DNA of 64,000 nucleotides, from positions 1,426,001 through 1,490,000 of the forward strand of contig NZ_CP066171.1 in assembly GCF_028867705.1 (NCBI RefSeq), read 5' to 3'. The stretch's first letter is position 1. Each line of letters begins with the position of its first letter. This document shows, piece after piece, positions 1 through 64,000 of the stretch. Under the pieces are notes generated by a model, which was given only the letters and a program-made list of their open reading frames with translations, ran no database searches and had not been told where the DNA came from. The position numbers and the translations under genes are program-made. This DNA comes from Thermoleophilum album. Lineage in GTDB: Bacteria; Actinomycetota; Thermoleophilia; Solirubrobacterales; Thermoleophilaceae.

Positions 1-2037
1 CTGCTCGCTCGTAACCCTCGCGACGACCTCCCGCACCGTGTCCGCCACGCGCTCGGGCGTGAAGCCGAAGTGGGCGAGCACCTCCCGCCCAGGGCCGGAC
101 TCGCCGAAGCGGTCGATGCCGACGACAGCGCCCTCGCTTCCCACGATCCGCTCCCACCCTAGGGGAGCGGCAGCCTCGACGGCGACGCGAGCTCGGCACG
201 ACGATGGCAATAGATCCTCGCGCCAGCGCTCGTCCTGCTCGAGAAAACGCTCGACGCACGGCATCGAGATCACGCGCGCGTCTATACCGTCCGCCTGAAG
301 AAGCTGGGCAGCGTCGAGGGCCGTCGCCACCTCGGATCCTGTCGCCACCACTATCGCGTCGGGTTCGCCGGTGCTGTCGCGCACCACCCAGGCGCCGCGC
401 TCGATCGCATCGTCGGGGACGCGATCGGGATCGTCGACCGGAACGGCCTGGCGTGTCAGCACGAGCACGACGGGGCGGTCGCTGGTGCGCAGCGCGAACC
501 GCCACGCGCGCACGGTCTCGTTCGCACCGGCCGGACGCACCACGTAGAGGTTGGGGATCGCACGCAGGTGCGGTAGGTGTTCGACCGGTTGGTGAGTTGG
601 TCCGTCCTCGCCGACCCCGATCGAGTCGTGCGAGAACACGAACGTCGAAGGGATACCCATCAACGCGGCGAGCCGGATCGGCGGCTTCATGTAGTCGCTG
701 AAGACGAGGAAGGTGGCGCCGAAGGCGCGCAGCCCGTGCAGTACGAGGCCGTTGACGATCGTGCCCATGGCGTGCTCGCGCACACCGAAGTGGATGTTGC
801 GACCGCTGTAGTTGCCCCGCCCGATGCTCTGCGCATCGTCGATCTTCGCGAGCGTCGAGGAGGCGAGATCGGCCGACCCGCCGACGAGCTGGGGAACGCG
901 CGCCGCTGCCCACTGCAGCGCACGGTGCGCCGCTTTGCGCGTCGCTACCGGGCCGTCGTCGCGTTCGAAGCGCGGCAGCTCGCCGCTGTCCCAGTCCGCC
1001 GGCAGCCGACGTGCCCGGACCTGTTCGAGCAGTTCGTGCTCCTTCGGGTAGGCGCGGGCGTAGCTCCGGCAGCGCTCCTCCCACTCGCGGACCAGCTCGC
1101 GCCCGCGCTCGACGGCGCGGCGGCAGTGGGCGAGCGCCTCGTCGGGCACCCAGAACGACCGATCGACCGGCCAGCCGAGGTTCTCTTTGGTGAGCCGGAC
1201 CTCGTCGGCGCCGAGCGGTGCCCCGTGGGCCGCCGCGGTGTCGCGCTTGTTGGGGGCTCCCTCGGCGATGTGCGTACGCAGGATCACCAGCGACGGCCGC
1301 CGCTCTTCGGCCTTGGCGGCTTCGACCGCGGCGCAGATCCGCGCCGGGGTTACGTCCTCTCCGAGATCTTGGACGTGCCAGCCGAGCGCCTCGTAGCGCG
1401 CGGCGGTGTCTTCCGACATCGCGAGCTCGGTCGGCCCGTCGATCGAGATGTGGTTTCGGTCGTAGAACGCGATCAGCCGACCGAGACCGAGGTGGCCGGC
1501 GATCGCGCACGCCTCGTTCGAAACGCCCTCCTGGATATCGCCGTCGGAGCAGATCGCGAACGTGTAGTGGTCGACGATCGGGTACCCGGGGCGGTTGAGG
1601 CGACCCGCCAGCCAGCGCTCGGCGAGCGCCAGTCCGACAGCGTTACCGATGCCCTGACCTAGCGGGCCGGTGGTGACCTCGACGCCGGGCGTGCGCCCGT
1701 ACTCGGGGTGACCGGGGGTGAGCGAGCCGAGCTGGCGGAACCGACGGATGTCGTCGAGGCCTAGGTCGTAGCCAGTCAAGTAGAGGATCGCGTAGAGCAG
1801 CATCGAGGCGTGGCCGGCGGAGAGCACCAGGCGGTCGCGGTCGAACCAGTCGGGGTGTCGCGGGCTGTGGCGCAGCACGCGCGTGTAGAGCGTGTAGGCG
1901 AGCGGCGCTAGCGCCATCGGCGTGCCCGGATGTCCCGAGTTCGCCGTTTCGACCGCGTCGATCGCCAGCGTGCGAATGGTGTTTATGCAGAGCTCGTCGA
2001 TGTTCGCCTGCGGCTCTGCCCGCTCGTCGTCGCTCAC
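1..2037 (-). CDS. tkt: Transketolase (3' end cut by window start)
   Basis: Thiamine-diphosphate enzyme that moves two-carbon ketol units between sugar phosphates in the non-oxidative pentose phosphate pathway; cytoplasmic. Reading leftward from a GTG at 2037 behind a GGGAGA ribosome site, the protein begins [16 protein letters not shown] and soon shows the transketolase signature [23 protein letters not shown] segment and the ThDP motif region [14 protein letters not shown] follow, then the pyrimidine-domain stretch around GVREHAMG. 679 codons are present with no stop, so only a few C-terminal residues can be missing (family length about 650-700). No intact neighbour is visible downstream. 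Confident family call. Confidence 0.95.
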
Positions 2038-2144
2038 GCGTTCTCCCGTGGTGTCGGAGGGGTCGGTGTGGTGGGCGCTCGCTTGCTGTCTCCGCCTTGC
2101 ATTGTTAGCGCGTCCGGCCGCCGTCTCTGCACGCGACCTTGTGT

Positions 2145-3215
2145 CTACCCCGCAAGATTCGGCGAGACAGCGACGAGCGCGGCGCCGAGCACTCCTGCCG
2201 CCTCGCCCGCGCGCGCCCCGACCACGCGCACGCGTGGCCAGATGTGAGCGAGCGCCGAGCGCTCGGCCTCGACCAGCGCGGTGGGCAGGAAGAGGTCGGT
2301 GGCCGAGCCGAGCCCGCCGCCGATGGCGATCACTCGCGGCTGGAAGACGTTGGCGTAGCCGGCGAGGGCGATCCCGAGGTCGCGGGCGAAGCGGTCGATC
2401 AGCCAGCGGGCGTCGGGGTCGCCGCGCGCGGCGGCGGCAGTGACGTCACGCGCGCTGATTTTGCCGCCGGTCGCGAGGACACGGCCCAGCAGGCTGGTCG
2501 GCCGTGTCGCTGCGAGCTCGCGAGCGTCGCGCTCGAGCGCCTGACCGGAACAGAGCGCCTCGACACAGCCGCGGGCGGGGCAGGAGCCGGGGCAGGGCGG
2601 TCCGTCGGCACGGATGGGGAAGTGCCCGAGTTCGGCGCCGAGACCGTCGGCGCCGCGCAGCAGCCGCCCGCCGCTGATCACCCCACCACCGACACCCGTA
2701 CCGAGCGTGAGCATCACGAGCTCGCTGCACGAGCGCAGCCACGCTTCAGCGAGGGCGGCAGTGTTGCCGTCGTTGTCGATCGCCACGGCGCGCCCGGCCA
2801 GCCGCCGCTCGAGCTCGGCCCGGAGCGGGATGTCGCCGACGACCAAGTTGACAGCACCCGGAGCACGCCCGGTCTTCTGATCGATCCCACTCGGGAAACC
2901 CACGCCCACTCGGCACGCCGAGCCCGCCGTGTCCGCTTCGAGACCTTCCACCAGCGAAGCGACGAGGTCGAGCAGAGCAGCGCTGTCGTGCGGCGTCGGC
3001 TCGCGCGCGCTCGCGAGCGCCTGCGGTGGCTCGCGCTCGCGTCCGCGCTGCGCGCCACCGGTGAGGTCGGCCGCCAGGTACGCCGCCGCCGCCACCTTGG
3101 TGCCACCGACGTCGACGCCGACGACCAGCTCCTCGCCTCGGTCGGCGCCGCGGCCCGGCGGGTGCACGCGGACGCGGGAGCGAGGTTCTTCGTCGTGTAG
3201 CGGTTCTGTGGGCAC
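2145..3215 (-). CDS. ROK-family glucokinase
   Basis: Predicted ATP-dependent sugar kinase, most likely glucokinase, feeding glucose into glycolysis in the cytoplasm. Visible ROK marks are the phosphate-1 loop [14 protein letters not shown], a second glycine loop [12 protein letters not shown], the catalytic-Asp region [10 protein letters not shown], and the zinc site [17 protein letters not shown] with its Cys and ...GCxE pattern. The GTG at 3215 gives about 356 residues; an in-frame GTG at 3167 would remove 16 residues that look unconserved and may be the true start. It is divergent from the galactokinase across 76 bp, which suggests shared control of sugar use. A ROK repressor is unlikely because no N-terminal helix-turn-helix is present. 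Confidence 0.88.
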
Positions 3216-3291
3216 TTGGTCGGAGAGGCTCGTCGTGCTCGGCGCCAGCGGCAAGCCGAGCGCCGACCGTAGTATCGACGGCCGCGACCGT

Positions 3292-4395
3292 ATGCGCGCG
3301 ATCGCACTAACTACGAGCGACGAGAGGCCGACCACGATCCGCGTACCCGGCCGCGTCAACCTGATCGGCGAGCACACCGACCACAGCGGTGGTCTCGCCT
3401 TGCCGTTCGCGACCGACCGGGCTCTCTGGCTCAGTGTCCGTCGCCACAGGCTCGAGACGCTCACGATCGCGTCGAGAGCGACCGGCGAGCGTGTCGAGCT
3501 CGCTGCGCTCGGCGTCGACAGCGAGGGCGCGAGCGACGAGCGGCCGCTGTCTTTGTGCCGCACGGCCGCCGCCTGCTGCGAGGTCGCCCGCGAGCTCGGC
3601 GTCGTACGGGCGGCAGGCACGGTCGAGATCGCCGGCGACCTGCCGATCGGAGCCGGGCTCTCGTCGTCGGCCGCCCTCTGCTTAGGACTGATCGTCGCGG
3701 TCTGCGTCCTCGGGGGGCAATTGCCCGGCGACCCGCTTGCGGTGGCGCGCGCGGCCGCGCGCGCGGAGCGCGCAGCCGGCGGCGCCGGGGGCGGCCTCCT
3801 TGACCAGGTCGCGATCCTCGGTGGTGCGCCGGGCGCCGGCGTGCTCTGCGACTTCGCCGCCGATCGCTACCTGCGCGTGGGCATCGCGCTCGAGGACGCG
3901 CGCCTCGCCTTGCTCGACAGCGGCGAGCGCAGAGCGCTCGGCAGCTCGCCCTACGCGGAGCGTGTCGCCGAGTGCGCGGAAGCGGCGCGCATGCTCGGCG
4001 TCGCGCCGCTCGCGAAGGCGCCGCTCGACAGCTGCCTGCGCCTGCCGAACCGCTGGCGCCAGCGGGCCGCGCATGTCGTCGCCGAATGCGAGCGCGTTCG
4101 CCTGGCCGTCGACGCGCTCCGCCGTGGCGACATCGGCCGCCTCGGGCGTCTTCTCGACGCCTCGCACCGCAGCCTGCGCGACCTCTTCAACGTCTCGACG
4201 CCGGCGGTGGAGCACACCCGCGCGCTCGCGAAAGCGCACGGGGCGCTCGGCGCCCGGCTCGTCGGAGGCGGCTTCGGCGGCATGGTGTTGGCGCTCTTCC
4301 CAGCCGACGCCGCGCTGCCGACAGGTGCGCTCCCCGTGCGACCCGACTTCGGACTCACGATCGACGGCACGGCGCCGTGGCCGCGCTTTTGCTAA
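3292..4395 (+). CDS. galK: Galactokinase (GHMP kinase)
   Basis: Phosphorylates galactose to galactose-1-phosphate in the Leloir pathway. The 367-residue product has the galactokinase signature near its N-terminus, RVNLIGEHTDHSGG, with His where most family members have Tyr. The GHMP ATP loop PIGAGLSSSAALCLG and the C-terminal glycine motif GGGFGGMVLAL follow. Length is normal for GalK (about 380). The ATG at 3292 is chosen because homology starts within 20 residues of it. No galT or galE is visible beside it. The Tyr-to-His change sits at the sugar-binding loop, so a related sugar kinase activity cannot be excluded. Confidence 0.85.
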   Translation: MRAIALTTSDERPTTIRVPGRVNLIGEHTDHSGGLALPFATDRALWLSVRRHRLETLTIASRATGERVELAALGVDSEGASDERPLSLCRTAAACCEVARELGVVRAAGTVEIAGDLPIGAGLSSSAALCLGLIVAVCVLGGQLPGDPLAVARAAARAERAAGGAGGGLLDQVAILGGAPGAGVLCDFAADRYLRVGIALEDARLALLDSGERRALGSSPYAERVAECAEAARMLGVAPLAKAPLDSCLRLPNRWRQRAAHVVAECERVRLAVDALRRGDIGRLGRLLDASHRSLRDLFNVSTPAVEHTRALAKAHGALGARLVGGGFGGMVLALFPADAALPTGALPVRPDFGLTIDGTAPWPRFC

Positions 4396-4406
4396 TAAAC
4401 CGCCTC

Positions 4407-4511
4407 GTGGATCGTCGTCTGGCGCAGAAGAACATGCGCAGCGCGCTGATCGCGTTGGCGATCGCGCTGTTGATCTTCGCCGCTTCGTGGATCGCGGGGC
4501 TCACCTACTGA
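4407..4511 (+). CDS. 34-aa single-span membrane peptide, oxidase-linked
   Basis: A tiny open frame starting GTG with product VDRRLAQKNMRSALIALAI and so on to a C-terminal WIAGLTY. A short basic head is followed by one hydrophobic helix of about 20 residues. Its stop overlaps the next start (TGATG at 4509-4513), which is the main argument that it is translated. By position and shape it resembles the very small accessory subunits found in cytochrome oxidase loci. I recognise no named family. Alternative: the ATG at codon 10 would leave a 25-residue peptide. Confidence 0.6.
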   Translation: MDRRLAQKNMRSALIALAIALLIFAASWIAGLTY

Positions 4512-4762
4512 TGGCCGCGAAACGGCAACCGCGCAAGGTGTTGGACCCCGCGCCACCGCGGGGCGAGCTTGTTCACATGCCCGAGCCGTCGTACCTCCCG
4601 GTGGTGACGGCGGCTGGCATCGCCCTGATCCTCGTTGGTCTCGTCTTCTCTGTCATCGTCTCGGCAATCGGCGCGGTCGTGACTGCGATCGCCACCGCGA
4701 TCTGGATCGGCAAGGTCCGTCGCGAGATGGCGGAACTGCCGCTCGAGCACGACCATCACTGA
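4511..4762 (+). CDS. Cytochrome c oxidase subunit IV-like small membrane protein
   Basis: 83 residues: a basic, proline-rich head, then HMPEPSYLPVVTAAGIALI, two adjacent hydrophobic helices (about residues 28-50 and 52-68), and a histidine-ended charged tail (EHDHH). The HMPEPSYLP entry into the first helix is typical of small subunit IV-type proteins in actinobacterial and related oxidase clusters. It would be an accessory or assembly subunit of the aa3-type oxidase encoded from 5610 onward. It is coupled to the 34-residue peptide by an overlapping stop/start. A leftward CBS gene separates this pair from coxB, so the pair must have its own promoter or read through from galK. Confidence 0.7.
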   Translation: MAAKRQPRKVLDPAPPRGELVHMPEPSYLPVVTAAGIALILVGLVFSVIVSAIGAVVTAIATAIWIGKVRREMAELPLEHDHH

Positions 4763-4771
4763 GAGCGCGCG

Positions 4772-4810
4772 AGCGCCGCTGCCGCCGCGAGAGGACGGCG
4801 CGGCGGCGCT
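4772..4810. terminator. GC hairpin between convergent genes
   Basis: Inverted repeat AGCGCCGC / GCGGCGCT with extra complementary bases inside, lying between two convergent genes. There is no T-tract, so this is a candidate bidirectional terminator rather than a classical one. Confidence 0.35.
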
Positions 4811-4870
4811 GCTCAGCAACGACGCGGTCCCGTCCCTGCGGCGGCGGACTCTGTCAGTGCCTTCGAGCCC

Positions 4871-5302
4871 CTAGCTGGCGTTCACCGATTCGCGCCGCCA
4901 TCCCGGCAACTCGCAGGCGGCACCGTCGGTCACCCACGCGCGCACGATGTCGCGCATCGAGATGATGCCGGCAAGCTCGCCGCCGTCCACTACGACGAGA
5001 TGCCGGAAGCCGCCGGCGATCATCGCTTCGGCGGCACGCTCGAGCGACCAGTCGGCAGCGGCGAACGTCAGGTCGGACGAGAGGTGGTCGGCGACGATCT
5101 CGCGATCGGGATCCTCCCCACGACCGATCGAGATCAAGAGATCGCGCTCGGTGAAGATTCCGTAGCCCGGCTGGTCGGGATCGACGACCACCGCAGCCCC
5201 GACGCGACGCTCGGCCATCAAACGCGCAGCCTCGCGCAGCGTGTGGCCGGGACCGACGGTCGCAACCACGCTCGTCATCGCTTCGCTCACTCTCACGCTC
5301 AC
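4871..5302 (-). CDS. CBS-domain pair protein
   Basis: 143-residue soluble protein made of two CBS repeats (about residues 5-62 and 70-128). Visible marks are VSEAMTSVVATVGPGHTLREAA, VVDPDQPGYGIFTERDLL and the second-copy GGFRHLVVVDGGELAGIISMRDIV. Paired CBS modules bind adenosine nucleotides or S-adenosyl ligands and act as energy sensors; no catalytic domain is attached. The start is a GTG behind GAGGAG. It lies divergent from the oxidase operon and a role in sensing energy state is only an inference. Confidence 0.88.
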   Translation of the reverse strand: MSVRVSEAMTSVVATVGPGHTLREAARLMAERRVGAAVVVDPDQPGYGIFTERDLLISIGRGEDPDREIVADHLSSDLTFAAADWSLERAAEAMIAGGFRHLVVVDGGELAGIISMRDIVRAWVTDGAACELPGWRRESVNAS

Positions 5303-5609
5303 TCCTCCTCTGCGCGCTGTTGCCGCGTCTTGCGCTCCTCCGCGGCGACGGGTCGCATTAGTGCGAATCGTTGCTTGCCGATCCTACCGCGTCATGCGCC
5401 CGTTGCCCGCACCTCCGACCGCCCTTCGTCCCCACCTCCGGCCATCGGTTCCCGCCCGCAGCGCAGCCGGCCGGCCGAATCTCCGCAGCGAGCCGACCGA
5501 ACCCCACGGCCCCCACGGCCGGCCCGCCTTAGAACACCGGCGCACCGGCCCTTCCCCAAACGCCGTCGGAGCGCATAGACTCAACGCGTGCTCCGGAGGG
5601 AGGAGGCAG
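5303..5609. promoter_or_regulatory. Divergent intergenic region before coxB (307 nt)
   Basis: Gene-free stretch between the leftward CBS gene and rightward coxB. It contains a perfect 14-nt inverted repeat, TCGCATTAGTGCGA, at 5353-5366, a plausible operator half-way between the two starts. A strong ribosome site GGAGGGAGGAGG sits just before coxB. I cannot assign -35/-10 boxes with confidence and see no coding or structural RNA signal. Confidence 0.4.
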
Positions 5610-6392
5610 GTGCGTAGGCACCCGATTCTGCAGATGTTCGCTATCGGCGTCGTCGCCGCCGCTGTGATCACGGCGCTGGCGCTGGCGATCGACTGGTTCC
5701 CCCCGGCGGCCAGCACGGCGGCCGACAAGATCGACACGCTCTACGACGTCGTCATCCTCTGCTCGATCCCGATCTTCGTGCTGGTAATGACGATCGCGAT
5801 CTATTCGGTCGTCAAGTTCCGTGCTCGGCCGGGACACGAGGGCGACGGCGCACCGCTCCACGGCAACACCCAGCTCGAGCTGCTGTGGGTCGCGATTCCC
5901 TTCGTGATCGTCTCGGCGCTCGCCGCCTACGCACTCGTGGTGCTCTCCGATATCGAGGCGAAGGAGCCGGATGCGTTGCCGGTCGCCGTCACCGCCCAGC
6001 AGTTCACCTGGACTTTCGGCTATCCGCAGGCGGGGGGTGCAACGAGCACCGAGCTCGTCTTGCCACGTGGGCGCCAAGCGGTGCTGCGGATCCGCACTCG
6101 CGACGTCATCCATTCCTTCTGGGTGCCTGCGATGCGGATGAAGCAAGACGCCGTTCCCGGCCTCACGACCGAGGTTCGGATCACACCGACGCGCGAAGGT
6201 ACCTACCCGCTCGTCTGCGCCGAGCTGTGCGGCGCCGGGCACGCGACGATGCGGCAGACGGTGCGAGTGGTCGCTCCCGAGCGCTTCCAGGCTTGGCTTC
6301 GCCGGCTCGGCGGCGGAGCGACGGCGAGCCGCGGCGCGACGCCGGGAGCGGCCTCCGCTGTCGAAACGGCGTCAGCGAGCGGACGCAGTTAA
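5610..6392 (+). CDS. ctaC: Cytochrome c oxidase subunit II
   Basis: Carries the CuA centre that accepts electrons from cytochrome c. Two N-terminal membrane helices (about residues 8-28 and 45-70) precede a periplasmic cupredoxin domain. The CuA ligands are all present: HSFWVPAMRMKQDAVPG gives the first His, and CAELCGAGHATM gives the two Cys, the second His and the Met. At 260 residues it lacks the fused cytochrome c domain of caa3-type subunit II, consistent with a separate cytochrome c at 11.1 kb. The GTG at 5610 follows GGAGGGAGGAGGCAG. First gene of the run ctaC-ctaD-(tandem stress-like)-ctaE. Confidence 0.96.
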   Translation: MRRHPILQMFAIGVVAAAVITALALAIDWFPPAASTAADKIDTLYDVVILCSIPIFVLVMTIAIYSVVKFRARPGHEGDGAPLHGNTQLELLWVAIPFVIVSALAAYALVVLSDIEAKEPDALPVAVTAQQFTWTFGYPQAGGATSTELVLPRGRQAVLRIRTRDVIHSFWVPAMRMKQDAVPGLTTEVRITPTREGTYPLVCAELCGAGHATMRQTVRVVAPERFQAWLRRLGGGATASRGATPGAASAVETASASGRS

Positions 6393-6416
6393 CGCAGAGG
6401 GATCGGAGGGAAGGAC

Positions 6417-8387
6417 GTGGCGGTAGCAGTCGAGCGCAAGCCAAGCAGGGGTGACACCGACAGCTCCCGTGCCGACGGCAGGCGGGGCGGCTGGCGCCGG
6501 CGGCTCGCAGCGCCTGGCTGGTGGCGCGCCCTCGCCGCGATGCCTGTCGGCTTCCTGGTCGCGTTGGGGCTCGTCGCTGCCGTGCGCGCCGCCTACGGCT
6601 GGCACCCGACCGTCAAGTGGGAGGCCGTCACTACCGTCGCATTGATCGCCGTGCCGCTGGCCTTCCTGGCCGGGATCGGCTGCTTCGACTACTGGCTGCG
6701 CTGGGCGATCGGGGCGCGCACTGAAGATGACGACCACTCGGGCCACGGCGCCGACAGTTGGCGCGACTACTTCCGCGTCAACACCGATCACAAGGTAATC
6801 GGCATTCAGTACATCTGCACCACCTTCGCCTTCTTCGTACTCGGTGGCTTGATGGCGATGTTGATGCGCGCCGAACTGCTCGCGCCGGGCGAACAGCTCG
6901 TCGACGCCAACACCTTCAACGGACTCTTCTCGGTCCACGCCTCGTTGATGATCTTCCTCTTCATCATTCCTGTGTTCGCTGGCATCGCCAACTACGTGGT
7001 GCCGCTGATGATCGGCGCACCCGACATGGCGTTCCCACGCCTGAACGCGCTCTCTTACTGGCTTTTGCTCGTCGCCGGGGTGATGATGGTGCTTAGCTAC
7101 GTCGCGCCCGGCGGCCCGTTCGCGACCGGCTGGACGGCTTACGCGCCGCTCTCGGTCGATGTGCCCCTCGGCCAGCAGTTCTTCGCCCTAGCCGTTCAGT
7201 TCGCCGGCGCCTCGTCGATCGCCACCGCCCTCAACTTCTTGGTCACGATCATTACGATGCGTGCGCCGGGCATGACTTTTTGGCGCATGCCGCTTCTGGT
7301 GTGGGCGAACTTCACCACCTCGCTCTTGGTCGTCATCGCCACACCGTTCATCGCCGCATCGCAGTTCTTCGTGTTGTTCGACCGTGCACTCGGAACGCAC
7401 TTCTTCACGCCCCAGCTCGGTGGCGACGTGCTCATGTACCAACACGTGTTCTGGTTCTACTCCCACCCTGCCGTCTACATCATGATGCTGCCCGGCTTCG
7501 GAATCGTCAGCGAGGTGATCTCGGCGCACGCGCGCAAGCCTGTTTTCGGCTACAAGATGATGGCCTACGCGCTGATCGCGATCGTCGTGCTCGGCTTCCT
7601 GGTGTGGGCACACCACATGTTCGTGTCGGGGATGCAAGCGTGGATACGCATCCCGATGATGCTCACGACGATGCTGATCGCCGTGCCGACGGGCATCAAG
7701 ATCTTCAACTGGCTAGGAACGCTGTGGCGCGGCGTTATCCACCTGCGCACGCCGTTGCTCTTCGCTCTCGGGTTCATCACGATGTTCACGCTCGGAGGAA
7801 TCAGCGGCGTGACGCTGGCGATCGTGCCGTTCGACATCCACGTCTCCGACACCTACTACGTCGTCGCGCACATCCACTACGTGTTGTTCGGCGGGTCGGT
7901 CTTCACGATCTTCGCGGGCATCTACCACTGGTTCCCGAAGATGACGGGCCGGATGTACGACGAGACGCTCGGCAAGATCCACTTCTGGCTCTCGTTCGTG
8001 TTCTTCAACCTGACCTTCGGGCCGATGCACCTCCTCGGCATCGACGGGATGCCGCGCCGCGTCGCCGACTACGCGTCCGAGTACGCCACGCTGAACGCGA
8101 TCGTCTCGGTGTCGGCGTTCATCTTCGGTCTGTCGTTCCTCGTCTTCCTCTACAACATGATCGTCAGCTGGCGCTACGGGCCTGTTGCGCCTGCCAATCC
8201 GTGGAAGGCGCACACGCTGGAATGGATGGTTCCCTCGCCGCCGCCGAAGTTCAACTTCGTGGAGGTGCCACGCGTGGTGGGCGGCCCGTACCCCTTCGGT
8301 CTCAAAGGCGCCCAGCACGCCTACTTCCCGAGCCGGCGGCCGGCACCGGTCGCGGCGGGTGGCGGTGCCCAGCCGCCCGAGCACTGA
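6417..8387 (+). CDS. ctaD: Cytochrome c oxidase subunit I, A2-type
   Basis: Catalytic heme-copper subunit that reduces O2 and pumps protons. Conserved marks include the low-spin heme His in FSVHASLMIFLF, the CuB ligand and Tyr cross-link region WFYSHPAVYIMMLPGFG, the CuB His pair in VWAHHMFVSGM, and the heme ligands in YVVAHIHYVLFGG. YSHPAVYI replaces the HPEVYI of A1 oxidases: the D-channel Glu is absent and a YS pair stands in, the hallmark of A2-type enzymes. The protein is long (656 residues), with about 100 extra N-terminal residues holding two additional hydrophobic helices. GTG start 24 nt after ctaC. Confidence 0.96.
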   Translation: MAVAVERKPSRGDTDSSRADGRRGGWRRRLAAPGWWRALAAMPVGFLVALGLVAAVRAAYGWHPTVKWEAVTTVALIAVPLAFLAGIGCFDYWLRWAIGARTEDDDHSGHGADSWRDYFRVNTDHKVIGIQYICTTFAFFVLGGLMAMLMRAELLAPGEQLVDANTFNGLFSVHASLMIFLFIIPVFAGIANYVVPLMIGAPDMAFPRLNALSYWLLLVAGVMMVLSYVAPGGPFATGWTAYAPLSVDVPLGQQFFALAVQFAGASSIATALNFLVTIITMRAPGMTFWRMPLLVWANFTTSLLVVIATPFIAASQFFVLFDRALGTHFFTPQLGGDVLMYQHVFWFYSHPAVYIMMLPGFGIVSEVISAHARKPVFGYKMMAYALIAIVVLGFLVWAHHMFVSGMQAWIRIPMMLTTMLIAVPTGIKIFNWLGTLWRGVIHLRTPLLFALGFITMFTLGGISGVTLAIVPFDIHVSDTYYVVAHIHYVLFGGSVFTIFAGIYHWFPKMTGRMYDETLGKIHFWLSFVFFNLTFGPMHLLGIDGMPRRVADYASEYATLNAIVSVSAFIFGLSFLVFLYNMIVSWRYGPVAPANPWKAHTLEWMVPSPPPKFNFVEVPRVVGGPYPFGLKGAQHAYFPSRRPAPVAAGGGAQPPEH

Positions 8388-8408
8388 ACGAGGAGAGGAG
8401 GAAGAACC

Positions 8409-9248
8409 GTGAGCGAGCGGCGGAGGATCCTGGTCGTAGCTAACGAGACCGTCGCCGGGATGCCGTTGATCGACGCGGTCAAACGGCGTGCCGACGCAGG
8501 TCCCGTCGAAATCCACGTGATCTGCCCGCAGAACACGCCCAAGCACGGCCTCGTGATCTACGACGACACCGTGCGGCAGGCGGCTGCCAACCGGCTCCAT
8601 TTGACGCTCGCTCAGCTTCGCGAGGCGGGGATCGAAGCCACCGGCGAGGTCGTCGATCCCGATCCCTACACGGCAGTGATGGACGCCCTGCGGGAACGCC
8701 GCTACGACGAAATCATCATCTCCACTCACCCGCAGACCCGCTCTGGTTGGCTGCGCCAAGGTCTGGTCGACCGCGTACGCGGAGCTACCACCGTTCCGGT
8801 CGAGCACGTGGTCGTCGACCTCGATCACGAGCGCGAGCAGGTCAAGCGCACACTTGTCGTCGCCAATCGCACTGTCGCCAGCGAAGAGCTGCTCGACCTG
8901 TTGAAGACCAAGGCGCGCGAGGGCCGTCGGCGCTTCATCGTCCTCGTGCCGCTAGGCAGCGCCAACGGCACGGCCGAAGCGCAGGAGCGCCTGGCGCGAA
9001 TGCTCGAGCTCTTGCGGCGGGAGGGCCTCGAGGCGATCGGCCAGGTGGTACATCCCGACCCCTACACAGCGGTGCGCAACGCCCTCCAGTTCTACGACCC
9101 TGACGAGATCGTCATCTCGACGTTTCCCGAGGCACGCTCGGGTTGGTTGCGCGCCGACCTCGTCAACCGCGTGCGTCAGCTGACGTCGCGCCCGGTCGAG
9201 CACGTCGTAGCTGACGTCGCCGAGACGCCCGCGGAGGTCGCGCCGTGA
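8409..9248 (+). CDS. Tandem universal-stress-like protein within oxidase operon
   Basis: 279-residue soluble protein made of two similar halves (about 1-137 and 141-272). Each half opens with a beta strand ending VVAN (ILVVANETV, TLVVANRTV). Each carries a VDPDPYTAV or VHPDPYTAV segment, a DEIIISTHPQ / DEIVISTFPE strand, and RSGWLRxxLVxRVR. This is the alpha/beta pattern of UspA-like nucleotide-binding domains, but the classical Usp ATP loop G-2x-G-9x-G(S/T) is not evident. It starts GTG 21 nt after ctaD, and its TGA overlaps the ctaE GTG by 4 nt, so it is translated with the oxidase. The function is unknown; regulation or assembly of the oxidase is inference. Confidence 0.78.
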   Translation: MSERRRILVVANETVAGMPLIDAVKRRADAGPVEIHVICPQNTPKHGLVIYDDTVRQAAANRLHLTLAQLREAGIEATGEVVDPDPYTAVMDALRERRYDEIIISTHPQTRSGWLRQGLVDRVRGATTVPVEHVVVDLDHEREQVKRTLVVANRTVASEELLDLLKTKAREGRRRFIVLVPLGSANGTAEAQERLARMLELLRREGLEAIGQVVHPDPYTAVRNALQFYDPDEIVISTFPEARSGWLRADLVNRVRQLTSRPVEHVVADVAETPAEVAP

Positions 9249-9886
9249 GCGCACCGCCCGCGGCAGCCGACGTGTTCGCGGTCGGCGACGACAAGGCCTT
9301 CCACAGCCACGCCGAACACCATCCGCCGAAGATCCACTGGTCGTCCGGGGCCGAGCCGGCGACGCTCGGAATGCTGCTGTTCATCGTCTCCGAGCTGATG
9401 CTGTTCATGGCCTTCTTCACGGCCTACTTCTTCATCCGTGTGGTCGCCGGCGCTGAGTGGCCGGCGGCGGGCGAACACATCCCGGTCGACGTCGCCGCCG
9501 TTAACACCGCGATCCTGCTCTCGTCGAGCCTGACGATGCACTGGGCGCTTACCGGTATCCGCAACGGCAACCGTCGGGCGCTGAAGGGCGGGCTCGTTTC
9601 GACGCTGGCGCTGGGCGCAACGTTCCTGTCGATACAGATCAACGAGTACGTACACCTCGGCTGGGCGCCGCACGACAACGCGCAGGGGTCGATCTTCTAT
9701 GGTCTTACCGGTCTGCACGGGGCGCACGTCGCGGTGGGCCTCATCCTTCTCACGTTCGCGACGATCCGCTCCTTCCGCGGCCACTACTCGCCCGAGGAGC
9801 ACCGCGGTGTCGAGGTGCCGGGGATCTACTGGCACTTCGTCGACATCATGTGGATCTTCGTGTTCTCTAGCCTCTACCTGCTCTAG
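9245..9886 (+). CDS. ctaE: Cytochrome c oxidase subunit III
   Basis: Membrane subunit III of the heme-copper oxidase, which stabilises subunit I and proton uptake. The 213-residue product has a His-rich soluble head (HSHAEHHPPKIHW) and about five helices. Typical subunit III features are LGMLLFIVSELMLFMAFFTAYF near the start, GLTGLHGAHVAVGL in the middle and the C-terminal YWHFVDIMWIFVFSSLYL. Five rather than seven helices is normal for the bacterial short form. Its GTG overlaps the preceding stop by 4 nt, showing translational coupling to the tandem stress-like gene. Confidence 0.95.
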   Translation: MSAPPAAADVFAVGDDKAFHSHAEHHPPKIHWSSGAEPATLGMLLFIVSELMLFMAFFTAYFFIRVVAGAEWPAAGEHIPVDVAAVNTAILLSSSLTMHWALTGIRNGNRRALKGGLVSTLALGATFLSIQINEYVHLGWAPHDNAQGSIFYGLTGLHGAHVAVGLILLTFATIRSFRGHYSPEEHRGVEVPGIYWHFVDIMWIFVFSSLYLL

Positions 9887-9909
9887 CGGCCCCGGCTTGC
9901 GTCGGCCCG

Positions 9910-10032
9910 ATGCCACCACGGCGCTTTGATCCGCTGCGGCGCGAGCGCGACGCGTTCCGGCTGTTGGTCGCGGTCGCGCTCGTGGTCGGGGCGCTGGTGG
10001 TCGTCGCAGCCGCGCTGCGCTGGGTCGCTTGA
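9910..10032 (+). CDS. 40-aa membrane peptide after ctaE
   Basis: A short frame from ATG: a basic head MPPRRFDPLRRERDAFR, then one hydrophobic helix rich in Val, Leu and Ala, ending in LRWVA. It lies 23 nt downstream of ctaE in the same direction. It looks like another single-span oxidase-associated peptide, comparable in shape to the 34-residue one at 4407. No family recognised; the support is position and the positive-inside pattern. Confidence 0.5.
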   Translation: MPPRRFDPLRRERDAFRLLVAVALVVGALVVVAAALRWVA

Positions 10033-10189
10033 GCTGGGAACCAGCCGCCGCACCCTTCGCGGTCGGCGGCGACCGGTAACTGTCGGGCGCTCGTAGCGTC
10101 CCCGCGACCGCATCGGTGTGGATCGCAGAGCAGTGATCGATCGCAGTGCGAGCGTGACAGAACGCCACAGATCGTCGATATTTGGGCGC

Positions 10190-11005
10190 GTGACGTTCCT
10201 CTCGCCGGCAGTCAGCGCACCGTCAAGCCACGATCCGCTCGCGCGCCTCGGACCCGATGCCGAGCTCGCGGTCCGGGCTGCACACGCCGCCGGCGATCTG
10301 TTGCTGCAGCGCCGCCGCCGTCGCGTGCGCTCGATCGCGACCAAGAGCTCTTCGACCGACCCGGTCTCGGAAGCAGACCGCACTGCCGAGCGCACGATCG
10401 CCGAGCTGATCGAGGCCGAGAGGCCCGACGACGGTATCGTCGCCGAAGAGGGCTGGCAGCGATCGTCGCGCAGCGGTCGTCGGTGGGTCGTCGATCCGCT
10501 CGACGGCACCGTCAACTTTCTGTACGGCTTCCCGGCATGGTGCGTGAGCGTCGCCCTCTTCAGCGCAGACAGCCGCCCGCTGGTCGGGGTCGTGCACGAT
10601 CCGCTGCGCGGCGAGACATGGGTGGCGCGGCGCGGCGGCGGCACCTACCTGGGCGCCGAGCGCCTCGTCGTCGGGGACCCGCCGCCCCTCGACCAGGCGC
10701 TCGTAGCCACCGGTTTCAGCTACGACCGCGAGTTCCGCGCCGCGCAGGGCAAGGTCGTCGCCGAGTTGCTTCCGCGCGTGCGCGATATCCGCCGTGCCGG
10801 CGCGGCGGCCCTGGATCTGGCGTGGGTGGCGACCGGGCGCGTCGACGCCTACTACGAGCGCGGTCTTAAACCGTGGGACTGGGCTGCCGGGCGGCTAATC
10901 GCCGAGGAGGCTGGCGCCGCGGTGATCGAGTTGCCCGGGGAACCGGCTGGGCTTGTCGCCGCCCATCCGCAGCTCGCCGAGCGCCTCGCGGCCCTGGTCG
11001 GCTAG
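10190..11005 (+). CDS. suhB: Inositol monophosphatase family protein
   Basis: Mg-dependent phosphatase of the inositol monophosphatase/FBPase/CysQ fold, probably acting on myo-inositol-1-phosphate; cytoplasmic. The metal-binding motif VVDPLDGTVNFLYG and the C-terminal WDWAAG motif are intact, with the upstream Glu pair in GIVAEEGW. The GTG at 10190 gives 271 residues, the usual size. An in-frame GTG at 10118 would add 24 residues with no family counterpart. Neither start has a convincing ribosome site. CysQ or histidinol-phosphatase activity is possible within this fold. Confidence 0.88.
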   Translation: MTFLSPAVSAPSSHDPLARLGPDAELAVRAAHAAGDLLLQRRRRRVRSIATKSSSTDPVSEADRTAERTIAELIEAERPDDGIVAEEGWQRSSRSGRRWVVDPLDGTVNFLYGFPAWCVSVALFSADSRPLVGVVHDPLRGETWVARRGGGTYLGAERLVVGDPPPLDQALVATGFSYDREFRAAQGKVVAELLPRVRDIRRAGAAALDLAWVATGRVDAYYERGLKPWDWAAGRLIAEEAGAAVIELPGEPAGLVAAHPQLAERLAALVG

Positions 11006-11087
11006 AGCACCCGGCGCCCCGCAGCCGTACGTACACGCGGTGCGCCTGTCTTTGTCGTCTCGCCGGCGCTAGCCGGCTGGGCGCGCG

Positions 11088-11765
11088 TCAGCGACCGAGC
11101 AGGAAGGAGACGAGCGCGTCGACCTGTTCGCGCGAGAGGCGCTGCCCGTAGCCCTTGGGCATAACCCCCGGCCGGAAGCCAGGGGTCACGAACGCGTCGG
11201 GGTCGACGATCGACTCACGCACATATTCGGCAGGGCTCTGGCCACGCTGGCGGCCGTAGCGCCGTGCCGCCGCGACGAGGTCGTCGAGGCGAGGCCCGAC
11301 CGTGCCGTTCGTGCCTGCGCGCGCGAGGGCGTGGCATCCGCCGCAGCCGGCAGCGGTGAAGATTTGGCGTCCGTCCCGGGCGCCGGCGAGACCGGCCTGC
11401 GCGAGCAGACCCTGGTCCTCGCCCCGCACCGCCGCGACGTGCGCCACGTAGGCGGCGACATCCTCGGCGTCTCTTCCGGTGACGAGATTCGCCGGCATCG
11501 CGCTGCCGCGGCGCGGGTGCGCGATCTGGTAGCGCACCACGCCGGCGATGGTGTCGGCGTCCATCCCGTCGCGCCGTGCCTGGGCGAAGGCGGCGTCCAA
11601 CGACGGTCCTGTCGTACCCTGCGTGCCGGCACGCTTGAGTGCGTGACACGCTCCGCAGCGCTCGACGAACAGCGCCTTGCCGTTGACCAAGTCCGGCTCG
11701 CGCTTACCGCACCCTGCGAGCAGAACCAGCGCCGACAGCGCGAGAGCAGCCGACAGTTTCCGCAT
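11088..11765 (-). CDS. Diheme c-type cytochrome lipoprotein
   Basis: Predicted membrane-anchored electron carrier. The ATG at 11765, behind GGAGGAACGG, gives 225 residues with a lipoprotein signal: basic MRKLS, a hydrophobic stretch, then lipobox LLAGC. Two heme c sites follow, CGACH (about residue 40) and CGGCH (about residue 145), each in a repeat with an A-G-T-x-G-T motif and a downstream Met in SAMPANL or GVMPKGYG that could be the sixth ligand. This duplication gives two class I cytochrome c domains. Proximity to the oxidase and the lack of a fused heme domain on subunit II make it a good candidate donor to CuA; that link is inference. Confidence 0.88.
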   Translation of the reverse strand: MRKLSAALALSALVLLAGCGKREPDLVNGKALFVERCGACHALKRAGTQGTTGPSLDAAFAQARRDGMDADTIAGVVRYQIAHPRRGSAMPANLVTGRDAEDVAAYVAHVAAVRGEDQGLLAQAGLAGARDGRQIFTAAGCGGCHALARAGTNGTVGPRLDDLVAAARRYGRQRGQSPAEYVRESIVDPDAFVTPGFRPGVMPKGYGQRLSREQVDALVSFLLGR

Positions 11766-11862
11766 CCGTACCGTTCCTCCCTCCGCGAACACGGTCGCGC
11801 CAAGCCTAACGGCGCGGGGCGACAGGCGCACGCGCGATCGACTTCCTACCGAAGGTCCTGGT

Positions 11863-12144
11863 ATGTTCCCGCCCGTGTCGCTACGCCAGCGTTATCGCTT
11901 GAGGTCCCGCAGCGGGCACGAAATCATCGCTGAGGTAGAGCCGGGCTTCGACTACGTCGACCACGAAACCGGCGAACCGCTCGAGGTGGTGGGCAAGCTG
12001 CTACCGCTAGCCCCTTCGCCCAGCAACCTTCCCTGGACGGTCGAGAACTTGCGCCTGTGCGGTTGCTCGAAGGAGCAGCTCGTGCAGAAGGACGTCAACG
12101 ACTGTCCGTACTGCGGTCAGCGTCTGCCCGCCGTCGAGTCCTAG
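11863..12144 (+). CDS. Small putative zinc-ribbon protein, unknown
   Basis: 93 residues, soluble. A basic N-terminal half (SLRQRYRLRSRSGHEIIAE) leads to a C-terminal Cys cluster: LCGCSKEQL, then DCPYCGQRL. The C-x-C ... C-x-x-C spacing suggests a small zinc ribbon. It is divergent from the cytochrome c gene across about 97 bp. An in-frame GTG at 11875 is an alternative start. I know no family for it; nucleic-acid or protein binding would be typical for such ribbons but is not shown here. Confidence 0.6.
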   Translation: MFPPVSLRQRYRLRSRSGHEIIAEVEPGFDYVDHETGEPLEVVGKLLPLAPSPSNLPWTVENLRLCGCSKEQLVQKDVNDCPYCGQRLPAVES

Positions 12145-12232
12145 CTGTCGAAGTCGTAGAGCGCCGCGTGGCGAGAGTTGCTCGACCTCGCCCGTAACGG
12201 GCTGTCGACGCAGTTTCGGGTATCGGCACGCC

Positions 12233-12571
12233 TCAGCGATGGGTGCGTGCCGGCAACGGAACGCGGGGGCGTCGTACCCGTGCCGGTGACGGGAGCTGTC
12301 GGCGCCGCCAACCGCGGGCACGTGCTCGATGCGAGCGCAAGCGCATGGGCGTCTGACGCCAGCGACCGCGGGGGAGCAGGTCGCGTAGGCCGCCGCCCGA
12401 TGGCGTCGGTCCCGACGGCTTGCGCGGCGGTCCGCCTCCCCCGCCGCCGCTGTCGTCGCTGCCTGGCTCGTCGTCGTGACGAAGCCGGAAAACCCAAATC
12501 AACCACACGATCAGCAAACCCACATCGAAGATGCGGAACCCGACCAGGAAGATCCACCCCTCCGTGGTCAC
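12233..12571 (-). CDS. Small membrane protein with Gly-rich linker and Arg-rich tail
   Basis: 112 residues from a GTG: one clear hydrophobic helix near the start (WIFLVGFRIFDVGLLIVWLI), then an acidic and glycine-rich linker, then a strongly basic tail. The order helix, D/G linker, P/R tail is one I associate with uncharacterised actinobacterial membrane proteins. The tail composition is that of GC-rich non-coding frames, so a frameshift or a shorter true protein is possible. Moderate to low confidence that the full length is translated. Confidence 0.5.
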   Translation of the reverse strand: MTTEGWIFLVGFRIFDVGLLIVWLIWVFRLRHDDEPGSDDSGGGGGGPPRKPSGPTPSGGGLRDLLPRGRWRQTPMRLRSHRARARGWRRRQLPSPARVRRPRVPLPARTHR

Positions 12572-12758
12572 AGCCCGATGCTAGCGCCCTAACAGCGGTG
12601 CTGACAAAGACCGTCCGTGGGCGCGTACGCGGCGATCGGGGGCGCGCGAGCAGCATGGTTGGCGCCGGCGGGCCGCGGTTAGACCGGAGCCGTTGTTCGC
12701 CGGGTCGGCGCCGTCACCGCGGCCGCCCCGCTGTTGCTTCGACGCCCCCCGAGCGCCG

Positions 12759-13646
12759 TCAGCGCGGCGGTGGCGCAAAGACGCGACCAGAGGGCGCGTC
12801 GCCGCCCGCACGCGCTGTCGTAGCGCGTGCGCTGGTCGTCGTGGTGCCAGATGGGCGTCTCGGGGTCGTGGTGGTACCGGACGGCGAACCAGTCTGTCCG
12901 CTCACCGTCCGTGTCGGCGTCGGGTCGGGGATGAAGGTCGCCGTGTACATCAGACGATCCCCGTGGTAGTCGCACCAGTACTGGCGCACCAGGTTGATCT
13001 GGAGGTGCGCCGCCTGCTCGAAAACGTCTTGCCGACACTTGTCGCGCTCGCGCGAGGCGCGCCACCAGTTGCGACCGCTTACGTTCGTGACGAACGCGGG
13101 AACCCAGGTGTCGGTGGTGATAGCCACGATGTGACCCTTGCGCACCCGCAACGGCCGCTGCAACACGAACGTCGGCGCCGACCCCAAGTACGGCTCGACG
13201 TTGAACCAGTCCGACTGCTGCAAGAGGCGGAAGTCGCGGCGGGTCTTGCGCGTGCGTCCCTGGCGGATGATCGAAAGCCGCACGCGTGCCGGCGAGCCGT
13301 AGGTGTCGTTGAAGAACTGGATCTGGTTGTCGGCGAGGTTCGAGAGCGTCAGCGTGAACGCGACGATGTAGCCGTTGTCTGGCACCACGAATGGCCGCAA
13401 CAGGCTGTCGGAGCGACCCTGGTAGCCCGTCGTCGCGGCGAGCACAGCGCACGGCAGGTTCGGACACGCCGATTTCACCTGCGGGGCGCGCGCGCCGAGC
13501 TCGACGACGCGCGCCGACGCGAGCGCTGGCAACGAAAGCCACGCGGCAAGGGCCGCGACGGCCGCAGCCACGGCCGCCCGTGCCGGGGCGACCGGCGCCG
13601 ACCATGCCACCGTCACGATCCCTGTCGCTGTTCTCGCTTCGCCCAT
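12759..13646 (-). CDS. Secreted protein of unknown function
   Basis: The ATG at 13646 gives 295 residues with a Sec signal (hydrophobic core of Ala/Val/Leu ending SLPALASA). The mature part is beta-rich and well conserved in look, with four Cys (SACPNLPC, DKC, YWC) suggesting disulfides. Segments such as VVPDNGYIVAFTLTLSNL and KGHIVAITTDTWVPAFV suggest a jelly-roll or discoidin-like domain. The C-terminal 50 residues are Thr/Pro/Ser/Gly-rich, like a wall-spanning or glycosylated tail. No catalytic motif or family name recognised; likely exported to the cell surface. Confidence 0.75.
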   Translation of the reverse strand: MGEARTATGIVTVAWSAPVAPARAAVAAAVAALAAWLSLPALASARVVELGARAPQVKSACPNLPCAVLAATTGYQGRSDSLLRPFVVPDNGYIVAFTLTLSNLADNQIQFFNDTYGSPARVRLSIIRQGRTRKTRRDFRLLQQSDWFNVEPYLGSAPTFVLQRPLRVRKGHIVAITTDTWVPAFVTNVSGRNWWRASRERDKCRQDVFEQAAHLQINLVRQYWCDYHGDRLMYTATFIPDPTPTRTVSGQTGSPSGTTTTPRRPSGTTTTSARATTARAGGDAPSGRVFAPPPR

Positions 13647-13710
13647 CGCAGCGCAAGAACACGCCCGCAGCCGGCGAGTTGCGCCTGCGCCGGGTGTGCT
13701 GGCGCGGCGC

Positions 13711-13929
13711 TCACTTGTAGCGGTAGGTGATGCGGCCGCGCGAGAGGTCGTAGGGAGAGAGCTCGATGCGCACTCGGTCACCCGGCAAGATTCGGATGTA
13801 GTGGCGGCGCATCTTTCCCGAGATGTGGCCCAGCACCTCGTGGCCGTTGTCGAGGCGCACTTTGAACATCGTGTTCGGGAGCGCCTCGACTACCTCGCCT
13901 TCGAGCTCGATCTTCTCTTCCTTGCCCAC
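13711..13929 (-). CDS. infA: Translation initiation factor IF-1
   Basis: 72-residue OB-fold factor that occupies the ribosomal A site during initiation. The sequence runs [19 protein letters not shown], then [27 protein letters not shown] and [15 protein letters not shown], an essentially complete match to the family in length and motifs. It stands apart from the usual rpmJ-rpsM ribosomal cluster and instead sits 22 nt downstream of a cold-shock gene, with which it may be co-transcribed. Confidence 0.97.
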
Positions 13930-13951
13930 GGCTCGCGGCCAGACCTCCGCG

Positions 13952-14155
13952 CTACAGCAACCGTACGTTCACGGCCTTCGGCCCCTTGGCCCCGGCCTCT
14001 TCTTCGTACTCGACCTTGGCGTTCTCGCGAAGGGTGCGAAATCCTTCACCGGCGATGCCCGTGTAGTGGACGAACAGGTCGCGCCGGCCGTCGTCCGGCG
14101 TGATGAACCCGTAACCCTTCTCTTCGTTGAACCACTTGACGGTTCCGGTCGGCAT
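13952..14155 (-). CDS. Cold-shock domain protein
   Basis: 67-residue OB-fold RNA chaperone. It has the RNP1 motif [11 protein letters not shown] and RNP2 as DLFVHYTGI, in a protein starting [16 protein letters not shown] and ending KAVNVRLL. Two residues depart from the usual family text: RNP2 has DLFVHYTGI rather than DVFVHFSAI. The start follows AGGAAGGGGC. The 166-nt leader before it contains an inverted repeat GCCGGA/TCCGGC about 70 nt upstream; long structured leaders are common in cold-shock genes. Upstream of infA in the same direction. Confidence 0.95.
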
Positions 14156-14321
14156 GGCTGTTACTGCCCCTTCCTGCCGCATGCCGCACGGAGCTTCACT
14201 CCCGAGGCACGGCAACTTCGCTTCTTTGCCGGACATCTCCGGCCCTGCGCACCCGACGCTAGCAGGCTGGGCAGCGGAGGGGAACCTGGCGTCGCTCGAG
14301 TCGCGATCGCTGAACGTGCGA

Positions 14322-15179
14322 TCAGCGGCCCACGAAGCGGGCGTGACCCGGGCCGCCGTGGTCGAGAAAGGCCCGCACCCCGGCCTTGAGATCCTCGGTC
14401 GCGAACACCTCTTCGCCTAGCGCCGGCGTGATCGCGTCGGCGGCGCGAACGCCCTCGTCGACCACCGCCCGCACGATCCGCTTCGTGGCGTAGTGAGCGC
14501 GCGTCGGTCCGGCGGCGAGGTCGCGCGCGAGCGAGAGTGTCTCTTGCTCGAGGTTGCCGTCGGGCACCACCCGGTTGATTACTCCCCACTCGGCGAGCTT
14601 GGCGGCGGGCAGGATCGCGCCGGTCATGACGAACTCGCGCGCTCGCGCCGGGCCTGCGCGTTCGGCGATCCGCTGCGTGCCGCCCATCAGCGGGGTGAGA
14701 CCGACCACGCGTTCGACGAGTCCGAAGCGCAGATCGGCGGCCGGGAAAGCGCCGAAGCTGGCCTGGGTGAGACCGACCACGCGTTCGACGAGTCCGAAGC
14801 GCGCCGACTCCGCAGCGACGATCAAGTCGCAGGCGAGAGCAAGCTCGAGCCCGGCGGTCAGGCACAGGGAGTGAACCGAGGCGACGGTCGGGAACGGCAG
14901 ATCCTCGACCTGGTGGGTCACCGCGAGGATCTCCTCGACGAATTCTCGGGCCGCGTCACCCTCGAGCCCGTCGAAGACGTGAACGTCGGCGCCGCCGGTG
15001 AAAACCTTGCCCTCGGCGCGTACGACCAGCGCACGCACACCGTCGCTGCGCGCGGCGTCGAACGCAGTGCGCAAATCCTCGAAGAGTTTGCGGTCGAAGA
15101 GGTTGAGCGGCGGCGCGTCGATCGTCACGAAACCGACATCGCCGTCGCGCCCGAAGTTCGCTTTGCGAGCAGTCGACAC
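14322..15179 (-). CDS. Enoyl-CoA hydratase/isomerase with internal 24-residue duplication
   Basis: Crotonase-fold enzyme, expected to hydrate enoyl-CoA in beta-oxidation or a related CoA pathway. Visible are the oxyanion-hole segment [11 protein letters not shown], the first catalytic-Glu region [11 protein letters not shown] (E112), and the second in [19 protein letters not shown]. Unusually, the second segment appears twice: [12 protein letters not shown] at residues 127-138 and again at 151-162, separated by [12 protein letters not shown]. The product is therefore about 24 residues longer than expected for its core. The insertion is in frame and falls where the acyl chain and catalytic Glu are positioned, so activity or specificity may be altered or lost. 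Divergence within the crotonase family means the substrate is not defined. Confidence 0.85.
14693..14802. repeat. 38-bp perfect direct repeat inside enoyl-CoA hydratase gene
   Basis: Positions 14693-14730 and 14765-14802 are identical over 38 bp, offset by exactly 72 bp. The 34 bp between the copies is unlike either flank. The unit encodes the catalytic-Glu segment and preserves the frame. Confidence 0.9.
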
Positions 15180-15216
15180 GAGCTTGTGACCTCCCTGGGC
15201 GTTCGATCGGCAGCGA

Positions 15217-15669
15217 TCATCCGCGCAGCTTCTCGGCGACGCGCGCGAGCTCGTCGGACGTCGCCGAGTGCGGATGGATCGGCGGTTCCAAACCGTCGTT
15301 GGCGTAACGCGGAATAACGTGGACGTGGAAGTGGAAGACGCTTTGCCATGCCACCGTACCGGCGGCGCTCAGCAGGTTGATTCCCTCGCAGCCGAGACGT
15401 TTGCGCAGCGTTTGGGCGACGCGCTGGGCGGCGGCTGCCACCGCCGCGAGGTCGTCGACGGGACAATCGAGCACGCTCTCGCAATGGCGGCGCGGCACGA
15501 CCAACGTGTGTCCGCGCGTCCAGGGGTTGATGTCGAGAAAGGCGACGGTCTGCTCGTCCTCGGCGATCTTGTGAGCGGGAAGCCGACCGGCGACGATCGC
15601 GCAGAAGATGCAGTCACCGTGCTCTCCGCCGCCGGCGGCGGACCCGGGTGTGCGGTCGCTCGCAGGCAT
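15217..15669 (-). CDS. HIT-family nucleotide hydrolase
   Basis: 150-residue histidine-triad protein that hydrolyses nucleoside phosphoramidates or similar nucleotides. It has the zinc-side Cys pair DCIFCAIV, the strand region GHTLVVPRRHCE, and the catalytic triad HFHVHVIPR. The N-terminal 18 residues are poorly conserved Gly/Ser. It sits between the enoyl-CoA hydratase and cca in the same direction but with gaps of about 40-60 nt, so co-transcription is plausible only. Confidence 0.93.
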   Translation of the reverse strand: MPASDRTPGSAAGGGEHGDCIFCAIVAGRLPAHKIAEDEQTVAFLDINPWTRGHTLVVPRRHCESVLDCPVDDLAAVAAAAQRVAQTLRKRLGCEGINLLSAAGTVAWQSVFHFHVHVIPRYANDGLEPPIHPHSATSDELARVAEKLRG

Positions 15670-15732
15670 GGTGTCAGCCTATCCGTGTGCCGCGCAGCTG
15701 CGCAGCGCGCGACGCCCGTGCCGGCGAGGGCA

Positions 15733-17301
15733 TCAGTCCGCGTCGGTTTGCTGGTCGGCGCACAAGCGCCGGGCGTAGGCGACCGCCTCCTCGCGGCCGC
15801 TGACCTCGCCGGCGTACACGGCGCGGCGGATGCTCTCGAGCAGGCGACCGAGCTGTGGTCCGGGAGCGATGCCGAGCGCCCGCGCGAGCTCGTCGCCGCG
15901 GAGCGGTGGCCGCGGCGCCCCGCCGGCCGCGCGCCACGCCAGCGCCGCCGCCATCAGCTCGCGGGCGAGGTCGAGATGCGCCGCGATCGCACGCTCCGCG
16001 TTGCGACCCCGCGTCGCGAGACGGTCGGCACAGGACAGGAAGGTGACCTCGACCTCCACCGGTTCGCAGCGCCGCAGGTAGTCGTAGACGCGGCCGCGGT
16101 CGAGCGGTCTTTCGTGCACCAAAAAGCCGAGCGCCAGGTGGTGGCGAGCTAGATCGGCGAGAAAGCGGGCGAGCCGCTCGGAGGTGCGTAGGCGTCGGCA
16201 CAACGCCAGCGTCATGCGCGCACCGACTTCGTCGTGACCTACGAACGTCACGCGCCCGTCGGGGCGCACCGCGCGCGTCCCGGGTTTGCCGATGTCGTGC
16301 AACAGCGCCGCGAAGCGCACCGCCGTGCCGCGCGTGAAATCGTCGGCGAGGGGCTCGGCAAGGACGCGGGCGAGCGCGGCCGAAGCGTCCGCGTCGGGAC
16401 AGACGCGTTGCGGCGCTCGCTCGAGGTCGAGCAGACAACGCAACACCTCGAGCGTGTGCTCGTAGACATCGAGGTGGTGGAAATGGCTCTGCTCGACGCC
16501 GCGCAAGGCGGCGAGCTCGGGCAGGACGTGCTCGAGCAGCGCGCACTCCGCCAGAAGCTCGATACCCGCGAGCGGGTCGCAAGCTGCGAGTAGGCGCCGC
16601 AGCTCCTGGAGAAGGCGCTCGGGGGGTGCGCTCGCCACAAGCGCTGCGTCTTGGCGGGCTCGCGCGCGGGTTCCCTCGCTCGGTACGAAACCGATTTCGG
16701 CGCGCAGGCGCGCAAGTCGCAGCAAGCGCACAGGGTCGTCGCGAAAGGCGTACGGCGAGACGAGCTCGATGATGCCCGCGCGCAGAGCGGAGAGACCGCC
16801 CGTCGGGTCGCAGATCCGCGTCGGCGTGGTGAGCGGCACGGCGAGGGCGTTGACGGTGAAATCGCGGCGGGCGAGATCGTCGGCGAGGTCGCTGCCGACG
16901 ACCGGGGCCACGTCCAGCGTCCAGCCACCGCCGGCGCGTGGCTGCACCCGCCACTGGCCGAACTCGCGCGACAGCTCGAACGCGACCGCTCCCAGCCGTC
17001 GGGCGATCGCGCGCGCGAGACCGCGCGGATCAGCTGCGACGACGATGTCGACATCTTCGAACGGGCGACCGATGAGAGCGTCACGCACCGCGCCGCCGAC
17101 CAGCCACGCGCGGCGATCCGCGCCCAGCTCGGCACGCGCCGCAGCGACCGCCGGATGCGCTTCGAGGGCGGCGAGCCGCGCGCGCTCCTCGCCCCCGACC
17201 TCGAGCGTGTGGCAACGCTCGCTATCCCGCCCGCGAGCGCTGTCCCCCGCCCGCGACCGCGCTCTGCCGTTCGCGCTGTCGCTGTCGCGAGGCTCAGGCA
17301 C
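15733..17301 (-). CDS. cca: CCA tRNA nucleotidyltransferase / poly(A) polymerase family with HD domain
   Basis: Adds or repairs the 3' CCA of tRNA. The N-terminal nucleotidyltransferase head has WLVGGAVRDALIG, the metal pair in EDVDIVV and RRDFTVNAL. The neck follows with FRDDPVRLLRLARLRAE. The C-terminal half carries an HD phosphohydrolase domain (FAALLHDIGKPGT, then FVGHDEVGA). The GTG at 17301, 5 nt after the alr stop, gives 522 residues; the first 40 are low-complexity and a start further in is possible. Because actinobacterial genomes can encode CCA-adding and related activities in this one family, the exact activity (CCA versus A-adding) is not fixed by sequence alone. Confidence 0.88.
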   Translation of the reverse strand: MPEPRDSDSANGRARSRAGDSARGRDSERCHTLEVGGEERARLAALEAHPAVAAARAELGADRRAWLVGGAVRDALIGRPFEDVDIVVAADPRGLARAIARRLGAVAFELSREFGQWRVQPRAGGGWTLDVAPVVGSDLADDLARRDFTVNALAVPLTTPTRICDPTGGLSALRAGIIELVSPYAFRDDPVRLLRLARLRAEIGFVPSEGTRARARQDAALVASAPPERLLQELRRLLAACDPLAGIELLAECALLEHVLPELAALRGVEQSHFHHLDVYEHTLEVLRCLLDLERAPQRVCPDADASAALARVLAEPLADDFTRGTAVRFAALLHDIGKPGTRAVRPDGRVTFVGHDEVGARMTLALCRRLRTSERLARFLADLARHHLALGFLVHERPLDRGRVYDYLRRCEPVEVEVTFLSCADRLATRGRNAERAIAAHLDLARELMAAALAWRAAGGAPRPPLRGDELARALGIAPGPQLGRLLESIRRAVYAGEVSGREEAVAYARRLCADQQTDAD

Positions 17302-17306
17302 TGCGC

Positions 17307-18584
17307 TCAGTGAGGCCCAAAGCGCGACGGTGGTGAAGGAGGCGGGGGCGGTGACGGCTGGGATGGTGGCGACAGAGCTCCCGACGGCGACGGTTGCGAC
17401 GGTGCTTGCCACGGTGCGCGCTCGCTCCCACGCTCGGCCGGGCCACTCGCTCCAGCGCCAACAGGTCGTCGCGGAACCCGCGCCGTGAGCGCTGTCGTAA
17501 CCTCGTAGTTGATCGTTCCTAGCAAGCGCGCGACCTCCTCGGCGGTGATGCGCTCGCCGCCCTGCTCTCCGATCAGCACGACCTCGTCGCCGAGGTCGCC
17601 GCTGTCGCGCCGCGGTCCCAGATCGCAAGCGATGTTGTCCATGCTGACAGTTCCGACGATCGGCCGGCGCACGCCGCGGACGAGAACGCTCCCGACGTTC
17701 GAGAGTGCGCGCCGCACGCCATCGCCGTAACCGATCGGAACGATCCCGACACGCGTGCGCTCGGCGGCTCGCCAGGTGCGTCCGTAGCCGACGCTCTCAC
17801 CCGGCTCGAGCTCCTTGACACACGCAATGTACGAGACCAGCCTCAGCGCCGGAACGAGGTCGCGGCGCGCGGGGTGCTCGTGGAACGGGTCGAGCCCGTA
17901 GATCGCGATCCCGCAGCGCGCCATGTCGAAGTGGGCGCGCGGGTCACGGAGCAAAGCCGCGCTGTTGGCTGCGTGGGCGACGACCGCCGTGTGGCGCGCC
18001 TTGACCGTCTCGACGAACCGGGCGAAGCGGTCGCGCTGCTTGACGAAGTAACCGTCGTCGTTCAGCTCGTCGGCGGTGGCGAAGTGCGTCATCAAGCCGG
18101 CGAGCTCAAGGCTGCCGCGGGTACGGGCAAGCTCGGCGCACTCGATCGCCTCCCGCTCGCTGCGCGTGCCCAACCGGCCCATGCCGGTGTCGAGCTTGAC
18201 GTGACAGCGTGCCGGCCGGCCGATGCGCGCCGCCGCCGCGGCGACACGCTCGGCAAAGCGCGGGTCCCACACCACGACCTCGGCGTCGCTGCGCAAGGCA
18301 AGCTCAAGCTCCGCGTCGGTGAGCGCACCCATCACCAGCAGTGGCGCGGTCACACCGCCGTCGCGCAGCGCACGTGCCTCGGCGGCGGTAGCCACAGCGA
18401 GCCGCGCGGCGCCGCCGGAAAGCGCCGCCCGCGCTGCCAAGAGCGCCCCGTGCCCGTAGCCGTCGGCCTTGACGACCGCACACAGCGCCCGCCCCGGGCC
18501 GAGGCGGCGCGCCAAGAGGGCACAGTTGCGAGCGATCGCCGCGAGATCGACCCAGGCCGTGGCGCGCTCTCGGCCCGCAGTCAC
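17307..18584 (-). CDS. alr: Alanine racemase with Pro/Ser-rich tail
   Basis: PLP enzyme making D-alanine for peptidoglycan. The PLP lysine motif is AVVKADGYGHGA (Lys about 40), substrate/metal-side elements include HVKLDTGMGRLG, and the second catalytic Tyr region is SVGYGRTW; IGTVSMDNIACDLG completes the family text. The GTG at 18584 is chosen over an upstream start because the homology begins ERATAWVDLAAI. At 425 residues it exceeds the usual 370: about 50 C-terminal residues are Pro/Ser-rich (SQPSPPPPPSPPS) and not part of the fold. It lies between a CBS gene (8 nt upstream stop) and cca (5 nt downstream). Confidence 0.95.
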   Translation of the reverse strand: MTAGRERATAWVDLAAIARNCALLARRLGPGRALCAVVKADGYGHGALLAARAALSGGAARLAVATAAEARALRDGGVTAPLLVMGALTDAELELALRSDAEVVVWDPRFAERVAAAAARIGRPARCHVKLDTGMGRLGTRSEREAIECAELARTRGSLELAGLMTHFATADELNDDGYFVKQRDRFARFVETVKARHTAVVAHAANSAALLRDPRAHFDMARCGIAIYGLDPFHEHPARRDLVPALRLVSYIACVKELEPGESVGYGRTWRAAERTRVGIVPIGYGDGVRRALSNVGSVLVRGVRRPIVGTVSMDNIACDLGPRRDSGDLGDEVVLIGEQGGERITAEEVARLLGTINYEVTTALTARVPRRPVGAGASGPAERGSERAPWQAPSQPSPSGALSPPSQPSPPPPPSPPSRFGPH

Positions 18585-18591
18585 CGCCGCG

Positions 18592-19056
18592 CTAGGACTC
18601 GACCAGCGCCCCGAGCAGGTCGACGCGCGTGACGACCCCCACCAATCGTCCATCCTCGTCGACGACGGGCAAGCGGTTGTGGCCGCTGCGGTGAACGAGG
18701 CGGGCAGCTTCCGCCACCGGGGTGTCGGGGCGCACCGTGTCGGGGTTCGGCGTCATGAGGTCGCTGGCGCGCTGCGCGAACGCTTTGCGCAGCTTCTCTT
18801 CGAAGCGCTTGAAGGGCTCGAGAAAGACGATCCCGCCGAACAGCTCGAGGTAGTGCGGCAGGTGAAGGTCGCCTTCCGGGTCGGGAATGACGAGGTCCGA
18901 CTCGGTGACGATGCCGACCACGCGCCGGTCAGCATCAACGACCGGCACCCCCTGCAAGCCGTGCTGGCGCAAGATGCGGATCACGTCTGCGACCGGCGTG
19001 TCGGGGCTCACGGCGACCGGATTCGGGTCCATTACCTCGCGAACGCGCTCTGCCAT
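18592..19056 (-). CDS. CBS-domain pair protein
   Basis: 154 residues holding two CBS repeats separated by a 40-residue linker. Repeat 1: VREVMDPNPVAVSPDTPVADV through GIVTESDLV. Linker: LHLPHYLELFGGIVFLEPFKRFEEKL. Repeat 2: ASDLMTPNPDTVRPDTPVAEA through VTRVDLLGAL. The linker with LELFGG is typical of stand-alone bacterial CBS proteins. It lies 11 nt after nnr and 7 nt before alr, so it is transcribed within the wall-precursor array. Ligand unknown, adenine nucleotide likely. Confidence 0.92.
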   Translation of the reverse strand: MAERVREVMDPNPVAVSPDTPVADVIRILRQHGLQGVPVVDADRRVVGIVTESDLVIPDPEGDLHLPHYLELFGGIVFLEPFKRFEEKLRKAFAQRASDLMTPNPDTVRPDTPVAEAARLVHRSGHNRLPVVDEDGRLVGVVTRVDLLGALVES

Positions 19057-19067
19057 CGACCGCGACC

Positions 19068-20723
19068 CTACCCGAGACGGCGCGGGAAGCGCGGCCCGCC
19101 GACCGCGGCGCGCGGCGCCGGACCGCCCGGCCCGGCGATCGCCGCGGGGAGCGCCTCGATCACATCGCGCGCGACGACGTGGTCGGCACCCAGGCGCTGT
19201 GCCGCGCCCGCGCCGGCGCGGGCGTGCGCGAGCACCCCGAAACAAGCCGCTGCGAATGGGTCCATTCCCCGTGCGACGAGCGCGGCGACAAGGCCGGTGA
19301 GAACGTCGCCGGTGCCAGCGGTAGCCAGCGCCGGGCTGCCGCCAGCGCTGACAGCGACCCGGCCATCGGGAAGTGCGACCAGCGTGTCGTCGCCTTTCAG
19401 CACGCACACTGCCTGCGCTTTCGCGGCAGCGAGGCGTGCCGAATGCAAACGCCGCCGCCGCACCTCGTCGACCGTCGTGTCGAGAAGGCGTGCGAGCTCT
19501 CCTTCGTGGGGTGTGAGCACGGTGGCGGCGGGGCGGCCGGCGAGCTCGCCGAGGCGCCCAGCGAAAGCGTTCAGACCGTCGGCGTCGAGCACGAGCGGTC
19601 GTTCGAGGGTCGCCGCCAACTCGCGCGCGAACTCGCGAGCCCGCTCGGAGCGGCCGAGCCCCGGACCGAGCGCGACACAGCCGGCCCGCCGCGCAAGCTC
19701 GGCGACAGCGCCCACGCTGGCGGTGTCGTGACCACCGTCGCTCTCGGGCAGCCCGATGCACATCTGCTCGAGCAGCCTGGCGTCGACCACTTCGCGTACG
19801 CTCGCCGGCACGGCGACCTGCACGTAACCGGCGCCGGCCCTCTGCGCCGCTAGGGCGGCGAGCACCGGCGCTCCTGTGAGACCACGGGCGCCGCCCACGA
19901 CGAGCACCACGCCGCTCGCGAACTTGTGGCCGGAGCGTTTCCGCGGCGGGTAGAGCCCGGCGACAGCGTCGCTCACCAGGCCACACTGCTGAGCCGGGGG
20001 CGCAGCGCGGTCGATACCGATCTCGACCTCGATCACCTCGCCAGCGTGCTCGGCGCCCGGCATGACGTGGAGACCTACTTTCGACCGGTGGAAGGTGGCG
20101 GTCGCGGTGGCGCGCACGGCGACGCCGGGCGTCTCGCCGGTCGAGGCGTCGACCCCCGAGGGGATGTCGCACGCAACCACCGGCGCGCCGCTGGCGTTGA
20201 TCGCGGCGATCGCTGCCGCGTAGGGCTCGCGCGGCGCGCCACGCGCGCCGGTGCCGAGCAGCGCGTCGCAGACGAGACCGGAGCCAGCGAGCGCAGCACT
20301 CTCGAAGGGTCGCGGCGGTTCGCCAGGAAGGCGTTCGAGGTTGACGCGAGCGTCGCCGCGCAACTCGGCGGGGTCGCTCACCGCGAGCACGTCGACCTCT
20401 CTACCCTCGGCACGCAACAGGCGCGCGCAAACGAGCCCGTCGCCCGCGTTGTTGCCCTTGCCGATCACGATCCGGATCGGACCGTCGCCGGCGACGTCGG
20501 CGCAGACGCGCGCCAGTCCGGCCCCAGCACGCTCCATCAGGTCGAGCGACGGAACGCCCGCCACCTCGATAGTGAAAGCGTCGGCTGCTCGCATCTCGTC
20601 GGCCGTGTACAGCGGCTGAAGCCATTCGGGAAGACCATCCGCCTGGACGCTGCGCGAGCTGGCAAGTGGCTCGCCGCCGCCTGCCGCGCTCACCGCACCG
20701 TGGTTGTCGCTTACCGCGGCCAC
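19068..20723 (-). CDS. nnr: Bifunctional NAD(P)H-hydrate epimerase / ADP-dependent dehydratase
   Basis: Repairs damaged NADH and NADPH hydrates. The N-terminal YjeF_N epimerase domain (about residues 30-235) has TADEMRAADAFTIE, the nucleotide loop GKGNNAGDGLVCARLL and CDIPSGVDASTGE. The C-terminal carbohydrate-kinase-fold dehydratase (about 270-530) has GLGRSERAREF, VLTPHEGELARLL and GTGDVLTGLVAALVARG. The GTG at 20723 gives 551 residues, 13 nt after acpS; the GTG at 20693 is also possible. Its place right after acpS matches the order seen in many actinobacteria. Confidence 0.95.
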   Translation of the reverse strand: MAAVSDNHGAVSAAGGGEPLASSRSVQADGLPEWLQPLYTADEMRAADAFTIEVAGVPSLDLMERAGAGLARVCADVAGDGPIRIVIGKGNNAGDGLVCARLLRAEGREVDVLAVSDPAELRGDARVNLERLPGEPPRPFESAALAGSGLVCDALLGTGARGAPREPYAAAIAAINASGAPVVACDIPSGVDASTGETPGVAVRATATATFHRSKVGLHVMPGAEHAGEVIEVEIGIDRAAPPAQQCGLVSDAVAGLYPPRKRSGHKFASGVVLVVGGARGLTGAPVLAALAAQRAGAGYVQVAVPASVREVVDARLLEQMCIGLPESDGGHDTASVGAVAELARRAGCVALGPGLGRSERAREFARELAATLERPLVLDADGLNAFAGRLGELAGRPAATVLTPHEGELARLLDTTVDEVRRRRLHSARLAAAKAQAVCVLKGDDTLVALPDGRVAVSAGGSPALATAGTGDVLTGLVAALVARGMDPFAAACFGVLAHARAGAGAAQRLGADHVVARDVIEALPAAIAGPGGPAPRAAVGGPRFPRRLG

Positions 20724-20736
20724 CGCGCGGCTGCTT

Positions 20737-21165
20737 CTAACCGGCGGCTCCGCTTGACGCTGCGGCGAGCGCTGGCGCGCCGCCGGAGCGCTCGCGCCCT
20801 GCTGCCACGAGCACACACACCGCGGCTGCCACCGTGTCGCCGTGGGTGAGTGACACGTGCGGCCAGACACCGAGCTCACGTGCACGGCGAGCGGTCTCGC
20901 CGGCGAGACGCACGGTCGGGGCGCCGCCCGTTGCGGCGATCTCGATCTCGACGAAGCGCGGCGGTGTCACGCCGAGCGCCTTGGCGACCGCCTCTTTGGC
21001 GCAGAAGCGGGCCGCGAGATGGCGGCCGGGCCGCGCACGCCGCTTGGCGTAGGCGCGTTCTTCGCCGGTGAAGAGCCGCTCCGCGAGGCGGGGACGGCGA
21101 GCTAGTGCGCGTTCGAAGCGAGCGATCTCGAGAACGTCGAGGCCGATTCCCGGCGGCGCCGCCAC
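20737..21165 (-). CDS. acpS: Holo-[acyl-carrier-protein] synthase
   Basis: Transfers phosphopantetheine from CoA to acyl carrier protein. The Mg-binding motif is near the start (GIGLDVLEIARFERAL), followed by FTGEERAYAK, the second motif FCAKEAVAKALG, and WPHVSLTHGDTVAAA. The GTG at 21165 is chosen because GIGLDVLEI begins six residues in; it lies 11 nt after glmS. 142 residues, with about 20 extra Ala/Gly/Ser residues at the C-terminus beyond the usual 120. Part of the leftward array. Confidence 0.93.
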   Translation of the reverse strand: MAAPPGIGLDVLEIARFERALARRPRLAERLFTGEERAYAKRRARPGRHLAARFCAKEAVAKALGVTPPRFVEIEIAATGGAPTVRLAGETARRARELGVWPHVSLTHGDTVAAAVCVLVAAGRERSGGAPALAAASSGAAG

Positions 21166-21176
21166 CGCCCACCCCG

Positions 21177-23105
21177 CTACTCGACAGTGACCGTTTTCGC
21201 GAGGTTGCGCGGCTGGTCGACGTTGAGCCCTTTCAGCCGCGCGATCTCGTAGGCGAGCAGCTGCAGCGGCACAATCGCCGGGATCGGCTGCAGCATCCAG
21301 TCGCTGCGAGGCACGTAGATCACCTCTTCGGCGTGCTCGGCGACCTCCTTGCGCCCTTCCGTCGCCACGGCCACCACGTGGGCGCCGCGCGCGCGCACCT
21401 CGGCGATGTTCGAGAGGACCTTCTCGAGCACCGGCGAGTCGGTCGCTACGCACACCACCGGGGTGCGCTCGTCGAGCAGCGCGATCGGGCCGTGCTTCAT
21501 CTCGCCGGCGGCGTAGGCGTCGGTGGGAACGTAGGAGATTTCTTTCAACTTGAGCGCACCCTCGAGGCACACCGGCAGCCCGACGTGGCGCCCGAGGTAG
21601 AGGAAGAACCCCGCGCTCTGCCAGTGCTCGGCGATCGCGCGCACCGGTTCGCGAACGCTGTCGATCGTCTCGCGCACCAGCTCGGGGAGGGCGCGCAGCT
21701 CTTCGCGCAAGCGGTCGATCTCACTGCTCGCGAGCGTTCCCCGCGCCTGCGCAAGCCAGAGCGCCAGCAGGTACATCACGGCGACCTGAGCGACGAAGGT
21801 TTTCGTCGCCGCCACGCCGATCTCGAGGCCCGCGCGCGTGTAGATCACGCCGTCGGCGTCGCGCGTGGCTTGGCTGCCCATGACGTTCGTCACCGCCACT
21901 ACGCGCGCGCCGCTGTTGCGCGCCAGGCGCATCGCCGCAAGCGTGTCGGCCGTCTCGCCGGACTGCGTGATCGCCACCACCAGGTCGCGCTCGTCGAGCA
22001 CCGGGTCGCGGTAGCGAAACTCGGAGGCAATGTCCATCTCGACAGGCAGGCGCGCCCACCGCTCGACGGCGTAGCGACCCACTAGCCCGGCGTGGTAGGA
22101 GGTGCCGCAACCGACGAAGATCACGCGCCGCAGCCTTGTTGCCTCGTCCTCGCCGAGACCGAGCTCGGGCAGCACGACCCCGTCGGCGAGGCGGTCGGCG
22201 ACCGTCTCACGCACCGCATCCGGCTGCTCGTGGATCTCCTTGAGCATGAAGGTCTCGAAGCCAGCGCGCTCGGCCACGTCGTCGTCCCAGTCGACTACGC
22301 GCACCTCGCGTTCCACCAGCGCGCCGGCGACACGCTCGAAACGCGCACCGTCGGGCGTGACGACGACGAGCTCGTCGTCCTCGACGAGCTGGATGCGGCG
22401 CGTGTGGCGCAGGAAGGCCGGAATCGCCGAGGCCAGAAACGTTTCGCCGCGGCCCAGCCCGACGACCAGCGGGCACTCCTTGCGCGCCCCCACAAGCAGG
22501 CCCGGGCGCCCGGCGAAAAGCGCCACGAACGCGTAGTGACCGCGCAGCTCGCGGTAGGCGCGGCGCACCGCCTCGACCGGGTCGTCGTGGTAGTGGCGAG
22601 CGATCAGGTGGGCGACGACCTCGGCGTCGGTGTCGGATGTGAAGACGTTGCCGTCGGCTTCGAGGCGCGCGCGCAGCTCGGCCCAGTTCTCGACGATCCC
22701 GTTCAGCACGATGTGGACGCGACCTTCGGGATCGCTGTGAGGGTGGGCGTTCTCCTCGCTGACGCGGCCGTGCGTCGCCCAGCGCGTGTGACCGATACCG
22801 GTGCGCGCGCGGCGCGCACTCACCTCTGCGGCCTCGAGAGCTGCCTCCTCCCTCTCCCCGCTCGCGAGCGGACTGGTGGCTGGTTCGCTACCGGCAGCGG
22901 CGAGCGCGGCGCTGCCGGCCCGCTCGGCTACCGCTGCCCGCAAGCGCGCCAGGTTGCCGACCGCATGGACAGTTTCGAGCGTCCCCTCGTCGTCGAGCAG
23001 CGCTAGTCCGGCGGAGTCGTAGCCGCGGTACTCGAGCCGCTCGAGGCCCGCGAGCAAGAGCTCGAGACAAGGACGACTACCCGTATAGCCGACGATGCCA
23101 CACAC
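21177..23105 (-). CDS. glmS: Glutamine-fructose-6-phosphate aminotransferase
   Basis: First step of UDP-GlcNAc synthesis: fructose-6-phosphate plus glutamine to glucosamine-6-phosphate. Starts MCGIVGYTG, giving the N-terminal catalytic Cys of a class II amidotransferase domain; HTRWATHGRVSEENAHPH and GNVFTSDTDAEVVAHL are family text. Two SIS domains follow, with VGCGTSYHAGLVGRYAVE and AITQSGETADTLAA, and the C-terminus is LAKTVTVE. An insertion of about 35 Ala/Glu/Gly/Ser residues near residue 60 makes it 642 instead of about 610. 7 nt after glmM. Confidence 0.97.
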   Translation of the reverse strand: MCGIVGYTGSRPCLELLLAGLERLEYRGYDSAGLALLDDEGTLETVHAVGNLARLRAAVAERAGSAALAAAGSEPATSPLASGEREEAALEAAEVSARRARTGIGHTRWATHGRVSEENAHPHSDPEGRVHIVLNGIVENWAELRARLEADGNVFTSDTDAEVVAHLIARHYHDDPVEAVRRAYRELRGHYAFVALFAGRPGLLVGARKECPLVVGLGRGETFLASAIPAFLRHTRRIQLVEDDELVVVTPDGARFERVAGALVEREVRVVDWDDDVAERAGFETFMLKEIHEQPDAVRETVADRLADGVVLPELGLGEDEATRLRRVIFVGCGTSYHAGLVGRYAVERWARLPVEMDIASEFRYRDPVLDERDLVVAITQSGETADTLAAMRLARNSGARVVAVTNVMGSQATRDADGVIYTRAGLEIGVAATKTFVAQVAVMYLLALWLAQARGTLASSEIDRLREELRALPELVRETIDSVREPVRAIAEHWQSAGFFLYLGRHVGLPVCLEGALKLKEISYVPTDAYAAGEMKHGPIALLDERTPVVCVATDSPVLEKVLSNIAEVRARGAHVVAVATEGRKEVAEHAEEVIYVPRSDWMLQPIPAIVPLQLLAYEIARLKGLNVDQPRNLAKTVTVE

Positions 23106-23112
23106 GGGCGGT

Positions 23113-24531
23113 TCAGCCTAGCTCTGCCGCGACCACTTCCGCCAGCGCCGCCGCGACCGCCTCGCAACGGCTGCGGTCGCTCGCTTCGACCATCACCCGC
23201 ACCAGCGGTTCGGTGCCCGACGCCCGCACCAAGACCCGTCCCTCGTCGGCGAGTTCGCTCTGCCAGCGTTCGACAGCCGCGCGGACAGCCGCGTTGCCCT
23301 CGAGCGCCCCGCGGTCGCGCACGGGCACATTCACGAGCGTCTGCGGCATCCGCTCGAACGTTTCGACAGTTGCGAGGTCTCTCCCTGCGAGCGCCTCGAG
23401 CAAAGCGAGCGCCGAAGCGGTGCCGTCACCGGTGGCGGCGAAGCGGCGATCGATGATGTGGCCCGACTGCTCGCCGCCGAGTATCCAGCCGCGCTCGAGC
23501 AGCGCGCTCAGCACGTGGCGGTCGCCCACCGGCGTGACCGCGACTTCGATCCCGAGCTCGCGCATCGCGCGGTGGAAGCCGTAGTTCGTCATCACCGTCA
23601 CGGCCACTCCGCCCGCGAGCTCGCCAGCGGCGTGCAGCGAGCGGGCGATCGCAGCGACGATGTCGTCGCCGTCGCGAACCCGCCCGTTGCGATCGACCGC
23701 GACGACGCGATCGCCGTCGCCGTCGAAAGCGAAGCCGATGTCGCATCCCTGCTCGACGACGGCGCGAGCGATCGCGTCCGGATGCGTCGAACCGCAGCTC
23801 TCGTTGATGTTGGTGCCGTCGGGAGCGCAGCCGACCGTGACGACCTCGGCGCCGAGACGACGGAAGATCTCGGGCGCGGTCTGCCAGGTGGCGCCGTTGG
23901 CGCAGTCGAGAGCGACCTTGAGCCCGGAGAGGTCGAGCGCACCGAACCGCGCCTCGAGCGCGCGCAGGTAGTCGCCACTGGCACCGTCGACGGTGTCGAC
24001 CGACCCGATCGCGCGCGGGTCGGGCGCGGTCGTGCCGGCGACCTCCCCGCCATCGGCGCAAGCAGCCACTGCGGGCGCGCCGGACGCGGACGCTCGGCCG
24101 CGCTCGATCTGCGCCTCGATCGCGAGCTCGAGCTCATCGGGGATCTTAGTTCCGTCGCTGCCGAGAAACTTGATGCCGTTGTCCTGCCAGGGGTTGTGGG
24201 ACGCCGAGATCACGGCTGCTAACTCGAGGCCGAGCCGGGGCGTCACCACCGCCGCCGCCGGCGTCGGCAGCACGCCAGCGAGCAGCGCTTCACCGCCCGC
24301 TGCGGCGATTCCAGCTGCGAGCGCCGACGCCAGCATCGGTCCCGAGAGGCGCGTGTCGCGCGCGACCAGCACACGCGGGCGGCCACCGTGTGCGCACACG
24401 AGCGCCCGCCCAAGCGCCACAGCGAGCTCTGGTGTCAGGGTCTCTCCGGCGACACCGCGAACGCCATCGGTGCCGAAGAGCCGGCGCTCTCCGCCGGCCG
24501 CCGTCGTGGGCGTGGTCGGCGGAACCGCCAC
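23113..24531 (-). CDS. glmM: Phosphoglucosamine mutase
   Basis: Converts glucosamine-6-phosphate to the 1-phosphate, the step after GlmS. The phosphoserine loop is VISASHNPWQDNGIKF, the metal loop FAFDGDGDRVV, a sugar-binding GEQSGHII, and the C-terminal phosphate motif VRASGTEPLVRVMVE. 472 residues from GTG, with an extra 15-residue Pro/Thr head before RRLFGTDGVRGVAGE. Immediately downstream of rpsI (7 nt) and upstream of glmS, so both steps are co-expressed with ribosomal proteins. Confidence 0.96.
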   Translation of the reverse strand: MAVPPTTPTTAAGGERRLFGTDGVRGVAGETLTPELAVALGRALVCAHGGRPRVLVARDTRLSGPMLASALAAGIAAAGGEALLAGVLPTPAAAVVTPRLGLELAAVISASHNPWQDNGIKFLGSDGTKIPDELELAIEAQIERGRASASGAPAVAACADGGEVAGTTAPDPRAIGSVDTVDGASGDYLRALEARFGALDLSGLKVALDCANGATWQTAPEIFRRLGAEVVTVGCAPDGTNINESCGSTHPDAIARAVVEQGCDIGFAFDGDGDRVVAVDRNGRVRDGDDIVAAIARSLHAAGELAGGVAVTVMTNYGFHRAMRELGIEVAVTPVGDRHVLSALLERGWILGGEQSGHIIDRRFAATGDGTASALALLEALAGRDLATVETFERMPQTLVNVPVRDRGALEGNAAVRAAVERWQSELADEGRVLVRASGTEPLVRVMVEASDRSRCEAVAAALAEVVAAELG

Positions 24532-24538
24532 CGGAAGA

Positions 24539-25348
24539 TCAGCGCTTAGAGAACTGCGGACGCTTGCGCGCCTTCTTCAGTCCCGCCTTCTTGCGCTCGA
24601 CGACGCGGGCGTCGCGGGTGAGGAAGCCGCGCCGCTTGAGCTCGGGACGCAGCGCAGGATCGGCGTCGGCAAGGGCGCGCGCGAGGCCGTGACGGATCGC
24701 TCCAGCCTGCGCCGAGACGCCACCGCCGTGCACCTTCACGACGACGTCGACACGGCCCTCGAGCCCCAGCACCTGCAGCGGCTGGCGGACCATCTTCTGC
24801 AGCTTCACGCGCGGCAGGTAGTCCTCGAGGCGACGACCGTTCAGGTACCAGCGGCCGGCACCGGGCTTGACGATCACGCGCGCGACAGCGGTCTTGCGCT
24901 TGCCGGTGGCCGTGTAGCGCGCCCCGCTCGCGAGGTCGACGAGGCGCTCGCGTGCGCTCGCCGTGTCGGCGACGACCGTCTCCTCTTCGCCCTCGGCCTC
25001 TTCCTCCGGCTCCTCGGCAGCCTCTTCACCCGTGTCCTGCGGAGCGCCGACACGTTCGAGGATCGCCGAGAAGTCCTCCTCGTCCTCGTCGCCTTCCGGG
25101 CGCTCGGTCTCGAGCACAAGGTCGGGCTCGAGGTGAGCGCCGGGGATCTCCTCGGTCGGCGGGGGCTCCTCCTCGTCGGACTTCTTGCGTCGACGCTTGG
25201 CTCCGGGCTTGGGACGTTCCTTGGCTACGGCTTCCGGAGCCGGGGCCGACGGCTCTGTCTGCTCGCTGCGATCGGCGCCCTCACCCGCCTCTGCGCGAGC
25301 GTCGGCGCTGCGCTCGTCTGCTGTCTCGTCGCGGCGTTCGTCGCTCAT
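24539..25348 (-). CDS. rpsI: Ribosomal protein S9 with long acidic N-terminal extension
   Basis: 30S subunit protein whose C-terminal tail reaches the P-site tRNA. The S9 core is residues about 143-269: [56 protein letters not shown] and the tail [12 protein letters not shown]. Before it are some 140 residues rich in Glu, Asp, Ala and Pro with a short basic island ([12 protein letters not shown]) and no fold I recognise. The ATG at 25348 overlaps the rplM stop by 4 nt, so the extension is translated unless initiation occurs internally. Normal S9 is about 130 residues; actinobacterial ones carry shorter extensions. Confidence 0.94.
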
Positions 25349-25779
25349 GCCTCCACCTCCAGCGGCTCCGGTCGCTGCGCCTGGTGTGGATGATCGGGGC
25401 CGCGGTAGACCTTCAGTTTGCGCAGCTGCTGGCGCGCCAAGCGGTTGCGCGGCAGCATCCCCTTGACGGCGAGACGGATCACCTCTTCCGGTTGGCGCTC
25501 GAGCTGCTCGGCCAGCGTGCGCTGGCGCAACCCGCCCGGATAGCCCGAGTGGCGGTAATAGATCTTTTGCTCGCGCTTGCGGCCGGTTACCGCGACCCGC
25601 TCGGCGTTGACAACGATCACGAAGTCGCCGACGTCCACGTGCGGCGTGTACTCGGGCTTGTGCTTGCCGCGCAGAACATCGGCGATCTGCGTCGCCAGCC
25701 GGCCGAGCGTTTTGCCGGCGGCATCGACGACATACCACCGCCGCTCGCGCGTCGCTTTGTTAGCCATGTAGGTGCGCAT
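25345..25779 (-). CDS. rplM: Ribosomal protein L13
   Basis: 50S subunit protein, early assembly. [36 protein letters not shown], the [10 protein letters not shown] loop and [26 protein letters not shown] are standard. 144 residues from the ATG at 25779; a second ATG four codons on (MANKATRE) is also possible. First gene of the leftward array rplM-rpsI-glmM-glmS, with a 4-nt overlap into rpsI. Confidence 0.97.
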
Positions 25780-25883
25780 CTCGTTGCGTGGAGGGTCGCA
25801 GCACCAGCCTCTGCCGGCGCCAGCGGCCGCACAGTGTGGCACATTCCGCCCGTTTCTCGGTGCCTGACCGTAACCCGCGACGC

Positions 25884-26147
25884 TCAACCGCGACCGGCGA
25901 TGCCGGTGCGCTCGGCCACGCCCAGTAGCACGACCGACGTGAGCACTGCGATCAGGAAGCTGCCGAGGTCGAAGTCGTCGTAGTCGGCGATCCCGAGCAG
26001 GCCGGTCGCGACGAAGCCGCCGATAAGCGCACCGAGCACGCCCAGCGCGATCGTCCAGAGCAAGCCGATCGACTGCCGTCCCGGCAGCAACAGCCGCGCT
26101 ACGGCACCGACGATCAAACCCCAGATGATCCAGCTGATGATGCCCAC
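25884..26147 (-). CDS. GlsB/YeaQ/YmgE-family small membrane protein
   Basis: 87 residues with three hydrophobic helices. The family text is plain: [23 protein letters not shown], then [18 protein letters not shown], then [14 protein letters not shown]. Members are called transglycosylase-associated or stress-response membrane proteins, with no established mechanism. It stands alone between rplM and guaA, transcribed leftward. Confidence 0.9.
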
Positions 26148-26244
26148 GCAGCTCTCTCCTCGTCGTCGAACGCTGGCATTTGCGACTTGCCCGCCCCGTC
26201 ACGACCGCCCACTACAGAGCTAGGCGCGCCCGGCGCGGCGAGTG

Positions 26245-27936
26245 TCACTCCCACTCGATCGTACCCGGAGGTTTCGACGTGACGTCGAGGACGACGCGGT
26301 TCACCTGCGGCACCTCGGCGACGATCCGCTGGGCGACGCGCTCGATGAGGTCGTACGGTAGGCGCGCCCAGTCGGCCGTCATCGCGTCCTCGGAGGTGAC
26401 GGCACGCACCACGATCACGTACCCGTAGGTGCGCCCGTCGCCCTGCACCCCGACAGTCCTGAGGCCGGCCGGAAGGACACAAAAGGACTGCCAGAGCTCG
26501 CGATAGAGGCCGGCAGCGCGGATTTCGTCCTGCAGGATGGCGTCGGCTTCGCGCAGGACGGCGAGACGCTCCTCGGTGACTTCGCCGCCGACGATGCGGA
26601 TCGCCAGCCCCGGCCCGGGGAACGGCTGGCGCCAGACGAGGCGGTCGGGCAGGCCGAGCTCCTCGCCGACACGGCGAACCTCGTCCTTGAAGAGGTCGCG
26701 TAGCGGCTCGATCAGCTCGAAGCGCAGATCTTCGGGCAGACCGCCGACGTTGTGGTGCGACTTGATAGTCGCCGCACCCTTCGCCCCGCCCGACTCGATC
26801 ACGTCCGAGTACAGCGTGCCCTGTACGAGGAAGCGCGGCTCGCCGAGGCGCCGCGCCGCCTCCTCGAACACACGGATGAACTCCTCGCCGATGATCTTGC
26901 GTTTGTGCTCGGGATCGACGACGCCGCGCAGACGAGCGAGGAACCGTTCGCGCGCGTCGACGGCGACGAGCGGGACGTGGAAGCGGTCGCGGAACGCCGC
27001 CACGACCTGGTCGGCCTCGTTCTTGCGCAAGAGCCCGTGGTCGACGAACACGCAGGTGAGCTGGTCGCCGACCGCGCGGTGGACGATCAGTGCCGCGACC
27101 GAGCTGTCGACACCGCCCGACAGCGCACAGATCACACGCTCGTCCCCCACGCGCGCGCGAATCTCGGCGATCCGCCGGGCGACGAGCGACTCGGGCGTCC
27201 AGCTGTCGCGGGCGCCGCAGACGTCGCGCAAGAAGCGCTCGAGGACGTCGCGCCCGTGCGGTGTGTGGGTGACCTCGGGGTGGAACTGGATGCCGTAGAG
27301 GCGCCGCTCGCTGCTTTCGAACGCCGCGACCGGCGACGCCGGCGAAGCGGCGAGCGCTCGGAAGCCGGGCGGCGGCTCGAAGACAGCGTCGCGATGGCTC
27401 ATCCAGCAGGTCTGGTGGCTCGGCAGACCGCGGAAAAGCGCGCCTTCGTCGCGCACCTCGAGCTGAGTGCGGCCGAACTCCCCGACCGGCGCCGGCTCGA
27501 CGCGTCCACCGAGGGCACGCGCCATCGCTTGCATCCCGTAGCAGATGCCCAGCACCGGTACGTCGAGCTCGAGCAGGCCGGCGGGCAGCGGCGGTGCGCC
27601 GGGCTCGTAGACCGATGCCGGGCCGCCGGAGAGGATCAAGCCGATCGGCCGACGGGCGCGCAGCTCGGCGACGGGCGTGTCGTAGGGCGCAAGCTCCGCG
27701 TAAACACCGAGCTCGCGGACGCGGCGGGCGATCAACTGCGAGTACTGACCGCCGAAGTCGAGAACGACGACGTGCTCGTGGCCGCCGTAGAGAGCGCCCG
27801 CCTCGGGCGCGTCGAGCGCGGCTGTCGTGGCGGTCGCTGCGGTGTCGCCGTTGCCGCCGACAGCTGTGCTGGCGTCCACGCCAGCGCTAGCGACGCCCTG
27901 CCTTGCGTCGAACGCCAAGCCGCTAGTCGCCGACAA
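26245..27936 (-). CDS. guaA: GMP synthase (glutamine-hydrolysing)
   Basis: Converts XMP to GMP with ATP and glutamine. The class I amidotransferase domain (about residues 55-245) has [20 protein letters not shown], the nucleophile loop GICYGMQAM and the HPEVTHT. The ATP-pyrophosphatase P-loop is [13 protein letters not shown], and the dimerisation domain ends KPPGTIEWE. It appears to start at a TTG at 27936, overlapping the guaB3 stop by 14 nt; I see no ATG or GTG between there and the conserved [10 protein letters not shown]. About 50 extra N-terminal residues are Ala/Thr-rich. Coupled downstream of guaB3. Confidence 0.96.
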
Positions 27937-29185
27937 GCGCCGGGTCGGCGCTCGGCGTAGCCGGATCGTCGGGGCGCGGCGAGATGCCGTCGCCGCTCGG
28001 CGGCGGCGCCGGGGCGGCGGCGCTGCGCGCCCCCATCCCGATGCCCTGCGTGCGCTGGAGCAGCTTGCCCTCGGTCTGGAGCGCCGGCGCGACCATCACC
28101 TCGGCGCGCTGGAAGTCGAGCAGGTCCGAGTAGCCGCAGGTGGCCATCGACGTCTTCAAGCTGCCCATGAGGTTGAAGGTGCCGTCGTTCTCGTGAGCCG
28201 GCCCGAGCAGGATCTGCTCGAGCGTGCCGTTCTGCTCGACACGCACCCGCGCGCCGCGCGGCAGCGTCGGATGGAAGGTCGCCATCCCCCAGTGGTAGCC
28301 ACGTCCGGGCGCCTCGTAGGCGCGCGCAAGCGGCGACCCGATCATCACCGCGTCGGCACCGCAGGCGATCGCCTTGGCAATGTCGCCGCCGGTGCGCATC
28401 CCGCCGTCGGCAATCACGTTCACGTACTCGCCGGTCTCGAGCATGTGCTGGGAGCGTGCAGCAGCGACGTCGGCAATCGCCGTGGCCTGCGGCACGCCGA
28501 TACCGAGCACGCCGCGCGTGGTGCACGCCGCACCCGGCCCGACACCCACCAGCACGCCAACGGCACCCGTGCGCATCAGGTGGAGCGCGGTCGAGTACGA
28601 CGCGCACCCGCCGACGATCACCGGCACCGGCACCTCGCGGATGAACTCCTTGAGGTTGAGTGGCTCGCTCGTGCGCGAGACGTGCTCGGCGGAGATCACC
28701 GTGCCCTGGATGACGAGGATGTCGAGACCGGCCTCGAGCGCGATCTCGTAGTACTGGCGCACCCGCTGGGGGGTGAGCGCCGCAGCGGCGACCACGCCCT
28801 GCTCCTTGATCTCGCGGATCCGCTGGGCGATCAGCTCCTCCTTGATCGGCTCCGCGTAGATCCGCTGCATCTCGCGCGTCGCGATCTCGTTGGGAAAGCT
28901 CGCGATCTTCTCGAGCTGGGTGTCGGCGTCCTCGTAACGGGTCCAGATGCCCTCGAGGTTCAGGACCGCGAGACCGCCGAGACGGCCGATGATGCCTGCC
29001 GTCTTCGGCGAGACGACACCGTCCATAGCTGAAGCCAACAGCGGCAGCTCGAAGCGGTAGTCACCGAGCTTCCAGGTGATGTCGACGTCGTCGGGGTCGC
29101 GCGTGCGACGCGAAGGAACGATCGCGATGTCGTCGAACCCGTAAGCGCGGCGCCCCTTTTTTCCTCTGCCGATTTCGATCTCCAT
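27923..29185 (-). CDS. guaB3: GuaB3-type IMP dehydrogenase family protein
   Basis: TIM-barrel member of the IMPDH/GMP reductase family without the CBS insert. It begins [20 protein letters not shown], has [14 protein letters not shown], the nucleotide/catalytic loop [20 protein letters not shown] with the Cys, and [19 protein letters not shown]. 420 residues, with a Pro/Ala/Ser C-terminal tail. This subfamily is widespread in actinobacteria and cyanobacteria; some members have been reported to act as GMP reductases rather than IMP dehydrogenases, so the direction here is uncertain. The ATG at 29185 follows GGAGCAGCT. Overlaps guaA, so both are in guanine nucleotide metabolism. Confidence 0.92.
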
Positions 29186-29318
29186 AGCTGCTCCGCAGAA
29201 CGAGCGAATCGCTGCCAGCTTCGTTCGCGAGCGTACCAACCGCGTCGGCCGACCGATCGCTCGCGGCACGCGACTGTGCCTGCGCGGAGCTGCGCCGTCG
29301 CGGGACAGCGCCGCCGCG

Positions 29319-30299
29319 TCAGGCGCCGCCGACGATCCCAGCCAACGGCTCGGCGGCGGTGATGCGCTCGACCGCGACGGTCGGCACAAGCCGCTCGACG
29401 GCGCGCGGATCGAGCGTGCCGGCGCCGAAGTGTTGCGTCGACTCGGCACCACAGGCGACCGCGAAAGCGAGCCGCTCGGGCGTTGGACGCCCCTGGTAGA
29501 GGGCTGCGATGTAGCCAGCGAGGAAGGCGTCACCCGAGCCCACCGCCGACACCGGCTCGAGCGGCTCGAGCGTCGCCCGCCACAGCTCGCGCTCGCCGCC
29601 GGGACCTTCGAGCAGGGCGATGCAACCGTCGGGAAGCGTCAGCACCGCCTGGCGAGCCCCGAGCTCGGCGATCTCGCCCAGCGCTCGCAAGCGATCGACC
29701 GGGTCGACGAACTCGTGGCCGACAAGCTCCTCGGCCTCGGGCTCGTTGGGAGTGACGAGGTCGGGACGGGCGCGCACGCCTTGGCGCAGCGGCTCGCCCT
29801 CGGAGTCGAGCACGCATTCGACGCCCAGCGTGCGCAGCTCCCCGATCATGCGGGCATAGAAGTCGTCGGCGACGCCGCGCGGCAGGCTGCCCGCGAAGAC
29901 GCACAGCTCGGCGCCTTTGGCGAGGTACAGCAGCTTGTCGACGAAGAGCGCGAGCTCCTGCTCGGTGACGCGCGGGCCGCGCTCGTTGATCTCGGTCTGC
30001 ACGCCGGTGGTGGGATCGACGACGGCTGTCGATGTCCGCGACTCCTCGCGGATGCGCACAAAGTCGTTGAGGATCGACTGCTCGGTGAGGTGTTCGATGA
30101 TGCGCGTACCGGTGGCGCCGCCCGCGAACCCCGTCGCGATCACAGGTTGCCCGAGCAGCTTGAGCGCACGCGCCACGTTCACGCCCTTGCCGCCCGCCAT
30201 CGTCGTCTGTTCGACGGCACGGTGGCGCCGCCCGAGCGTGAAGCTAGGGACGGCGAGGGTGCGGTCGATAGCGGCGTTGAGGGTGACCGTGATGATCAT
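29319..30299 (-). CDS. PfkB-family sugar-phosphate kinase, likely 1-phosphofructokinase
   Basis: Ribokinase-fold kinase; the opening MIITVTLNAAIDRTLAVPSF, AGGKGVNVARALKLLGQP and the catalytic GSGDAFLAGYIAALYQG are those of the 1-phosphofructokinase / tagatose-6-phosphate kinase branch. 326 residues, slightly longer than usual. It would phosphorylate fructose-1-phosphate or a similar sugar phosphate. No PTS genes are visible, so the source of substrate is open. Its ATG overlaps the D,D-carboxypeptidase stop by 4 nt. Confidence 0.87.
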   Translation of the reverse strand: MIITVTLNAAIDRTLAVPSFTLGRRHRAVEQTTMAGGKGVNVARALKLLGQPVIATGFAGGATGTRIIEHLTEQSILNDFVRIREESRTSTAVVDPTTGVQTEINERGPRVTEQELALFVDKLLYLAKGAELCVFAGSLPRGVADDFYARMIGELRTLGVECVLDSEGEPLRQGVRARPDLVTPNEPEAEELVGHEFVDPVDRLRALGEIAELGARQAVLTLPDGCIALLEGPGGERELWRATLEPLEPVSAVGSGDAFLAGYIAALYQGRPTPERLAFAVACGAESTQHFGAGTLDPRAVERLVPTVAVERITAAEPLAGIVGGA

Positions 30300-31624
30300 C
30301 TGCCGGTGTCGAGTTCGGCTCGGCCGGTTCCTCGCCGTGCCCGCGCGGAACGCAGGCCAGCTAGAGCCCCTGCCAGCATGGCGCCGAGCAGAGCGAGCGT
30401 CAAGCCACTACCGAGACGCTCGTCGAGCGCGCGGAAAGTGCCGGCGCTACCGACCGCCGTGGCCAGCAGCGCCGGTTCGGTGGCGACACGGCGGCCGTCG
30501 ACCAACACCTCGAAGCGGCCCACCGCGCTGCGCGCCGCGAGCGGGGCGCGCAATCCCGGGCGGACACGCAGGCGCACGGCGAGCGTCTGGCCGCGCCTGA
30601 CGACCACCGCGCGGCGGCGGGCAGGCACGACCGTCGGTGTCGCGCTCGTCCCGGCGAGATGCACGCGCCGACGCGTGCGGCGCGGATCGAGCGCGGTCCG
30701 CGCGCCGTACAGCGCGAGGCCGTAGCGCAGCAGCGCGAGGCTGTAGCGATCGCGCTCGCCTTCGCTACGCGACCCGAGCACGACGCTCAGGACGCGTTGA
30801 CCGAGACGCCCATGCGCCGAGGCCACGAGCACATACCCAGCGCGCGAGGTGTGACCCGTCTTGACGCCGTCGACCCAGCGGTAGCGGGCGACGAGGTCGT
30901 TGCGGTTCGTCACGATCCGGCGCCGCGCTCCCGACACAAGCAACGCTTGCGGCATCGCGACGACACGTGCCAGGAAGCGGTCGCGCAACACGACACGGGC
31001 GAGCGCCGCGAGCTCGCGCGCTGTCGAACCGGCACCGGCGGCGTCGAGACCGATCGGGTTGGCGAAGCGGGTGCGCTTAAGCCCGAGCTCGCGGGCGCGG
31101 CGGTTCATCAGCTCGACGAACGCTCGCTGCGATCCCGCCACCGCGCGCGCGAGCGTTGCGGCCGCGTCGTTAGCGCTGGCGAGCAAGGTCGCCGCGAGCA
31201 GGTCGCGGACGGCGAGCCGCTCGCCGGGGGCGAGCCCCAGCACCGACTCGGCGGGGAGCGCGTGGTAGCGCACCGCCGGCACGCGAGCGTCGAGCGACAG
31301 GCGCTCGCGCGCGAGGAGTGCCGTCATCAGCTTGGTGGTGCTGGCGATCGCCGCAGCCCGGTCGGGCCTGTAGGCGAAGAGCACGTGCCCGTCGCGTGCG
31401 TCGACGACGATCGCCGCTGCGACACGACCCGCAAGCTGCGGGGCAGCGACGGCGGACGAACGCGGGCGTTCGCGTGGCAGCACCTTCGCCGCGCGAGCCG
31501 CGCTGGCGGCGGCACACCCCGAGACGAGGACCAGTGCGAGCGCGACGGCCACCGAGCGGACCACAGTCGCGACCAAGGAGACCGCGCTGCGCGGAGAAGG
31601 CGCCGTTTTCACCGCGCCGAGCAT
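30296..31624 (-). CDS. D-alanyl-D-alanine carboxypeptidase (S11 family)
   Basis: Penicillin-binding-type enzyme trimming the terminal D-Ala of peptidoglycan stem peptides. The ATG at 31624 gives 442 residues: a signal peptide with hydrophobic core ending VLVSGCAAAS, where the Cys could be lipidated. The SxxK motif is ASTTKLMTA, SxN is SANDAA and KTG is VDGVKTGHTS. The last 130 residues are beta-type (the VVRRGQTLAVRLRVR region) followed by a C-terminal hydrophobic helix (LTLALLGAMLAGALAGL) and an Arg-rich end, so it may be anchored at both ends. Translationally coupled to the PfkB kinase. Confidence 0.92.
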   Translation of the reverse strand: MLGAVKTAPSPRSAVSLVATVVRSVAVALALVLVSGCAAASAARAAKVLPRERPRSSAVAAPQLAGRVAAAIVVDARDGHVLFAYRPDRAAAIASTTKLMTALLARERLSLDARVPAVRYHALPAESVLGLAPGERLAVRDLLAATLLASANDAAATLARAVAGSQRAFVELMNRRARELGLKRTRFANPIGLDAAGAGSTARELAALARVVLRDRFLARVVAMPQALLVSGARRRIVTNRNDLVARYRWVDGVKTGHTSRAGYVLVASAHGRLGQRVLSVVLGSRSEGERDRYSLALLRYGLALYGARTALDPRRTRRRVHLAGTSATPTVVPARRRAVVVRRGQTLAVRLRVRPGLRAPLAARSAVGRFEVLVDGRRVATEPALLATAVGSAGTFRALDERLGSGLTLALLGAMLAGALAGLRSARARRGTGRAELDTGR

Positions 31625-31695
31625 AGGAGGAGCGCGGCGGTTTTGCCGTCCGCGCGACGCTCGACGCGCAGCGGGGCCCGCACCGTCCCCGCGCG

Positions 31696-31727
31696 GCCGC
31701 CGCCGCCGACGTGTCGGCGGCGGCGGC
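31696..31727 (-). terminator. 14-bp GC hairpin downstream of pyrF
   Basis: GCCGCCGCCGCCGA and its perfect complement enclose a CGTG loop, 13 nt after the pyrF stop on the leftward strand. No T-tract follows. It may terminate pyrF transcripts or attenuate expression of the downstream carboxypeptidase. Confidence 0.45.
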
Positions 31728-31740
31728 GAGCTCGCCCCGG

Positions 31741-32670
31741 TTAGGTCCACGACTCGCGTTGCAGCCGCTGGGCGGCGCGCGCAGCCGCCGCGGCAGCGTC
31801 GGGCGAGCCCTCCTCACGCCAGGCGTCGACGATCGATCGCGCCGCCGTGACAAGCGCCGACGCAGGGTGCGCGCCGAGCGCCGAGCGCACCGCCGAGGCG
31901 CTGCCGCCCTGGGCGCCCACTCCAGGGAGGAGGATCGGGGCGCGCGGCATGGCGCGCCGCAGCTCGCCGAGCAGCTCGGGCCGCGTAGCCCCGCACACCG
32001 CGCCGATCGGTGCAAGCGCAGCGTCCGGAGCACGCTCGTTGGCGAGCTCGTCGACCAAACGGGCGAGCCGCAGACGCAGCGGATCGCCCCGCGGCTCGTC
32101 CTGGATCTCGCCGGCACCCGGGTTCGAGGTGCGCACGAGCACGAAGCAGCCGCCGCCGACCGCCTCGGCTGCGTCGAGGAAGGGTGCGAGCGCGTCGCGC
32201 CCGAGCAGCGGGTTGACGGTGACGGCGTCGGCCCCGAGGCCCGGCAAAACCCCGAACGGCCCCTCGCCACCACCGAAGAGCGCCTGCGCATAGGCGCGCG
32301 AGGTCGTCGGCACGTCCCCCCGCTTGCCGTCGGCGATCACGAGCAGGCCCGCGCTCTTCGCGAACGCGACCGCCGCTTCGAGCGCTTGCCAACCGGGCGG
32401 GCCAAGCCGCTCGAAACAGGCGAGCTGGAACTTGGCCGCCACGCAGTGGTCGGCGACCGCGGCGATAGCCGCCTCGCAATGGGCGCGAACCGCGGCGGCC
32501 GCCGCGGCGCGCGCGTCCTCGCCCTGCTGCGCGGCGTGCTCGCCCTCCCCCTCCCCCGCCGCACCCAGCACGGCACCGACCCCCGTCAGCGCTCCCGGCC
32601 AGAGCGCGTGCGGATCGGGGTCGATCCCTACGACAAGACGGCTGCGGCGCTCCTCGACGAGCGCCGCCAG
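31741..32670 (-). CDS. pyrF: Orotidine 5'-phosphate decarboxylase, type 2 (unclear start)
   Basis: Last step of UMP synthesis. The family text is complete: FVERLAALVEERRSRLVVGIDPDPHALWPG, then the catalytic LLVIADGKRGDVPTTSRAYAQA and ILLPGVGAQGGSA. The frame is open back to position 32788 inside HU, yet I find no ATG, GTG or TTG ahead of the conserved VVGIDPDP segment. The first ordinary start is a GTG at 32571, which would remove it. I therefore place the start at a CTG (32670) in ERLAALVE, giving 309 residues; a start at another near-cognate codon or a sequence error are alternatives. 56 nt downstream of HU. Confidence 0.9.
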   Translation of the reverse strand: MAALVEERRSRLVVGIDPDPHALWPGALTGVGAVLGAAGEGEGEHAAQQGEDARAAAAAAVRAHCEAAIAAVADHCVAAKFQLACFERLGPPGWQALEAAVAFAKSAGLLVIADGKRGDVPTTSRAYAQALFGGGEGPFGVLPGLGADAVTVNPLLGRDALAPFLDAAEAVGGGCFVLVRTSNPGAGEIQDEPRGDPLRLRLARLVDELANERAPDAALAPIGAVCGATRPELLGELRRAMPRAPILLPGVGAQGGSASAVRSALGAHPASALVTAARSIVDAWREEGSPDAAAAAARAAQRLQRESWT

Positions 32671-32726
32671 CCGCTCGACAAAGGAGGCGGACGCGCGGCC
32701 CGTCCCCGAGCTGTCAGGCGAAACCG

Positions 32727-32999
32727 CTACTTGACCGCGTTCTTGAGCTGCGAGCCGGGCGTGAAGCGCGGCACCTTGGCGGCCGCGATCTTGATCTTCT
32801 CACCGGTGCGCGGGTTGATGCCCTGACGGGCGGCACGCTTCGTGACCGAGAACTTGCCGAAGCCGGTGAAGTTGACCTCGCCGCCGCGTTTCAGCGTCTC
32901 GGTCACGACCTCGAGGAAGGCGTTGACCGCGCGCTCGGCGTCAGCCTTCGTGAAGTTCGTCTTCTGGGCGACCCGATCGATGAACTCTGCCTTTGTCAC
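32727..32999 (-). CDS. hup: DNA-binding protein HU
   Basis: Small nucleoid protein. 90 residues from a GTG behind AAGGAGG: VTKAEFIDRVAQKTNFTKADAE, GEVNFTGFGKFSVTKRAARQG, the signature region INPRTGEKIKIAAAKVPRFTPG, and the end LKNAVK. No C-terminal Lys/Ala tail of the kind seen in mycobacterial HU. Upstream of pyrF in the same direction. Confidence 0.97.
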   Translation of the reverse strand: MTKAEFIDRVAQKTNFTKADAERAVNAFLEVVTETLKRGGEVNFTGFGKFSVTKRAARQGINPRTGEKIKIAAAKVPRFTPGSQLKNAVK

Positions 33000-33127
33000 G
33001 TCCGTTCCTCCTTCGCGGGTTGACGGTGTGAACCTAACAACCGAAGCGGACGAAGTCAGTGCCCATGCGGAATTTCGAGCGTGTCGGCGAGGGAGCACAG
33101 GGAGCGGAAAAGCGCAGGGAGCGGTAG

Positions 33128-34537
33128 CTAGCGGCCAGAGACGGTGATGCCGTCGACGAGGAGCGAGGGCGTCGAGACGCTGCCTGCCAGCGGCACCCAG
33201 CGTCGGTCGTCGCCGAGCGCCTGCACGTTGCGCAACAGGTCGGTCAACGAACCCGCGACGGTCATTTCGCGCGCCGGCTCGGCGAGCTCTCCGCCGCGCA
33301 CGACCACGCCCGACGCGCCGACCGAGAAGGTCCCCGAGACCGGGTTCACACCCGAGTGCAAGCCGCTCAGGTCGGTGATGTAGAAGCCGTCGCCGAGCGT
33401 CGCCAGAAGCTGCGCGAAAGGCACCTGCTCGCCCGCGACGACGAGGTTGGACACGCCGACCACGGGCGGCGTCCGGTACGAGCTGCGCAGGGCGTTGGCG
33501 GTGGTGTTCGTGCCTGCCCGGCGGGCGGTGCGCACGTCGTGGACGAACGTCAAAAGACGCCCCCCGGCGATCAGCTCGGTGCGCCCTGTGGGCGATCCTT
33601 CGCCGTCGAACGGAGCGCTCGCCGGACCGTCGGGCAGCGTCGCGTCGTCGGCGATCGTCAGCGACGAAGAAGCGACCTCGGCACCGAGCTTGTCGGCGAA
33701 CGGCGAGCGGCCGCGCTCGACCTGTTCGGCCGAGAGCATCTCGCCCACGGCGGCGACGAGGGCAGCAGCAGCGAAGGCGTCGAACACGACCGCGCAGCGA
33801 CGGCTCGGCGGTTTCGTAGCACCGGCGAGTAGCGCTGCCCGCTCGCCTGCCTCGCGGCCGGTCCGCTCCGGGTCGAGCCCGTGCGGCGCCCGCGCGATGT
33901 CGAGACCGAAACCGCTCATCCGCTCGCCAACCTCGCCGGCGAAAGCGGTGCAGTACATCCAGGCGGAGGACGCGGTGAAGGCGCCAGCGAACGACGCGCT
34001 GTTGGCGAGCGCCACCTCGAGCCAGGCGTCCTGGTAGACCACCTGCTCGACGTCGGTGACGGCACGCTGTGCGCGCGCCGCGCGCTCGCAAGCCCGCGCC
34101 AGCTCGACACAGTGGTCGCTGGTCGCCGCAAGCAGACGTTCGTCAGCGAGGTCGGGCACCCCTGCCTGCCCACAGTGGTCGGGCAAACCAGCGCCTGTCT
34201 CGCGATCGGCGATCCGCGCGAGGGCGACCGCCGCCCGCGCCGCTTCGGCAAGCTCGTCGCTGGCGAAGCCGGAGGCGTAGGCGAAACCCCAGCGCCCGTC
34301 GACAAACGCCCGCACCCCGACGCCGCAAGAAACCGCCTCGCCGAGCTCTTCGACGGCTTCGCGCCAGACGACGACGCGACGGCTGCGACGTCGCTCCGCC
34401 CACGCGTCGGCCGCCTCGGCGCCGGCAGCGACCGCCGCCTCAAGCGCGGTCTCCGCGGCAGCGCGGGCGGCTAGCTCGTGCCGCCGGCCGGCGGCACCCG
34501 CGCCGGCGCTCGCTCGCCCGTGTCCGTCCCCGCTCAC
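33128..34537 (-). CDS. tldE: TldE/PmbA metalloprotease partner
   Basis: Partner of TldD in a heterodimeric zinc protease that processes small peptides and modified peptide products. 469 residues. As expected for TldE there is no HExxxH motif. Family features include EEAVSCGVGVRAFVDGRWGFA, FVHDVRTARRAGTNTTANA and the C-terminal GDGFYITDLSGLHSGVNPVSGTFSVGASG. Its GTG overlaps the tldD stop by 4 nt, so the two are translated together in equal amount. Confidence 0.94.
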   Translation of the reverse strand: MSGDGHGRASAGAGAAGRRHELAARAAAETALEAAVAAGAEAADAWAERRRSRRVVVWREAVEELGEAVSCGVGVRAFVDGRWGFAYASGFASDELAEAARAAVALARIADRETGAGLPDHCGQAGVPDLADERLLAATSDHCVELARACERAARAQRAVTDVEQVVYQDAWLEVALANSASFAGAFTASSAWMYCTAFAGEVGERMSGFGLDIARAPHGLDPERTGREAGERAALLAGATKPPSRRCAVVFDAFAAAALVAAVGEMLSAEQVERGRSPFADKLGAEVASSSLTIADDATLPDGPASAPFDGEGSPTGRTELIAGGRLLTFVHDVRTARRAGTNTTANALRSSYRTPPVVGVSNLVVAGEQVPFAQLLATLGDGFYITDLSGLHSGVNPVSGTFSVGASGVVVRGGELAEPAREMTVAGSLTDLLRNVQALGDDRRWVPLAGSVSTPSLLVDGITVSGR

Positions 34538-35928
34538 GCCCGCGTCCCTCCGACGGTGATCGAGCGCAGGCGCACGTGGGGCTGGCCGACCCCAGCGGGC
34601 ACCGACTGCCCGCCCTTGCCACAGAAGCCAGTGGCGATCTCGAGGTCGTCGGCGATCCCGTCGATCGCCGCAAGGGCGCGCAGACAGTTGCCGACTAGCG
34701 TCGCGCCGCGCACGGGTGCGGTCACGCGGCCGTTCTCGATCAGGTAGCCCTCGGAGACGCCGAAGACGAAGTCGCCCGTCGCCGGTTCGACTTGGCCTCC
34801 GCCGAAGGAGACGGCGTACAAGCCGCGCCTCACGCCCGCGATGAGATCTTCGGGAGAGGCGTCGCCGCGAGCGAAGTAGGTGTTCGTCATGCGCGGCAGG
34901 GGTGGGTGCCGGTACGACTCACGGCGGCCGTTGCCGGTCGGCGCGGCGTTGGCCTCGCGCGCCCGCACGAGGTCGTAGAGGTAGCCCACGAGCTCGCCCT
35001 CCGCGATGATCGTCGTGCGCTGGGTCGCCGTTCCCTCGTCGTCGCAACCATCGCTGCCCCACGCGCCAGCGAGCGCGCCGTCGTCGTAAGCGGTGACGAA
35101 CGGCGGGGCGACACGCTTGCCGAGCAACCCCGCGTAGACGCTCGCGCCTTTCTGGACAGCGTCCGCCTCGAGCCCGTGGCCGACCGCTTCGTGCAACAGG
35201 ACGCCGCCGAAACCGTTGCCCACCACCACCGGCATCTCGCCGGTCGGCGCATCGACTGCATCTAGCAGCGCCAGCGCCTTCTGTGCAGCGCGCTCGCCGA
35301 CGTCGGTGGCGTCGGCGACAAGCTCGAAGCCGGCGCAGCCGCCGCGCGTCTCGACGCCGCTTTCGGTGCGCCCGTCGCGGCGAGCTACGGCTTGGCAGGT
35401 GAGGCGCACACGCGTGCGCTCGTCGCAGGCGGACACACCGTCGGAGTTGAAGATCGCGACACGGCGAGTGCTTTCGGCGTAGCCGGCTCGGACCTGGACC
35501 ACCGCGACGCCCTGGGCGCGGGCGGCTTCGTCTACGCGAGCGACGAGATCGGCCTTGTCGGCGATGCTCACCGCCGTCGGGGCGACCGCGACGTCGTGCA
35601 GCCGGCGCTGCCGCGGCGCGGCGAGCGGCGCCGGCGTGCGCGCACCCGCCCGCGCCGCGCTCGCGAGCGAGGCGGCCAGAGCCAAAAGCTCGCCCTCGCT
35701 GACGCTGTCGGTGTAGCCGTAGAAGGTCGCCCCGTCGCGGACGATGCGCAGACAGGCGCCGCGCTCCGACCCGAGCTGCGGGCGCTCGAGCCTGCGATCG
35801 TCGCGCACCAGCGCCAGCGACCGCCGCTCCTCGCAGAACAGCTCGCCGAGCTCACCACCGTGCGCGAGAAGACGCGCCAGCACACGTTCGGCGACATCGG
35901 GAGCGACCAGCGTGGATGCCTCAGCCAC
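34534..35928 (-). CDS. tldD: TldD metalloprotease catalytic subunit
   Basis: Catalytic half of the TldD/TldE protease. The zinc motif HEAVGHGLEAD fits HExxGHxxE, followed by FVTAYDDGALAGAWGSDGCDDEG and the C-terminal IATGFCGKGGQSVPAGVGQP. The GTG at 35928, after GGAAG, gives 464 residues; a TTG at 35955 is an alternative. In other bacteria the pair matures antibiotic precursor peptides or degrades CcdA. No toxin or peptide-antibiotic gene is visible here, so the substrate is unknown. Confidence 0.95.
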   Translation of the reverse strand: MAEASTLVAPDVAERVLARLLAHGGELGELFCEERRSLALVRDDRRLERPQLGSERGACLRIVRDGATFYGYTDSVSEGELLALAASLASAARAGARTPAPLAAPRQRRLHDVAVAPTAVSIADKADLVARVDEAARAQGVAVVQVRAGYAESTRRVAIFNSDGVSACDERTRVRLTCQAVARRDGRTESGVETRGGCAGFELVADATDVGERAAQKALALLDAVDAPTGEMPVVVGNGFGGVLLHEAVGHGLEADAVQKGASVYAGLLGKRVAPPFVTAYDDGALAGAWGSDGCDDEGTATQRTTIIAEGELVGYLYDLVRAREANAAPTGNGRRESYRHPPLPRMTNTYFARGDASPEDLIAGVRRGLYAVSFGGGQVEPATGDFVFGVSEGYLIENGRVTAPVRGATLVGNCLRALAAIDGIADDLEIATGFCGKGGQSVPAGVGQPHVRLRSITVGGTRA

Positions 35929-36000
35929 GGCGCTTCCTGACCTTGCCAGCGGCAAGCGCGCACGTACATGCCTCGGCCAGCGCTTGCGCTCGTGTTGTGT

Positions 36001-36231
36001 TCACTGTTCGTCGCTCTCGGTGCGGACGACGGCGATCATCTCGTCTGCCAGCTCGAGGGCGCGATCGTACCCGCGCGCGCCGGGCTCGAGCGTGTGTCGG
36101 CGGCCGTCGGCGGTCACGCGCACGACGCGCGGCTCGCGTTCGCGCCGAGCGCGCCGTACAGCGGCACCGACGTTCTCGGCGACGGCGAGCAGGCCGTTGA
36201 CGAGCCAACCGGGTCTGTTCGCCGAGCTCAC
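36001..36231 (-). CDS. Short protein coupled to roadblock-like gene, unknown
   Basis: 76 residues, soluble and basic in the middle. An amphipathic N-terminal helix ([25 protein letters not shown]) leads to a short beta section (PRVVRVTADGRRHTL) and an acidic C-terminal helix. Its GTG overlaps the stop of the roadblock-like gene by 4 nt, which supports translation and a shared role. No family recognised. Confidence 0.6.
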   Translation of the reverse strand: MSSANRPGWLVNGLLAVAENVGAAVRRARREREPRVVRVTADGRRHTLEPGARGYDRALELADEMIAVVRTESDEQ

Positions 36232-36713
36232 GAGTCCCTCCGCTTCGCTGTCGTCCGGGCGGTTGCCGGCGGCGCAGGGAACCTGCCGTCGAGCGCCATC
36301 CGCAGGTCGTAGAGGAGCGTCGTGGCGAGCACTCCCGGGCCGGCCACAGCACACAGGGTCCGCTCGCCGCGGCGGGCGAGAAGAACCTGCCCTTGGCGGG
36401 TTCGTACGCACAACTCGCCGTCGGGCGGCGCGAGCGCCCCCAGCTCGTGCGCCAGGTCGGCTAGCCGCGCAGCGGTGGCGGCCGCGACGCCGGCGTAGGC
36501 GTGCACACGCCCGCGTTCGATATCGATTGCGGCTTCGACACCGGGCAGCGCAGCGAGTGCCGCTGTCGACCTGGCACGCGCCGCGCCCGCGCCGCCGTCC
36601 CCTCGCCGGCGGCGCGTCGGCCGGCGTCCGGCGCGCGGGCCGTTCCCGCTGCCCGCGCCGCCAGCGCTGCCCGCGCTGCCAGCGGTGCGGGATCTCTGCG
36701 TGCGTCGGTCCAC
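36228..36713 (-). CDS. Putative roadblock/LC7-like protein
   Basis: 161 residues. The first 45 are Arg/Gly/Ala-rich and disordered. The rest (about 48-145) reads as a roadblock/LC7 or profilin-like fold: a helix, LPGVEAAIDIERGRVHAY, another helix, ELCVRTRQGQVLLARRGERTLCAVAGPG, and VLATTLLYDLRMAL. In bacteria these partner small GTPases or polarity and c-di-GMP switches. No Ras-like GTPase is next to it, but a diguanylate cyclase begins about 220 nt beyond the divergent small gene. The fold assignment is from pattern only. Confidence 0.5.
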   Translation of the reverse strand: MDRRTQRSRTAGSAGSAGGAGSGNGPRAGRRPTRRRRGDGGAGAARARSTAALAALPGVEAAIDIERGRVHAYAGVAAATAARLADLAHELGALAPPDGELCVRTRQGQVLLARRGERTLCAVAGPGVLATTLLYDLRMALDGRFPAPPATARTTAKRRDS

Positions 36714-36732
36714 CTCGGCCAGAATAGGTCCA

Positions 36733-36882
36733 ATGAAAAACGCGTCGCTCGCTCGCGCTGCTTGGTGGACGACTGTCGCTCTGTGCGCCGTAACCGCCGC
36801 GCTGCTCGCTGTGAACGGCTACTACGGCTACGCCGGCGTGCTCGTCGCGGTCGGTCTGGCCGCGGCCGTCAACTTGATGTAG
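36733..36882 (+). CDS. 49-aa two-helix membrane protein, unknown
   Basis: MKNASLARAAWWTTVALCAV opens a first hydrophobic helix, then a turn NGYYGYAG and a second helix ending AAAVNLM. It is divergent from the roadblock-like gene with only 19 nt between start codons, suggesting a shared promoter zone. The composition is a true membrane pattern, not a GC artefact. No named family. Confidence 0.6.
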   Translation: MKNASLARAAWWTTVALCAVTAALLAVNGYYGYAGVLVAVGLAAAVNLM

Positions 36883-36931
36883 CGCGAGATCTGGCGAGCT
36901 GTAGCGCCACGTCCGGCAAGCGGCCCCGCCT

Positions 36932-39175
36932 TCAGGCAGCGGCAGCCGCAGCCGCAAGCTCACTCTCGCGCGGGCGAACGACCTCGACGCGGTCGCGTCC
37001 GGCGCGCTTGGCGCGATAGAGAGCACCGTCGGCGGCCCGGAAGAGGCGGTCGAAGTCGAAGACCTCGTCGGGAACCGTCGCGGCGACACCGAACGACATC
37101 GTCACGGCGAGCCCTTCGATCGCCTGGCGCGCCACGGCAGTCCGCAACCGCTCGGCGATCCCCGCTCCCGCCTCCTCGTCGACGCCCGGCAGCAGGATCA
37201 CGAACTCTTCGCCGCCGAGGCGGTAGACGGAGTCGAAGGCGCGCAGTTCGTCGCGTAGACGTTGCGCCACCTCGGCGAGCACAGCGTCGCCGCGCGCGTG
37301 GCCGTGCTCGTCGTTGATCAGCTTGAAGCGATCGATGTCGCCGACGATCAGCGCGACCTGTTGCTCGCCGGCACGGCTGACGGCGACGAGCTCGGCGATC
37401 TTGGCCTCGAGCGCACGGCGGTTGAACAGACCGGTGAGCTCGTCGATCACCGCCACCGAGCGGTGGTCGATCGCCGACGAGCCGATTACCGAGCCCACCA
37501 GGCAACCGGTGCCGAGCAGTGCGAGCGGTATGGCGACTAGCACCGGCTCGGCGAGTGCTCGCTCGGCGTCGCAGATCAACGCCGCCCCGATGATCACGAA
37601 CACGCTGAAGAAACCTGTCCACATCGCCCCCCGCCGCGGCAGGACGATCGCGTAGATGCTCGCGAAGGGCACCAGCACGATCAACGAATGGAGCGGCTTG
37701 CCCTCGACGAAGAAGTAACCGCAACCCATCACCGCTTGGGCGATCGTCCACCCGATGATCAGCGGGAACTCGGGGCGCCGCATGTGCCGCAGGCGTGCCG
37801 AGAGGATGCGGAAGGGCGGCGCCACGACGAGAACGGCCAGGACCGGCGCCCACCCGTACCACGGCGCGGCGAAGATCACCGCCGCCGTTCCGGAAAGCCA
37901 CGCGAGCGCCGAGACGCGCTCCAAGCGGTCGCGCATGTCGAGCATGTGCTCGCGCTCAAGTTCGTCTTGCACGAGCCAGTTTCCGTGCTCGGCGCGTGCC
38001 TGCTCGATCTGCTCGTGAAGCAGACCCTGGTCGCGCGCGCTCGGTGGAACCTGTCCGCTGGGTGCTGCCAGCCCCGACGGTTCCACCTTGATTTCGACAT
38101 CCGTCCGGCGTCGACGGGGAAGGTTGGCCTCGGGGCAGGTGCCCGACGAGCACACGCGATCGCGACCCCGTCGCTTGGCTGCGTACAGCGCGGCGTCGGC
38201 GGCCCGGAAGACTTCGTCGAAGTCGAACGCGTCGCTGCCAGCGCAGGCGACGCCGAACGACATCGTCACGCGCAAACCTGCGAGCGGTGCCGAACGCACG
38301 GCTTGGCGCATCCGCTCGGCGAGTGCCACCGCGTCCTTCTCGCATGCGTCCGGAAGGAGGACCAGAAACTCCTCGCCGCCGAAGCGGTACAGCGGCGTGT
38401 ACGGGCCGAGCTCGGCGCGCAGCCGCTCCGCCACCTCGCGCAGCACCTGATCGCCGACGTCGTGTCCGTGCGTGTCGTTGATGAGCTTGAAGCCGTCGAG
38501 GTCGCCGACGATGACAGCGACGCGGCGTCCCGACCCGGCGATCAGGTGGTCGAGCTCGGCGAGCCGCGGAATCAGTGCTGCACGGTTGAACGCTCCGGTC
38601 AGGCGATCGACGATCGCGCTCGCTCGCGACGCCTGGTCGGCGCTGCGTCCGAGCGAGAACAGCATCGTCAAAGCCCCGAGCACGCCCATCGGGTAGACGG
38701 CGTACGGTGGTTCGCTAAGGACGAGGTGGGGATCGGCGGCAAGCGCTGTGAGGGCGATGATCACCCACGTGGCGAACATGCCGGCGACGGCGACGCGGGT
38801 CGGGAACACCGCACTGACGAGAAGGGTGGGGAGCGCGAGCGCCGGTAGCAGGTGAAGCGACGGGCCATGGGCCAGGACGATGGCCGCAGCGGTCGCGAGC
38901 TCGGCCGCGAGCCACGCGCCGGCGAGCAAAAGCTCGGGGCGGTTCGACCGGCGCAAGCGACGCTGCGCGGCGAAGAAGATCGCCGCTGCAGGCGGCACCG
39001 GCAGCAGGTAGAGCGGGCCGAACGTCGGAAGCCCGATAAGCGCCACCGCCAGGAACAGCAACACCGACACTCGCGACGCGAAGCGCATGCGGCGGTTGAC
39101 GTCGATCAGCCGGCCGCGCTCGGCGTCGTTGCGGCACAGGAAGGTGCTAACGCGATCGAGGAGGCGGGAGAGCAT
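36932..39175 (-). CDS. Tandem membrane diguanylate cyclase (TM-GGDEF-TM-GGDEF)
   Basis: 747 residues forming two consecutive membrane diguanylate cyclases. First half: a soluble head, about six helices (residues 35-180), then a GGDEF domain (187-345) with GDLDGFKLINDTHGHDVGD and active-site GGEEF near 266. A 70-residue polar linker follows. Second half: a new set of five to six helices (about 420-570) and a second GGDEF domain (575-735) with GDIDRFKLINDEHGHARGD and GGEEF near 654. Both signatures are intact, so both halves should make c-di-GMP from GTP. Only the second has an inhibitory RxxD (RAFD) five residues upstream. No sensor domain beyond the membrane parts. Leftward and monocistronic. 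Confidence 0.9.
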   Translation of the reverse strand: MLSRLLDRVSTFLCRNDAERGRLIDVNRRMRFASRVSVLLFLAVALIGLPTFGPLYLLPVPPAAAIFFAAQRRLRRSNRPELLLAGAWLAAELATAAAIVLAHGPSLHLLPALALPTLLVSAVFPTRVAVAGMFATWVIIALTALAADPHLVLSEPPYAVYPMGVLGALTMLFSLGRSADQASRASAIVDRLTGAFNRAALIPRLAELDHLIAGSGRRVAVIVGDLDGFKLINDTHGHDVGDQVLREVAERLRAELGPYTPLYRFGGEEFLVLLPDACEKDAVALAERMRQAVRSAPLAGLRVTMSFGVACAGSDAFDFDEVFRAADAALYAAKRRGRDRVCSSGTCPEANLPRRRRTDVEIKVEPSGLAAPSGQVPPSARDQGLLHEQIEQARAEHGNWLVQDELEREHMLDMRDRLERVSALAWLSGTAAVIFAAPWYGWAPVLAVLVVAPPFRILSARLRHMRRPEFPLIIGWTIAQAVMGCGYFFVEGKPLHSLIVLVPFASIYAIVLPRRGAMWTGFFSVFVIIGAALICDAERALAEPVLVAIPLALLGTGCLVGSVIGSSAIDHRSVAVIDELTGLFNRRALEAKIAELVAVSRAGEQQVALIVGDIDRFKLINDEHGHARGDAVLAEVAQRLRDELRAFDSVYRLGGEEFVILLPGVDEEAGAGIAERLRTAVARQAIEGLAVTMSFGVAATVPDEVFDFDRLFRAADGALYRAKRAGRDRVEVVRPRESELAAAAAAA

Positions 39176-39267
39176 TTGTTGCGCGTATCGGCGCGGTGCA
39201 GTGCCGGCCTTTAGCAGAACGCCTGCAGAACGCTCGAGTGTTCGATGCCGTGGCCCGGCGCTGCGGT

Positions 39268-40323
39268 CTAGGTGCCTGTCGTCGAGCCGCTCGTCCCGCC
39301 GTCGTCGCTGCGCTCGGTTGGCGTGGGCGACACCGCGCCGCCCGTGCGCCCTGTGTCCCGCTGGCGCTCGCCGCTGTCGCGCTCGCGGCGCAGAGAAGCC
39401 TCCGGCTCGAGGTGAATGAGCACGTCGGCGTTACCGAGCCGCGCTTGGATGCGCCGTTCGAGGTCGTGTGCCAGCTCGTGGGCACGCTCGAGTGTCGTGC
39501 CGCTGCCGAACTGCACGTGCATGTCGATGTAGCGGCGGCTGCCAGCGCGGCGAGCGCGGAGTTTGTGGAAGCCAAGCACCTCGCGCGCCTCGTGTCCCTC
39601 GACCGCGGCGCGGATCGCAGCAAGCTCGTGATCGGGCAGGGCTTCGTCGACGAGCACTCGCGACGACTGCGTAACGAGACGCGCGCCCGCCACGACGATG
39701 ACGGCGGCGACGAGCAGAGCACAGATCGCATCGAGGGCGTAGACACCGGTCACCTCGACCAAAACGAGCGCGACCAGGACACCCGCCGAGGTGAGCGCGT
39801 CGGTCGAGAGGTGCGCGGCGTCCCCGGCCAGGGCGGGCGACTCGGTCTCGGCCGCACGCCGGTACAGGAAACGCGACACGATCACGTTGACTACGAGCGA
39901 CAGCGCCACCACGGCGATACCCACGCCGAGAAGCTGCAGCTCGCTGCCCGCCACCAGCCGGTGCACGGCCTCCCAGGCGAGGATCGCGGCGGCAGCCAGG
40001 ATCAACAGCCCTTCGGTCGCCGCGGCCAGGTGCTCGACCTTCTCGTGTCCGTACGGGTGGCTGCGGTCCGGCGGCTGCGCTGCTTTGCGGACCGAAACAA
40101 ACGCGACGACCGATGCCAAGAGGTCGATCGCGGAGTGGGCCGCCTCGGTGAGGATCGCCACCGACCCGGTGAGAAAACCGGCAACTAGCTTGAGCGCGAC
40201 GAGCAGGGAGTTGGAAGCGATCGAGAGCGCGGCCGCAGCTGCCTTGCGGCGGGCGTCACGGTCACGGTCGCGGCGAGCGGGGATGCGGGAGGCGCGCGCC
40301 GTCTCGTTAGCCGCAGCGACCAT
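39268..40323 (-). CDS. Cation diffusion facilitator (Zn/Mn/Fe efflux)
   Basis: Exports divalent metal ions in exchange for protons. 351 residues with six helices; the two metal-binding HxxxD sites are in TEAAHSAIDLLAS and GDAAHLSTDALTS. The histidine-containing RSHPYGHEKVEHLAA follows the second helix. A cytoplasmic C-terminal domain (YIDMHVQFGSGTTLERAHELAHDLE) matches the family, and the last 35 residues are Ser/Gly/Thr-rich. It is 6 nt after rdgB, same direction. The ion is not decided by the sequence. Confidence 0.93.
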   Translation of the reverse strand: MVAAANETARASRIPARRDRDRDARRKAAAAALSIASNSLLVALKLVAGFLTGSVAILTEAAHSAIDLLASVVAFVSVRKAAQPPDRSHPYGHEKVEHLAAATEGLLILAAAAILAWEAVHRLVAGSELQLLGVGIAVVALSLVVNVIVSRFLYRRAAETESPALAGDAAHLSTDALTSAGVLVALVLVEVTGVYALDAICALLVAAVIVVAGARLVTQSSRVLVDEALPDHELAAIRAAVEGHEAREVLGFHKLRARRAGSRRYIDMHVQFGSGTTLERAHELAHDLERRIQARLGNADVLIHLEPEASLRRERDSGERQRDTGRTGGAVSPTPTERSDDGGTSGSTTGT

Positions 40324-40329
40324 CTGCGA

Positions 40330-40911
40330 TCAGGGGCGGAGGCCGAGCTCGCGCAGGAGGGCTTGCGCGGCGCGACCGCGGTGGCTTATCGCGTTCTTTT
40401 CGCCGGGTTCGAGTTCGGCCATCGTGCGCCCGTCGCCGACATCGTCGGGTACGAACAGAGGGTCGTAGCCGAAGCCTCGTTCGCCGCGCGGAGCCTCGGC
40501 TAGCACGCCCTCGCAGCGCCCTTCGACAACGATCTCGCGCTCGCGGTGCGGGTCGATGAGGGCCAGCACACAGACGAACGCAGCGCGGCGGTCGGCGCGG
40601 CCGCTCATCTCGCGCACGAGCTTCTCGAGGTTGGCGCGGTCGCTCGCGCCCTCGCCGGCATAACGAGCAGATCGCACACCCGGGCGACCGCCGAGCGCTT
40701 CGACACAGAGCCCGGAGTCGTCGGCCAAGACGGGGCGGTCGAGGGCAGTGGACGCCGCGCGCGCTTTGAGCAGCGCGTTGTCGCGGAATGTCGCGCCGGT
40801 CTCGGGCGGAAGCGCAACGTGTTCGGGCAGCAGCTCGAGCTCGAGCGGGGCGAGCAGACGCTCGAGTTCCGCGAGCTTGTGCCGATTGCGGGTGGCGACC
40901 ACGTAGCGCAC
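40330..40911 (-). CDS. rdgB: XTP/dITP pyrophosphatase (RdgB/HAM1)
   Basis: House-cleaning enzyme that removes deaminated purine nucleotides. 193 residues from GTG: VATRNRHKLAELERLL, TGATFRDNALLKARAAS, VLADDSGLCVEALGGRPGV, GFGYDPLFVPD and ISHRGRAAQAL. It follows rph by 23 nt, the common actinobacterial order rph-rdgB, and precedes the cation efflux gene by 6 nt. Confidence 0.96.
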   Translation of the reverse strand: MRYVVATRNRHKLAELERLLAPLELELLPEHVALPPETGATFRDNALLKARAASTALDRPVLADDSGLCVEALGGRPGVRSARYAGEGASDRANLEKLVREMSGRADRRAAFVCVLALIDPHREREIVVEGRCEGVLAEAPRGERGFGYDPLFVPDDVGDGRTMAELEPGEKNAISHRGRAAQALLRELGLRP

Positions 40912-40934
40912 GACCGGCTTCCGAGCCCCCTGGC

Positions 40935-41783
40935 TTACGCGGCGGCGTCGCCGGGGCCGCCGACGGGCGCAGCGGCGAGCGCCGCCTCCTGGGCGGCGCG
41001 GAGCTCCTGGCAGCCGCGGGCGGCGAGTTCGAGCAGCTCGTCCAGCCGGGCGCGCGAGAACGGCGTGCGCTCGGCTGTCGCCTGGATCTCGACCACGTCG
41101 CTAGCGTCGCTCATCACGACGTTCATGTCGACCTCGGCGCGCGAGTCCTCGCTGTAGTCGAGGTCGAGCAGTGCCCGACCGTCGACCACGCCACAGGACA
41201 CCGCAGCGATCGAACAGACGAGCGGATCGGTCGCAAGCCGTCCCTCGGCCCGCAGCCGCCGCAGCGCGAGAGCGAGCGCCACGTAGCCGCCGGTGATCGC
41301 CGCGCAGCGCGTCCCCCCGTCGGCCTCGAGGACGTCGCAGTCGACCCACACCGTGCGCTCTCCCAAACGGGCGCGATCGACCGCTTGGCGCAGCGCGCGC
41401 CCGATGAGACGCTGGATCTCGACAGTGCGTCCGTCGGGCCGGCCGCGGGCTGCGTCACGCTTTTTGCGCTCGCCGGTGGAGGCGGGCAGCATCCCGTATT
41501 CGGCGGTCACCCACCCCTCGCCCGAGCCCTCGAGCCACCCCGGCACCCGCTCCTCGACGGTCGCCGTACAGATCACACGTGTACCGCCGACTGTCACGAG
41601 CGCCGACCCGGCGGCGGTGCGAACGAAGTCCGGCTCGATCGTGACCGGCCGAAGCTCGTCCGCACGCCGCCCGTCGGGGCGCTCGAAGACTCCCCCGCCA
41701 TCGGCGGGGCGATCGTCGGCAGTGGTTCCGATCGGATCAGCGGCGGTGTCTGGTCGGCCAGGGGATGCGCCCGCGTCGTCCAT
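40935..41783 (-). CDS. rph: Ribonuclease PH
   Basis: Phosphorolytic 3'-5' exonuclease maturing tRNA ends. Core text: [77 protein letters not shown] and [18 protein letters not shown]. 282 residues from the ATG, about 40 longer than typical owing to a Asp/Ala/Gly/Pro-rich head. First gene of rph-rdgB-cation efflux. Confidence 0.96.
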
Positions 41784-41894
41784 GAAACGAATGCTCGCAC
41801 GCCACGGCCGCGGCCGACGGTCGCGGACACGAGCCCTGCAATTGGCGCTCGCAGCAGCGCTGCGACCGGCTGCCGGTCAGGCGCCGCGAGCCGC

Positions 41895-42284
41895 TCAGAA
41901 CTTCACGCTCTCGATCGCATCGGTGATCTTGTCGAGGAGCGTGTCGGCGAGCGTCTTACCCTTGCCGGTTCGAAAGCCCTTGAGCGACGCCACCACGCCC
42001 GCCAATACCAGGGCCACGAGCAGGATCAGCGCGACGTACTCGACCGTGCCCTGGCCGCGCTCGCTATGCAGCCGGCGACGCCAGCCCGCGGCGGCGCCGG
42101 TGCACGCCAAGTGCGCGCGCACCAGCGTGCGGTAGTAGGCACGCTCTAGCGCGTCGCGGGTGTCGTAGAGCGCGCTCCTGCGATCGCAGACGTCGGTAGC
42201 GAGCTTGTGCGACCGGCAGCCGCGATCGCGGTCTTCCCGGGAAGCCGCGAGGCTCGCAGAAGGGCGCGCGGGTTCGGCGATCAT
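41895..42284 (-). CDS. Pilin-like small protein (Flp/TadE-type helix)
   Basis: 129 residues. The ATG at 42284 is favoured by an exact AGGAGGT 10 nt upstream. The N-terminal 70 residues are polar, with three Cys. Near residue 80 comes SERGQGTVEYVALILLVALV, the Gly-x-Gly-T-x-E-Y entry into a single hydrophobic helix that is typical of Flp or TadE-like pilins. A short Lys/Asp-rich C-terminus ends the protein. The long polar head before the pilin motif is not usual for Flp, whose leader is about 15-25 residues. No tad assembly genes are nearby. It shares a divergent control region with asnB. Confidence 0.7.
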   Translation of the reverse strand: MIAEPARPSASLAASREDRDRGCRSHKLATDVCDRRSALYDTRDALERAYYRTLVRAHLACTGAAAGWRRRLHSERGQGTVEYVALILLVALVLAGVVASLKGFRTGKGKTLADTLLDKITDAIESVKF

Positions 42285-42411
42285 CGCGTGTGTTACCTCC
42301 TCTGTCGTCGCGTGTGCCAGCGCCGCGGCGGATCGCAGCGCACCGCGAGCGTCGCTCGCGCGTCGCAACGACAGGGCTACGAACGTCGCCACTTGCGAAC
42401 ATTGGCCGGCG

Positions 42412-44364
42412 ATGTGCGGCATCGGAGCTCTTCTCGACCCAGGCGCAGCCTTCACCGCTGCCGGTGCCGAGCGGATGATCGGCGCTCTCCGCCACCGCGG
42501 CCCCGACGGCGAGGGCATCGCCGACGAGGGCGTCGCCCACCTCGTTCACACCCGGCTTGCGATCGTCGATCCGGCCGGCGGAGCGCAACCTCTGCGTAGC
42601 GAGGACGGCCGGACGGTGGCGGTTGTCAACGGCGAGATCTACAACCACCTGCCGCTACGCAAAGCGCTCGAGGAGCACGGTCACCGTTTCGCCACCGCCT
42701 CCGACTGCGAAGTCGTCGTGCACGGCTACGAACAGTGGGGTACCGCGCTCTTCGAGCGCCTCAACGGCATCTTCGCGCTCGCGCTCTGGGACGGTCACGC
42801 CCGACGGCTGGTGCTGGCGCGCGACCCGCTCGGCGTCAAACCGCTCTACTGGTGGAGCGACGGTCGCCGCGTCGCTGCAGCGTCCGAGGTGCGCGCGCTG
42901 CTCGCTGCTGGCGTGAAACCTGACGGCGTCGACCCGGTCGCGCTCGACCACTTCCTCGCCTGGCGCTTCGTACCGGCGCCGCGCACGCTCTTCGCCGGCA
43001 TCCGCAAACTGCCGGCGGCGTCGCTGTTGGTCGCGACGGTGGGCGGGCCGCCACGCGTCTCGAGCTACCGCCGACCACCGGCCGCGCACTTCCAGGATCT
43101 CGACGACGACGAGCTCGCGGCCGAGCTGCGCAACCGCTTCCTCGACGCCGTCGAACGGCAGCTGATGGCCGACGTGCCGGTGGGGGCGCTGCTCAGCGGC
43201 GGCGTCGACTCGGCAGCGGTCGTCGCCGCGATCGCCGCCCGTGGCGGCGAGCCGCCGCGGACCTTCACCATCGGCTTCCCCGACAGCGGCCAGGAACTCG
43301 ACGAGCGAGCCGCCGCCGCACGCACAGCCGCGCTGCTCGGCGCCCGCCACCGCTCCACCACCTTCAGCGCCGAGAGCATGCGCAACGGGATCGACCGCGC
43401 CATCCGCCACCTCGAGGAGCCCTGCGGGATCCCGTCGGCGCCGGTTCTTTTGGAGCTCGCGTCCTTCGCGCGCCAGGAAGTGAAGGTCGTGTTGGCCGGG
43501 CAGGGCGCCGACGAGCCGCACGGCGGCTACCGCCGCCACCAAGCGGCGCTTGCGCTCTCCATCCTCGCCCGCCTGCCGGGTCCGGCCGCACGCGCCGCGC
43601 GCGCCGGTGCGCGACTTGCCGCACGCGCGCCCGCCGTGCGGCGGCTCGCGGCGCTCGCCGGGGTGCGCCCGCTCCCCGCCGCGATCGCCCGCCTCGTCGA
43701 GATCAGCGACGCGGCGACGCGCGCGCGCTTGACCGGCAACCTGCCCGACGAGGCGGAGGTGGAGCGAGCGGCCCTGGTGGGCGAGGTCGCCGGCGACGTC
43801 GGCGACCGCGACGCACTCGAGCAGGCGTTGTACGTCGACACCCACCTCTGGCTGCCCGACCACCTGCTCGTCGCCAACGACAAGATGACGATGGCGAGCG
43901 CGCTCGAGCTGCGCGTCCCCTACCTCGACCTCGAGCTCTTGCGCTTCGTCGAGCGGATCCCAGGGCGACGGCGCGTGCGACCGCGCCGCGGCAAGCATCT
44001 GCACCGCCTGGCGGTGGCCGGACTGCTCCCGGCCGAAATCGTCGAGCGCCCCAAACACGGCTTCACGACCCCCTACGAACAGTGGTTGCGAGCCGAGCTA
44101 GGGGCCGAAGTGGCGCGCCGCTACAGGGACGGGGCGCGCGCCGCCGAGCTGATCGACCCCGATGCCGTCGGCCAGCTCGTGGCAGAGCACCGCGCTGGCA
44201 AAGCGAACCACGCCCAGCTTCTCTACTGCCTGCTCGAGCTCGCCGCCTGGTTCGAAGCGTTCGTCGATCCGCTGCCGCGAGACGGCGAGCTCGGGGCCGG
44301 CACCGCCGCCCAGCCGCGGAGCGGCGGGACCACAAGCAGCGACGTGGCCGCTCGGGGGCGCTAG
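42412..44364 (+). CDS. asnB: Asparagine synthetase (glutamine-hydrolysing)
   Basis: Amidates aspartate (or a related acid) using glutamine and ATP. It begins MCGIGALLDPG, so Cys2 is the class II amidotransferase nucleophile, with RHRGPDGEGI and VNGEIYNHLPLRKALEEHGH. The synthetase domain has the PP-loop LLSGGVDSAAVVAAIA and AGQGADEPHGGYRRH, plus DKMTMASALELRVPYLD. 650 residues. GADEPHGGY replaces the common GADELFGGY. The following gene is a glycosyltransferase 53 nt on, so the pair may serve surface glycan or cell-wall amidation rather than amino-acid supply; that is inference. Confidence 0.92.
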   Translation: MCGIGALLDPGAAFTAAGAERMIGALRHRGPDGEGIADEGVAHLVHTRLAIVDPAGGAQPLRSEDGRTVAVVNGEIYNHLPLRKALEEHGHRFATASDCEVVVHGYEQWGTALFERLNGIFALALWDGHARRLVLARDPLGVKPLYWWSDGRRVAAASEVRALLAAGVKPDGVDPVALDHFLAWRFVPAPRTLFAGIRKLPAASLLVATVGGPPRVSSYRRPPAAHFQDLDDDELAAELRNRFLDAVERQLMADVPVGALLSGGVDSAAVVAAIAARGGEPPRTFTIGFPDSGQELDERAAAARTAALLGARHRSTTFSAESMRNGIDRAIRHLEEPCGIPSAPVLLELASFARQEVKVVLAGQGADEPHGGYRRHQAALALSILARLPGPAARAARAGARLAARAPAVRRLAALAGVRPLPAAIARLVEISDAATRARLTGNLPDEAEVERAALVGEVAGDVGDRDALEQALYVDTHLWLPDHLLVANDKMTMASALELRVPYLDLELLRFVERIPGRRRVRPRRGKHLHRLAVAGLLPAEIVERPKHGFTTPYEQWLRAELGAEVARRYRDGARAAELIDPDAVGQLVAEHRAGKANHAQLLYCLLELAAWFEAFVDPLPRDGELGAGTAAQPRSGGTTSSDVAARGR

Positions 44365-44417
44365 ACGGGAGGGCCTGGTCGTGCCGAGGAGAACCCGCCT
44401 GCCCTGCTAGCGCCGCG

Positions 44418-45425
44418 ATGACGACCGCCGCTAAGCGTCACCGCGTGCTGTTCGTGCACTCTCGCAAGGCGAGCTTCGTGCGCATCGATCGCGCGATCCT
44501 CGCCGAGCGCTTCGAGATCGAAGATCTCTATCAGCCCGGGCGCATCCCTCCCGCCGACGTCGCGCTGCGCGTCGCTCGCAGCGACCTCGTTTTCGCCTGG
44601 TTCGCGTCCTGGCACAGCGGTCCGCCGATCTTGCTCGCCCGCCTTTTCGGGAAGCCGTCGGTGCTCGTGATCGGCGGCTTCGACACCGCGAACATGCCGG
44701 AGATCGGCTACGGCCTGCAGCAGGGTGGCTTTCGCCGTTTCGCCAGCCGCTTCGTGATGAAGCGCGCCGGCACGCTCGTCACCAACTCGCGCTACTCGCT
44801 GTCGGAGATCGAGCGCAACACCCCGATTCCGCCGGGGCGCGTCAACGTCGTCTACCACGGCATCCCCGACCCTTACGGCGAGCTGCCGCCAGTCGAGCGT
44901 GAACCGCTCGTGGTTTCGGTGGGCTACATCGACCGCACCACGCTCGTACAAAAGGGGCAGCTGGCGTTCGTGGAAGCGGCGCGACGCGTGCCCGAAGCGC
45001 GCTTCGTGCTCGCCGGCCCCTGGCTCGACGACGCCGTCGAGATCCTGCGCGCCCGTGCCCCCGCGAACCTGGAGCTGACCGGTTGGCTCGAGGACGAAGC
45101 GCTGCACGACCTGCTGGCGCGCGCCTCGGTTTACGTCCAGGCCTCGCGCCACGAAGGCTTCGGCATGGCTGTCGCCGAAGCGATGCTTGCCGGAGCGGTG
45201 CCGGTCGTGGTCGACGCTACAGCGATGCCCGAGGTGGTAGGCGACGCCGGGGTGGTCGTGCCGAGCGCGGAGATCGACGACGTCGTGAGCGGCATCCGCC
45301 GCGCACTGGCGCTGCCCGCCTCAGCCCGCGAGCGGGCGCGGCGTCGGGTGCTCGAACGGTTCCCGCTCGAGCGTCGGCGCGAGGCGCTCCTCGCGGTCTG
45401 CGAGCGCGCTCTCGCCGGCCGCTAG
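44418..45425 (+). CDS. Glycosyltransferase family 4
   Basis: 335-residue GT-B fold enzyme with no membrane helix. N-terminal domain with HRVLFVHSRKASFVR and VIGGFDTANMPEIGYG; nucleotide-sugar domain with VVSVGYIDR, FVLAGPW, LTGWLEDEALHDLLARASVYVQASRHEGFGM and AEAMLAGAVPVVVDATAMPEVVG, where EGFGM...AE is the GT4 EX7E region. The acceptor is unknown. Downstream of asnB and same direction. Its 3' end overlaps a leftward membrane-protein frame. Confidence 0.9.
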   Translation: MTTAAKRHRVLFVHSRKASFVRIDRAILAERFEIEDLYQPGRIPPADVALRVARSDLVFAWFASWHSGPPILLARLFGKPSVLVIGGFDTANMPEIGYGLQQGGFRRFASRFVMKRAGTLVTNSRYSLSEIERNTPIPPGRVNVVYHGIPDPYGELPPVEREPLVVSVGYIDRTTLVQKGQLAFVEAARRVPEARFVLAGPWLDDAVEILRARAPANLELTGWLEDEALHDLLARASVYVQASRHEGFGMAVAEAMLAGAVPVVVDATAMPEVVGDAGVVVPSAEIDDVVSGIRRALALPASARERARRRVLERFPLERRREALLAVCERALAGR

Positions 45426-45902
45426 CCGGGCCGCCGGCGCCTCGCGAGCGGCCTCGACAGCGACCGCGCAACCGAAGGCGGTGCCGAGCACGAGCGCCGC
45501 GACGTCAAGGAGCGGCAGGCCGCCGGGGCCGGCGGCGAAGCCGTGCGACAGGCAGAGCGTGCAGGCGAAGGCGAGCAGCGAGCCGCCAGCCAGGCGCAAT
45601 GCCACCGCCCAGCGCAGCCGCCCAGCCGCCGTTCGCGGGTGCCGCTGGTGGGAACCGTTCGGGAGGGGGGCCGACCGCGCGGGCGGGCGCCCGCCCCAGA
45701 GCACCCACGCCGCCGCCGCTGCGATCTCGGCAGCGCGCTCCGGAGCCGCCGGCGACGTGCCGAGCGCCACGAGCAGCGCGTAGCTCACGCCGGCGGCGAG
45801 CGCGAACAATCCGACGCCGAGCGTCCCCGCGTCAGCCAGGGTGCAAACGGCGGAGCGTCCAGGGCGAACGCGCCGCCCGCGTGTCGCGGTCGTGCCGTGC
45901 AC
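45321..45902 (-). CDS. Putative membrane protein overlapping the glycosyltransferase gene end
   Basis: 193 residues from GTG with three hydrophobic segments (TLGVGLFALAAGVSYALLVAL, the WAVALRLAGGSLLAFACTLC region, and LLDVAALVLGTAFGCAVAV). The polar C-terminal 45 residues are encoded antisense to the last 105 nt of the glycosyltransferase gene. The middle of the frame (45426-45902) has no other gene and the hydrophobic pattern is coherent, so the membrane part is plausibly real. The overlapping tail may be wrong or the overlap genuine. Confidence 0.45.
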   Translation of the reverse strand: MHGTTATRGRRVRPGRSAVCTLADAGTLGVGLFALAAGVSYALLVALGTSPAAPERAAEIAAAAAWVLWGGRPPARSAPLPNGSHQRHPRTAAGRLRWAVALRLAGGSLLAFACTLCLSHGFAAGPGGLPLLDVAALVLGTAFGCAVAVEAAREAPAARLAAGESALADREERLAPTLEREPFEHPTPRPLAG

Positions 45903-46008
45903 AAACGCCTCCCACTCCTCGTATCGCCCGCGTGAGCTTGCGGCGCGAACAGCGGCACGCGCGGGCGGACGTACGTTCGACTCGCGCTCGGTTCCCGCCG
46001 CTCGCCGC

Positions 46009-47016
46009 TCAGCGGAACTCCACGATGCCCTGCAGCCGCTCGCGCGCAGCGGCCGCTGCCGGGTGCAGCGCTACCGGCGCGGGGGCGTGCGGCCTCGCCA
46101 CCGCGACGAGCGTCGCTGCGACCGACGCCGCGAGCGCGTCGAGGTCGTAGCCGCCTTCGAGCACGAAGCCAAGCGGCGCGCCGAGCTCGCGTGCCGCCGC
46201 GTCCAGAAGCAGGGCGAGCTCGGAGTAGTCGTCGGCGGCAAGCAGACAACCTCCGATCGGATCAGCACGGTGGGCGTCGTAGCCGGCCGACACCAAGATC
46301 AGCTGCGGCTCGAACGCGAAAAGCGCCGGCACAACGACGTGCGCGACAAGCGAGCGCCAGAGATCCCCGCCGCTCTGTGCCGGCACCGGCAGGTTCACGG
46401 TGTAGCCACGCCCGGCACTGTCGCCGACGTCGTCGAGCGCTCCCGTGCCCGGATAGAACGGCCACTGGTGGATGCTCGCGAACAGCACGTCACGGGAGCT
46501 GCGAAACGCCTCGCATGTGCCGTTGCCGTGGTGGACGTCCCAGTCGACGATCGCGACCCGCTCGCACCCGAGCGCTAGGGCGTGGGCGGCCGCGCAAGCG
46601 ACGTTGTTGAACAGACAGAAACCCATCGCCCGCTCGGGTTCGGCGTGGTGCCCCGGCGGCCGCAAAGCGGCGAAGCCCCGCGCGGCGTCGCCGGCCAGGA
46701 GCGCCTCGGCGAGCGCGCACGCTCCACCGGCCGCAGCGAGAGCGGCCTCGAGCGACCCGGCCGAGACCGGCGTGTCGACGTCGAGCGGCACACCGCTCGC
46801 GACGTGGCGGCGAACCGCTTCCAGGTGGCGCGGGGTGTGAACCCGCAACAGCTGTTCCTCGCTCGCCACTGGCGCACGCCGGTGCTCGATAGGGAGCGTG
46901 TCGGCAAGCGCCGCCACCCGTTCCTCGACGGCGACGATCCTTTCGACCCGCTCGGGGTGGCCGAAGCCGGTGTCGTGGCGGTGCGAGGCTTCGTGGTGGA
47001 AGTAGAGGATCGACAC
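46009..47016 (-). CDS. Histone-deacetylase-family amidohydrolase
   Basis: Zinc-dependent deacetylase of the arginase/deacetylase fold, as in AcuC or acetylpolyamine amidohydrolase. 335 residues from GTG. Landmarks are HHEASHRHDTGFGHPER, the His pair in RPPGHHAEPERAMGFCLFNNVA, the metal motif VDWDVHHGNGT, and VSAGYDAHRADPIGG. The likely substrate is an acetylated lysine on an enzyme such as acetyl-CoA synthetase or a free acetylpolyamine; neither partner is nearby. Divergent from nadB. Confidence 0.92.
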   Translation of the reverse strand: MSILYFHHEASHRHDTGFGHPERVERIVAVEERVAALADTLPIEHRRAPVASEEQLLRVHTPRHLEAVRRHVASGVPLDVDTPVSAGSLEAALAAAGGACALAEALLAGDAARGFAALRPPGHHAEPERAMGFCLFNNVACAAAHALALGCERVAIVDWDVHHGNGTCEAFRSSRDVLFASIHQWPFYPGTGALDDVGDSAGRGYTVNLPVPAQSGGDLWRSLVAHVVVPALFAFEPQLILVSAGYDAHRADPIGGCLLAADDYSELALLLDAAARELGAPLGFVLEGGYDLDALAASVAATLVAVARPHAPAPVALHPAAAAARERLQGIVEFR

Positions 47017-47110
47017 CGGCGGCTACGGTACCGCTCCTCGCGTCGCGCGACCGCGTACGCGGCGAGCCCGGGCGCGGTGCCGGCAGCGCAAGTGGCGACA
47101 GGGTTTGCGG

Positions 47111-48646
47111 GTGGCGACCAAGCGGCCAGAAACGGTTTCCAGGAGCGAGCTCGCCGCCGAGCTCGCCGCCGACGTGCTGGTCGTCGGCGCCGGGCTCGCC
47201 GGCCTCTTCGCCGCCCTCGCGGCCGCTCGCGAGGGCGGCCGCGTGATCGTGCTCTCGAGCACGAAACTCGACCAGAGCGCCAGTTGGCGCGCTCAGGGCG
47301 GGATCGCCGCGGCGCTGGCGGGCGACGACAGCCCCGAGCTCCACGTGCGCGACACGCTCGCCGCCGGGCGCGGCGCTTGCCGTGAGAGCGCGGTCGCGGT
47401 GCTGGCGCGCGAGGCACCGCTGCGCGTCCTCGAGCTGATGGAGCTCGGCGTCACCTTCGACCGCGCCCGTGACGGCTCGCTGGCGCTCGGGCTCGAGGGT
47501 GGCCACTCGCGGCGGCGGATCGTCCACTCGGGGGGCAGCGCTACCGGCCGCCGCGTCACCCGCCGCTTGTCGGCGCTCGCCGCAGCCGATCCGCGTGTCA
47601 CCGTGCTCGAGGACACTCGCTGCGTGCGCCTGGTGACGGCGGGCGACGGCGGTGTGTGCGGAGCGCTCGCTCGCACCGGCGAGGGGCAACTGCTCGAGCT
47701 GCGCACGCGCGCCACAGTGCTCGCGACCGGCGGCTATGCCGCCCTGTGGGAGCGGACCACGAACCCGCCCGGCGCGGTCGGCAGCGGCCTGTGGCTCGCG
47801 TTGGCGGCGGGCGCGAAGGTGGCAGACCTCGAGTTCATGCAGTTCCATCCCACCGCTTTGGCTGCATCGGGACGGTGGGACGGCTTTCTGATCAGCGAGG
47901 CGGTGCGCGGCGAGGGCGCTCGCCTCGTCGACGAGGAGGGCGAGCGCTTCTGCGACGAGCTCGCACCGCGCGACGAAGTGGCGAGCGCGATCTGGCAGCG
48001 GCTGGCGGCCGGCAAGCGCGTATTCCTCGATGCGCGGGCGGTACCGCTCGCGACGCGCTTCCCGAACATCGACCGCGCCCTGCGCCTGGCCGGCTTCGAC
48101 GCGAGTAGCGAGCTTGTCCCCGTCGCGCCGGCTGCGCACTACGCGATCGGCGGCGTCGCGACCGATCTCGACGGGCGCTCGAGCGTCCCCGGCCTTTACG
48201 CGGTCGGAGAGTGCAGCTGCACGGGATTGCACGGCGCAAACCGACTGGCGTCAAATTCGCTCGCCGAGTGCCTGGTTTTTGCGCGGCGCGCGGTTCGCGC
48301 CGCGCTCGCCGAGCCACACCGTAAGCCCCCGCGCGAGCTGCCGGCGCCGCTGCCCTCGCCGCTCCCGACGCAAGCGAGCCGCCGGCAGCTGTGGCAGCGT
48401 GCCGGGCTCGTGCGCGATCCCGCCAGCTTGGCCGAGCTCGCGCAGGACCCCCACCCGCTGGTGCGCTTGATCGGACAGTTCGCGGCGGAGCGAGCGGAGA
48501 GCCGCGGCGTGCACCGTCGCCGTGACCGTCCCGGCACCGACGACCGTCTCGACCGCCGCCACTTCGTGTTCGTGCCGGCGAGCGAGACGGTCGACGATCC
48601 TAGCTCCTCTCTAGATACGGGGTATCTATCGCTCGAAACCTGGTAA
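47111..48646 (+). CDS. nadB: L-aspartate oxidase
   Basis: FAD enzyme producing iminoaspartate for quinolinate and NAD synthesis. The FAD loop is VLVVGAGLAGLFAALAAA, followed by the SASWRAQGGIAAAL segment, HPTALA, HYAIGGVATD and HGANRLASNSLAECLVFARRA, characteristic of NadB and fumarate-reductase flavoproteins. GTG start at 47111; a TTG two codons upstream is possible. 511 residues. No nadA or nadC beside it. Its final codons contain a palindrome (48612-48628) and the C-terminal YLSLETW looks less conserved, so translation may once have ended earlier. Confidence 0.9.
   Translation: MATKRPETVSRSELAAELAADVLVVGAGLAGLFAALAAAREGGRVIVLSSTKLDQSASWRAQGGIAAALAGDDSPELHVRDTLAAGRGACRESAVAVLAREAPLRVLELMELGVTFDRARDGSLALGLEGGHSRRRIVHSGGSATGRRVTRRLSALAAADPRVTVLEDTRCVRLVTAGDGGVCGALARTGEGQLLELRTRATVLATGGYAALWERTTNPPGAVGSGLWLALAAGAKVADLEFMQFHPTALAASGRWDGFLISEAVRGEGARLVDEEGERFCDELAPRDEVASAIWQRLAAGKRVFLDARAVPLATRFPNIDRALRLAGFDASSELVPVAPAAHYAIGGVATDLDGRSSVPGLYAVGECSCTGLHGANRLASNSLAECLVFARRAVRAALAEPHRKPPRELPAPLPSPLPTQASRRQLWQRAGLVRDPASLAELAQDPHPLVRLIGQFAAERAESRGVHRRRDRPGTDDRLDRRHFVFVPASETVDDPSSSLDTGYLSLETW
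48612..48628. repeat. 7-3-7 inverted repeat at nadB 3' end
   Basis: TAGATAC-GGG-GTATCTA is a perfect, unusually AT-rich palindrome in a very GC-rich setting, inside the last codons of nadB and just upstream of the putative RNA. It could be an operator or part of a promoter for what follows. Confidence 0.6.
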
Positions 48647-48689
48647 CGTGGACCACAACGGTTGACTGGTTGACTAGCCAGTCACCGGC

Positions 48690-48945
48690 GGCGCCGGGAG
48701 CTCGCGCGAACCGTGGTGGGCGCCGCCGACGGTCGTCACGGTCCGTTGCCCTCCAGCTCTTCACGCCGCTCGCAAGCAGACGAATCCAAGGCTTGAAAGC
48801 TTCCCGGGCGCAGGAAGCGTCCCGGGGTCCGGGTAGCGCCCGACAGCGCAACCACGTACCGTCGGGTGCACTCGCACAGGGGGCAGGGTTGGAGGCCCCG
48901 GGGAAAGATTCCCCGGGGCCTCCCCCACTGTCCGCCACGCGAGCC
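48690..48945 (+). ncRNA. Candidate structured RNA between nadB and flavin reductase
   Basis: A 395-nt stretch (48647-49041) has no convincing gene. Within it, CGTGGTGGG (48712-48720) can pair with TCCGCCACG (48931-48939), closing a domain of about 230 nt. Inside lie GCTTCC/GGAAGC with an 8-nt loop, GCCCGAC/GTCGGGT, and a 15-bp perfect hairpin. Two of nine closing pairs are G-U, which would become mismatches on the opposite strand, so the + strand is favoured. Two TTGACT hexamers lie upstream (48662-48667 and 48670-48675). I do not recognise it as tmRNA, RNase P, SRP RNA or a known riboswitch; 6S-like or leader RNA are possible. Confidence 0.45.
48891..48923 (+). terminator. 15-bp perfect hairpin
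   Basis: GGAGGCCCCGGGGAA, loop AGA, and its exact complement. It is followed by CCCCACTG, not a T-tract. It may be a terminator or attenuator before the flavin reductase gene, or an internal helix of the RNA candidate. Confidence 0.5.
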
Positions 48946-49041
48946 GCGTGCGGGCGCGATCGCCGTGGAGACCCGCGGCCAGCGGAAGGGCGCCAGGATC
49001 GGCACGCGGCGGGCTAGCATCGCGCCACCTTGGACCAGCCT

Positions 49042-49530
49042 GTGTCCGACAGCACGCTTGCGCGCTTCCGCGAGGCGATGGCACTGCTGCCGGCTGGCGT
49101 GTGCGTCGTCACCGCGCGCGATCGCGCGGGAGCGCCGCGCGGGTTGGCGGCGACGTCGGTCACCTCCTTCAGCACCGCGCCGCCGTCACTCGTGGTGTCG
49201 ATCGCAGCGAGCGCGCGCTCGCACGCGGCGATCGCCGCCGGCGAACGCTTCGCTGTGCATCTTTTGCGGGCCAGCGACGGTCTCGCTATCGCCGAGCGGT
49301 TCGCGACCAAGGACGACGACAAGTTCGCCGCCGTCGCCTGGGATTGGGAGGACGGCGTGCCGCGCCTGCGCGACGCCTTGTGGTTCATCCGCTGCCGCCG
49401 CTCGGCGACCTTCGACCACCACGATCACTCGCTCGTGATCGGCGATGCAGAAAAGATCGAGGTCGCTGACGGAGAACCGCTGCTCTACGCGCGTCGGCGC
49501 ATGGACTGGTTCCTGCAACCGGGTGCCTGA
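49042..49530 (+). CDS. Flavin reductase-like FMN-binding protein
   Basis: Split-barrel flavoprotein of the HpaC/DIM6 family that uses NAD(P)H to reduce free flavin, usually for a partner monooxygenase. The 162 residues start (GTG 49042; TTG 49030 also in frame) with FREAMALLPAGVCVVTARD and continue with GLAATSVTSFSTAPPSLVVSIAASARSHAAI, GERFAVHLL and DHHDHSLVIGDAEKIEV, all of the family. No flavin-dependent oxygenase lies beside it. Confidence 0.9.
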   Translation: MSDSTLARFREAMALLPAGVCVVTARDRAGAPRGLAATSVTSFSTAPPSLVVSIAASARSHAAIAAGERFAVHLLRASDGLAIAERFATKDDDKFAAVAWDWEDGVPRLRDALWFIRCRRSATFDHHDHSLVIGDAEKIEVADGEPLLYARRRMDWFLQPGA

Positions 49531-49702
49531 CGCTGAGCGCCCGGGCGTGCCCGTGCTGCCCGTGATCCGCTCCTTAACCCGAAATCAACATCGAGCACGT
49601 TCCTAACTGGTGAAGGAACGAACGGCCGGTGTCTGCGGCCGGCCGACGTTGCTGGTGCGGTGGCGCCGGCGACCCGGCGCCCCGCAAGGGGGAACGGACA
49701 CG

Positions 49703-50137
49703 ATGTACCAGTTCAGCCGCGCCATCTACAGAGAACTTGCGCCGCTCGTTCGCGCACACCGCTCCTTCGGCGGGACGGTGCGAGCGCGGCGGACGCTGCT
49801 CGAGGCGTGCGAGGCGACAGTCGAGCGTCTTGCCACCGATCGCCACTACTTCCGCCAACCGGCGCGTTTCCTCTTCGAGCAGGTGCGCACGCTCTTTCCG
49901 CTGCGCGCCCAGGCCCGTGTGCGGCGGGTGATCGAGCGGCATCTCGCGGTCGCGACCGCCTACGTGGACGAGCACTGGCGCGAGGGCGTCACGTTCGACG
50001 GCAGCCCGCTGCGCTGTCACGCCACGACGCGCAAGGGCACGCCCTGCCAGCGCGTGCCGCTTCCGGGTAGCCGCTACTGCCCCTCGCACAAACACCTCGA
50101 GGAGCGCTTCGAGAGCGTCGAGACCGTAGCCGCCTGA
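49703..50137 (+). CDS. Helical protein with C-terminal Cys/His finger, unknown
   Basis: 144 residues from an ATG behind AAGGGGGAA. An N-terminal helical domain (MYQFSRAIYRELAPLVRAHR to about residue 105) is followed by a compact Cys/His cluster: CHATTRKGTPCQRVPLPGSR, then YCPSHKH. The C-x9-C ... C-x2-H arrangement fits a small zinc-binding module seen in proteins of unknown function. The N-terminus has the look of a conserved actinobacterial family I cannot name. Alone in its transcript, 170 nt after the flavin reductase. Confidence 0.7.
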   Translation: MYQFSRAIYRELAPLVRAHRSFGGTVRARRTLLEACEATVERLATDRHYFRQPARFLFEQVRTLFPLRAQARVRRVIERHLAVATAYVDEHWREGVTFDGSPLRCHATTRKGTPCQRVPLPGSRYCPSHKHLEERFESVETVAA

Positions 50138-50193
50138 GGGAAGGCCGGTTGCGGGCGCTTCGCCGCCAGTGCGGGCGCTAGCTTGCCGGCGCA

Positions 50194-52188
50194 GTGGCAG
50201 CAGCACAGAGCGAGAGTTGCATCGTCGGCGTCGACGTCGGCGGGACGTTCAGCGACGCCGTCGTCGTGCGCGGCAGCGAGGTCGCGCAAGCGAAAGCACC
50301 CAGCACGCCCGCCGACCAGTCGCGGGGGGCGTTGGCCGCGGTCGAGCGCGCGCTCGCCGCGCTCGCGCTGGAGCCCCCCGCGGTCGCCCGCTTCGTGCAT
50401 GGAACGACCGTCGGCACCAACTCGCTGCTTGAGGGCAAGCTCGCGACGACCGCGCTGCTCGCAACCGAGGGCTTCGAGGACCTCGAGGAGCTGCGCCGCC
50501 AGAACCGCCCCGCGCTCTACCGCCTCTGCGAACACCCGCCAGCGCCGATTGTCCCGCCCGCGCTGCGCATCGGCGTGCCCGAGCGAACCGGGCCGGACGG
50601 CGTCTTGCGCGCCCTCGACCGGGCCGCGCTGCGAGACCGACTGCGCGCCGTCGACGCCGAGGCGGTCGCCGTTTGCCTGCTGTGGTCTTTTCGCCACCCT
50701 CAGCACGAACTCGCCGTCGGCGAGCTCGTGCGGGACTGTCTGCCGCACGCCCACGTCTCGCTGTCGTGCGAGACCGCACGCGTCGTCCGCGAGTACGAGC
50801 GCTGCGCGACGACGATCGTCGACGCCGCCGTGTCGCCGCGCCTGCGCACCTACCTCGAGAGCCTCGAGCAGCGCGCCCGCGCGCACTGCCTGCCGGCGCC
50901 CGAGGTGATGCTCTCCAGCGGCGGCGTCGCGCCCGCGCGCGTCGCGGCCGCTCACGGCTCCTGGACGGTGCTTTCGGGACCGGCAGCGGGCGCTGTGGCG
51001 TGCGCCCGCCTCGCGGCGCGCGAAGGCTTCCCCGACGCCGTCGGGCTCGACATGGGCGGAACCTCGTGCGACGTCTCGCTTGCGCGCGCGGGTCGCCCGC
51101 GCGTCGTGCTCGGTGGCGAGGTGGCCGGCCGTCCGCTCGCGCTGCCGATGGTCGAGGTGCACACCGTCGGCGCCGGCGGCGGCTCGATCGCCTGGCGCGA
51201 CCCGGGCGGCGCGCTGCGCGTCGGGCCCGAGTCGGCCGGTGCGGAACCCGGTCCCGCCTGCTATGGCCGGGGCGGCCGGGCGCCGACGGTCACCGACGCC
51301 AACGTCGTGCTCGGCTACCTGGCTGACCGACAGCGTTTCGGGAGCGAGCTTGCGATCGACGCAGCCGCCGCCTACCGGGCGGTCGCCGAGCTCGCGCGGA
51401 CGCTCGCGATGCCGACCGAGCAGTGCGCCGAGGGCATCATCGACGTCGCCTGTGCCGAGATGGCCCAGGCCGTGCGCGTGCTGACAGTCGAGCGCGGCAT
51501 CGACCCGCGCACGCTCTGCCTGTGCGCCTTCGGCGGGGCGGGGCCGCTACACGCCGCACGCATCGCCGAGGAGCTCGGCATCGCACGCATCGTCGTGCCC
51601 GCCGCGGCCGGCGTGCTCTCGGCGCTCGGGCTCGCGACGGCCGAGCGCCGCCGCGACGCTGTCGAAAGCGTGCTGCTGCGCGACCACGCGCTCGACGATC
51701 GCGTGCTGCGGCGCACCCTCGCCGCTGTCGCCGACCGTGCGCGCAGCGCCCTCGGCGGCGAGCCGGGAACGGTCGAGCTCGCCTGCGAGGTGCGCTACGA
51801 GGGACAGTCGTTCGAGGTGCCGGTCGAGACGGCTCTCGACGCCACCGTCGCCGACCTGCGTGCGCGTTTCGACCGCGCTCACCAAGAACGCTACGGCTGG
51901 AGCGCGCCCGACAGCCCGATCGAGCTCGTGACGGTGCGCGCCGCCGCGATCGCCCCCGCCGCTGCTGGCGTCGGCGCAGCCCACCTGGCGGCGGGCACGA
52001 TCAGGGGCGAGCGTCCGGTGCGCTGGCGCGGAACCACGGTGGTGGCGCGCTGCGCAGAGGGAGCGGTCGCCGGCGAGGGGCCGCTCGTCGCCGAGCTCGA
52101 CGGAGCGACACTGTTCGTTCCCCCGGGCTGGCGGGCGCGACTCGGTGACGCTGCCGTGATCGTCGAGCGCAAGGAGCCCCGCGCGTGA
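50194..52188 (+). CDS. Hydantoinase/oxoprolinase subunit A
   Basis: ATP-dependent ring-opening hydrolase subunit, as in N-methylhydantoinase HyuA, 5-oxoprolinase or acetone carboxylase alpha. 664 residues. The actin-like ATPase fold shows [43 protein letters not shown] and LDMGGTSCDVSLA, with CAFGGAGPLHAARIAEEL near the end. It overlaps the B subunit by 4 nt. The substrate is not defined by sequence alone. A 3-hydroxyisobutyrate-dehydrogenase-like gene follows the pair, which suggests small-acid or pyrimidine catabolism. Confidence 0.93.
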   Translation: MAAAQSESCIVGVDVGGTFSDAVVVRGSEVAQAKAPSTPADQSRGALAAVERALAALALEPPAVARFVHGTTVGTNSLLEGKLATTALLATEGFEDLEELRRQNRPALYRLCEHPPAPIVPPALRIGVPERTGPDGVLRALDRAALRDRLRAVDAEAVAVCLLWSFRHPQHELAVGELVRDCLPHAHVSLSCETARVVREYERCATTIVDAAVSPRLRTYLESLEQRARAHCLPAPEVMLSSGGVAPARVAAAHGSWTVLSGPAAGAVACARLAAREGFPDAVGLDMGGTSCDVSLARAGRPRVVLGGEVAGRPLALPMVEVHTVGAGGGSIAWRDPGGALRVGPESAGAEPGPACYGRGGRAPTVTDANVVLGYLADRQRFGSELAIDAAAAYRAVAELARTLAMPTEQCAEGIIDVACAEMAQAVRVLTVERGIDPRTLCLCAFGGAGPLHAARIAEELGIARIVVPAAAGVLSALGLATAERRRDAVESVLLRDHALDDRVLRRTLAAVADRARSALGGEPGTVELACEVRYEGQSFEVPVETALDATVADLRARFDRAHQERYGWSAPDSPIELVTVRAAAIAPAAAGVGAAHLAAGTIRGERPVRWRGTTVVARCAEGAVAGEGPLVAELDGATLFVPPGWRARLGDAAVIVERKEPRA

Positions 52189-53705
52189 GCGCGCGCCTCG
52201 ACCCCGTCGAGCTGCGCCTCCTTCTGGGTGCGCTGCGCAGCGCTTGCGAAGAGATGGGGGCGGTGCTCGTGCGCTCGGCGCACTCGGCGAACATCAAGGA
52301 GCGGCGCGACTGCTCGACCGCCCTCTTCGACCGCCACGGCCAGCTCGTCGCGCAAGCCGAGCACATCCCCGTCCACCTTGGCGCGATGCCCGCGGCGGTG
52401 GCAGCGGTAATCGCCGAGAGGCCCGGGCCGGGCGAAGTCTGGATCCTCAACGACCCCTACCGCGGCGGCACCCACCTGCCGGATATAACCGCCGTCGCGC
52501 CCGTTTACGCAGCGGACGGCGAGCTGCTCGGTTTCGCGGCGGCGCGCGCCCACCACGCCGACGTCGGCGGACCCTACCCCGGCTCGATGCCGGCATTGTC
52601 GCGAACCCTTGCCGAGGAGGGCGTGGTGATCCCACCGCTACGCGTCGCCGGGCCAGGGGGCATCGACGAGCAGCGGCTCGCTGCGCTCTTGCGCGCGATG
52701 CGCCGGCCGCGCGAGCGCCGCGCCGACTTCACGGCCCAGATCGCCTGTGTCCGCCACGGCGCGGCGGCCCTGCGGGCGCTCGCCGAGCGCGTAGGCCGCG
52801 ACCGCCTCGAACGGGCCTTCGCCGACGTCCTCGACTACGCCGAGCGGCGCACGCGCGCCGGGATCGCACGGCTCGGCGACGGTGTGCGCACGGCACGCGA
52901 CTTCCTCGAGGCGCCGGAGGGCGACATCGAGCTCGCGCTGCGCGCAACGGTGCGCGGCGACGAGCTCGAGCTCGACTTCTCGGGATCGGCCGCCCAGCAC
53001 GAGGGCAACCTCAACTGTCCGTTCGCGGTCACGCTGTCGGCCGCCTGGTTCGCGGTGCGCGTGCTCACCGATCCCGACGCGCCAGCGTCGGCGGGCGCGC
53101 TGCGGCCGGTGCGGGTTATCGCTCCCGAGGGATCGATCCTGAACGCCCGGCCGCCGGCGGCGGTTGCGGCCGGCAACGTCGAGACCTCCTCGCGCGTCGC
53201 CGACCTCGTGCTGCGCGCCTTCGGTCGCGCCCTCGGCCAGGGCACGATGAACAACCTCACGCTCGGCAACGACGACTTCGCCTACTACGAGACGCTCGGC
53301 GGCGGGCAGGGCGCATGTCCCGACCGGGACGGTCCGAGCGCGGTGCACGTGTCGATGTCGAACACGCTCAACACGCCGGTCGAGGCGCTCGAAGCCGAGT
53401 TCCCGCTGCGCTGTGTGCGCTACGCGGTGCGCCGTGGCAGCGGTGGTGCGGGCCGCTGGCGGGGCGGCGACGGTGTCGTGCGTGAGCTCGAGGCGCTCGC
53501 GCCGATGCGGTTCGCACTCATCACCGAACGCCGCCGCCACCGCCCGCCTGGCGCTGCCGGCGGCGCTCCCGGTGCGCCGGGCCGCAACCTCTTGAACGGG
53601 CGCGAGCTACCGCCCAAAGCGAGCGGCGAGCTGCGCCCGGGCGACCGCTTGCGTGTCGAGACGCCGGGCGGTGGCGGCTACGGCCGCCCCGCACAGCAGC
53701 GCTAG
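52185..53705 (+). CDS. Hydantoinase/oxoprolinase subunit B
   Basis: Second subunit of the ATP-dependent hydantoinase. 506 residues with [75 protein letters not shown] and the His/Asp-rich metal region [18 protein letters not shown], then [32 protein letters not shown]. All are standard for the family. Starts at GTGA overlapping subunit A. The C-terminus is Gly/Pro-rich ([13 protein letters not shown]), as usual for this subunit. Confidence 0.94.
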
Positions 53706-53716
53706 CTTCCCGAGCG

Positions 53717-54610
53717 ATGCGCACGATCGCCTTCGCCGGACTGGGGATCATGGGTTGGCCGATGGCGCGCAACCTCGCCCGCGCGGGGTTCGCGCTGCGC
53801 GTCTGGACGCGCACGAGCGCCAAGGCCGAACGTTTCGCGCGCGAGCACGGTGCCATCGCCTGCCCGACACCGGCGGTCGCCGCCGAGGGCGCGGACGCGG
53901 TGGTGACGATGCTCCCCGACGGGCCCGAGGTCGAAAGCACGCTCCTGGGGGCGGACGGTGCGTGCCAGCGGCTCGAAGCGGGCACGCTAGTCGTCGACTG
54001 CTCGACGGTGGCACCGTCGTTTTCGCGCACGCTCGCCGCCAAGCTGCGCGAGCGCGGGATCGCACTCGTCGACGCGCCGGTCACGGGGTCGCGCCCGAAG
54101 GCGGAGGACGGCACGCTGACCTTCATGGTCGGCGGCGACGAGCGCGACGTGGCGCGCGCCCGCCCGCTGTTCGAGGCGATGGGCGAGCTTGTGGTGCACG
54201 TCGGTCCGCAAGGGCACGGTGCGTTCGCGAAGGTGATCGCTAACACCGTCACGGCGATCAACGCCGCCGCCGTCGCCGAAGCGCTCGCCGCGGTCGCGAG
54301 CGCCCAACTCGATGCCGAGCGTTGGCTCGACGCAGCAGCGGCGGGCTCGAGCGGATCGCGCATGCTCGACCTCAAAGCACGGCCGATGCTCGCCCGTGAC
54401 TACGCGCCGCTCTTCCGCCTGCGGCACATGCTCAAGGACGTTCGCCACTGCCTCGCCGAAGCGCGCGCCCTGGGCGTGGAGCTCGAACTGGCGACCGTGG
54501 CCGAGCGCCTCTACGCCCGCGCCGTCGCCGCCGGACTCGGCGACCGCGATTTCGCCGCCGTGCGCGAGGTCGTCGCCCGACCGATGGGAGAGGCTCGAAG
54601 CGACACTTGA
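53717..54610 (+). CDS. NAD(P)-dependent beta-hydroxyacid dehydrogenase (HIBADH-like)
   Basis: Oxidises or reduces a beta-hydroxyacid such as 3-hydroxyisobutyrate, tartronate semialdehyde or a homologue. The Rossmann loop is FAGLGIMGWPMARNLARAGF; SxGS-type substrate loop is DAPVTGSRPKAEDGTLTFMVGG; and the catalytic Lys lies in GPQGHGAFAKVIANT. Family members usually read GAGQ.AK here, so GHGAFAK is a variant. 297 residues, ATG 11 nt after subunit B, same direction. Probably co-transcribed with the hydantoinase pair. Confidence 0.9.
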   Translation: MRTIAFAGLGIMGWPMARNLARAGFALRVWTRTSAKAERFAREHGAIACPTPAVAAEGADAVVTMLPDGPEVESTLLGADGACQRLEAGTLVVDCSTVAPSFSRTLAAKLRERGIALVDAPVTGSRPKAEDGTLTFMVGGDERDVARARPLFEAMGELVVHVGPQGHGAFAKVIANTVTAINAAAVAEALAAVASAQLDAERWLDAAAAGSSGSRMLDLKARPMLARDYAPLFRLRHMLKDVRHCLAEARALGVELELATVAERLYARAVAAGLGDRDFAAVREVVARPMGEARSDT

Positions 54611-54760
54611 AAAATCCGACATTCTCCGCAAAAATCCCCGCTCCAGCGCGCCGCTGCCTCGAGCGGCAGGCGCCAGGGGCCGGCAGCCGCTTCGGGCCCG
54701 CCCGCCGAGCAGCGGCCGGCTCTCGATCGTTGGCGACACGACACGCGAAGGCCAAGGAAC

Positions 54761-55399
54761 ATGCCTGTAGCACTCAAGGAGTGGGCGATCACAGTGCGCG
54801 CTCTAGCGGAGGGCGAGCAGCTGCTGACCCTCCGCAAGGGAGGCATCCGCGAGGACGGCAAGCACTTCGAGCTCGAGCACGATCGCTTTTTCCTCTACCC
54901 GACGTTCGACCACCAGCGCAACGATCTTGTACGCGAGTCGCACCTGCCCGAACTCTCTCGCGCGCTCGAGGAGGGAGTCTGGCCCGAGGGCGCAGAGCCG
55001 GCGCCAGAGGAGCTGATCGAGGACGGCGGTGTGCCCCAGCCCGATCGGGTGCGGATCCGCGCGTTCGCTGAGGTCGCGGCGAGCTACCTAGTCACCGATC
55101 CGCGCGTGGTCGACGCGCTCACGCCCTACCACGTCTGGACACCCGACTACGCGCAGAAGCGTCTCAACTGGAAGCCGCGCTTTCCGCTGCACGTGATCGT
55201 GCTGCGCACGTACCGCATCCCGCGCCCGGTGACGGTGCGCGTGCGGCCCCAGTACCAGGGGTGTCGCTCGTGGATCGAGATCCAGCGCGATCTCCCCTTC
55301 GAGGGCACGCCGGTGCTCGCCGACGAGGAGTTCGAGCGCGCCGCGGCCGAGATCGAAGCGATCGCGGCCGGCATCGGGTCTGCGGCTGCGGCACTCTAG
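54761..55399 (+). CDS. DUF1802 family protein
   Basis: 212 residues, soluble. Starts MPVALKEWAITVRALAEGEQLLTLRKGGIRE, then FFLYPTFDHQRNDLVRES, WTPDYAQKRLNWKPRFPLHVIVLRTYRIPRPV and CRSWIEI. These are the recurring segments of DUF1802, a family with no established role, found scattered in bacteria and archaea. It follows the dehydrogenase by 150 nt and ends convergent with the pilin operon. Confidence 0.85.
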   Translation: MPVALKEWAITVRALAEGEQLLTLRKGGIREDGKHFELEHDRFFLYPTFDHQRNDLVRESHLPELSRALEEGVWPEGAEPAPEELIEDGGVPQPDRVRIRAFAEVAASYLVTDPRVVDALTPYHVWTPDYAQKRLNWKPRFPLHVIVLRTYRIPRPVTVRVRPQYQGCRSWIEIQRDLPFEGTPVLADEEFERAAAEIEAIAAGIGSAAAAL

Positions 55400-55465
55400 C
55401 GTCGCCGTCGTACTGCTCTCGCCTCGCCGTAGCTGCGTAGGCAGCCCCGTGTAGGCCGCCCACGG

Positions 55466-57088
55466 TCAGCGTGCCGGCACCTGCTCGTGCTGCTCGACCA
55501 CCTTCCAGCCGGCCCGCACCGGGTCGAGGAAGTAGGGCGGGCTGCGGAAGCGCAGGCGGTCGTCGTAGGTGTAGTTCTTGGCGTAGCCCGTCACCGGCGA
55601 ACCGCCGCTGAACGTCCCAACTGGACCGCGGAAGCGCTGCGCGATCACGCCCGTCACGGTTAGCGTCCCGAGCGGCGAGCCCTGGTCGTAGTTGTCGACC
55701 AGGAAGGAGTGCGACAGCGCCAGGATCGCTGCGTCGATCGTCGGGTTCGACAGCGATCCCGCTGCGTTCGCGCCCGACGAAGTGACCGGGTGGTACACGC
55801 GCACGAACTCGTTGGCGATCAGCCCGAGCAAGACGTCGCCCGAACGCTGGATGTTGCCGTTGATCACGATGTCGTCGGCGGCACCGATCGTGAGTGGTTG
55901 CGCGTAGGTACCCCGCACCCACGCCTCGCCGCAACTCGTCGCGCTCTGATATTGGCGGCGTTGGTCGTAGGGCGTCGGGCAACCGCCACTAGCCCGGTCC
56001 ACGTAGAGCAGCCCGTTCGACGGCAGCGACATCGTGCAGGGGTTCGACAGACCGAGCGAGGAGCACTTCGCCGGGTTGTCGACCGTCATCGACGTCCCGT
56101 TCAGCGTGATCACCGTACGTCCCTGGAACAGGTAGGTTGGGTCCGTCTGCTGCTTCAGCTGCCCGTTTGTGGGCGGCATGTCGAGCACTGGCGCGCCGGG
56201 CTGGTAGGCGCCCTGCCACACAGGCGAGCCCGAGCAGTTCCTGGTCTGCCAGCCGGGCGCCGGCTCGGAGATCTCGACCGGGTCGTTGGCGTTGCGCCCG
56301 AACACCGGGTTGCCGCACACGTAGATGCCGTCGTTGGTGTGCATCGGCCCGCGCACGTAGTCGCCGGTGATGAAGTAGATCGGTGTGCACGGCGTGTCGT
56401 TGTCGCCGAGCGGCCGCCCGTTGCGGCGGTAGCGCTGACACTGCGCACTCGCCTGTGCCTGGGTCTGGCTGCCGCTGTAGACGGCGGGGTCGCGGGTCTC
56501 GAAGTCGGTGAAGTAGATGAAGTTGAGGAAGCTGCGGCGCTTGAAGCGAACGATGATGCTGCGCTTGACCGGACGGTCGCTGTTCGTGCGCGGTGCCCGC
56601 GCGCGGCCGGTGACGCGGATTCGGAAGGTGCCGCTGGCGGTGTCGATCATCGAGCCGATCGGATCGCTCGGATCGCACGCGGACTTGCCCGGCGCAGGAA
56701 GCAGCTCGATCGTGTACTGGGCGGTGTCGCCGGGGATCGTGCGCCAGCGGCGCGGGTCGCTGCCGGTGCCATTCCAAGGCTGGTTCACGGGGTTGACGTC
56801 GCCTGGCGAGGGCGGCGGCACGTTGTCGCACTTGGTCCAAAAACTCGGGTCGATGGCGAGGCGGTACGAGTAGTAGGCGACGCCAGCCTCGGCCGCAGCC
56901 CATGCTTTCTTCCGCTGGAGGTCGCTACCCGAGGCACGAATGTCGGGGACGACGGCAGCGAACGCAGCGGCGACGAGCAAGCCGCCAACGAGCAGTACGC
57001 CCATCAGCGTGACGGTCGTGAAGCCGCGCTCGCCACGGCAGACAGCCAGAACCGCGCGCAGTGTTCGTCGCCAGCCTCCGCTACGCAC
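55466..57088 (-). CDS. Large type IV pilin-like protein (PilX-like)
   Basis: 540 residues. The GTG at 57088 follows GGAGGT by six bases and overlaps the previous stop. An N-terminal basic segment leads to CRGERGFTTVTLMGVLLVGGLLVAA, a prepilin cleavage-type motif with Thr where position 5 normally has Glu. The rest is a large extracellular region with at least nine Cys, many Gly/Asn/Thr/Ser, and recurrent short beta segments. Such length is unusual for a minor pilin and fits a surface adhesin or tip protein. Last gene of a three-gene overlapping set. Confidence 0.8.
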   Translation of the reverse strand: MRSGGWRRTLRAVLAVCRGERGFTTVTLMGVLLVGGLLVAAAFAAVVPDIRASGSDLQRKKAWAAAEAGVAYYSYRLAIDPSFWTKCDNVPPPSPGDVNPVNQPWNGTGSDPRRWRTIPGDTAQYTIELLPAPGKSACDPSDPIGSMIDTASGTFRIRVTGRARAPRTNSDRPVKRSIIVRFKRRSFLNFIYFTDFETRDPAVYSGSQTQAQASAQCQRYRRNGRPLGDNDTPCTPIYFITGDYVRGPMHTNDGIYVCGNPVFGRNANDPVEISEPAPGWQTRNCSGSPVWQGAYQPGAPVLDMPPTNGQLKQQTDPTYLFQGRTVITLNGTSMTVDNPAKCSSLGLSNPCTMSLPSNGLLYVDRASGGCPTPYDQRRQYQSATSCGEAWVRGTYAQPLTIGAADDIVINGNIQRSGDVLLGLIANEFVRVYHPVTSSGANAAGSLSNPTIDAAILALSHSFLVDNYDQGSPLGTLTVTGVIAQRFRGPVGTFSGGSPVTGYAKNYTYDDRLRFRSPPYFLDPVRAGWKVVEQHEQVPAR

Positions 57089-57776
57089 AGGAGGGACCTC
57101 CGGTCGCACTGGTGTTGTCGGCCGAGCGGACAAAGACCTCGTTCTGCAGATCCGAAGCCCGTCGGGCCGCTGACGGTTTGTTCGACGGGCGGGACTGGAA
57201 GCTCACGACGATGCGGATCGTGCGGGCGGCGTCGCTCGCCGAAAGCGGCGTGCCGAGGCGCACGGTCGCGCCACCGTCGCTGGTATCCCAGGCGTAGTAG
57301 TCGAAGATCGGCGCCCCCGAGCTCGCTGGCCAGGCTCGCTCGAGCAGCAGGTTGGTTACCGTCGGTTGGGTCGGGTAGGTGAGGTTCGGGTAGGTGCCGC
57401 CGGTCGGCCGCCAAACGCGCTCGACGAGCGTTCGCGCGGACGCGTCGTAGGCGATCTCGCGAATCTCGACCGCGTTGCGCGATGAGCCGTCGGAGATGTC
57501 GGCATAGAAGCGCACGCGGTTCTGGTCGCCGTAGATGATCGGGGTGTTGGCACCAAGACAGACCTGGCTGCGCAGGTCGCGGGTAATCTGCGCCATCGCG
57601 CTACGGGCACTGGCGAGACCTGCCGCCCGGTCGCTCACCTCGGCCGACGCGTTCCAGGAGCGGTCGAGAATGGCTAGACCGGCACCGAGGATCACGAGGC
57701 CGATCAGCATCGCCGTCAGCAGCTCCACCAGCGTGAAACCGCGCTCGTCTGTGCGCACGCGGGCGATCACGGACAC
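57081..57776 (-). CDS. Minor pilin-like protein (PilW-like)
   Basis: 231 residues from GTG. Clear type IV prepilin leader: RTDERG|FTLVELLTAMLIGLVILG, with the glycine/phenylalanine cleavage site and Glu5. The globular part (CLGANTPIIYGDQNRVRFYADISDG) suits a PilW or type II pseudopilin. Two Cys (one early, one near the C-terminus) could form a disulfide. It overlaps the gene before by 10 nt and the gene after by 8 nt. Confidence 0.88.
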   Translation of the reverse strand: MSVIARVRTDERGFTLVELLTAMLIGLVILGAGLAILDRSWNASAEVSDRAAGLASARSAMAQITRDLRSQVCLGANTPIIYGDQNRVRFYADISDGSSRNAVEIREIAYDASARTLVERVWRPTGGTYPNLTYPTQPTVTNLLLERAWPASSGAPIFDYYAWDTSDGGATVRLGTPLSASDAARTIRIVVSFQSRPSNKPSAARRASDLQNEVFVRSADNTSATGGPSCA

Positions 57777-59182
57777 GACCCCCTCGCCGAGCTGCTGCTC
57801 GGGATCGTCACGTTGATCGTCGCCGTGCCATCAGGCGAGGTGTTGGCGACGTTGCCGGTGACGTAGACGTAGCGCGCACTCGAGCCCGAGCGGTTGTTGT
57901 CGACGCAGATCCGGTAGGTGCCGAACGGAAAGCCAGGATCGGACAGACGGCCCTGGCTGTTCGTCAGCTTGCGGAAGGTCTGCGAGCAACCGCTGTCCTG
58001 CGAGTAGGCGACCACGTCGGCGTTCGCCACGAGCTGGTTGCTGCTATCGCGCACGACCACGTTGATCGCCGGCTGGATCACCGTCACCGTCGCCGTCTGG
58101 CCAGGGTCGAACGTCGCGAGACCCGGGTTCGACTGGTAGTAGGAGGCGTTGTAGACGGTCGGGTTGTTGGCGGCGCAACCGCCGGTGAACACGCCGTAAC
58201 CGGACGGGAACGGGAAGAGATCGCCGGTCGTGATCGAGGTAGCGGGGCTCGACAGGTTGTAGGTCTTGTAGTTCGGCGACGGCAGGCTCGAGTTGGCCAC
58301 CGACAGCATCTGCGCCTGCGACTGGTAGAGCGTGCCACCGACCTTGGTCGCGATCTGTGCCGTGATACGACCGGGGCGGTCGATCTTCAGCGTCTTGTTC
58401 ACCGTCTGCCCGGCGATCGGCGAGACGACGTCGGTGGGCGGGCTCGTACCGTCCATCTCGACGTAGCTCGCAGGCGCGGTGACGTTGTAGTCGCCACCGG
58501 GCACGCCGGCGAAGAACACGCAGCCCTGCGAGTTCGTCGTCGCCGTGAGGTTGATCGGTCCCGACAGCTGCACCGTCACGCCGGGGAGCGGCTGGTCGTT
58601 GCGGTCGAGCACCGTCAGCACGATCGCACCGCCCGAAGCGTCGAGCGGTGTGCCGCGCGGCGTCACCAGGGTGGTGATGCGCACCGGCGTCGACAGCGCC
58701 GGTGAGCTCACCGTCGAGGTCAGGCGCATGTAGTTCGCCTGGACGTTGGGCGCAGAACAGCCGGCGTCCGTTCCCGAGTCGGACAGCCAGTCGGCGCGCG
58801 AGCGGATCGTGTAGGTCACCCCTTTGACCTGGACGGTGCGGGTCTGGTCGAGGTTGAGAAGCTGGTCGTTGCGCAGGCTGCGCATCCGGTCGATGTCCTG
58901 CTCGGCGAGGTTGGTGGCGACGGTGCGGGAGCGGTTGACGGTGTTGGCGCGCTGGAAGTTGTCGAGACCGCCGAGCAGCGCTGCCGCCGCCATCGCGACG
59001 AGCAGGGCGCCCATCATTACCTCGACCAACACCCACCCGCGCTCGCTGGCGAGACCGCCGCGCCCGTCGCCGACAGCGCCGCGCCTGCGGGAGCGCCGCG
59101 CCGCGTAGAAGGTCGTCGCGGATCTCGATCGGCTGGCGCGGGTGTCGTCGGTGAGAGGGGCCATCTTCCCTGACGGCTGCAC
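57767..59182 (-). CDS. Prepilin with carboxypeptidase-regulatory-like domains (PilV-like)
   Basis: 471 residues. The prepilin motif is ASERGWVLVEVMMGALLVAMA, with Trp instead of Phe after the cleavage Gly and Glu5 kept. Two beta-sandwich repeats of the carboxypeptidase-regulatory type follow: VLTVLDRNDQPLPGVTVQLSG with FFAGVPGGDYNVTAP, and VVVRDSSNQLVANADVVA with SDPGFPFGTYRIC. These usually carry ligand or sugar binding. First of the three overlapping genes. The start is uncertain: GTG 59182 or ATG 59164. Confidence 0.82.
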   Translation of the reverse strand: MQPSGKMAPLTDDTRASRSRSATTFYAARRSRRRGAVGDGRGGLASERGWVLVEVMMGALLVAMAAAALLGGLDNFQRANTVNRSRTVATNLAEQDIDRMRSLRNDQLLNLDQTRTVQVKGVTYTIRSRADWLSDSGTDAGCSAPNVQANYMRLTSTVSSPALSTPVRITTLVTPRGTPLDASGGAIVLTVLDRNDQPLPGVTVQLSGPINLTATTNSQGCVFFAGVPGGDYNVTAPASYVEMDGTSPPTDVVSPIAGQTVNKTLKIDRPGRITAQIATKVGGTLYQSQAQMLSVANSSLPSPNYKTYNLSSPATSITTGDLFPFPSGYGVFTGGCAANNPTVYNASYYQSNPGLATFDPGQTATVTVIQPAINVVVRDSSNQLVANADVVAYSQDSGCSQTFRKLTNSQGRLSDPGFPFGTYRICVDNNRSGSSARYVYVTGNVANTSPDGTATINVTIPSSSSARGSCP

Positions 59183-59311
59183 GTGCTGGTTCCACTATCG
59201 GCAGCTGGAGCGCGCCTGCAATCGAACTTTGGTCCAAGGTTCTCCGCGCCCGGTAAAACGCACCGCGCCTAGCCGGTGGGGGCGCGAGCCCGCAGCGGAG
59301 CTCCGGGGCGC

Positions 59312-59391
59312 TGCCCGCAGCGGAGCGACGGCGCGAAGCGCGCAGCGAAGCGACGGCGCGAACCGCCCAGCGGAGCGACGGCGCGAACCGC
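59312..59391. repeat. 25-bp tandem repeat, about three copies
   Basis: GCGACGGCGCGAA recurs at 59325-59337, 59350-59362 and 59375-59387, exactly 25 bp apart, inside units close to CGCCCAGCGGAGCGACGG plus CGCGAAC. A degenerate partial unit starts near 59291. The repeats are in the 252-nt gap between two divergent genes. Confidence 0.85.
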
Positions 59392-59434
59392 CCATCGGCA
59401 CACCGCTGCGGTCGAGCGGCGGTAGCGTGCCGGC

Positions 59435-60214
59435 GTGGCTTGGACCGAGAGCTACTCGGCGTCGTTCAGCGCTCGCCACGAGCGCGCCGAGACCGACAGC
59501 GCACAGCGCACGCTTGACGACCTCGAGCGCTTCCGCCTCGAGCTGGCCGAGCTCGGCTTCCGCACTCCCGGCGAGATCGCCATCGTTTTCCACCCCAACG
59601 AGCTGTCCCTGCTCGCCGCCCAACCGGCGCTCGCAGCGTGGCGAGCGGCGCAGACCCGCCATGCCCGCCGCTATCTGGCGGGCTGGGCAGCGAGCGGCGA
59701 GCTGCACCTGCTCGCTGCGCCTGCGCTGCGCCGCCGGGCCGCAGCGACACCGCTCTCGGAACGGGCGTTGCGCGCCACCGCTCGCCGCCTCTACGTGCAG
59801 GCGGCGGCCGCGGCCAGCGGCTGGCCTCTGCCGCCCCCGCTCACCGCCACGAGCGGCGGGGCGCTGCGCCGCCTGGGCTGGCTGTTCGAGGGTCCAGCCG
59901 CCGTGCTCGCCGGCCAGAGCGACGGACTCCTCGCTGCCCTCGCCAGTCGTTTGCGCGACGGACCCTTCGACGCGCTGCCCCCCTCCACGCGCGACGCCTA
60001 CCTCGGTGGTTTCGCGCTGTGCGCGACGCTCGAGGAGCAGCGCGGCCGCGCCGCGGTGGCTTCGCTCGTTCTCGCCGCCTGTCGTAGCGAGCCGCGCGGG
60101 CGCGGCGAGCACCTCGTGGCGCGCGCGTTCTCGCGACCGCTCGGCGAGGTGCGCCGCCTCGTGGCGCGCTTTCTCGACGAGCTGCCGCGACGGCTGGCGC
60201 GGCTCGAGCGCTAG
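59435..60214 (+). CDS. Protein of unknown function
   Basis: 259 residues from GTG. The opening AWTESYSASFSARHERAETD, a helix (RTLDDLERFRLELAELGF), IAIVFHPNELSLLAAQP and a long Ala/Leu/Arg helical body give a consistent protein look. LHLLAAPALRRRA and SERALRATARRLYVQ suggest a helical bundle. It contains no zinc or other motif I can use. I associate the SASFxARH opening with uncharacterised actinobacterial proteins. Its stop overlaps the stop of the convergent c-di-GMP gene by the 4-nt palindrome CTAG. Confidence 0.65.
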   Translation: MAWTESYSASFSARHERAETDSAQRTLDDLERFRLELAELGFRTPGEIAIVFHPNELSLLAAQPALAAWRAAQTRHARRYLAGWAASGELHLLAAPALRRRAAATPLSERALRATARRLYVQAAAAASGWPLPPPLTATSGGALRRLGWLFEGPAAVLAGQSDGLLAALASRLRDGPFDALPPSTRDAYLGGFALCATLEEQRGRAAVASLVLAACRSEPRGRGEHLVARAFSRPLGEVRRLVARFLDELPRRLARLER

Positions 60215-63200
60215 CGACCGCGCTCGGCGAGAACCTCGAGCAGCGCCTCAACGACGCGCGGGTCGAACTGCGTCCCGGCGTTGCGCGCGAGCTCCTGCCG
60301 CGCCACTTCGACCGGTAGTGCCGGGCGGTAGGGGCGGTCACTCGTCATCGCGTCGTAGGCGTCACAGGCAAGCACGATGCGCGCGCCGATCGGGATCTCC
60401 TCGCCCGCGAGGCCATCGGGGTATCCCTGGCCGTCCCAGCGCTCGTGCTCGTGGCGAACGATCGGCAGCACGTCGCGCAAAAACTCGATCGGGCGCAAGA
60501 TGCGCTCGCCCGCGATCGTGTGCTTCTCCATCTCCCGCCGTTCGGCGTCGGTAAGCGGCCCGGGCTTGTTGAGGATCGAGTCGGGTACAGCGATCTTGCC
60601 GATGTCGTGGAAGATCGCGCCGAGCCGCACGCGCTCCACCTCGCGCTCGTCGAGGCCGAGCTTGCGCGCCACCGCCTCGGCGTGCTCGACGAGCGAACGC
60701 GAGTGCTCGGCGGTGTAGGAGTCCTTGGCTTCGAGGGCGGCGGCCAGCGCCTCGGCGGTTCCCGTGTAGGCGCGGTCGAGACGCTCGTAGAGCAGCGCCG
60801 AGCGCAGCGACGCGCCGAGCAGGTCGGCGACCGCTTGCAGGGCGAGCGCGTCGTCCTCGTCGAAAGCGCCGGCGGCGCGTTCGGCGACGAACAACGCGCC
60901 CCACAGCTCTCCCCCCGCCCACACCGGCGCCGCTGCCTGCGAGCGGGCGGCGTCCCAGTCGGCGACCGTTTCGAGCGCGAACTCGTTGCCCTCGGCGCGG
61001 GCGTCGCTGGCGACGAGCGCCTGCCGTTCGCGCAGCGCCCTGCCGACAATCCCCGCATCGCGCGGGATCCGTGGCTGCCCGCCCGCCAGCGCCGCCGGTC
61101 GACCGCGGGTGGCGACGATCGACAGATCGCCGTCGTCGGTGAGGCGCAGCACCGCGCAGGAGTGGAAACCGAACGCTCGATGCAGTTCGCTCGCCGCGGT
61201 CTCGACGATCCTGCCCGGCTCGACCATCGCCGCCAGCCGCGCTCCTAGCTCGGCAGCGAGCGCTAGCTGCCGGGTGCGCTTGCGCAGCCGAACTGCTTGT
61301 TCGGCGACGTCGTCGCTGAAAGCTGGTTCGAGGGACGGCCTGTGCGACATCCGTCGCACAGCCGGGAGCGGCGAGTCGTCGAAGGCGAAATCGAGCGGCA
61401 CCTCGCCAGCGGCAACGGTTGCGCCACGCCCGAGCCGCAACTTGCCGTACAGCAGGGCGCGATCGGCACGAGCGACGAGGTCGGACGCCGTCTCGCCCGG
61501 GCGCCACTCGGCGAGCCCCACCGTCATTCCCACCTTTTCCCCGAGTTTGAGCTGGGCGAGCGCTGCCTCGACACGGTCGCGAGCGCGCCGCGCTGCGCTG
61601 CGCGCTTCGCTTTCGGTCGCGTCGACGACAACTAGCGCGAACTCGTCACCGCCGTAGCGGCCGACGAAGTCGAAACCACGGACAGACTGCCGCAGGGCAT
61701 AGCCCACGGTGCGCAGCACCTCGTCGCCGACAAGGTGGCCATGCCGCTCGTTCACCAGCTTGAAGTGGTCGAGGTCAATCAACAGCAGCGACAGCCGATG
61801 GCCGCTGCGGCGGCAGCGCTCGACTTCGCGGCCGAGCGCTTCGTGCAAGGCGGCGTGGTTGAGACAGCCCGTCAGCCCGTCGGTGCGGGCGACGAGAGCG
61901 AGGCTTTCGTGAGCAGCGGCATTGCGGCAAGCGACCGCCGCGAGCTCGGCGAACGCCTCGAGCAAACGGACCTCGTCGCGGCCGAGACGGGTGTGGCGTC
62001 GAAAGCCGACGCTCAGCACTCCCCGCAAGCGCCCGCCCCAGCGCATCGGCACCGACACACCGGCCCGCAAGTCCGAGAACACGTCGCGCGGTGCGCCTAC
62101 CTCGGTCGGGTAGTCGTGCGTGACGAGCGGCTCCCCGCTCTCTGCGACGCGTCCCGCCGCGCCCTCGCCGACGGCTAGCTGCAGCCCGATTGCCTCGGGC
62201 GGCAGTCCGTGGGCAGCCTCCAGCACCAGCGCCGGCACGGGCTCACCCTGTCTGTCGAATCCGGGGGAAACCGCGGGCAGAGGTCCACCGAAGCCGCTGT
62301 CGAGCTCGCTGTGTCGATCGTCGACCGTTGCGGTGAGGCGGAACACGACCGCTGTGTCGGCGTCGAGGATCGCTGCCGCTTCGCGACAGATGCGGGTAAG
62401 CACACGCGGGACGTCGAGGCTTTCGTTGAGAAGCTTGGCCGCTCGCAAGAGAGCCGAGAGGCGGGCGATCTCGCGCGCTCGCTCGGCGTTTCGGCTGGCT
62501 TGGCCGAGGACCGTGTCAAACATGTCAGCAAGCTCGCGCGCGAGCGCGACGGCCGACACCTCGTCGACCGTGCCGGCATCGACGAAGAGAAAGACCTGGG
62601 GCCGCCCCGGCTCGGCGCGCCCGATCGGTACCGCCAGCAAGCGCGCATCCCCGCCGAGAGCCGCATGGACACCTAAAGTCGCGGTGAGCACGCGCCCCTC
62701 ACCGGCAAGAAGCAAGCGAGGCTCGAGCAGCCCGTCGACAATGGCCAGCGCTCGCTGCGCAGCGTCGCCGGCGAGCGAGACATGGTCGCTGGCGGGTGAC
62801 GACGCCAGCACACGCCACTCTTCGCCCCCCGGGCTGACAGCGACAAGCCCCGCCCACGCCCCCGCGAAGAGATCGCGCGCCACCTCGACGAGGCTGCCGC
62901 GAAGCGCCACGGGATCCTCACCCGCACAGCCGATGAGGCGCCGGATGGCTTTGAACACCGTCGCTACCGCCCCGCCCGAGCGAGCCTCCCGCGGGCGTGC
63001 TCGGTTGTCCTCGGCGGTGGGAACGGCGCCCTGCGAAGAGCTGTCCCATCCGGGCTGCGGGGCCTTGGCGCTGGGCCGCAATGGTGTGCCAAGGTTGCCG
63101 CCCAGGGGTGGTGTAAACGCTTCGCCGTTGGCCACGTCGTGAGCAGGCGATTCCGGGCGCGAACCGCCGGGCGGCTCTCGGGACGCTTGCGCCATGGGGT

Positions 63201-63240
63201 ACAAGTCGGCAATTACCCCAAGCACTTGACGGCGAGTCAT
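60211..63240 (-). CDS. GAF-GAF-GGDEF-GAF-HD-GYP cyclic-di-GMP enzyme
   Basis: 1009-residue soluble regulator. Order: disordered head (1-95), GAF-like (about 100-250), GAF (275-440), GGDEF (450-605), GAF (655-820), HD-GYP (830-1005). The cyclase site is intact (YGGDEF near 530, LLIDLDHFKLVNERHGH), with an inhibitory RGFD five residues before it. The phosphodiesterase site is intact (FHDIGKIAVPDSILNKPGP near 880; HEHERWDGQGYP near 930). Both synthesis and breakdown of c-di-GMP in one chain are therefore possible, with the GAF domains as ligand inputs. Start at ATG 63240, or ATG 63195 just after an inverted repeat. Confidence 0.92.
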   Translation of the reverse strand: MTRRQVLGVIADLYPMAQASREPPGGSRPESPAHDVANGEAFTPPLGGNLGTPLRPSAKAPQPGWDSSSQGAVPTAEDNRARPREARSGGAVATVFKAIRRLIGCAGEDPVALRGSLVEVARDLFAGAWAGLVAVSPGGEEWRVLASSPASDHVSLAGDAAQRALAIVDGLLEPRLLLAGEGRVLTATLGVHAALGGDARLLAVPIGRAEPGRPQVFLFVDAGTVDEVSAVALARELADMFDTVLGQASRNAERAREIARLSALLRAAKLLNESLDVPRVLTRICREAAAILDADTAVVFRLTATVDDRHSELDSGFGGPLPAVSPGFDRQGEPVPALVLEAAHGLPPEAIGLQLAVGEGAAGRVAESGEPLVTHDYPTEVGAPRDVFSDLRAGVSVPMRWGGRLRGVLSVGFRRHTRLGRDEVRLLEAFAELAAVACRNAAAHESLALVARTDGLTGCLNHAALHEALGREVERCRRSGHRLSLLLIDLDHFKLVNERHGHLVGDEVLRTVGYALRQSVRGFDFVGRYGGDEFALVVVDATESEARSAARRARDRVEAALAQLKLGEKVGMTVGLAEWRPGETASDLVARADRALLYGKLRLGRGATVAAGEVPLDFAFDDSPLPAVRRMSHRPSLEPAFSDDVAEQAVRLRKRTRQLALAAELGARLAAMVEPGRIVETAASELHRAFGFHSCAVLRLTDDGDLSIVATRGRPAALAGGQPRIPRDAGIVGRALRERQALVASDARAEGNEFALETVADWDAARSQAAAPVWAGGELWGALFVAERAAGAFDEDDALALQAVADLLGASLRSALLYERLDRAYTGTAEALAAALEAKDSYTAEHSRSLVEHAEAVARKLGLDEREVERVRLGAIFHDIGKIAVPDSILNKPGPLTDAERREMEKHTIAGERILRPIEFLRDVLPIVRHEHERWDGQGYPDGLAGEEIPIGARIVLACDAYDAMTSDRPYRPALPVEVARQELARNAGTQFDPRVVEALLEVLAERGR
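63196..63219 (-). promoter_or_regulatory. 6-12-6 inverted repeat upstream of internal ATG
   Basis: GGGGTA and TACCCC are separated by 12 nt, adjoining the in-frame ATG at 63195. If that ATG is the true start, the repeat lies in the 5' leader as an operator or hairpin. Otherwise it is coding. Confidence 0.35.
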
Positions 63241-63312
63241 TTCGGCTTCGCCTGGGCGAGAACGCTGCCGATCCTTCTGCTTCTCCGCCCAAGCCGAAGA
63301 CGCTGCGGCCGT

Positions 63313-64000
63313 TCATCCCAGGAAAGCAGCCGCGACGAGGAGGGCAACCACCTCGAAGAGAGCGATAACGGCACCGAGCGTGTCACCGGTGCGGCCACCG
63401 ACGGCCCGCACGGCAACCGTTGCCGAGGCGCTGCCGGCAAGCGCAGCAGCGACGACGAAGCCGACGCCGAGCGCCCACCCCCAAGGCGCCACCAGGGCAG
63501 GCGCGAGCGCTGCGAGGAGCGCAGCGCAGCCGCAAGCCATGACGACACCGGCGCCGGGAGCGAAGCTAGCGCCAAGACCCTCGGGGCGTGCCGCGGGTGC
63601 AACAGCGGCCTGAGCGACAGCCGCGAACCGAGCGCATCCCGCAACGGCCACGAGCACGGCTAGCGCTTCCGCGCTGTCGAGGCGGGAAAGCGCAGTTTGT
63701 ACGCCCCCTAGCCACGCGAAGACGGCCACGGCCCCGAACGTGCCGAGGCGCGGATCGCGCAAGACGGCCAGGCGTCGGTCGCGTCCGCGCGCACCGACAG
63801 CATCGGCACAGTCGGCGAGCCCGTCGAGATGGAGGGCGCCGGTGAGAACGACCACCACCAGCGCGGCGGCGAGCGCTGCACCGCCGCTACCGAGCGCTCC
63901 CTCCGCCACCCAGCGCACGCCCCCGGCGACCGCTCCGACCGCAGCGCCGACGAGCGGAAACAGCGCCACAGCTAGCCCTGCGGGCGGCGGCGCGCCGCGC
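63313..64000 (-). CDS. cobS: Adenosylcobinamide-GDP ribazoletransferase (5' end beyond window)
   Basis: Membrane enzyme joining alpha-ribazole to adenosylcobinamide-GDP in late cobalamin synthesis. The visible part carries LFPLVGAAVGAVAGG, the active-site LTGALHLDGLADCADAVGA with conserved Asp, RLAVLRDPRLGTFGAVAV, and GGRTGDTLGAV near the C-terminus, with six or more hydrophobic helices. The frame is still open at 64000, so the N-terminus is outside. The first in-window start-like codon (63969) is not the true one because homology continues upstream. Confidence 0.93.
   Translation of the reverse strand, partial: RGAPPPAGLAVALFPLVGAAVGAVAGGVRWVAEGALGSGGAALAAALVVVVLTGALHLDGLADCADAVGARGRDRRLAVLRDPRLGTFGAVAVFAWLGGVQTALSRLDSAEALAVLVAVAGCARFAAVAQAAVAPAARPEGLGASFAPGAGVVMACGCAALLAALAPALVAPWGWALGVGFVVAAALAGSASATVAVRAVGGRTGDTLGAVIALFEVVALLVAAAFLG

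Follow-up and report, generated by a model that had tools for sequence, protein, structure and literature searches.

Diguanylate cyclases couple two molecules of GTP that are held by two facing GGDEF domains, and these domains have a fold in common with those of class III nucleotide cyclases. Cph2 of Synechocystis carries two GGDEF domains in one polypeptide and is a soluble, GAF-based photoreceptor with an EAL domain. Among membrane-bound enzymes, SadC and ImcA of Pseudomonas consist of six transmembrane (TM) segments followed by a GGDEF domain, with a single such unit per chain and pairing of identical chains; cryo-EM has shown ImcA to be a 6TM homodimer (PMC10904736). In product inhibition of diguanylate cyclases, the RxxD motif (I-site) of one GGDEF domain becomes cross-linked with a secondary site of its partner domain (PMC8041772). 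PleD and DgcR, which are homodimeric and under I-site control, combine GGEEF catalytic residues with RxxD and have two identical I-sites per dimer.

The mammalian transmembrane adenylyl cyclases (6TM-C1-6TM-C2) are duplicated and fused 6TM cyclases with diverged halves, in which one active site has turned regulatory; their bacterial 6TM progenitor type is Rv1625c. The resulting pseudo-heterodimer derives from a bacterial-type 6TM cyclase whose gene was doubled and joined (PMC9552081). The same review states that bacteria are not known to have a fused class III cyclase and that the reason for duplication and fusion of a 6TM cyclase, including any advantage of the fused state, is an open question for the animal enzymes (PMC9552081).

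Here we describe a gene of Thermoleophilum album in which two 6TM-GGDEF units are joined in one chain. It lies within a 64,000-nucleotide stretch of DNA, referred to here as the window. The gene has an ATG start and a single 747-aa frame with no internal stops (Table 1). Pfam GGDEF (PF00990) was matched in two stretches of the protein with a total of 269 bits against a cut-off of 23.8. In the combined Pfam and NCBIfam assignments the two GGDEF domains were found along with membrane parts belonging to no named family, and the TM part had zero matches to the Pfam sensor-domain families (MASE types, 7TMR, MHYT) at E values up to 1. All catalytic domains detected with these two collections were of the GGDEF type, with no class III nucleotide cyclase domain among them. 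Each half begins with an N-terminal helix, followed by six TM segments and then a GGDEF domain with an intact GGEEF motif. The count of six TM segments is based on family-averaged hydropathy for both units and on an AlphaFold2 model of unit 2, which displays six long helices and then GGDEF with pLDDT mostly >90, from an alignment that is deep in the GGDEF part only. An RxxD motif five residues ahead of the GGDEF motif is present in unit 2 only, the corresponding residues of unit 1 being GPYT. The original prediction of two membrane cyclases in one chain, each with its own GGEEF and with RxxD confined to the second half, thus describes the protein correctly. It also proposed a 70-residue polar linker; a linker exists, but only about 51 residues separate the homologous units, or 75 if the distance is measured from GGDEF1 to TM7.

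Table 1. Features of the tandem diguanylate cyclase locus, numbered from the first letter of the window.
Feature	Position	Strand	Basis
Fused [6TM-GGDEF]2 diguanylate cyclase gene, 747 aa	36932..39175	-	ORF; Pfam GGDEF x2
Unit 1 membrane domain, 6 TM, about residues 33-176	38648..39079	-	Hydropathy; model
GGDEF1 domain, residues 181-345, catalytic residues intact	38141..38635	-	Pfam; dN/dS 0.09; residue check
Unit 1 GGEEF motif, residues 266-270	38366..38380	-	Sequence
Unit 1 primary I-site position, residues 257-260, GPYT, without RxxD	38396..38407	-	Sequence; 66-protein comparison
Inter-unit linker, residues 346-396; 354-387 modelled as disordered	37988..38140	-	Model; alignment of halves
Unit 2 membrane domain, 6 TM, residues about 421-568; TM6 helix continues into GGDEF2	37472..37915	-	AlphaFold2
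GGDEF2 domain, residues 569-735	36971..37471	-	Pfam; AlphaFold2
Unit 2 primary I-site, RAFD, R645-D648	37232..37243	-	Sequence; 66-protein comparison
Unit 2 GGEEF motif, residues 654-658	37202..37216	-	Sequence
Upstream neighbour, 351-aa membrane protein, cation-diffusion-facilitator transporter by eye	39268..40323	-	Adjoins cyclase gene; syntenic in sister species

The layout of each unit matches that of SadC and ImcA, a likeness that covers domain order. The GGDEF domain of SadC was among the top sequence matches, and ImcA was the nearest membrane cyclase in a fold search; the difference is that two units here occupy one chain. Cph2 shares the presence of two GGDEF domains, but its sensory parts are unrelated and it has no duplicated 6TM-GGDEF unit. 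Two 6TM-catalytic units joined in one chain through duplication and fusion are also what characterizes the mammalian adenylyl cyclases, which belong to another catalytic family and make another product, so that the window protein, with its GGDEF domains, is an analogue of that type and not a member. No named family or paper dealing with a duplicated 6TM-GGDEF fusion was found in the open-access literature. A metal-linked function for the cyclase, considered on account of the transporter-like gene upstream, was dropped, as single-unit relatives do not adjoin such a gene.

Alignment of the two halves against each other, a check proposed along with the original prediction, gave 41% identity across 334 aa (E=6e-71) and covered the whole unit, with 29% identity in the TM part and 55% in GGDEF. 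The TM parts alone scored 154, whereas none of 300 shuffles exceeded 47, so the membrane part was duplicated as well. Since the halves are homologous from end to end, TM segments included, an entire 6TM-diguanylate cyclase gene was duplicated and its copies fused. Its ancestor would have been an ordinary 6TM-GGDEF gene whose product acts as a homodimer.

The original prediction implied that this layout was unique, which it is not. A profile of tandem proteins was searched against samples of the order (n=120) and the phylum (n=400). Full-length matches were obtained in genus g19 of family f4, where each of 5/5 genomes had 7 to 16 strong matches, in two genera of family f2 (genomes G480 and G502), and in genus g48, which belongs to another family of the class. 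At least 66 [TM-GGDEF]2 proteins were read within the class, a few of them truncated or frame-broken. In the phylum sample, full-length matches were confined to the window and g48, a count that is a lower bound because scoring was limited to the top two candidates of each genome. A contig scan with the 747-aa protein, which covered little beyond the window's own phylum, yielded a distant Paraburkholderia GGDEF protein as its sole match, and among the 5000 matches listed in a plasmid search no record covered 80% of the query at a single location. Comparable tandem layouts may occur in other phyla.

Phylogenetic analysis placed the window units in a clade with widespread single-unit 6TM-GGDEF proteins of the order (support 100/100). 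In the best tree, unit 1s of the window, the sister species (G001), G480 and G502 form one clade (72/97.6), the unit 2s of the same four genomes form a separate clade (60/92), and the two together are sister to single units (76/99.7); the exact order of these branches is moderately supported. A recent duplication within the genus was suggested by a first tree, built without the fusions of the other family, in which the halves joined at 100/99. This reading was overturned once the orthologous f2 fusions were added, and a genus-level duplication was rejected by the AU test (p=0.00076). Also rejected were trees with all tandems in one clade (p=4e-58) and with the window's family and g48 together (p=0.0006). 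These rejections imply either several fusions or a single fusion followed by several reversions to single units, and repeated fusion appears more likely. The tandem 6TM-GGDEF fusion is thus probably an old, repeatedly evolved design that parallels the animal adenylyl cyclases, the same duplication-fusion step having been taken in bacteria by related diguanylate cyclases, probably more than once.

The two units differ consistently in the I-site. RxxD/E is present in 57/58 single-unit relatives, but in the window's family it occurs in 0/7 of unit 1 and 6/7 of unit 2, the remaining unit 2 having HALE; the one-sidedness is thus kept among orthologues. Across the 66 tandem proteins, 46 have the I-site in unit 2 only, 2 in unit 1 only, 5 in both and 13 in neither, counts that do not represent independent events because sequences within a genus are kin. 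A phylogenetically independent pairs test of unit 1 against I-site loss pointed in the same direction with too few pairs for significance. Tandems of g48 retained the I-site in both units, so a single I-site per chain holds as a tendency without being a rule. The opposite pattern, with the I-site confined to unit 1, is found at L064 2124-4160 (+) and L227 373-2550 (+).

Unlike the I-site, the catalytic residues display no asymmetry between units in the window's family. The catalytic and GTP-binding positions that were checked (metal D, FK, guanine N and D, GGEEF E and K723) are intact in 7/7 proteins for each unit, bar one F-to-L change in unit 2, and both units are apparently catalytically competent, as judged from these residues. 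In g19, an Arg resembling the PleD R390 secondary-site residue is found in unit 2 of 45/53 proteins and in unit 1 of 29/53, and the R727-equivalent phosphate-binding Arg is gone from unit 1 in most proteins. A secondary-site Arg in the helix before GGDEF was also considered as evidence for an intramolecular cross-link and was dropped after the position assignment failed.

We hypothesize, with somewhat more conviction than doubt, that the protein is a covalent pseudo-heterodimer, in which both GTP half-sites and a single product-inhibition site are carried on one chain with two diverged 6TM inputs. The two 6TM domains would lie side by side, with their TM6 stalk helices paired, and GGDEF1 and GGDEF2 would face each other within the chain, each with one bound GTP, so as to build a single catalytic centre. 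Both half-sites would be used in every cyclase reaction, and both GGDEF domains would accordingly be kept intact. In product inhibition, the primary I-site on one domain would cross-link the other, such that a single copy would suffice, and this copy would be the one retained on GGDEF2. Fusion would force 1:1 pairing of unlike units, leaving the 6TM domains free to diverge and to feed two inputs into one output. This reading is favored because retention of both half-sites together with one I-site is what a within-chain pair would need. The protein differs from the PleD and DgcR dimers in having one I-site per chain, and from the mammalian adenylyl cyclases in that it has lost an inhibitory site while retaining both half-sites, whereas in the latter one active site turned regulatory. 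The built-in dimer envisaged in the original prediction is, we infer, the best available reading, although in the full-length AlphaFold2 model, likewise built on an alignment deep in the GGDEF part only, each GGDEF domain is modelled with confidence but their relative placement is not (pTM 0.39). We consider the odds to be even that the design of the mammalian adenylyl cyclases has arisen repeatedly in bacteria for c-di-GMP, in the form of an asymmetric covalent 6TM-cyclase pseudo-heterodimer with two intact substrate half-sites, one inhibition site, two different membrane receptors and one output.

Fused chains might instead dimerize with one another, GGDEF1 pairing with GGDEF1' and GGDEF2 with GGDEF2', to produce two catalytic centres, one inhibited and one inhibition-free. 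Such an arrangement would explain both intact catalytic domains equally well, and single-unit relatives are expected to be homodimeric, as ImcA is. Symmetric pairing of GGDEF2 needs both RxxD and the secondary Arg in unit 2, where the former is retained and, in g19, the latter as well; the bias of this Arg towards unit 2 is no less compatible with GGDEF2 pairing across chains than with GGDEF2 pairing to GGDEF1, and somewhat favors the dimer of fused chains. However, an inhibited centre beside an uninhibited one would render inhibition largely pointless, and the arrangement offers no reason for fusion of the units or for its recurrence. We regard it as rather unlikely, at something like one chance in a few.

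It is less probable still, and in our estimation distinctly doubtful, that GGDEF1 has a regulatory role, binding GTP or serving as a scaffold, with GGDEF2 as the sole cyclase, pairing between chains. The lack of an I-site in GGDEF1 and of the phosphate-binding Arg in most g19 unit 1s would suit such a role, and degenerate GGDEF domains that act as GTP sensors are known (mentioned in PMC12943098). In the window's family, though, unit 1 retains GGEEF and the GTP-binding residues, and it is more strongly constrained than unit 2. Comparison with the syntenic gene of the sister species gave a dN/dS of 0.165 overall, with 0.09 for GGDEF1, 0.29 for GGDEF2 and 0.16 for the linker, making GGDEF1 the part under strongest purifying selection. 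The low values in the linker and both GGDEF domains signify that the linker stays in frame and that neither domain is decaying, and a degenerate GGDEF1 is disfavored by these values along with the retained residues.

The sister species used in this comparison (G001, locus L021) is the only further member of the genus for which a good assembly exists. Its halves are fused in frame likewise, at about 80% amino-acid identity, and its copy has a single one-base frame break located inside unit 1, just ahead of the first GGDEF strand. The likeliest cause of the break is an error in sequencing or a mutation of very recent date, because GGDEF1 there is still 88% identical. In a second genome of the species (G468, 72% complete) the locus is uncovered, with contigs that end on both sides, so the gene's absence from that genome carries no information. 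No stop codon separates the halves, the 747-aa frame being uninterrupted and the G001 break lying within unit 1, nor are the halves separate neighbouring genes in homologues, as the sister species and a second family carry the fused gene; an assembly error or a misread pair of neighbouring genes is ruled out by these fusions. A functionally meaningless fusion, whether by chance, of recent origin or through misassembly, is therefore very improbable and already largely refuted: the frame-broken sister copy and the uncovered locus of G468 might be cited for it, but that absence is uninformative, the fusion is kept in two species under purifying selection, orthologues exist in another family, and a recent origin was rejected by the AU test.

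As single-unit close relatives survive in neighbouring genomes, fused and unfused forms are directly comparable, and the one-sided loss of the I-site constitutes a natural test of how many inhibition sites are required per cyclase pair. Adjacent but unfused pairs of single-unit 6TM-GGDEF genes, with one orientation and some 80 bases between the two, are located in the same genome as the window (L044 2404-4887 (-)) and in the sister species (L050). The genes of these pairs are mutual close relatives and represent an unfused state that could precede such fusions. At L022, L055, L059, L072 and L228, fused tandem cyclase genes adjoin on the same strand, some of them overlapping, and constitute arrays of already duplicated genes in genus g19 and G502.

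Other c-di-GMP genes are present in the window and in relatives. A 1009-aa GAF-GGDEF-GAF-HD-GYP protein encoded at 60211-63240 (-) of the window brings together domains for c-di-GMP synthesis and hydrolysis, and 6TM-GGDEF-HD proteins occur in relatives at L028, L045, L078-L080 and L083. A 1523-aa frame at L025 of genome G032 (3762-8333 (-)) has the layout [6TM-HD-GYP]-[TM-HD-GYP]-[6TM-GGDEF]-[6TM-GGDEF], that is, two phosphodiesterase and two cyclase units (Pfam HD_5 x2 and GGDEF x2), with GC3 that is even throughout. Just downstream of the fused gene in the sister species, an ORF (L021 7267-7845 (+)) starts with short-period repeats of QARRDAR-type units.
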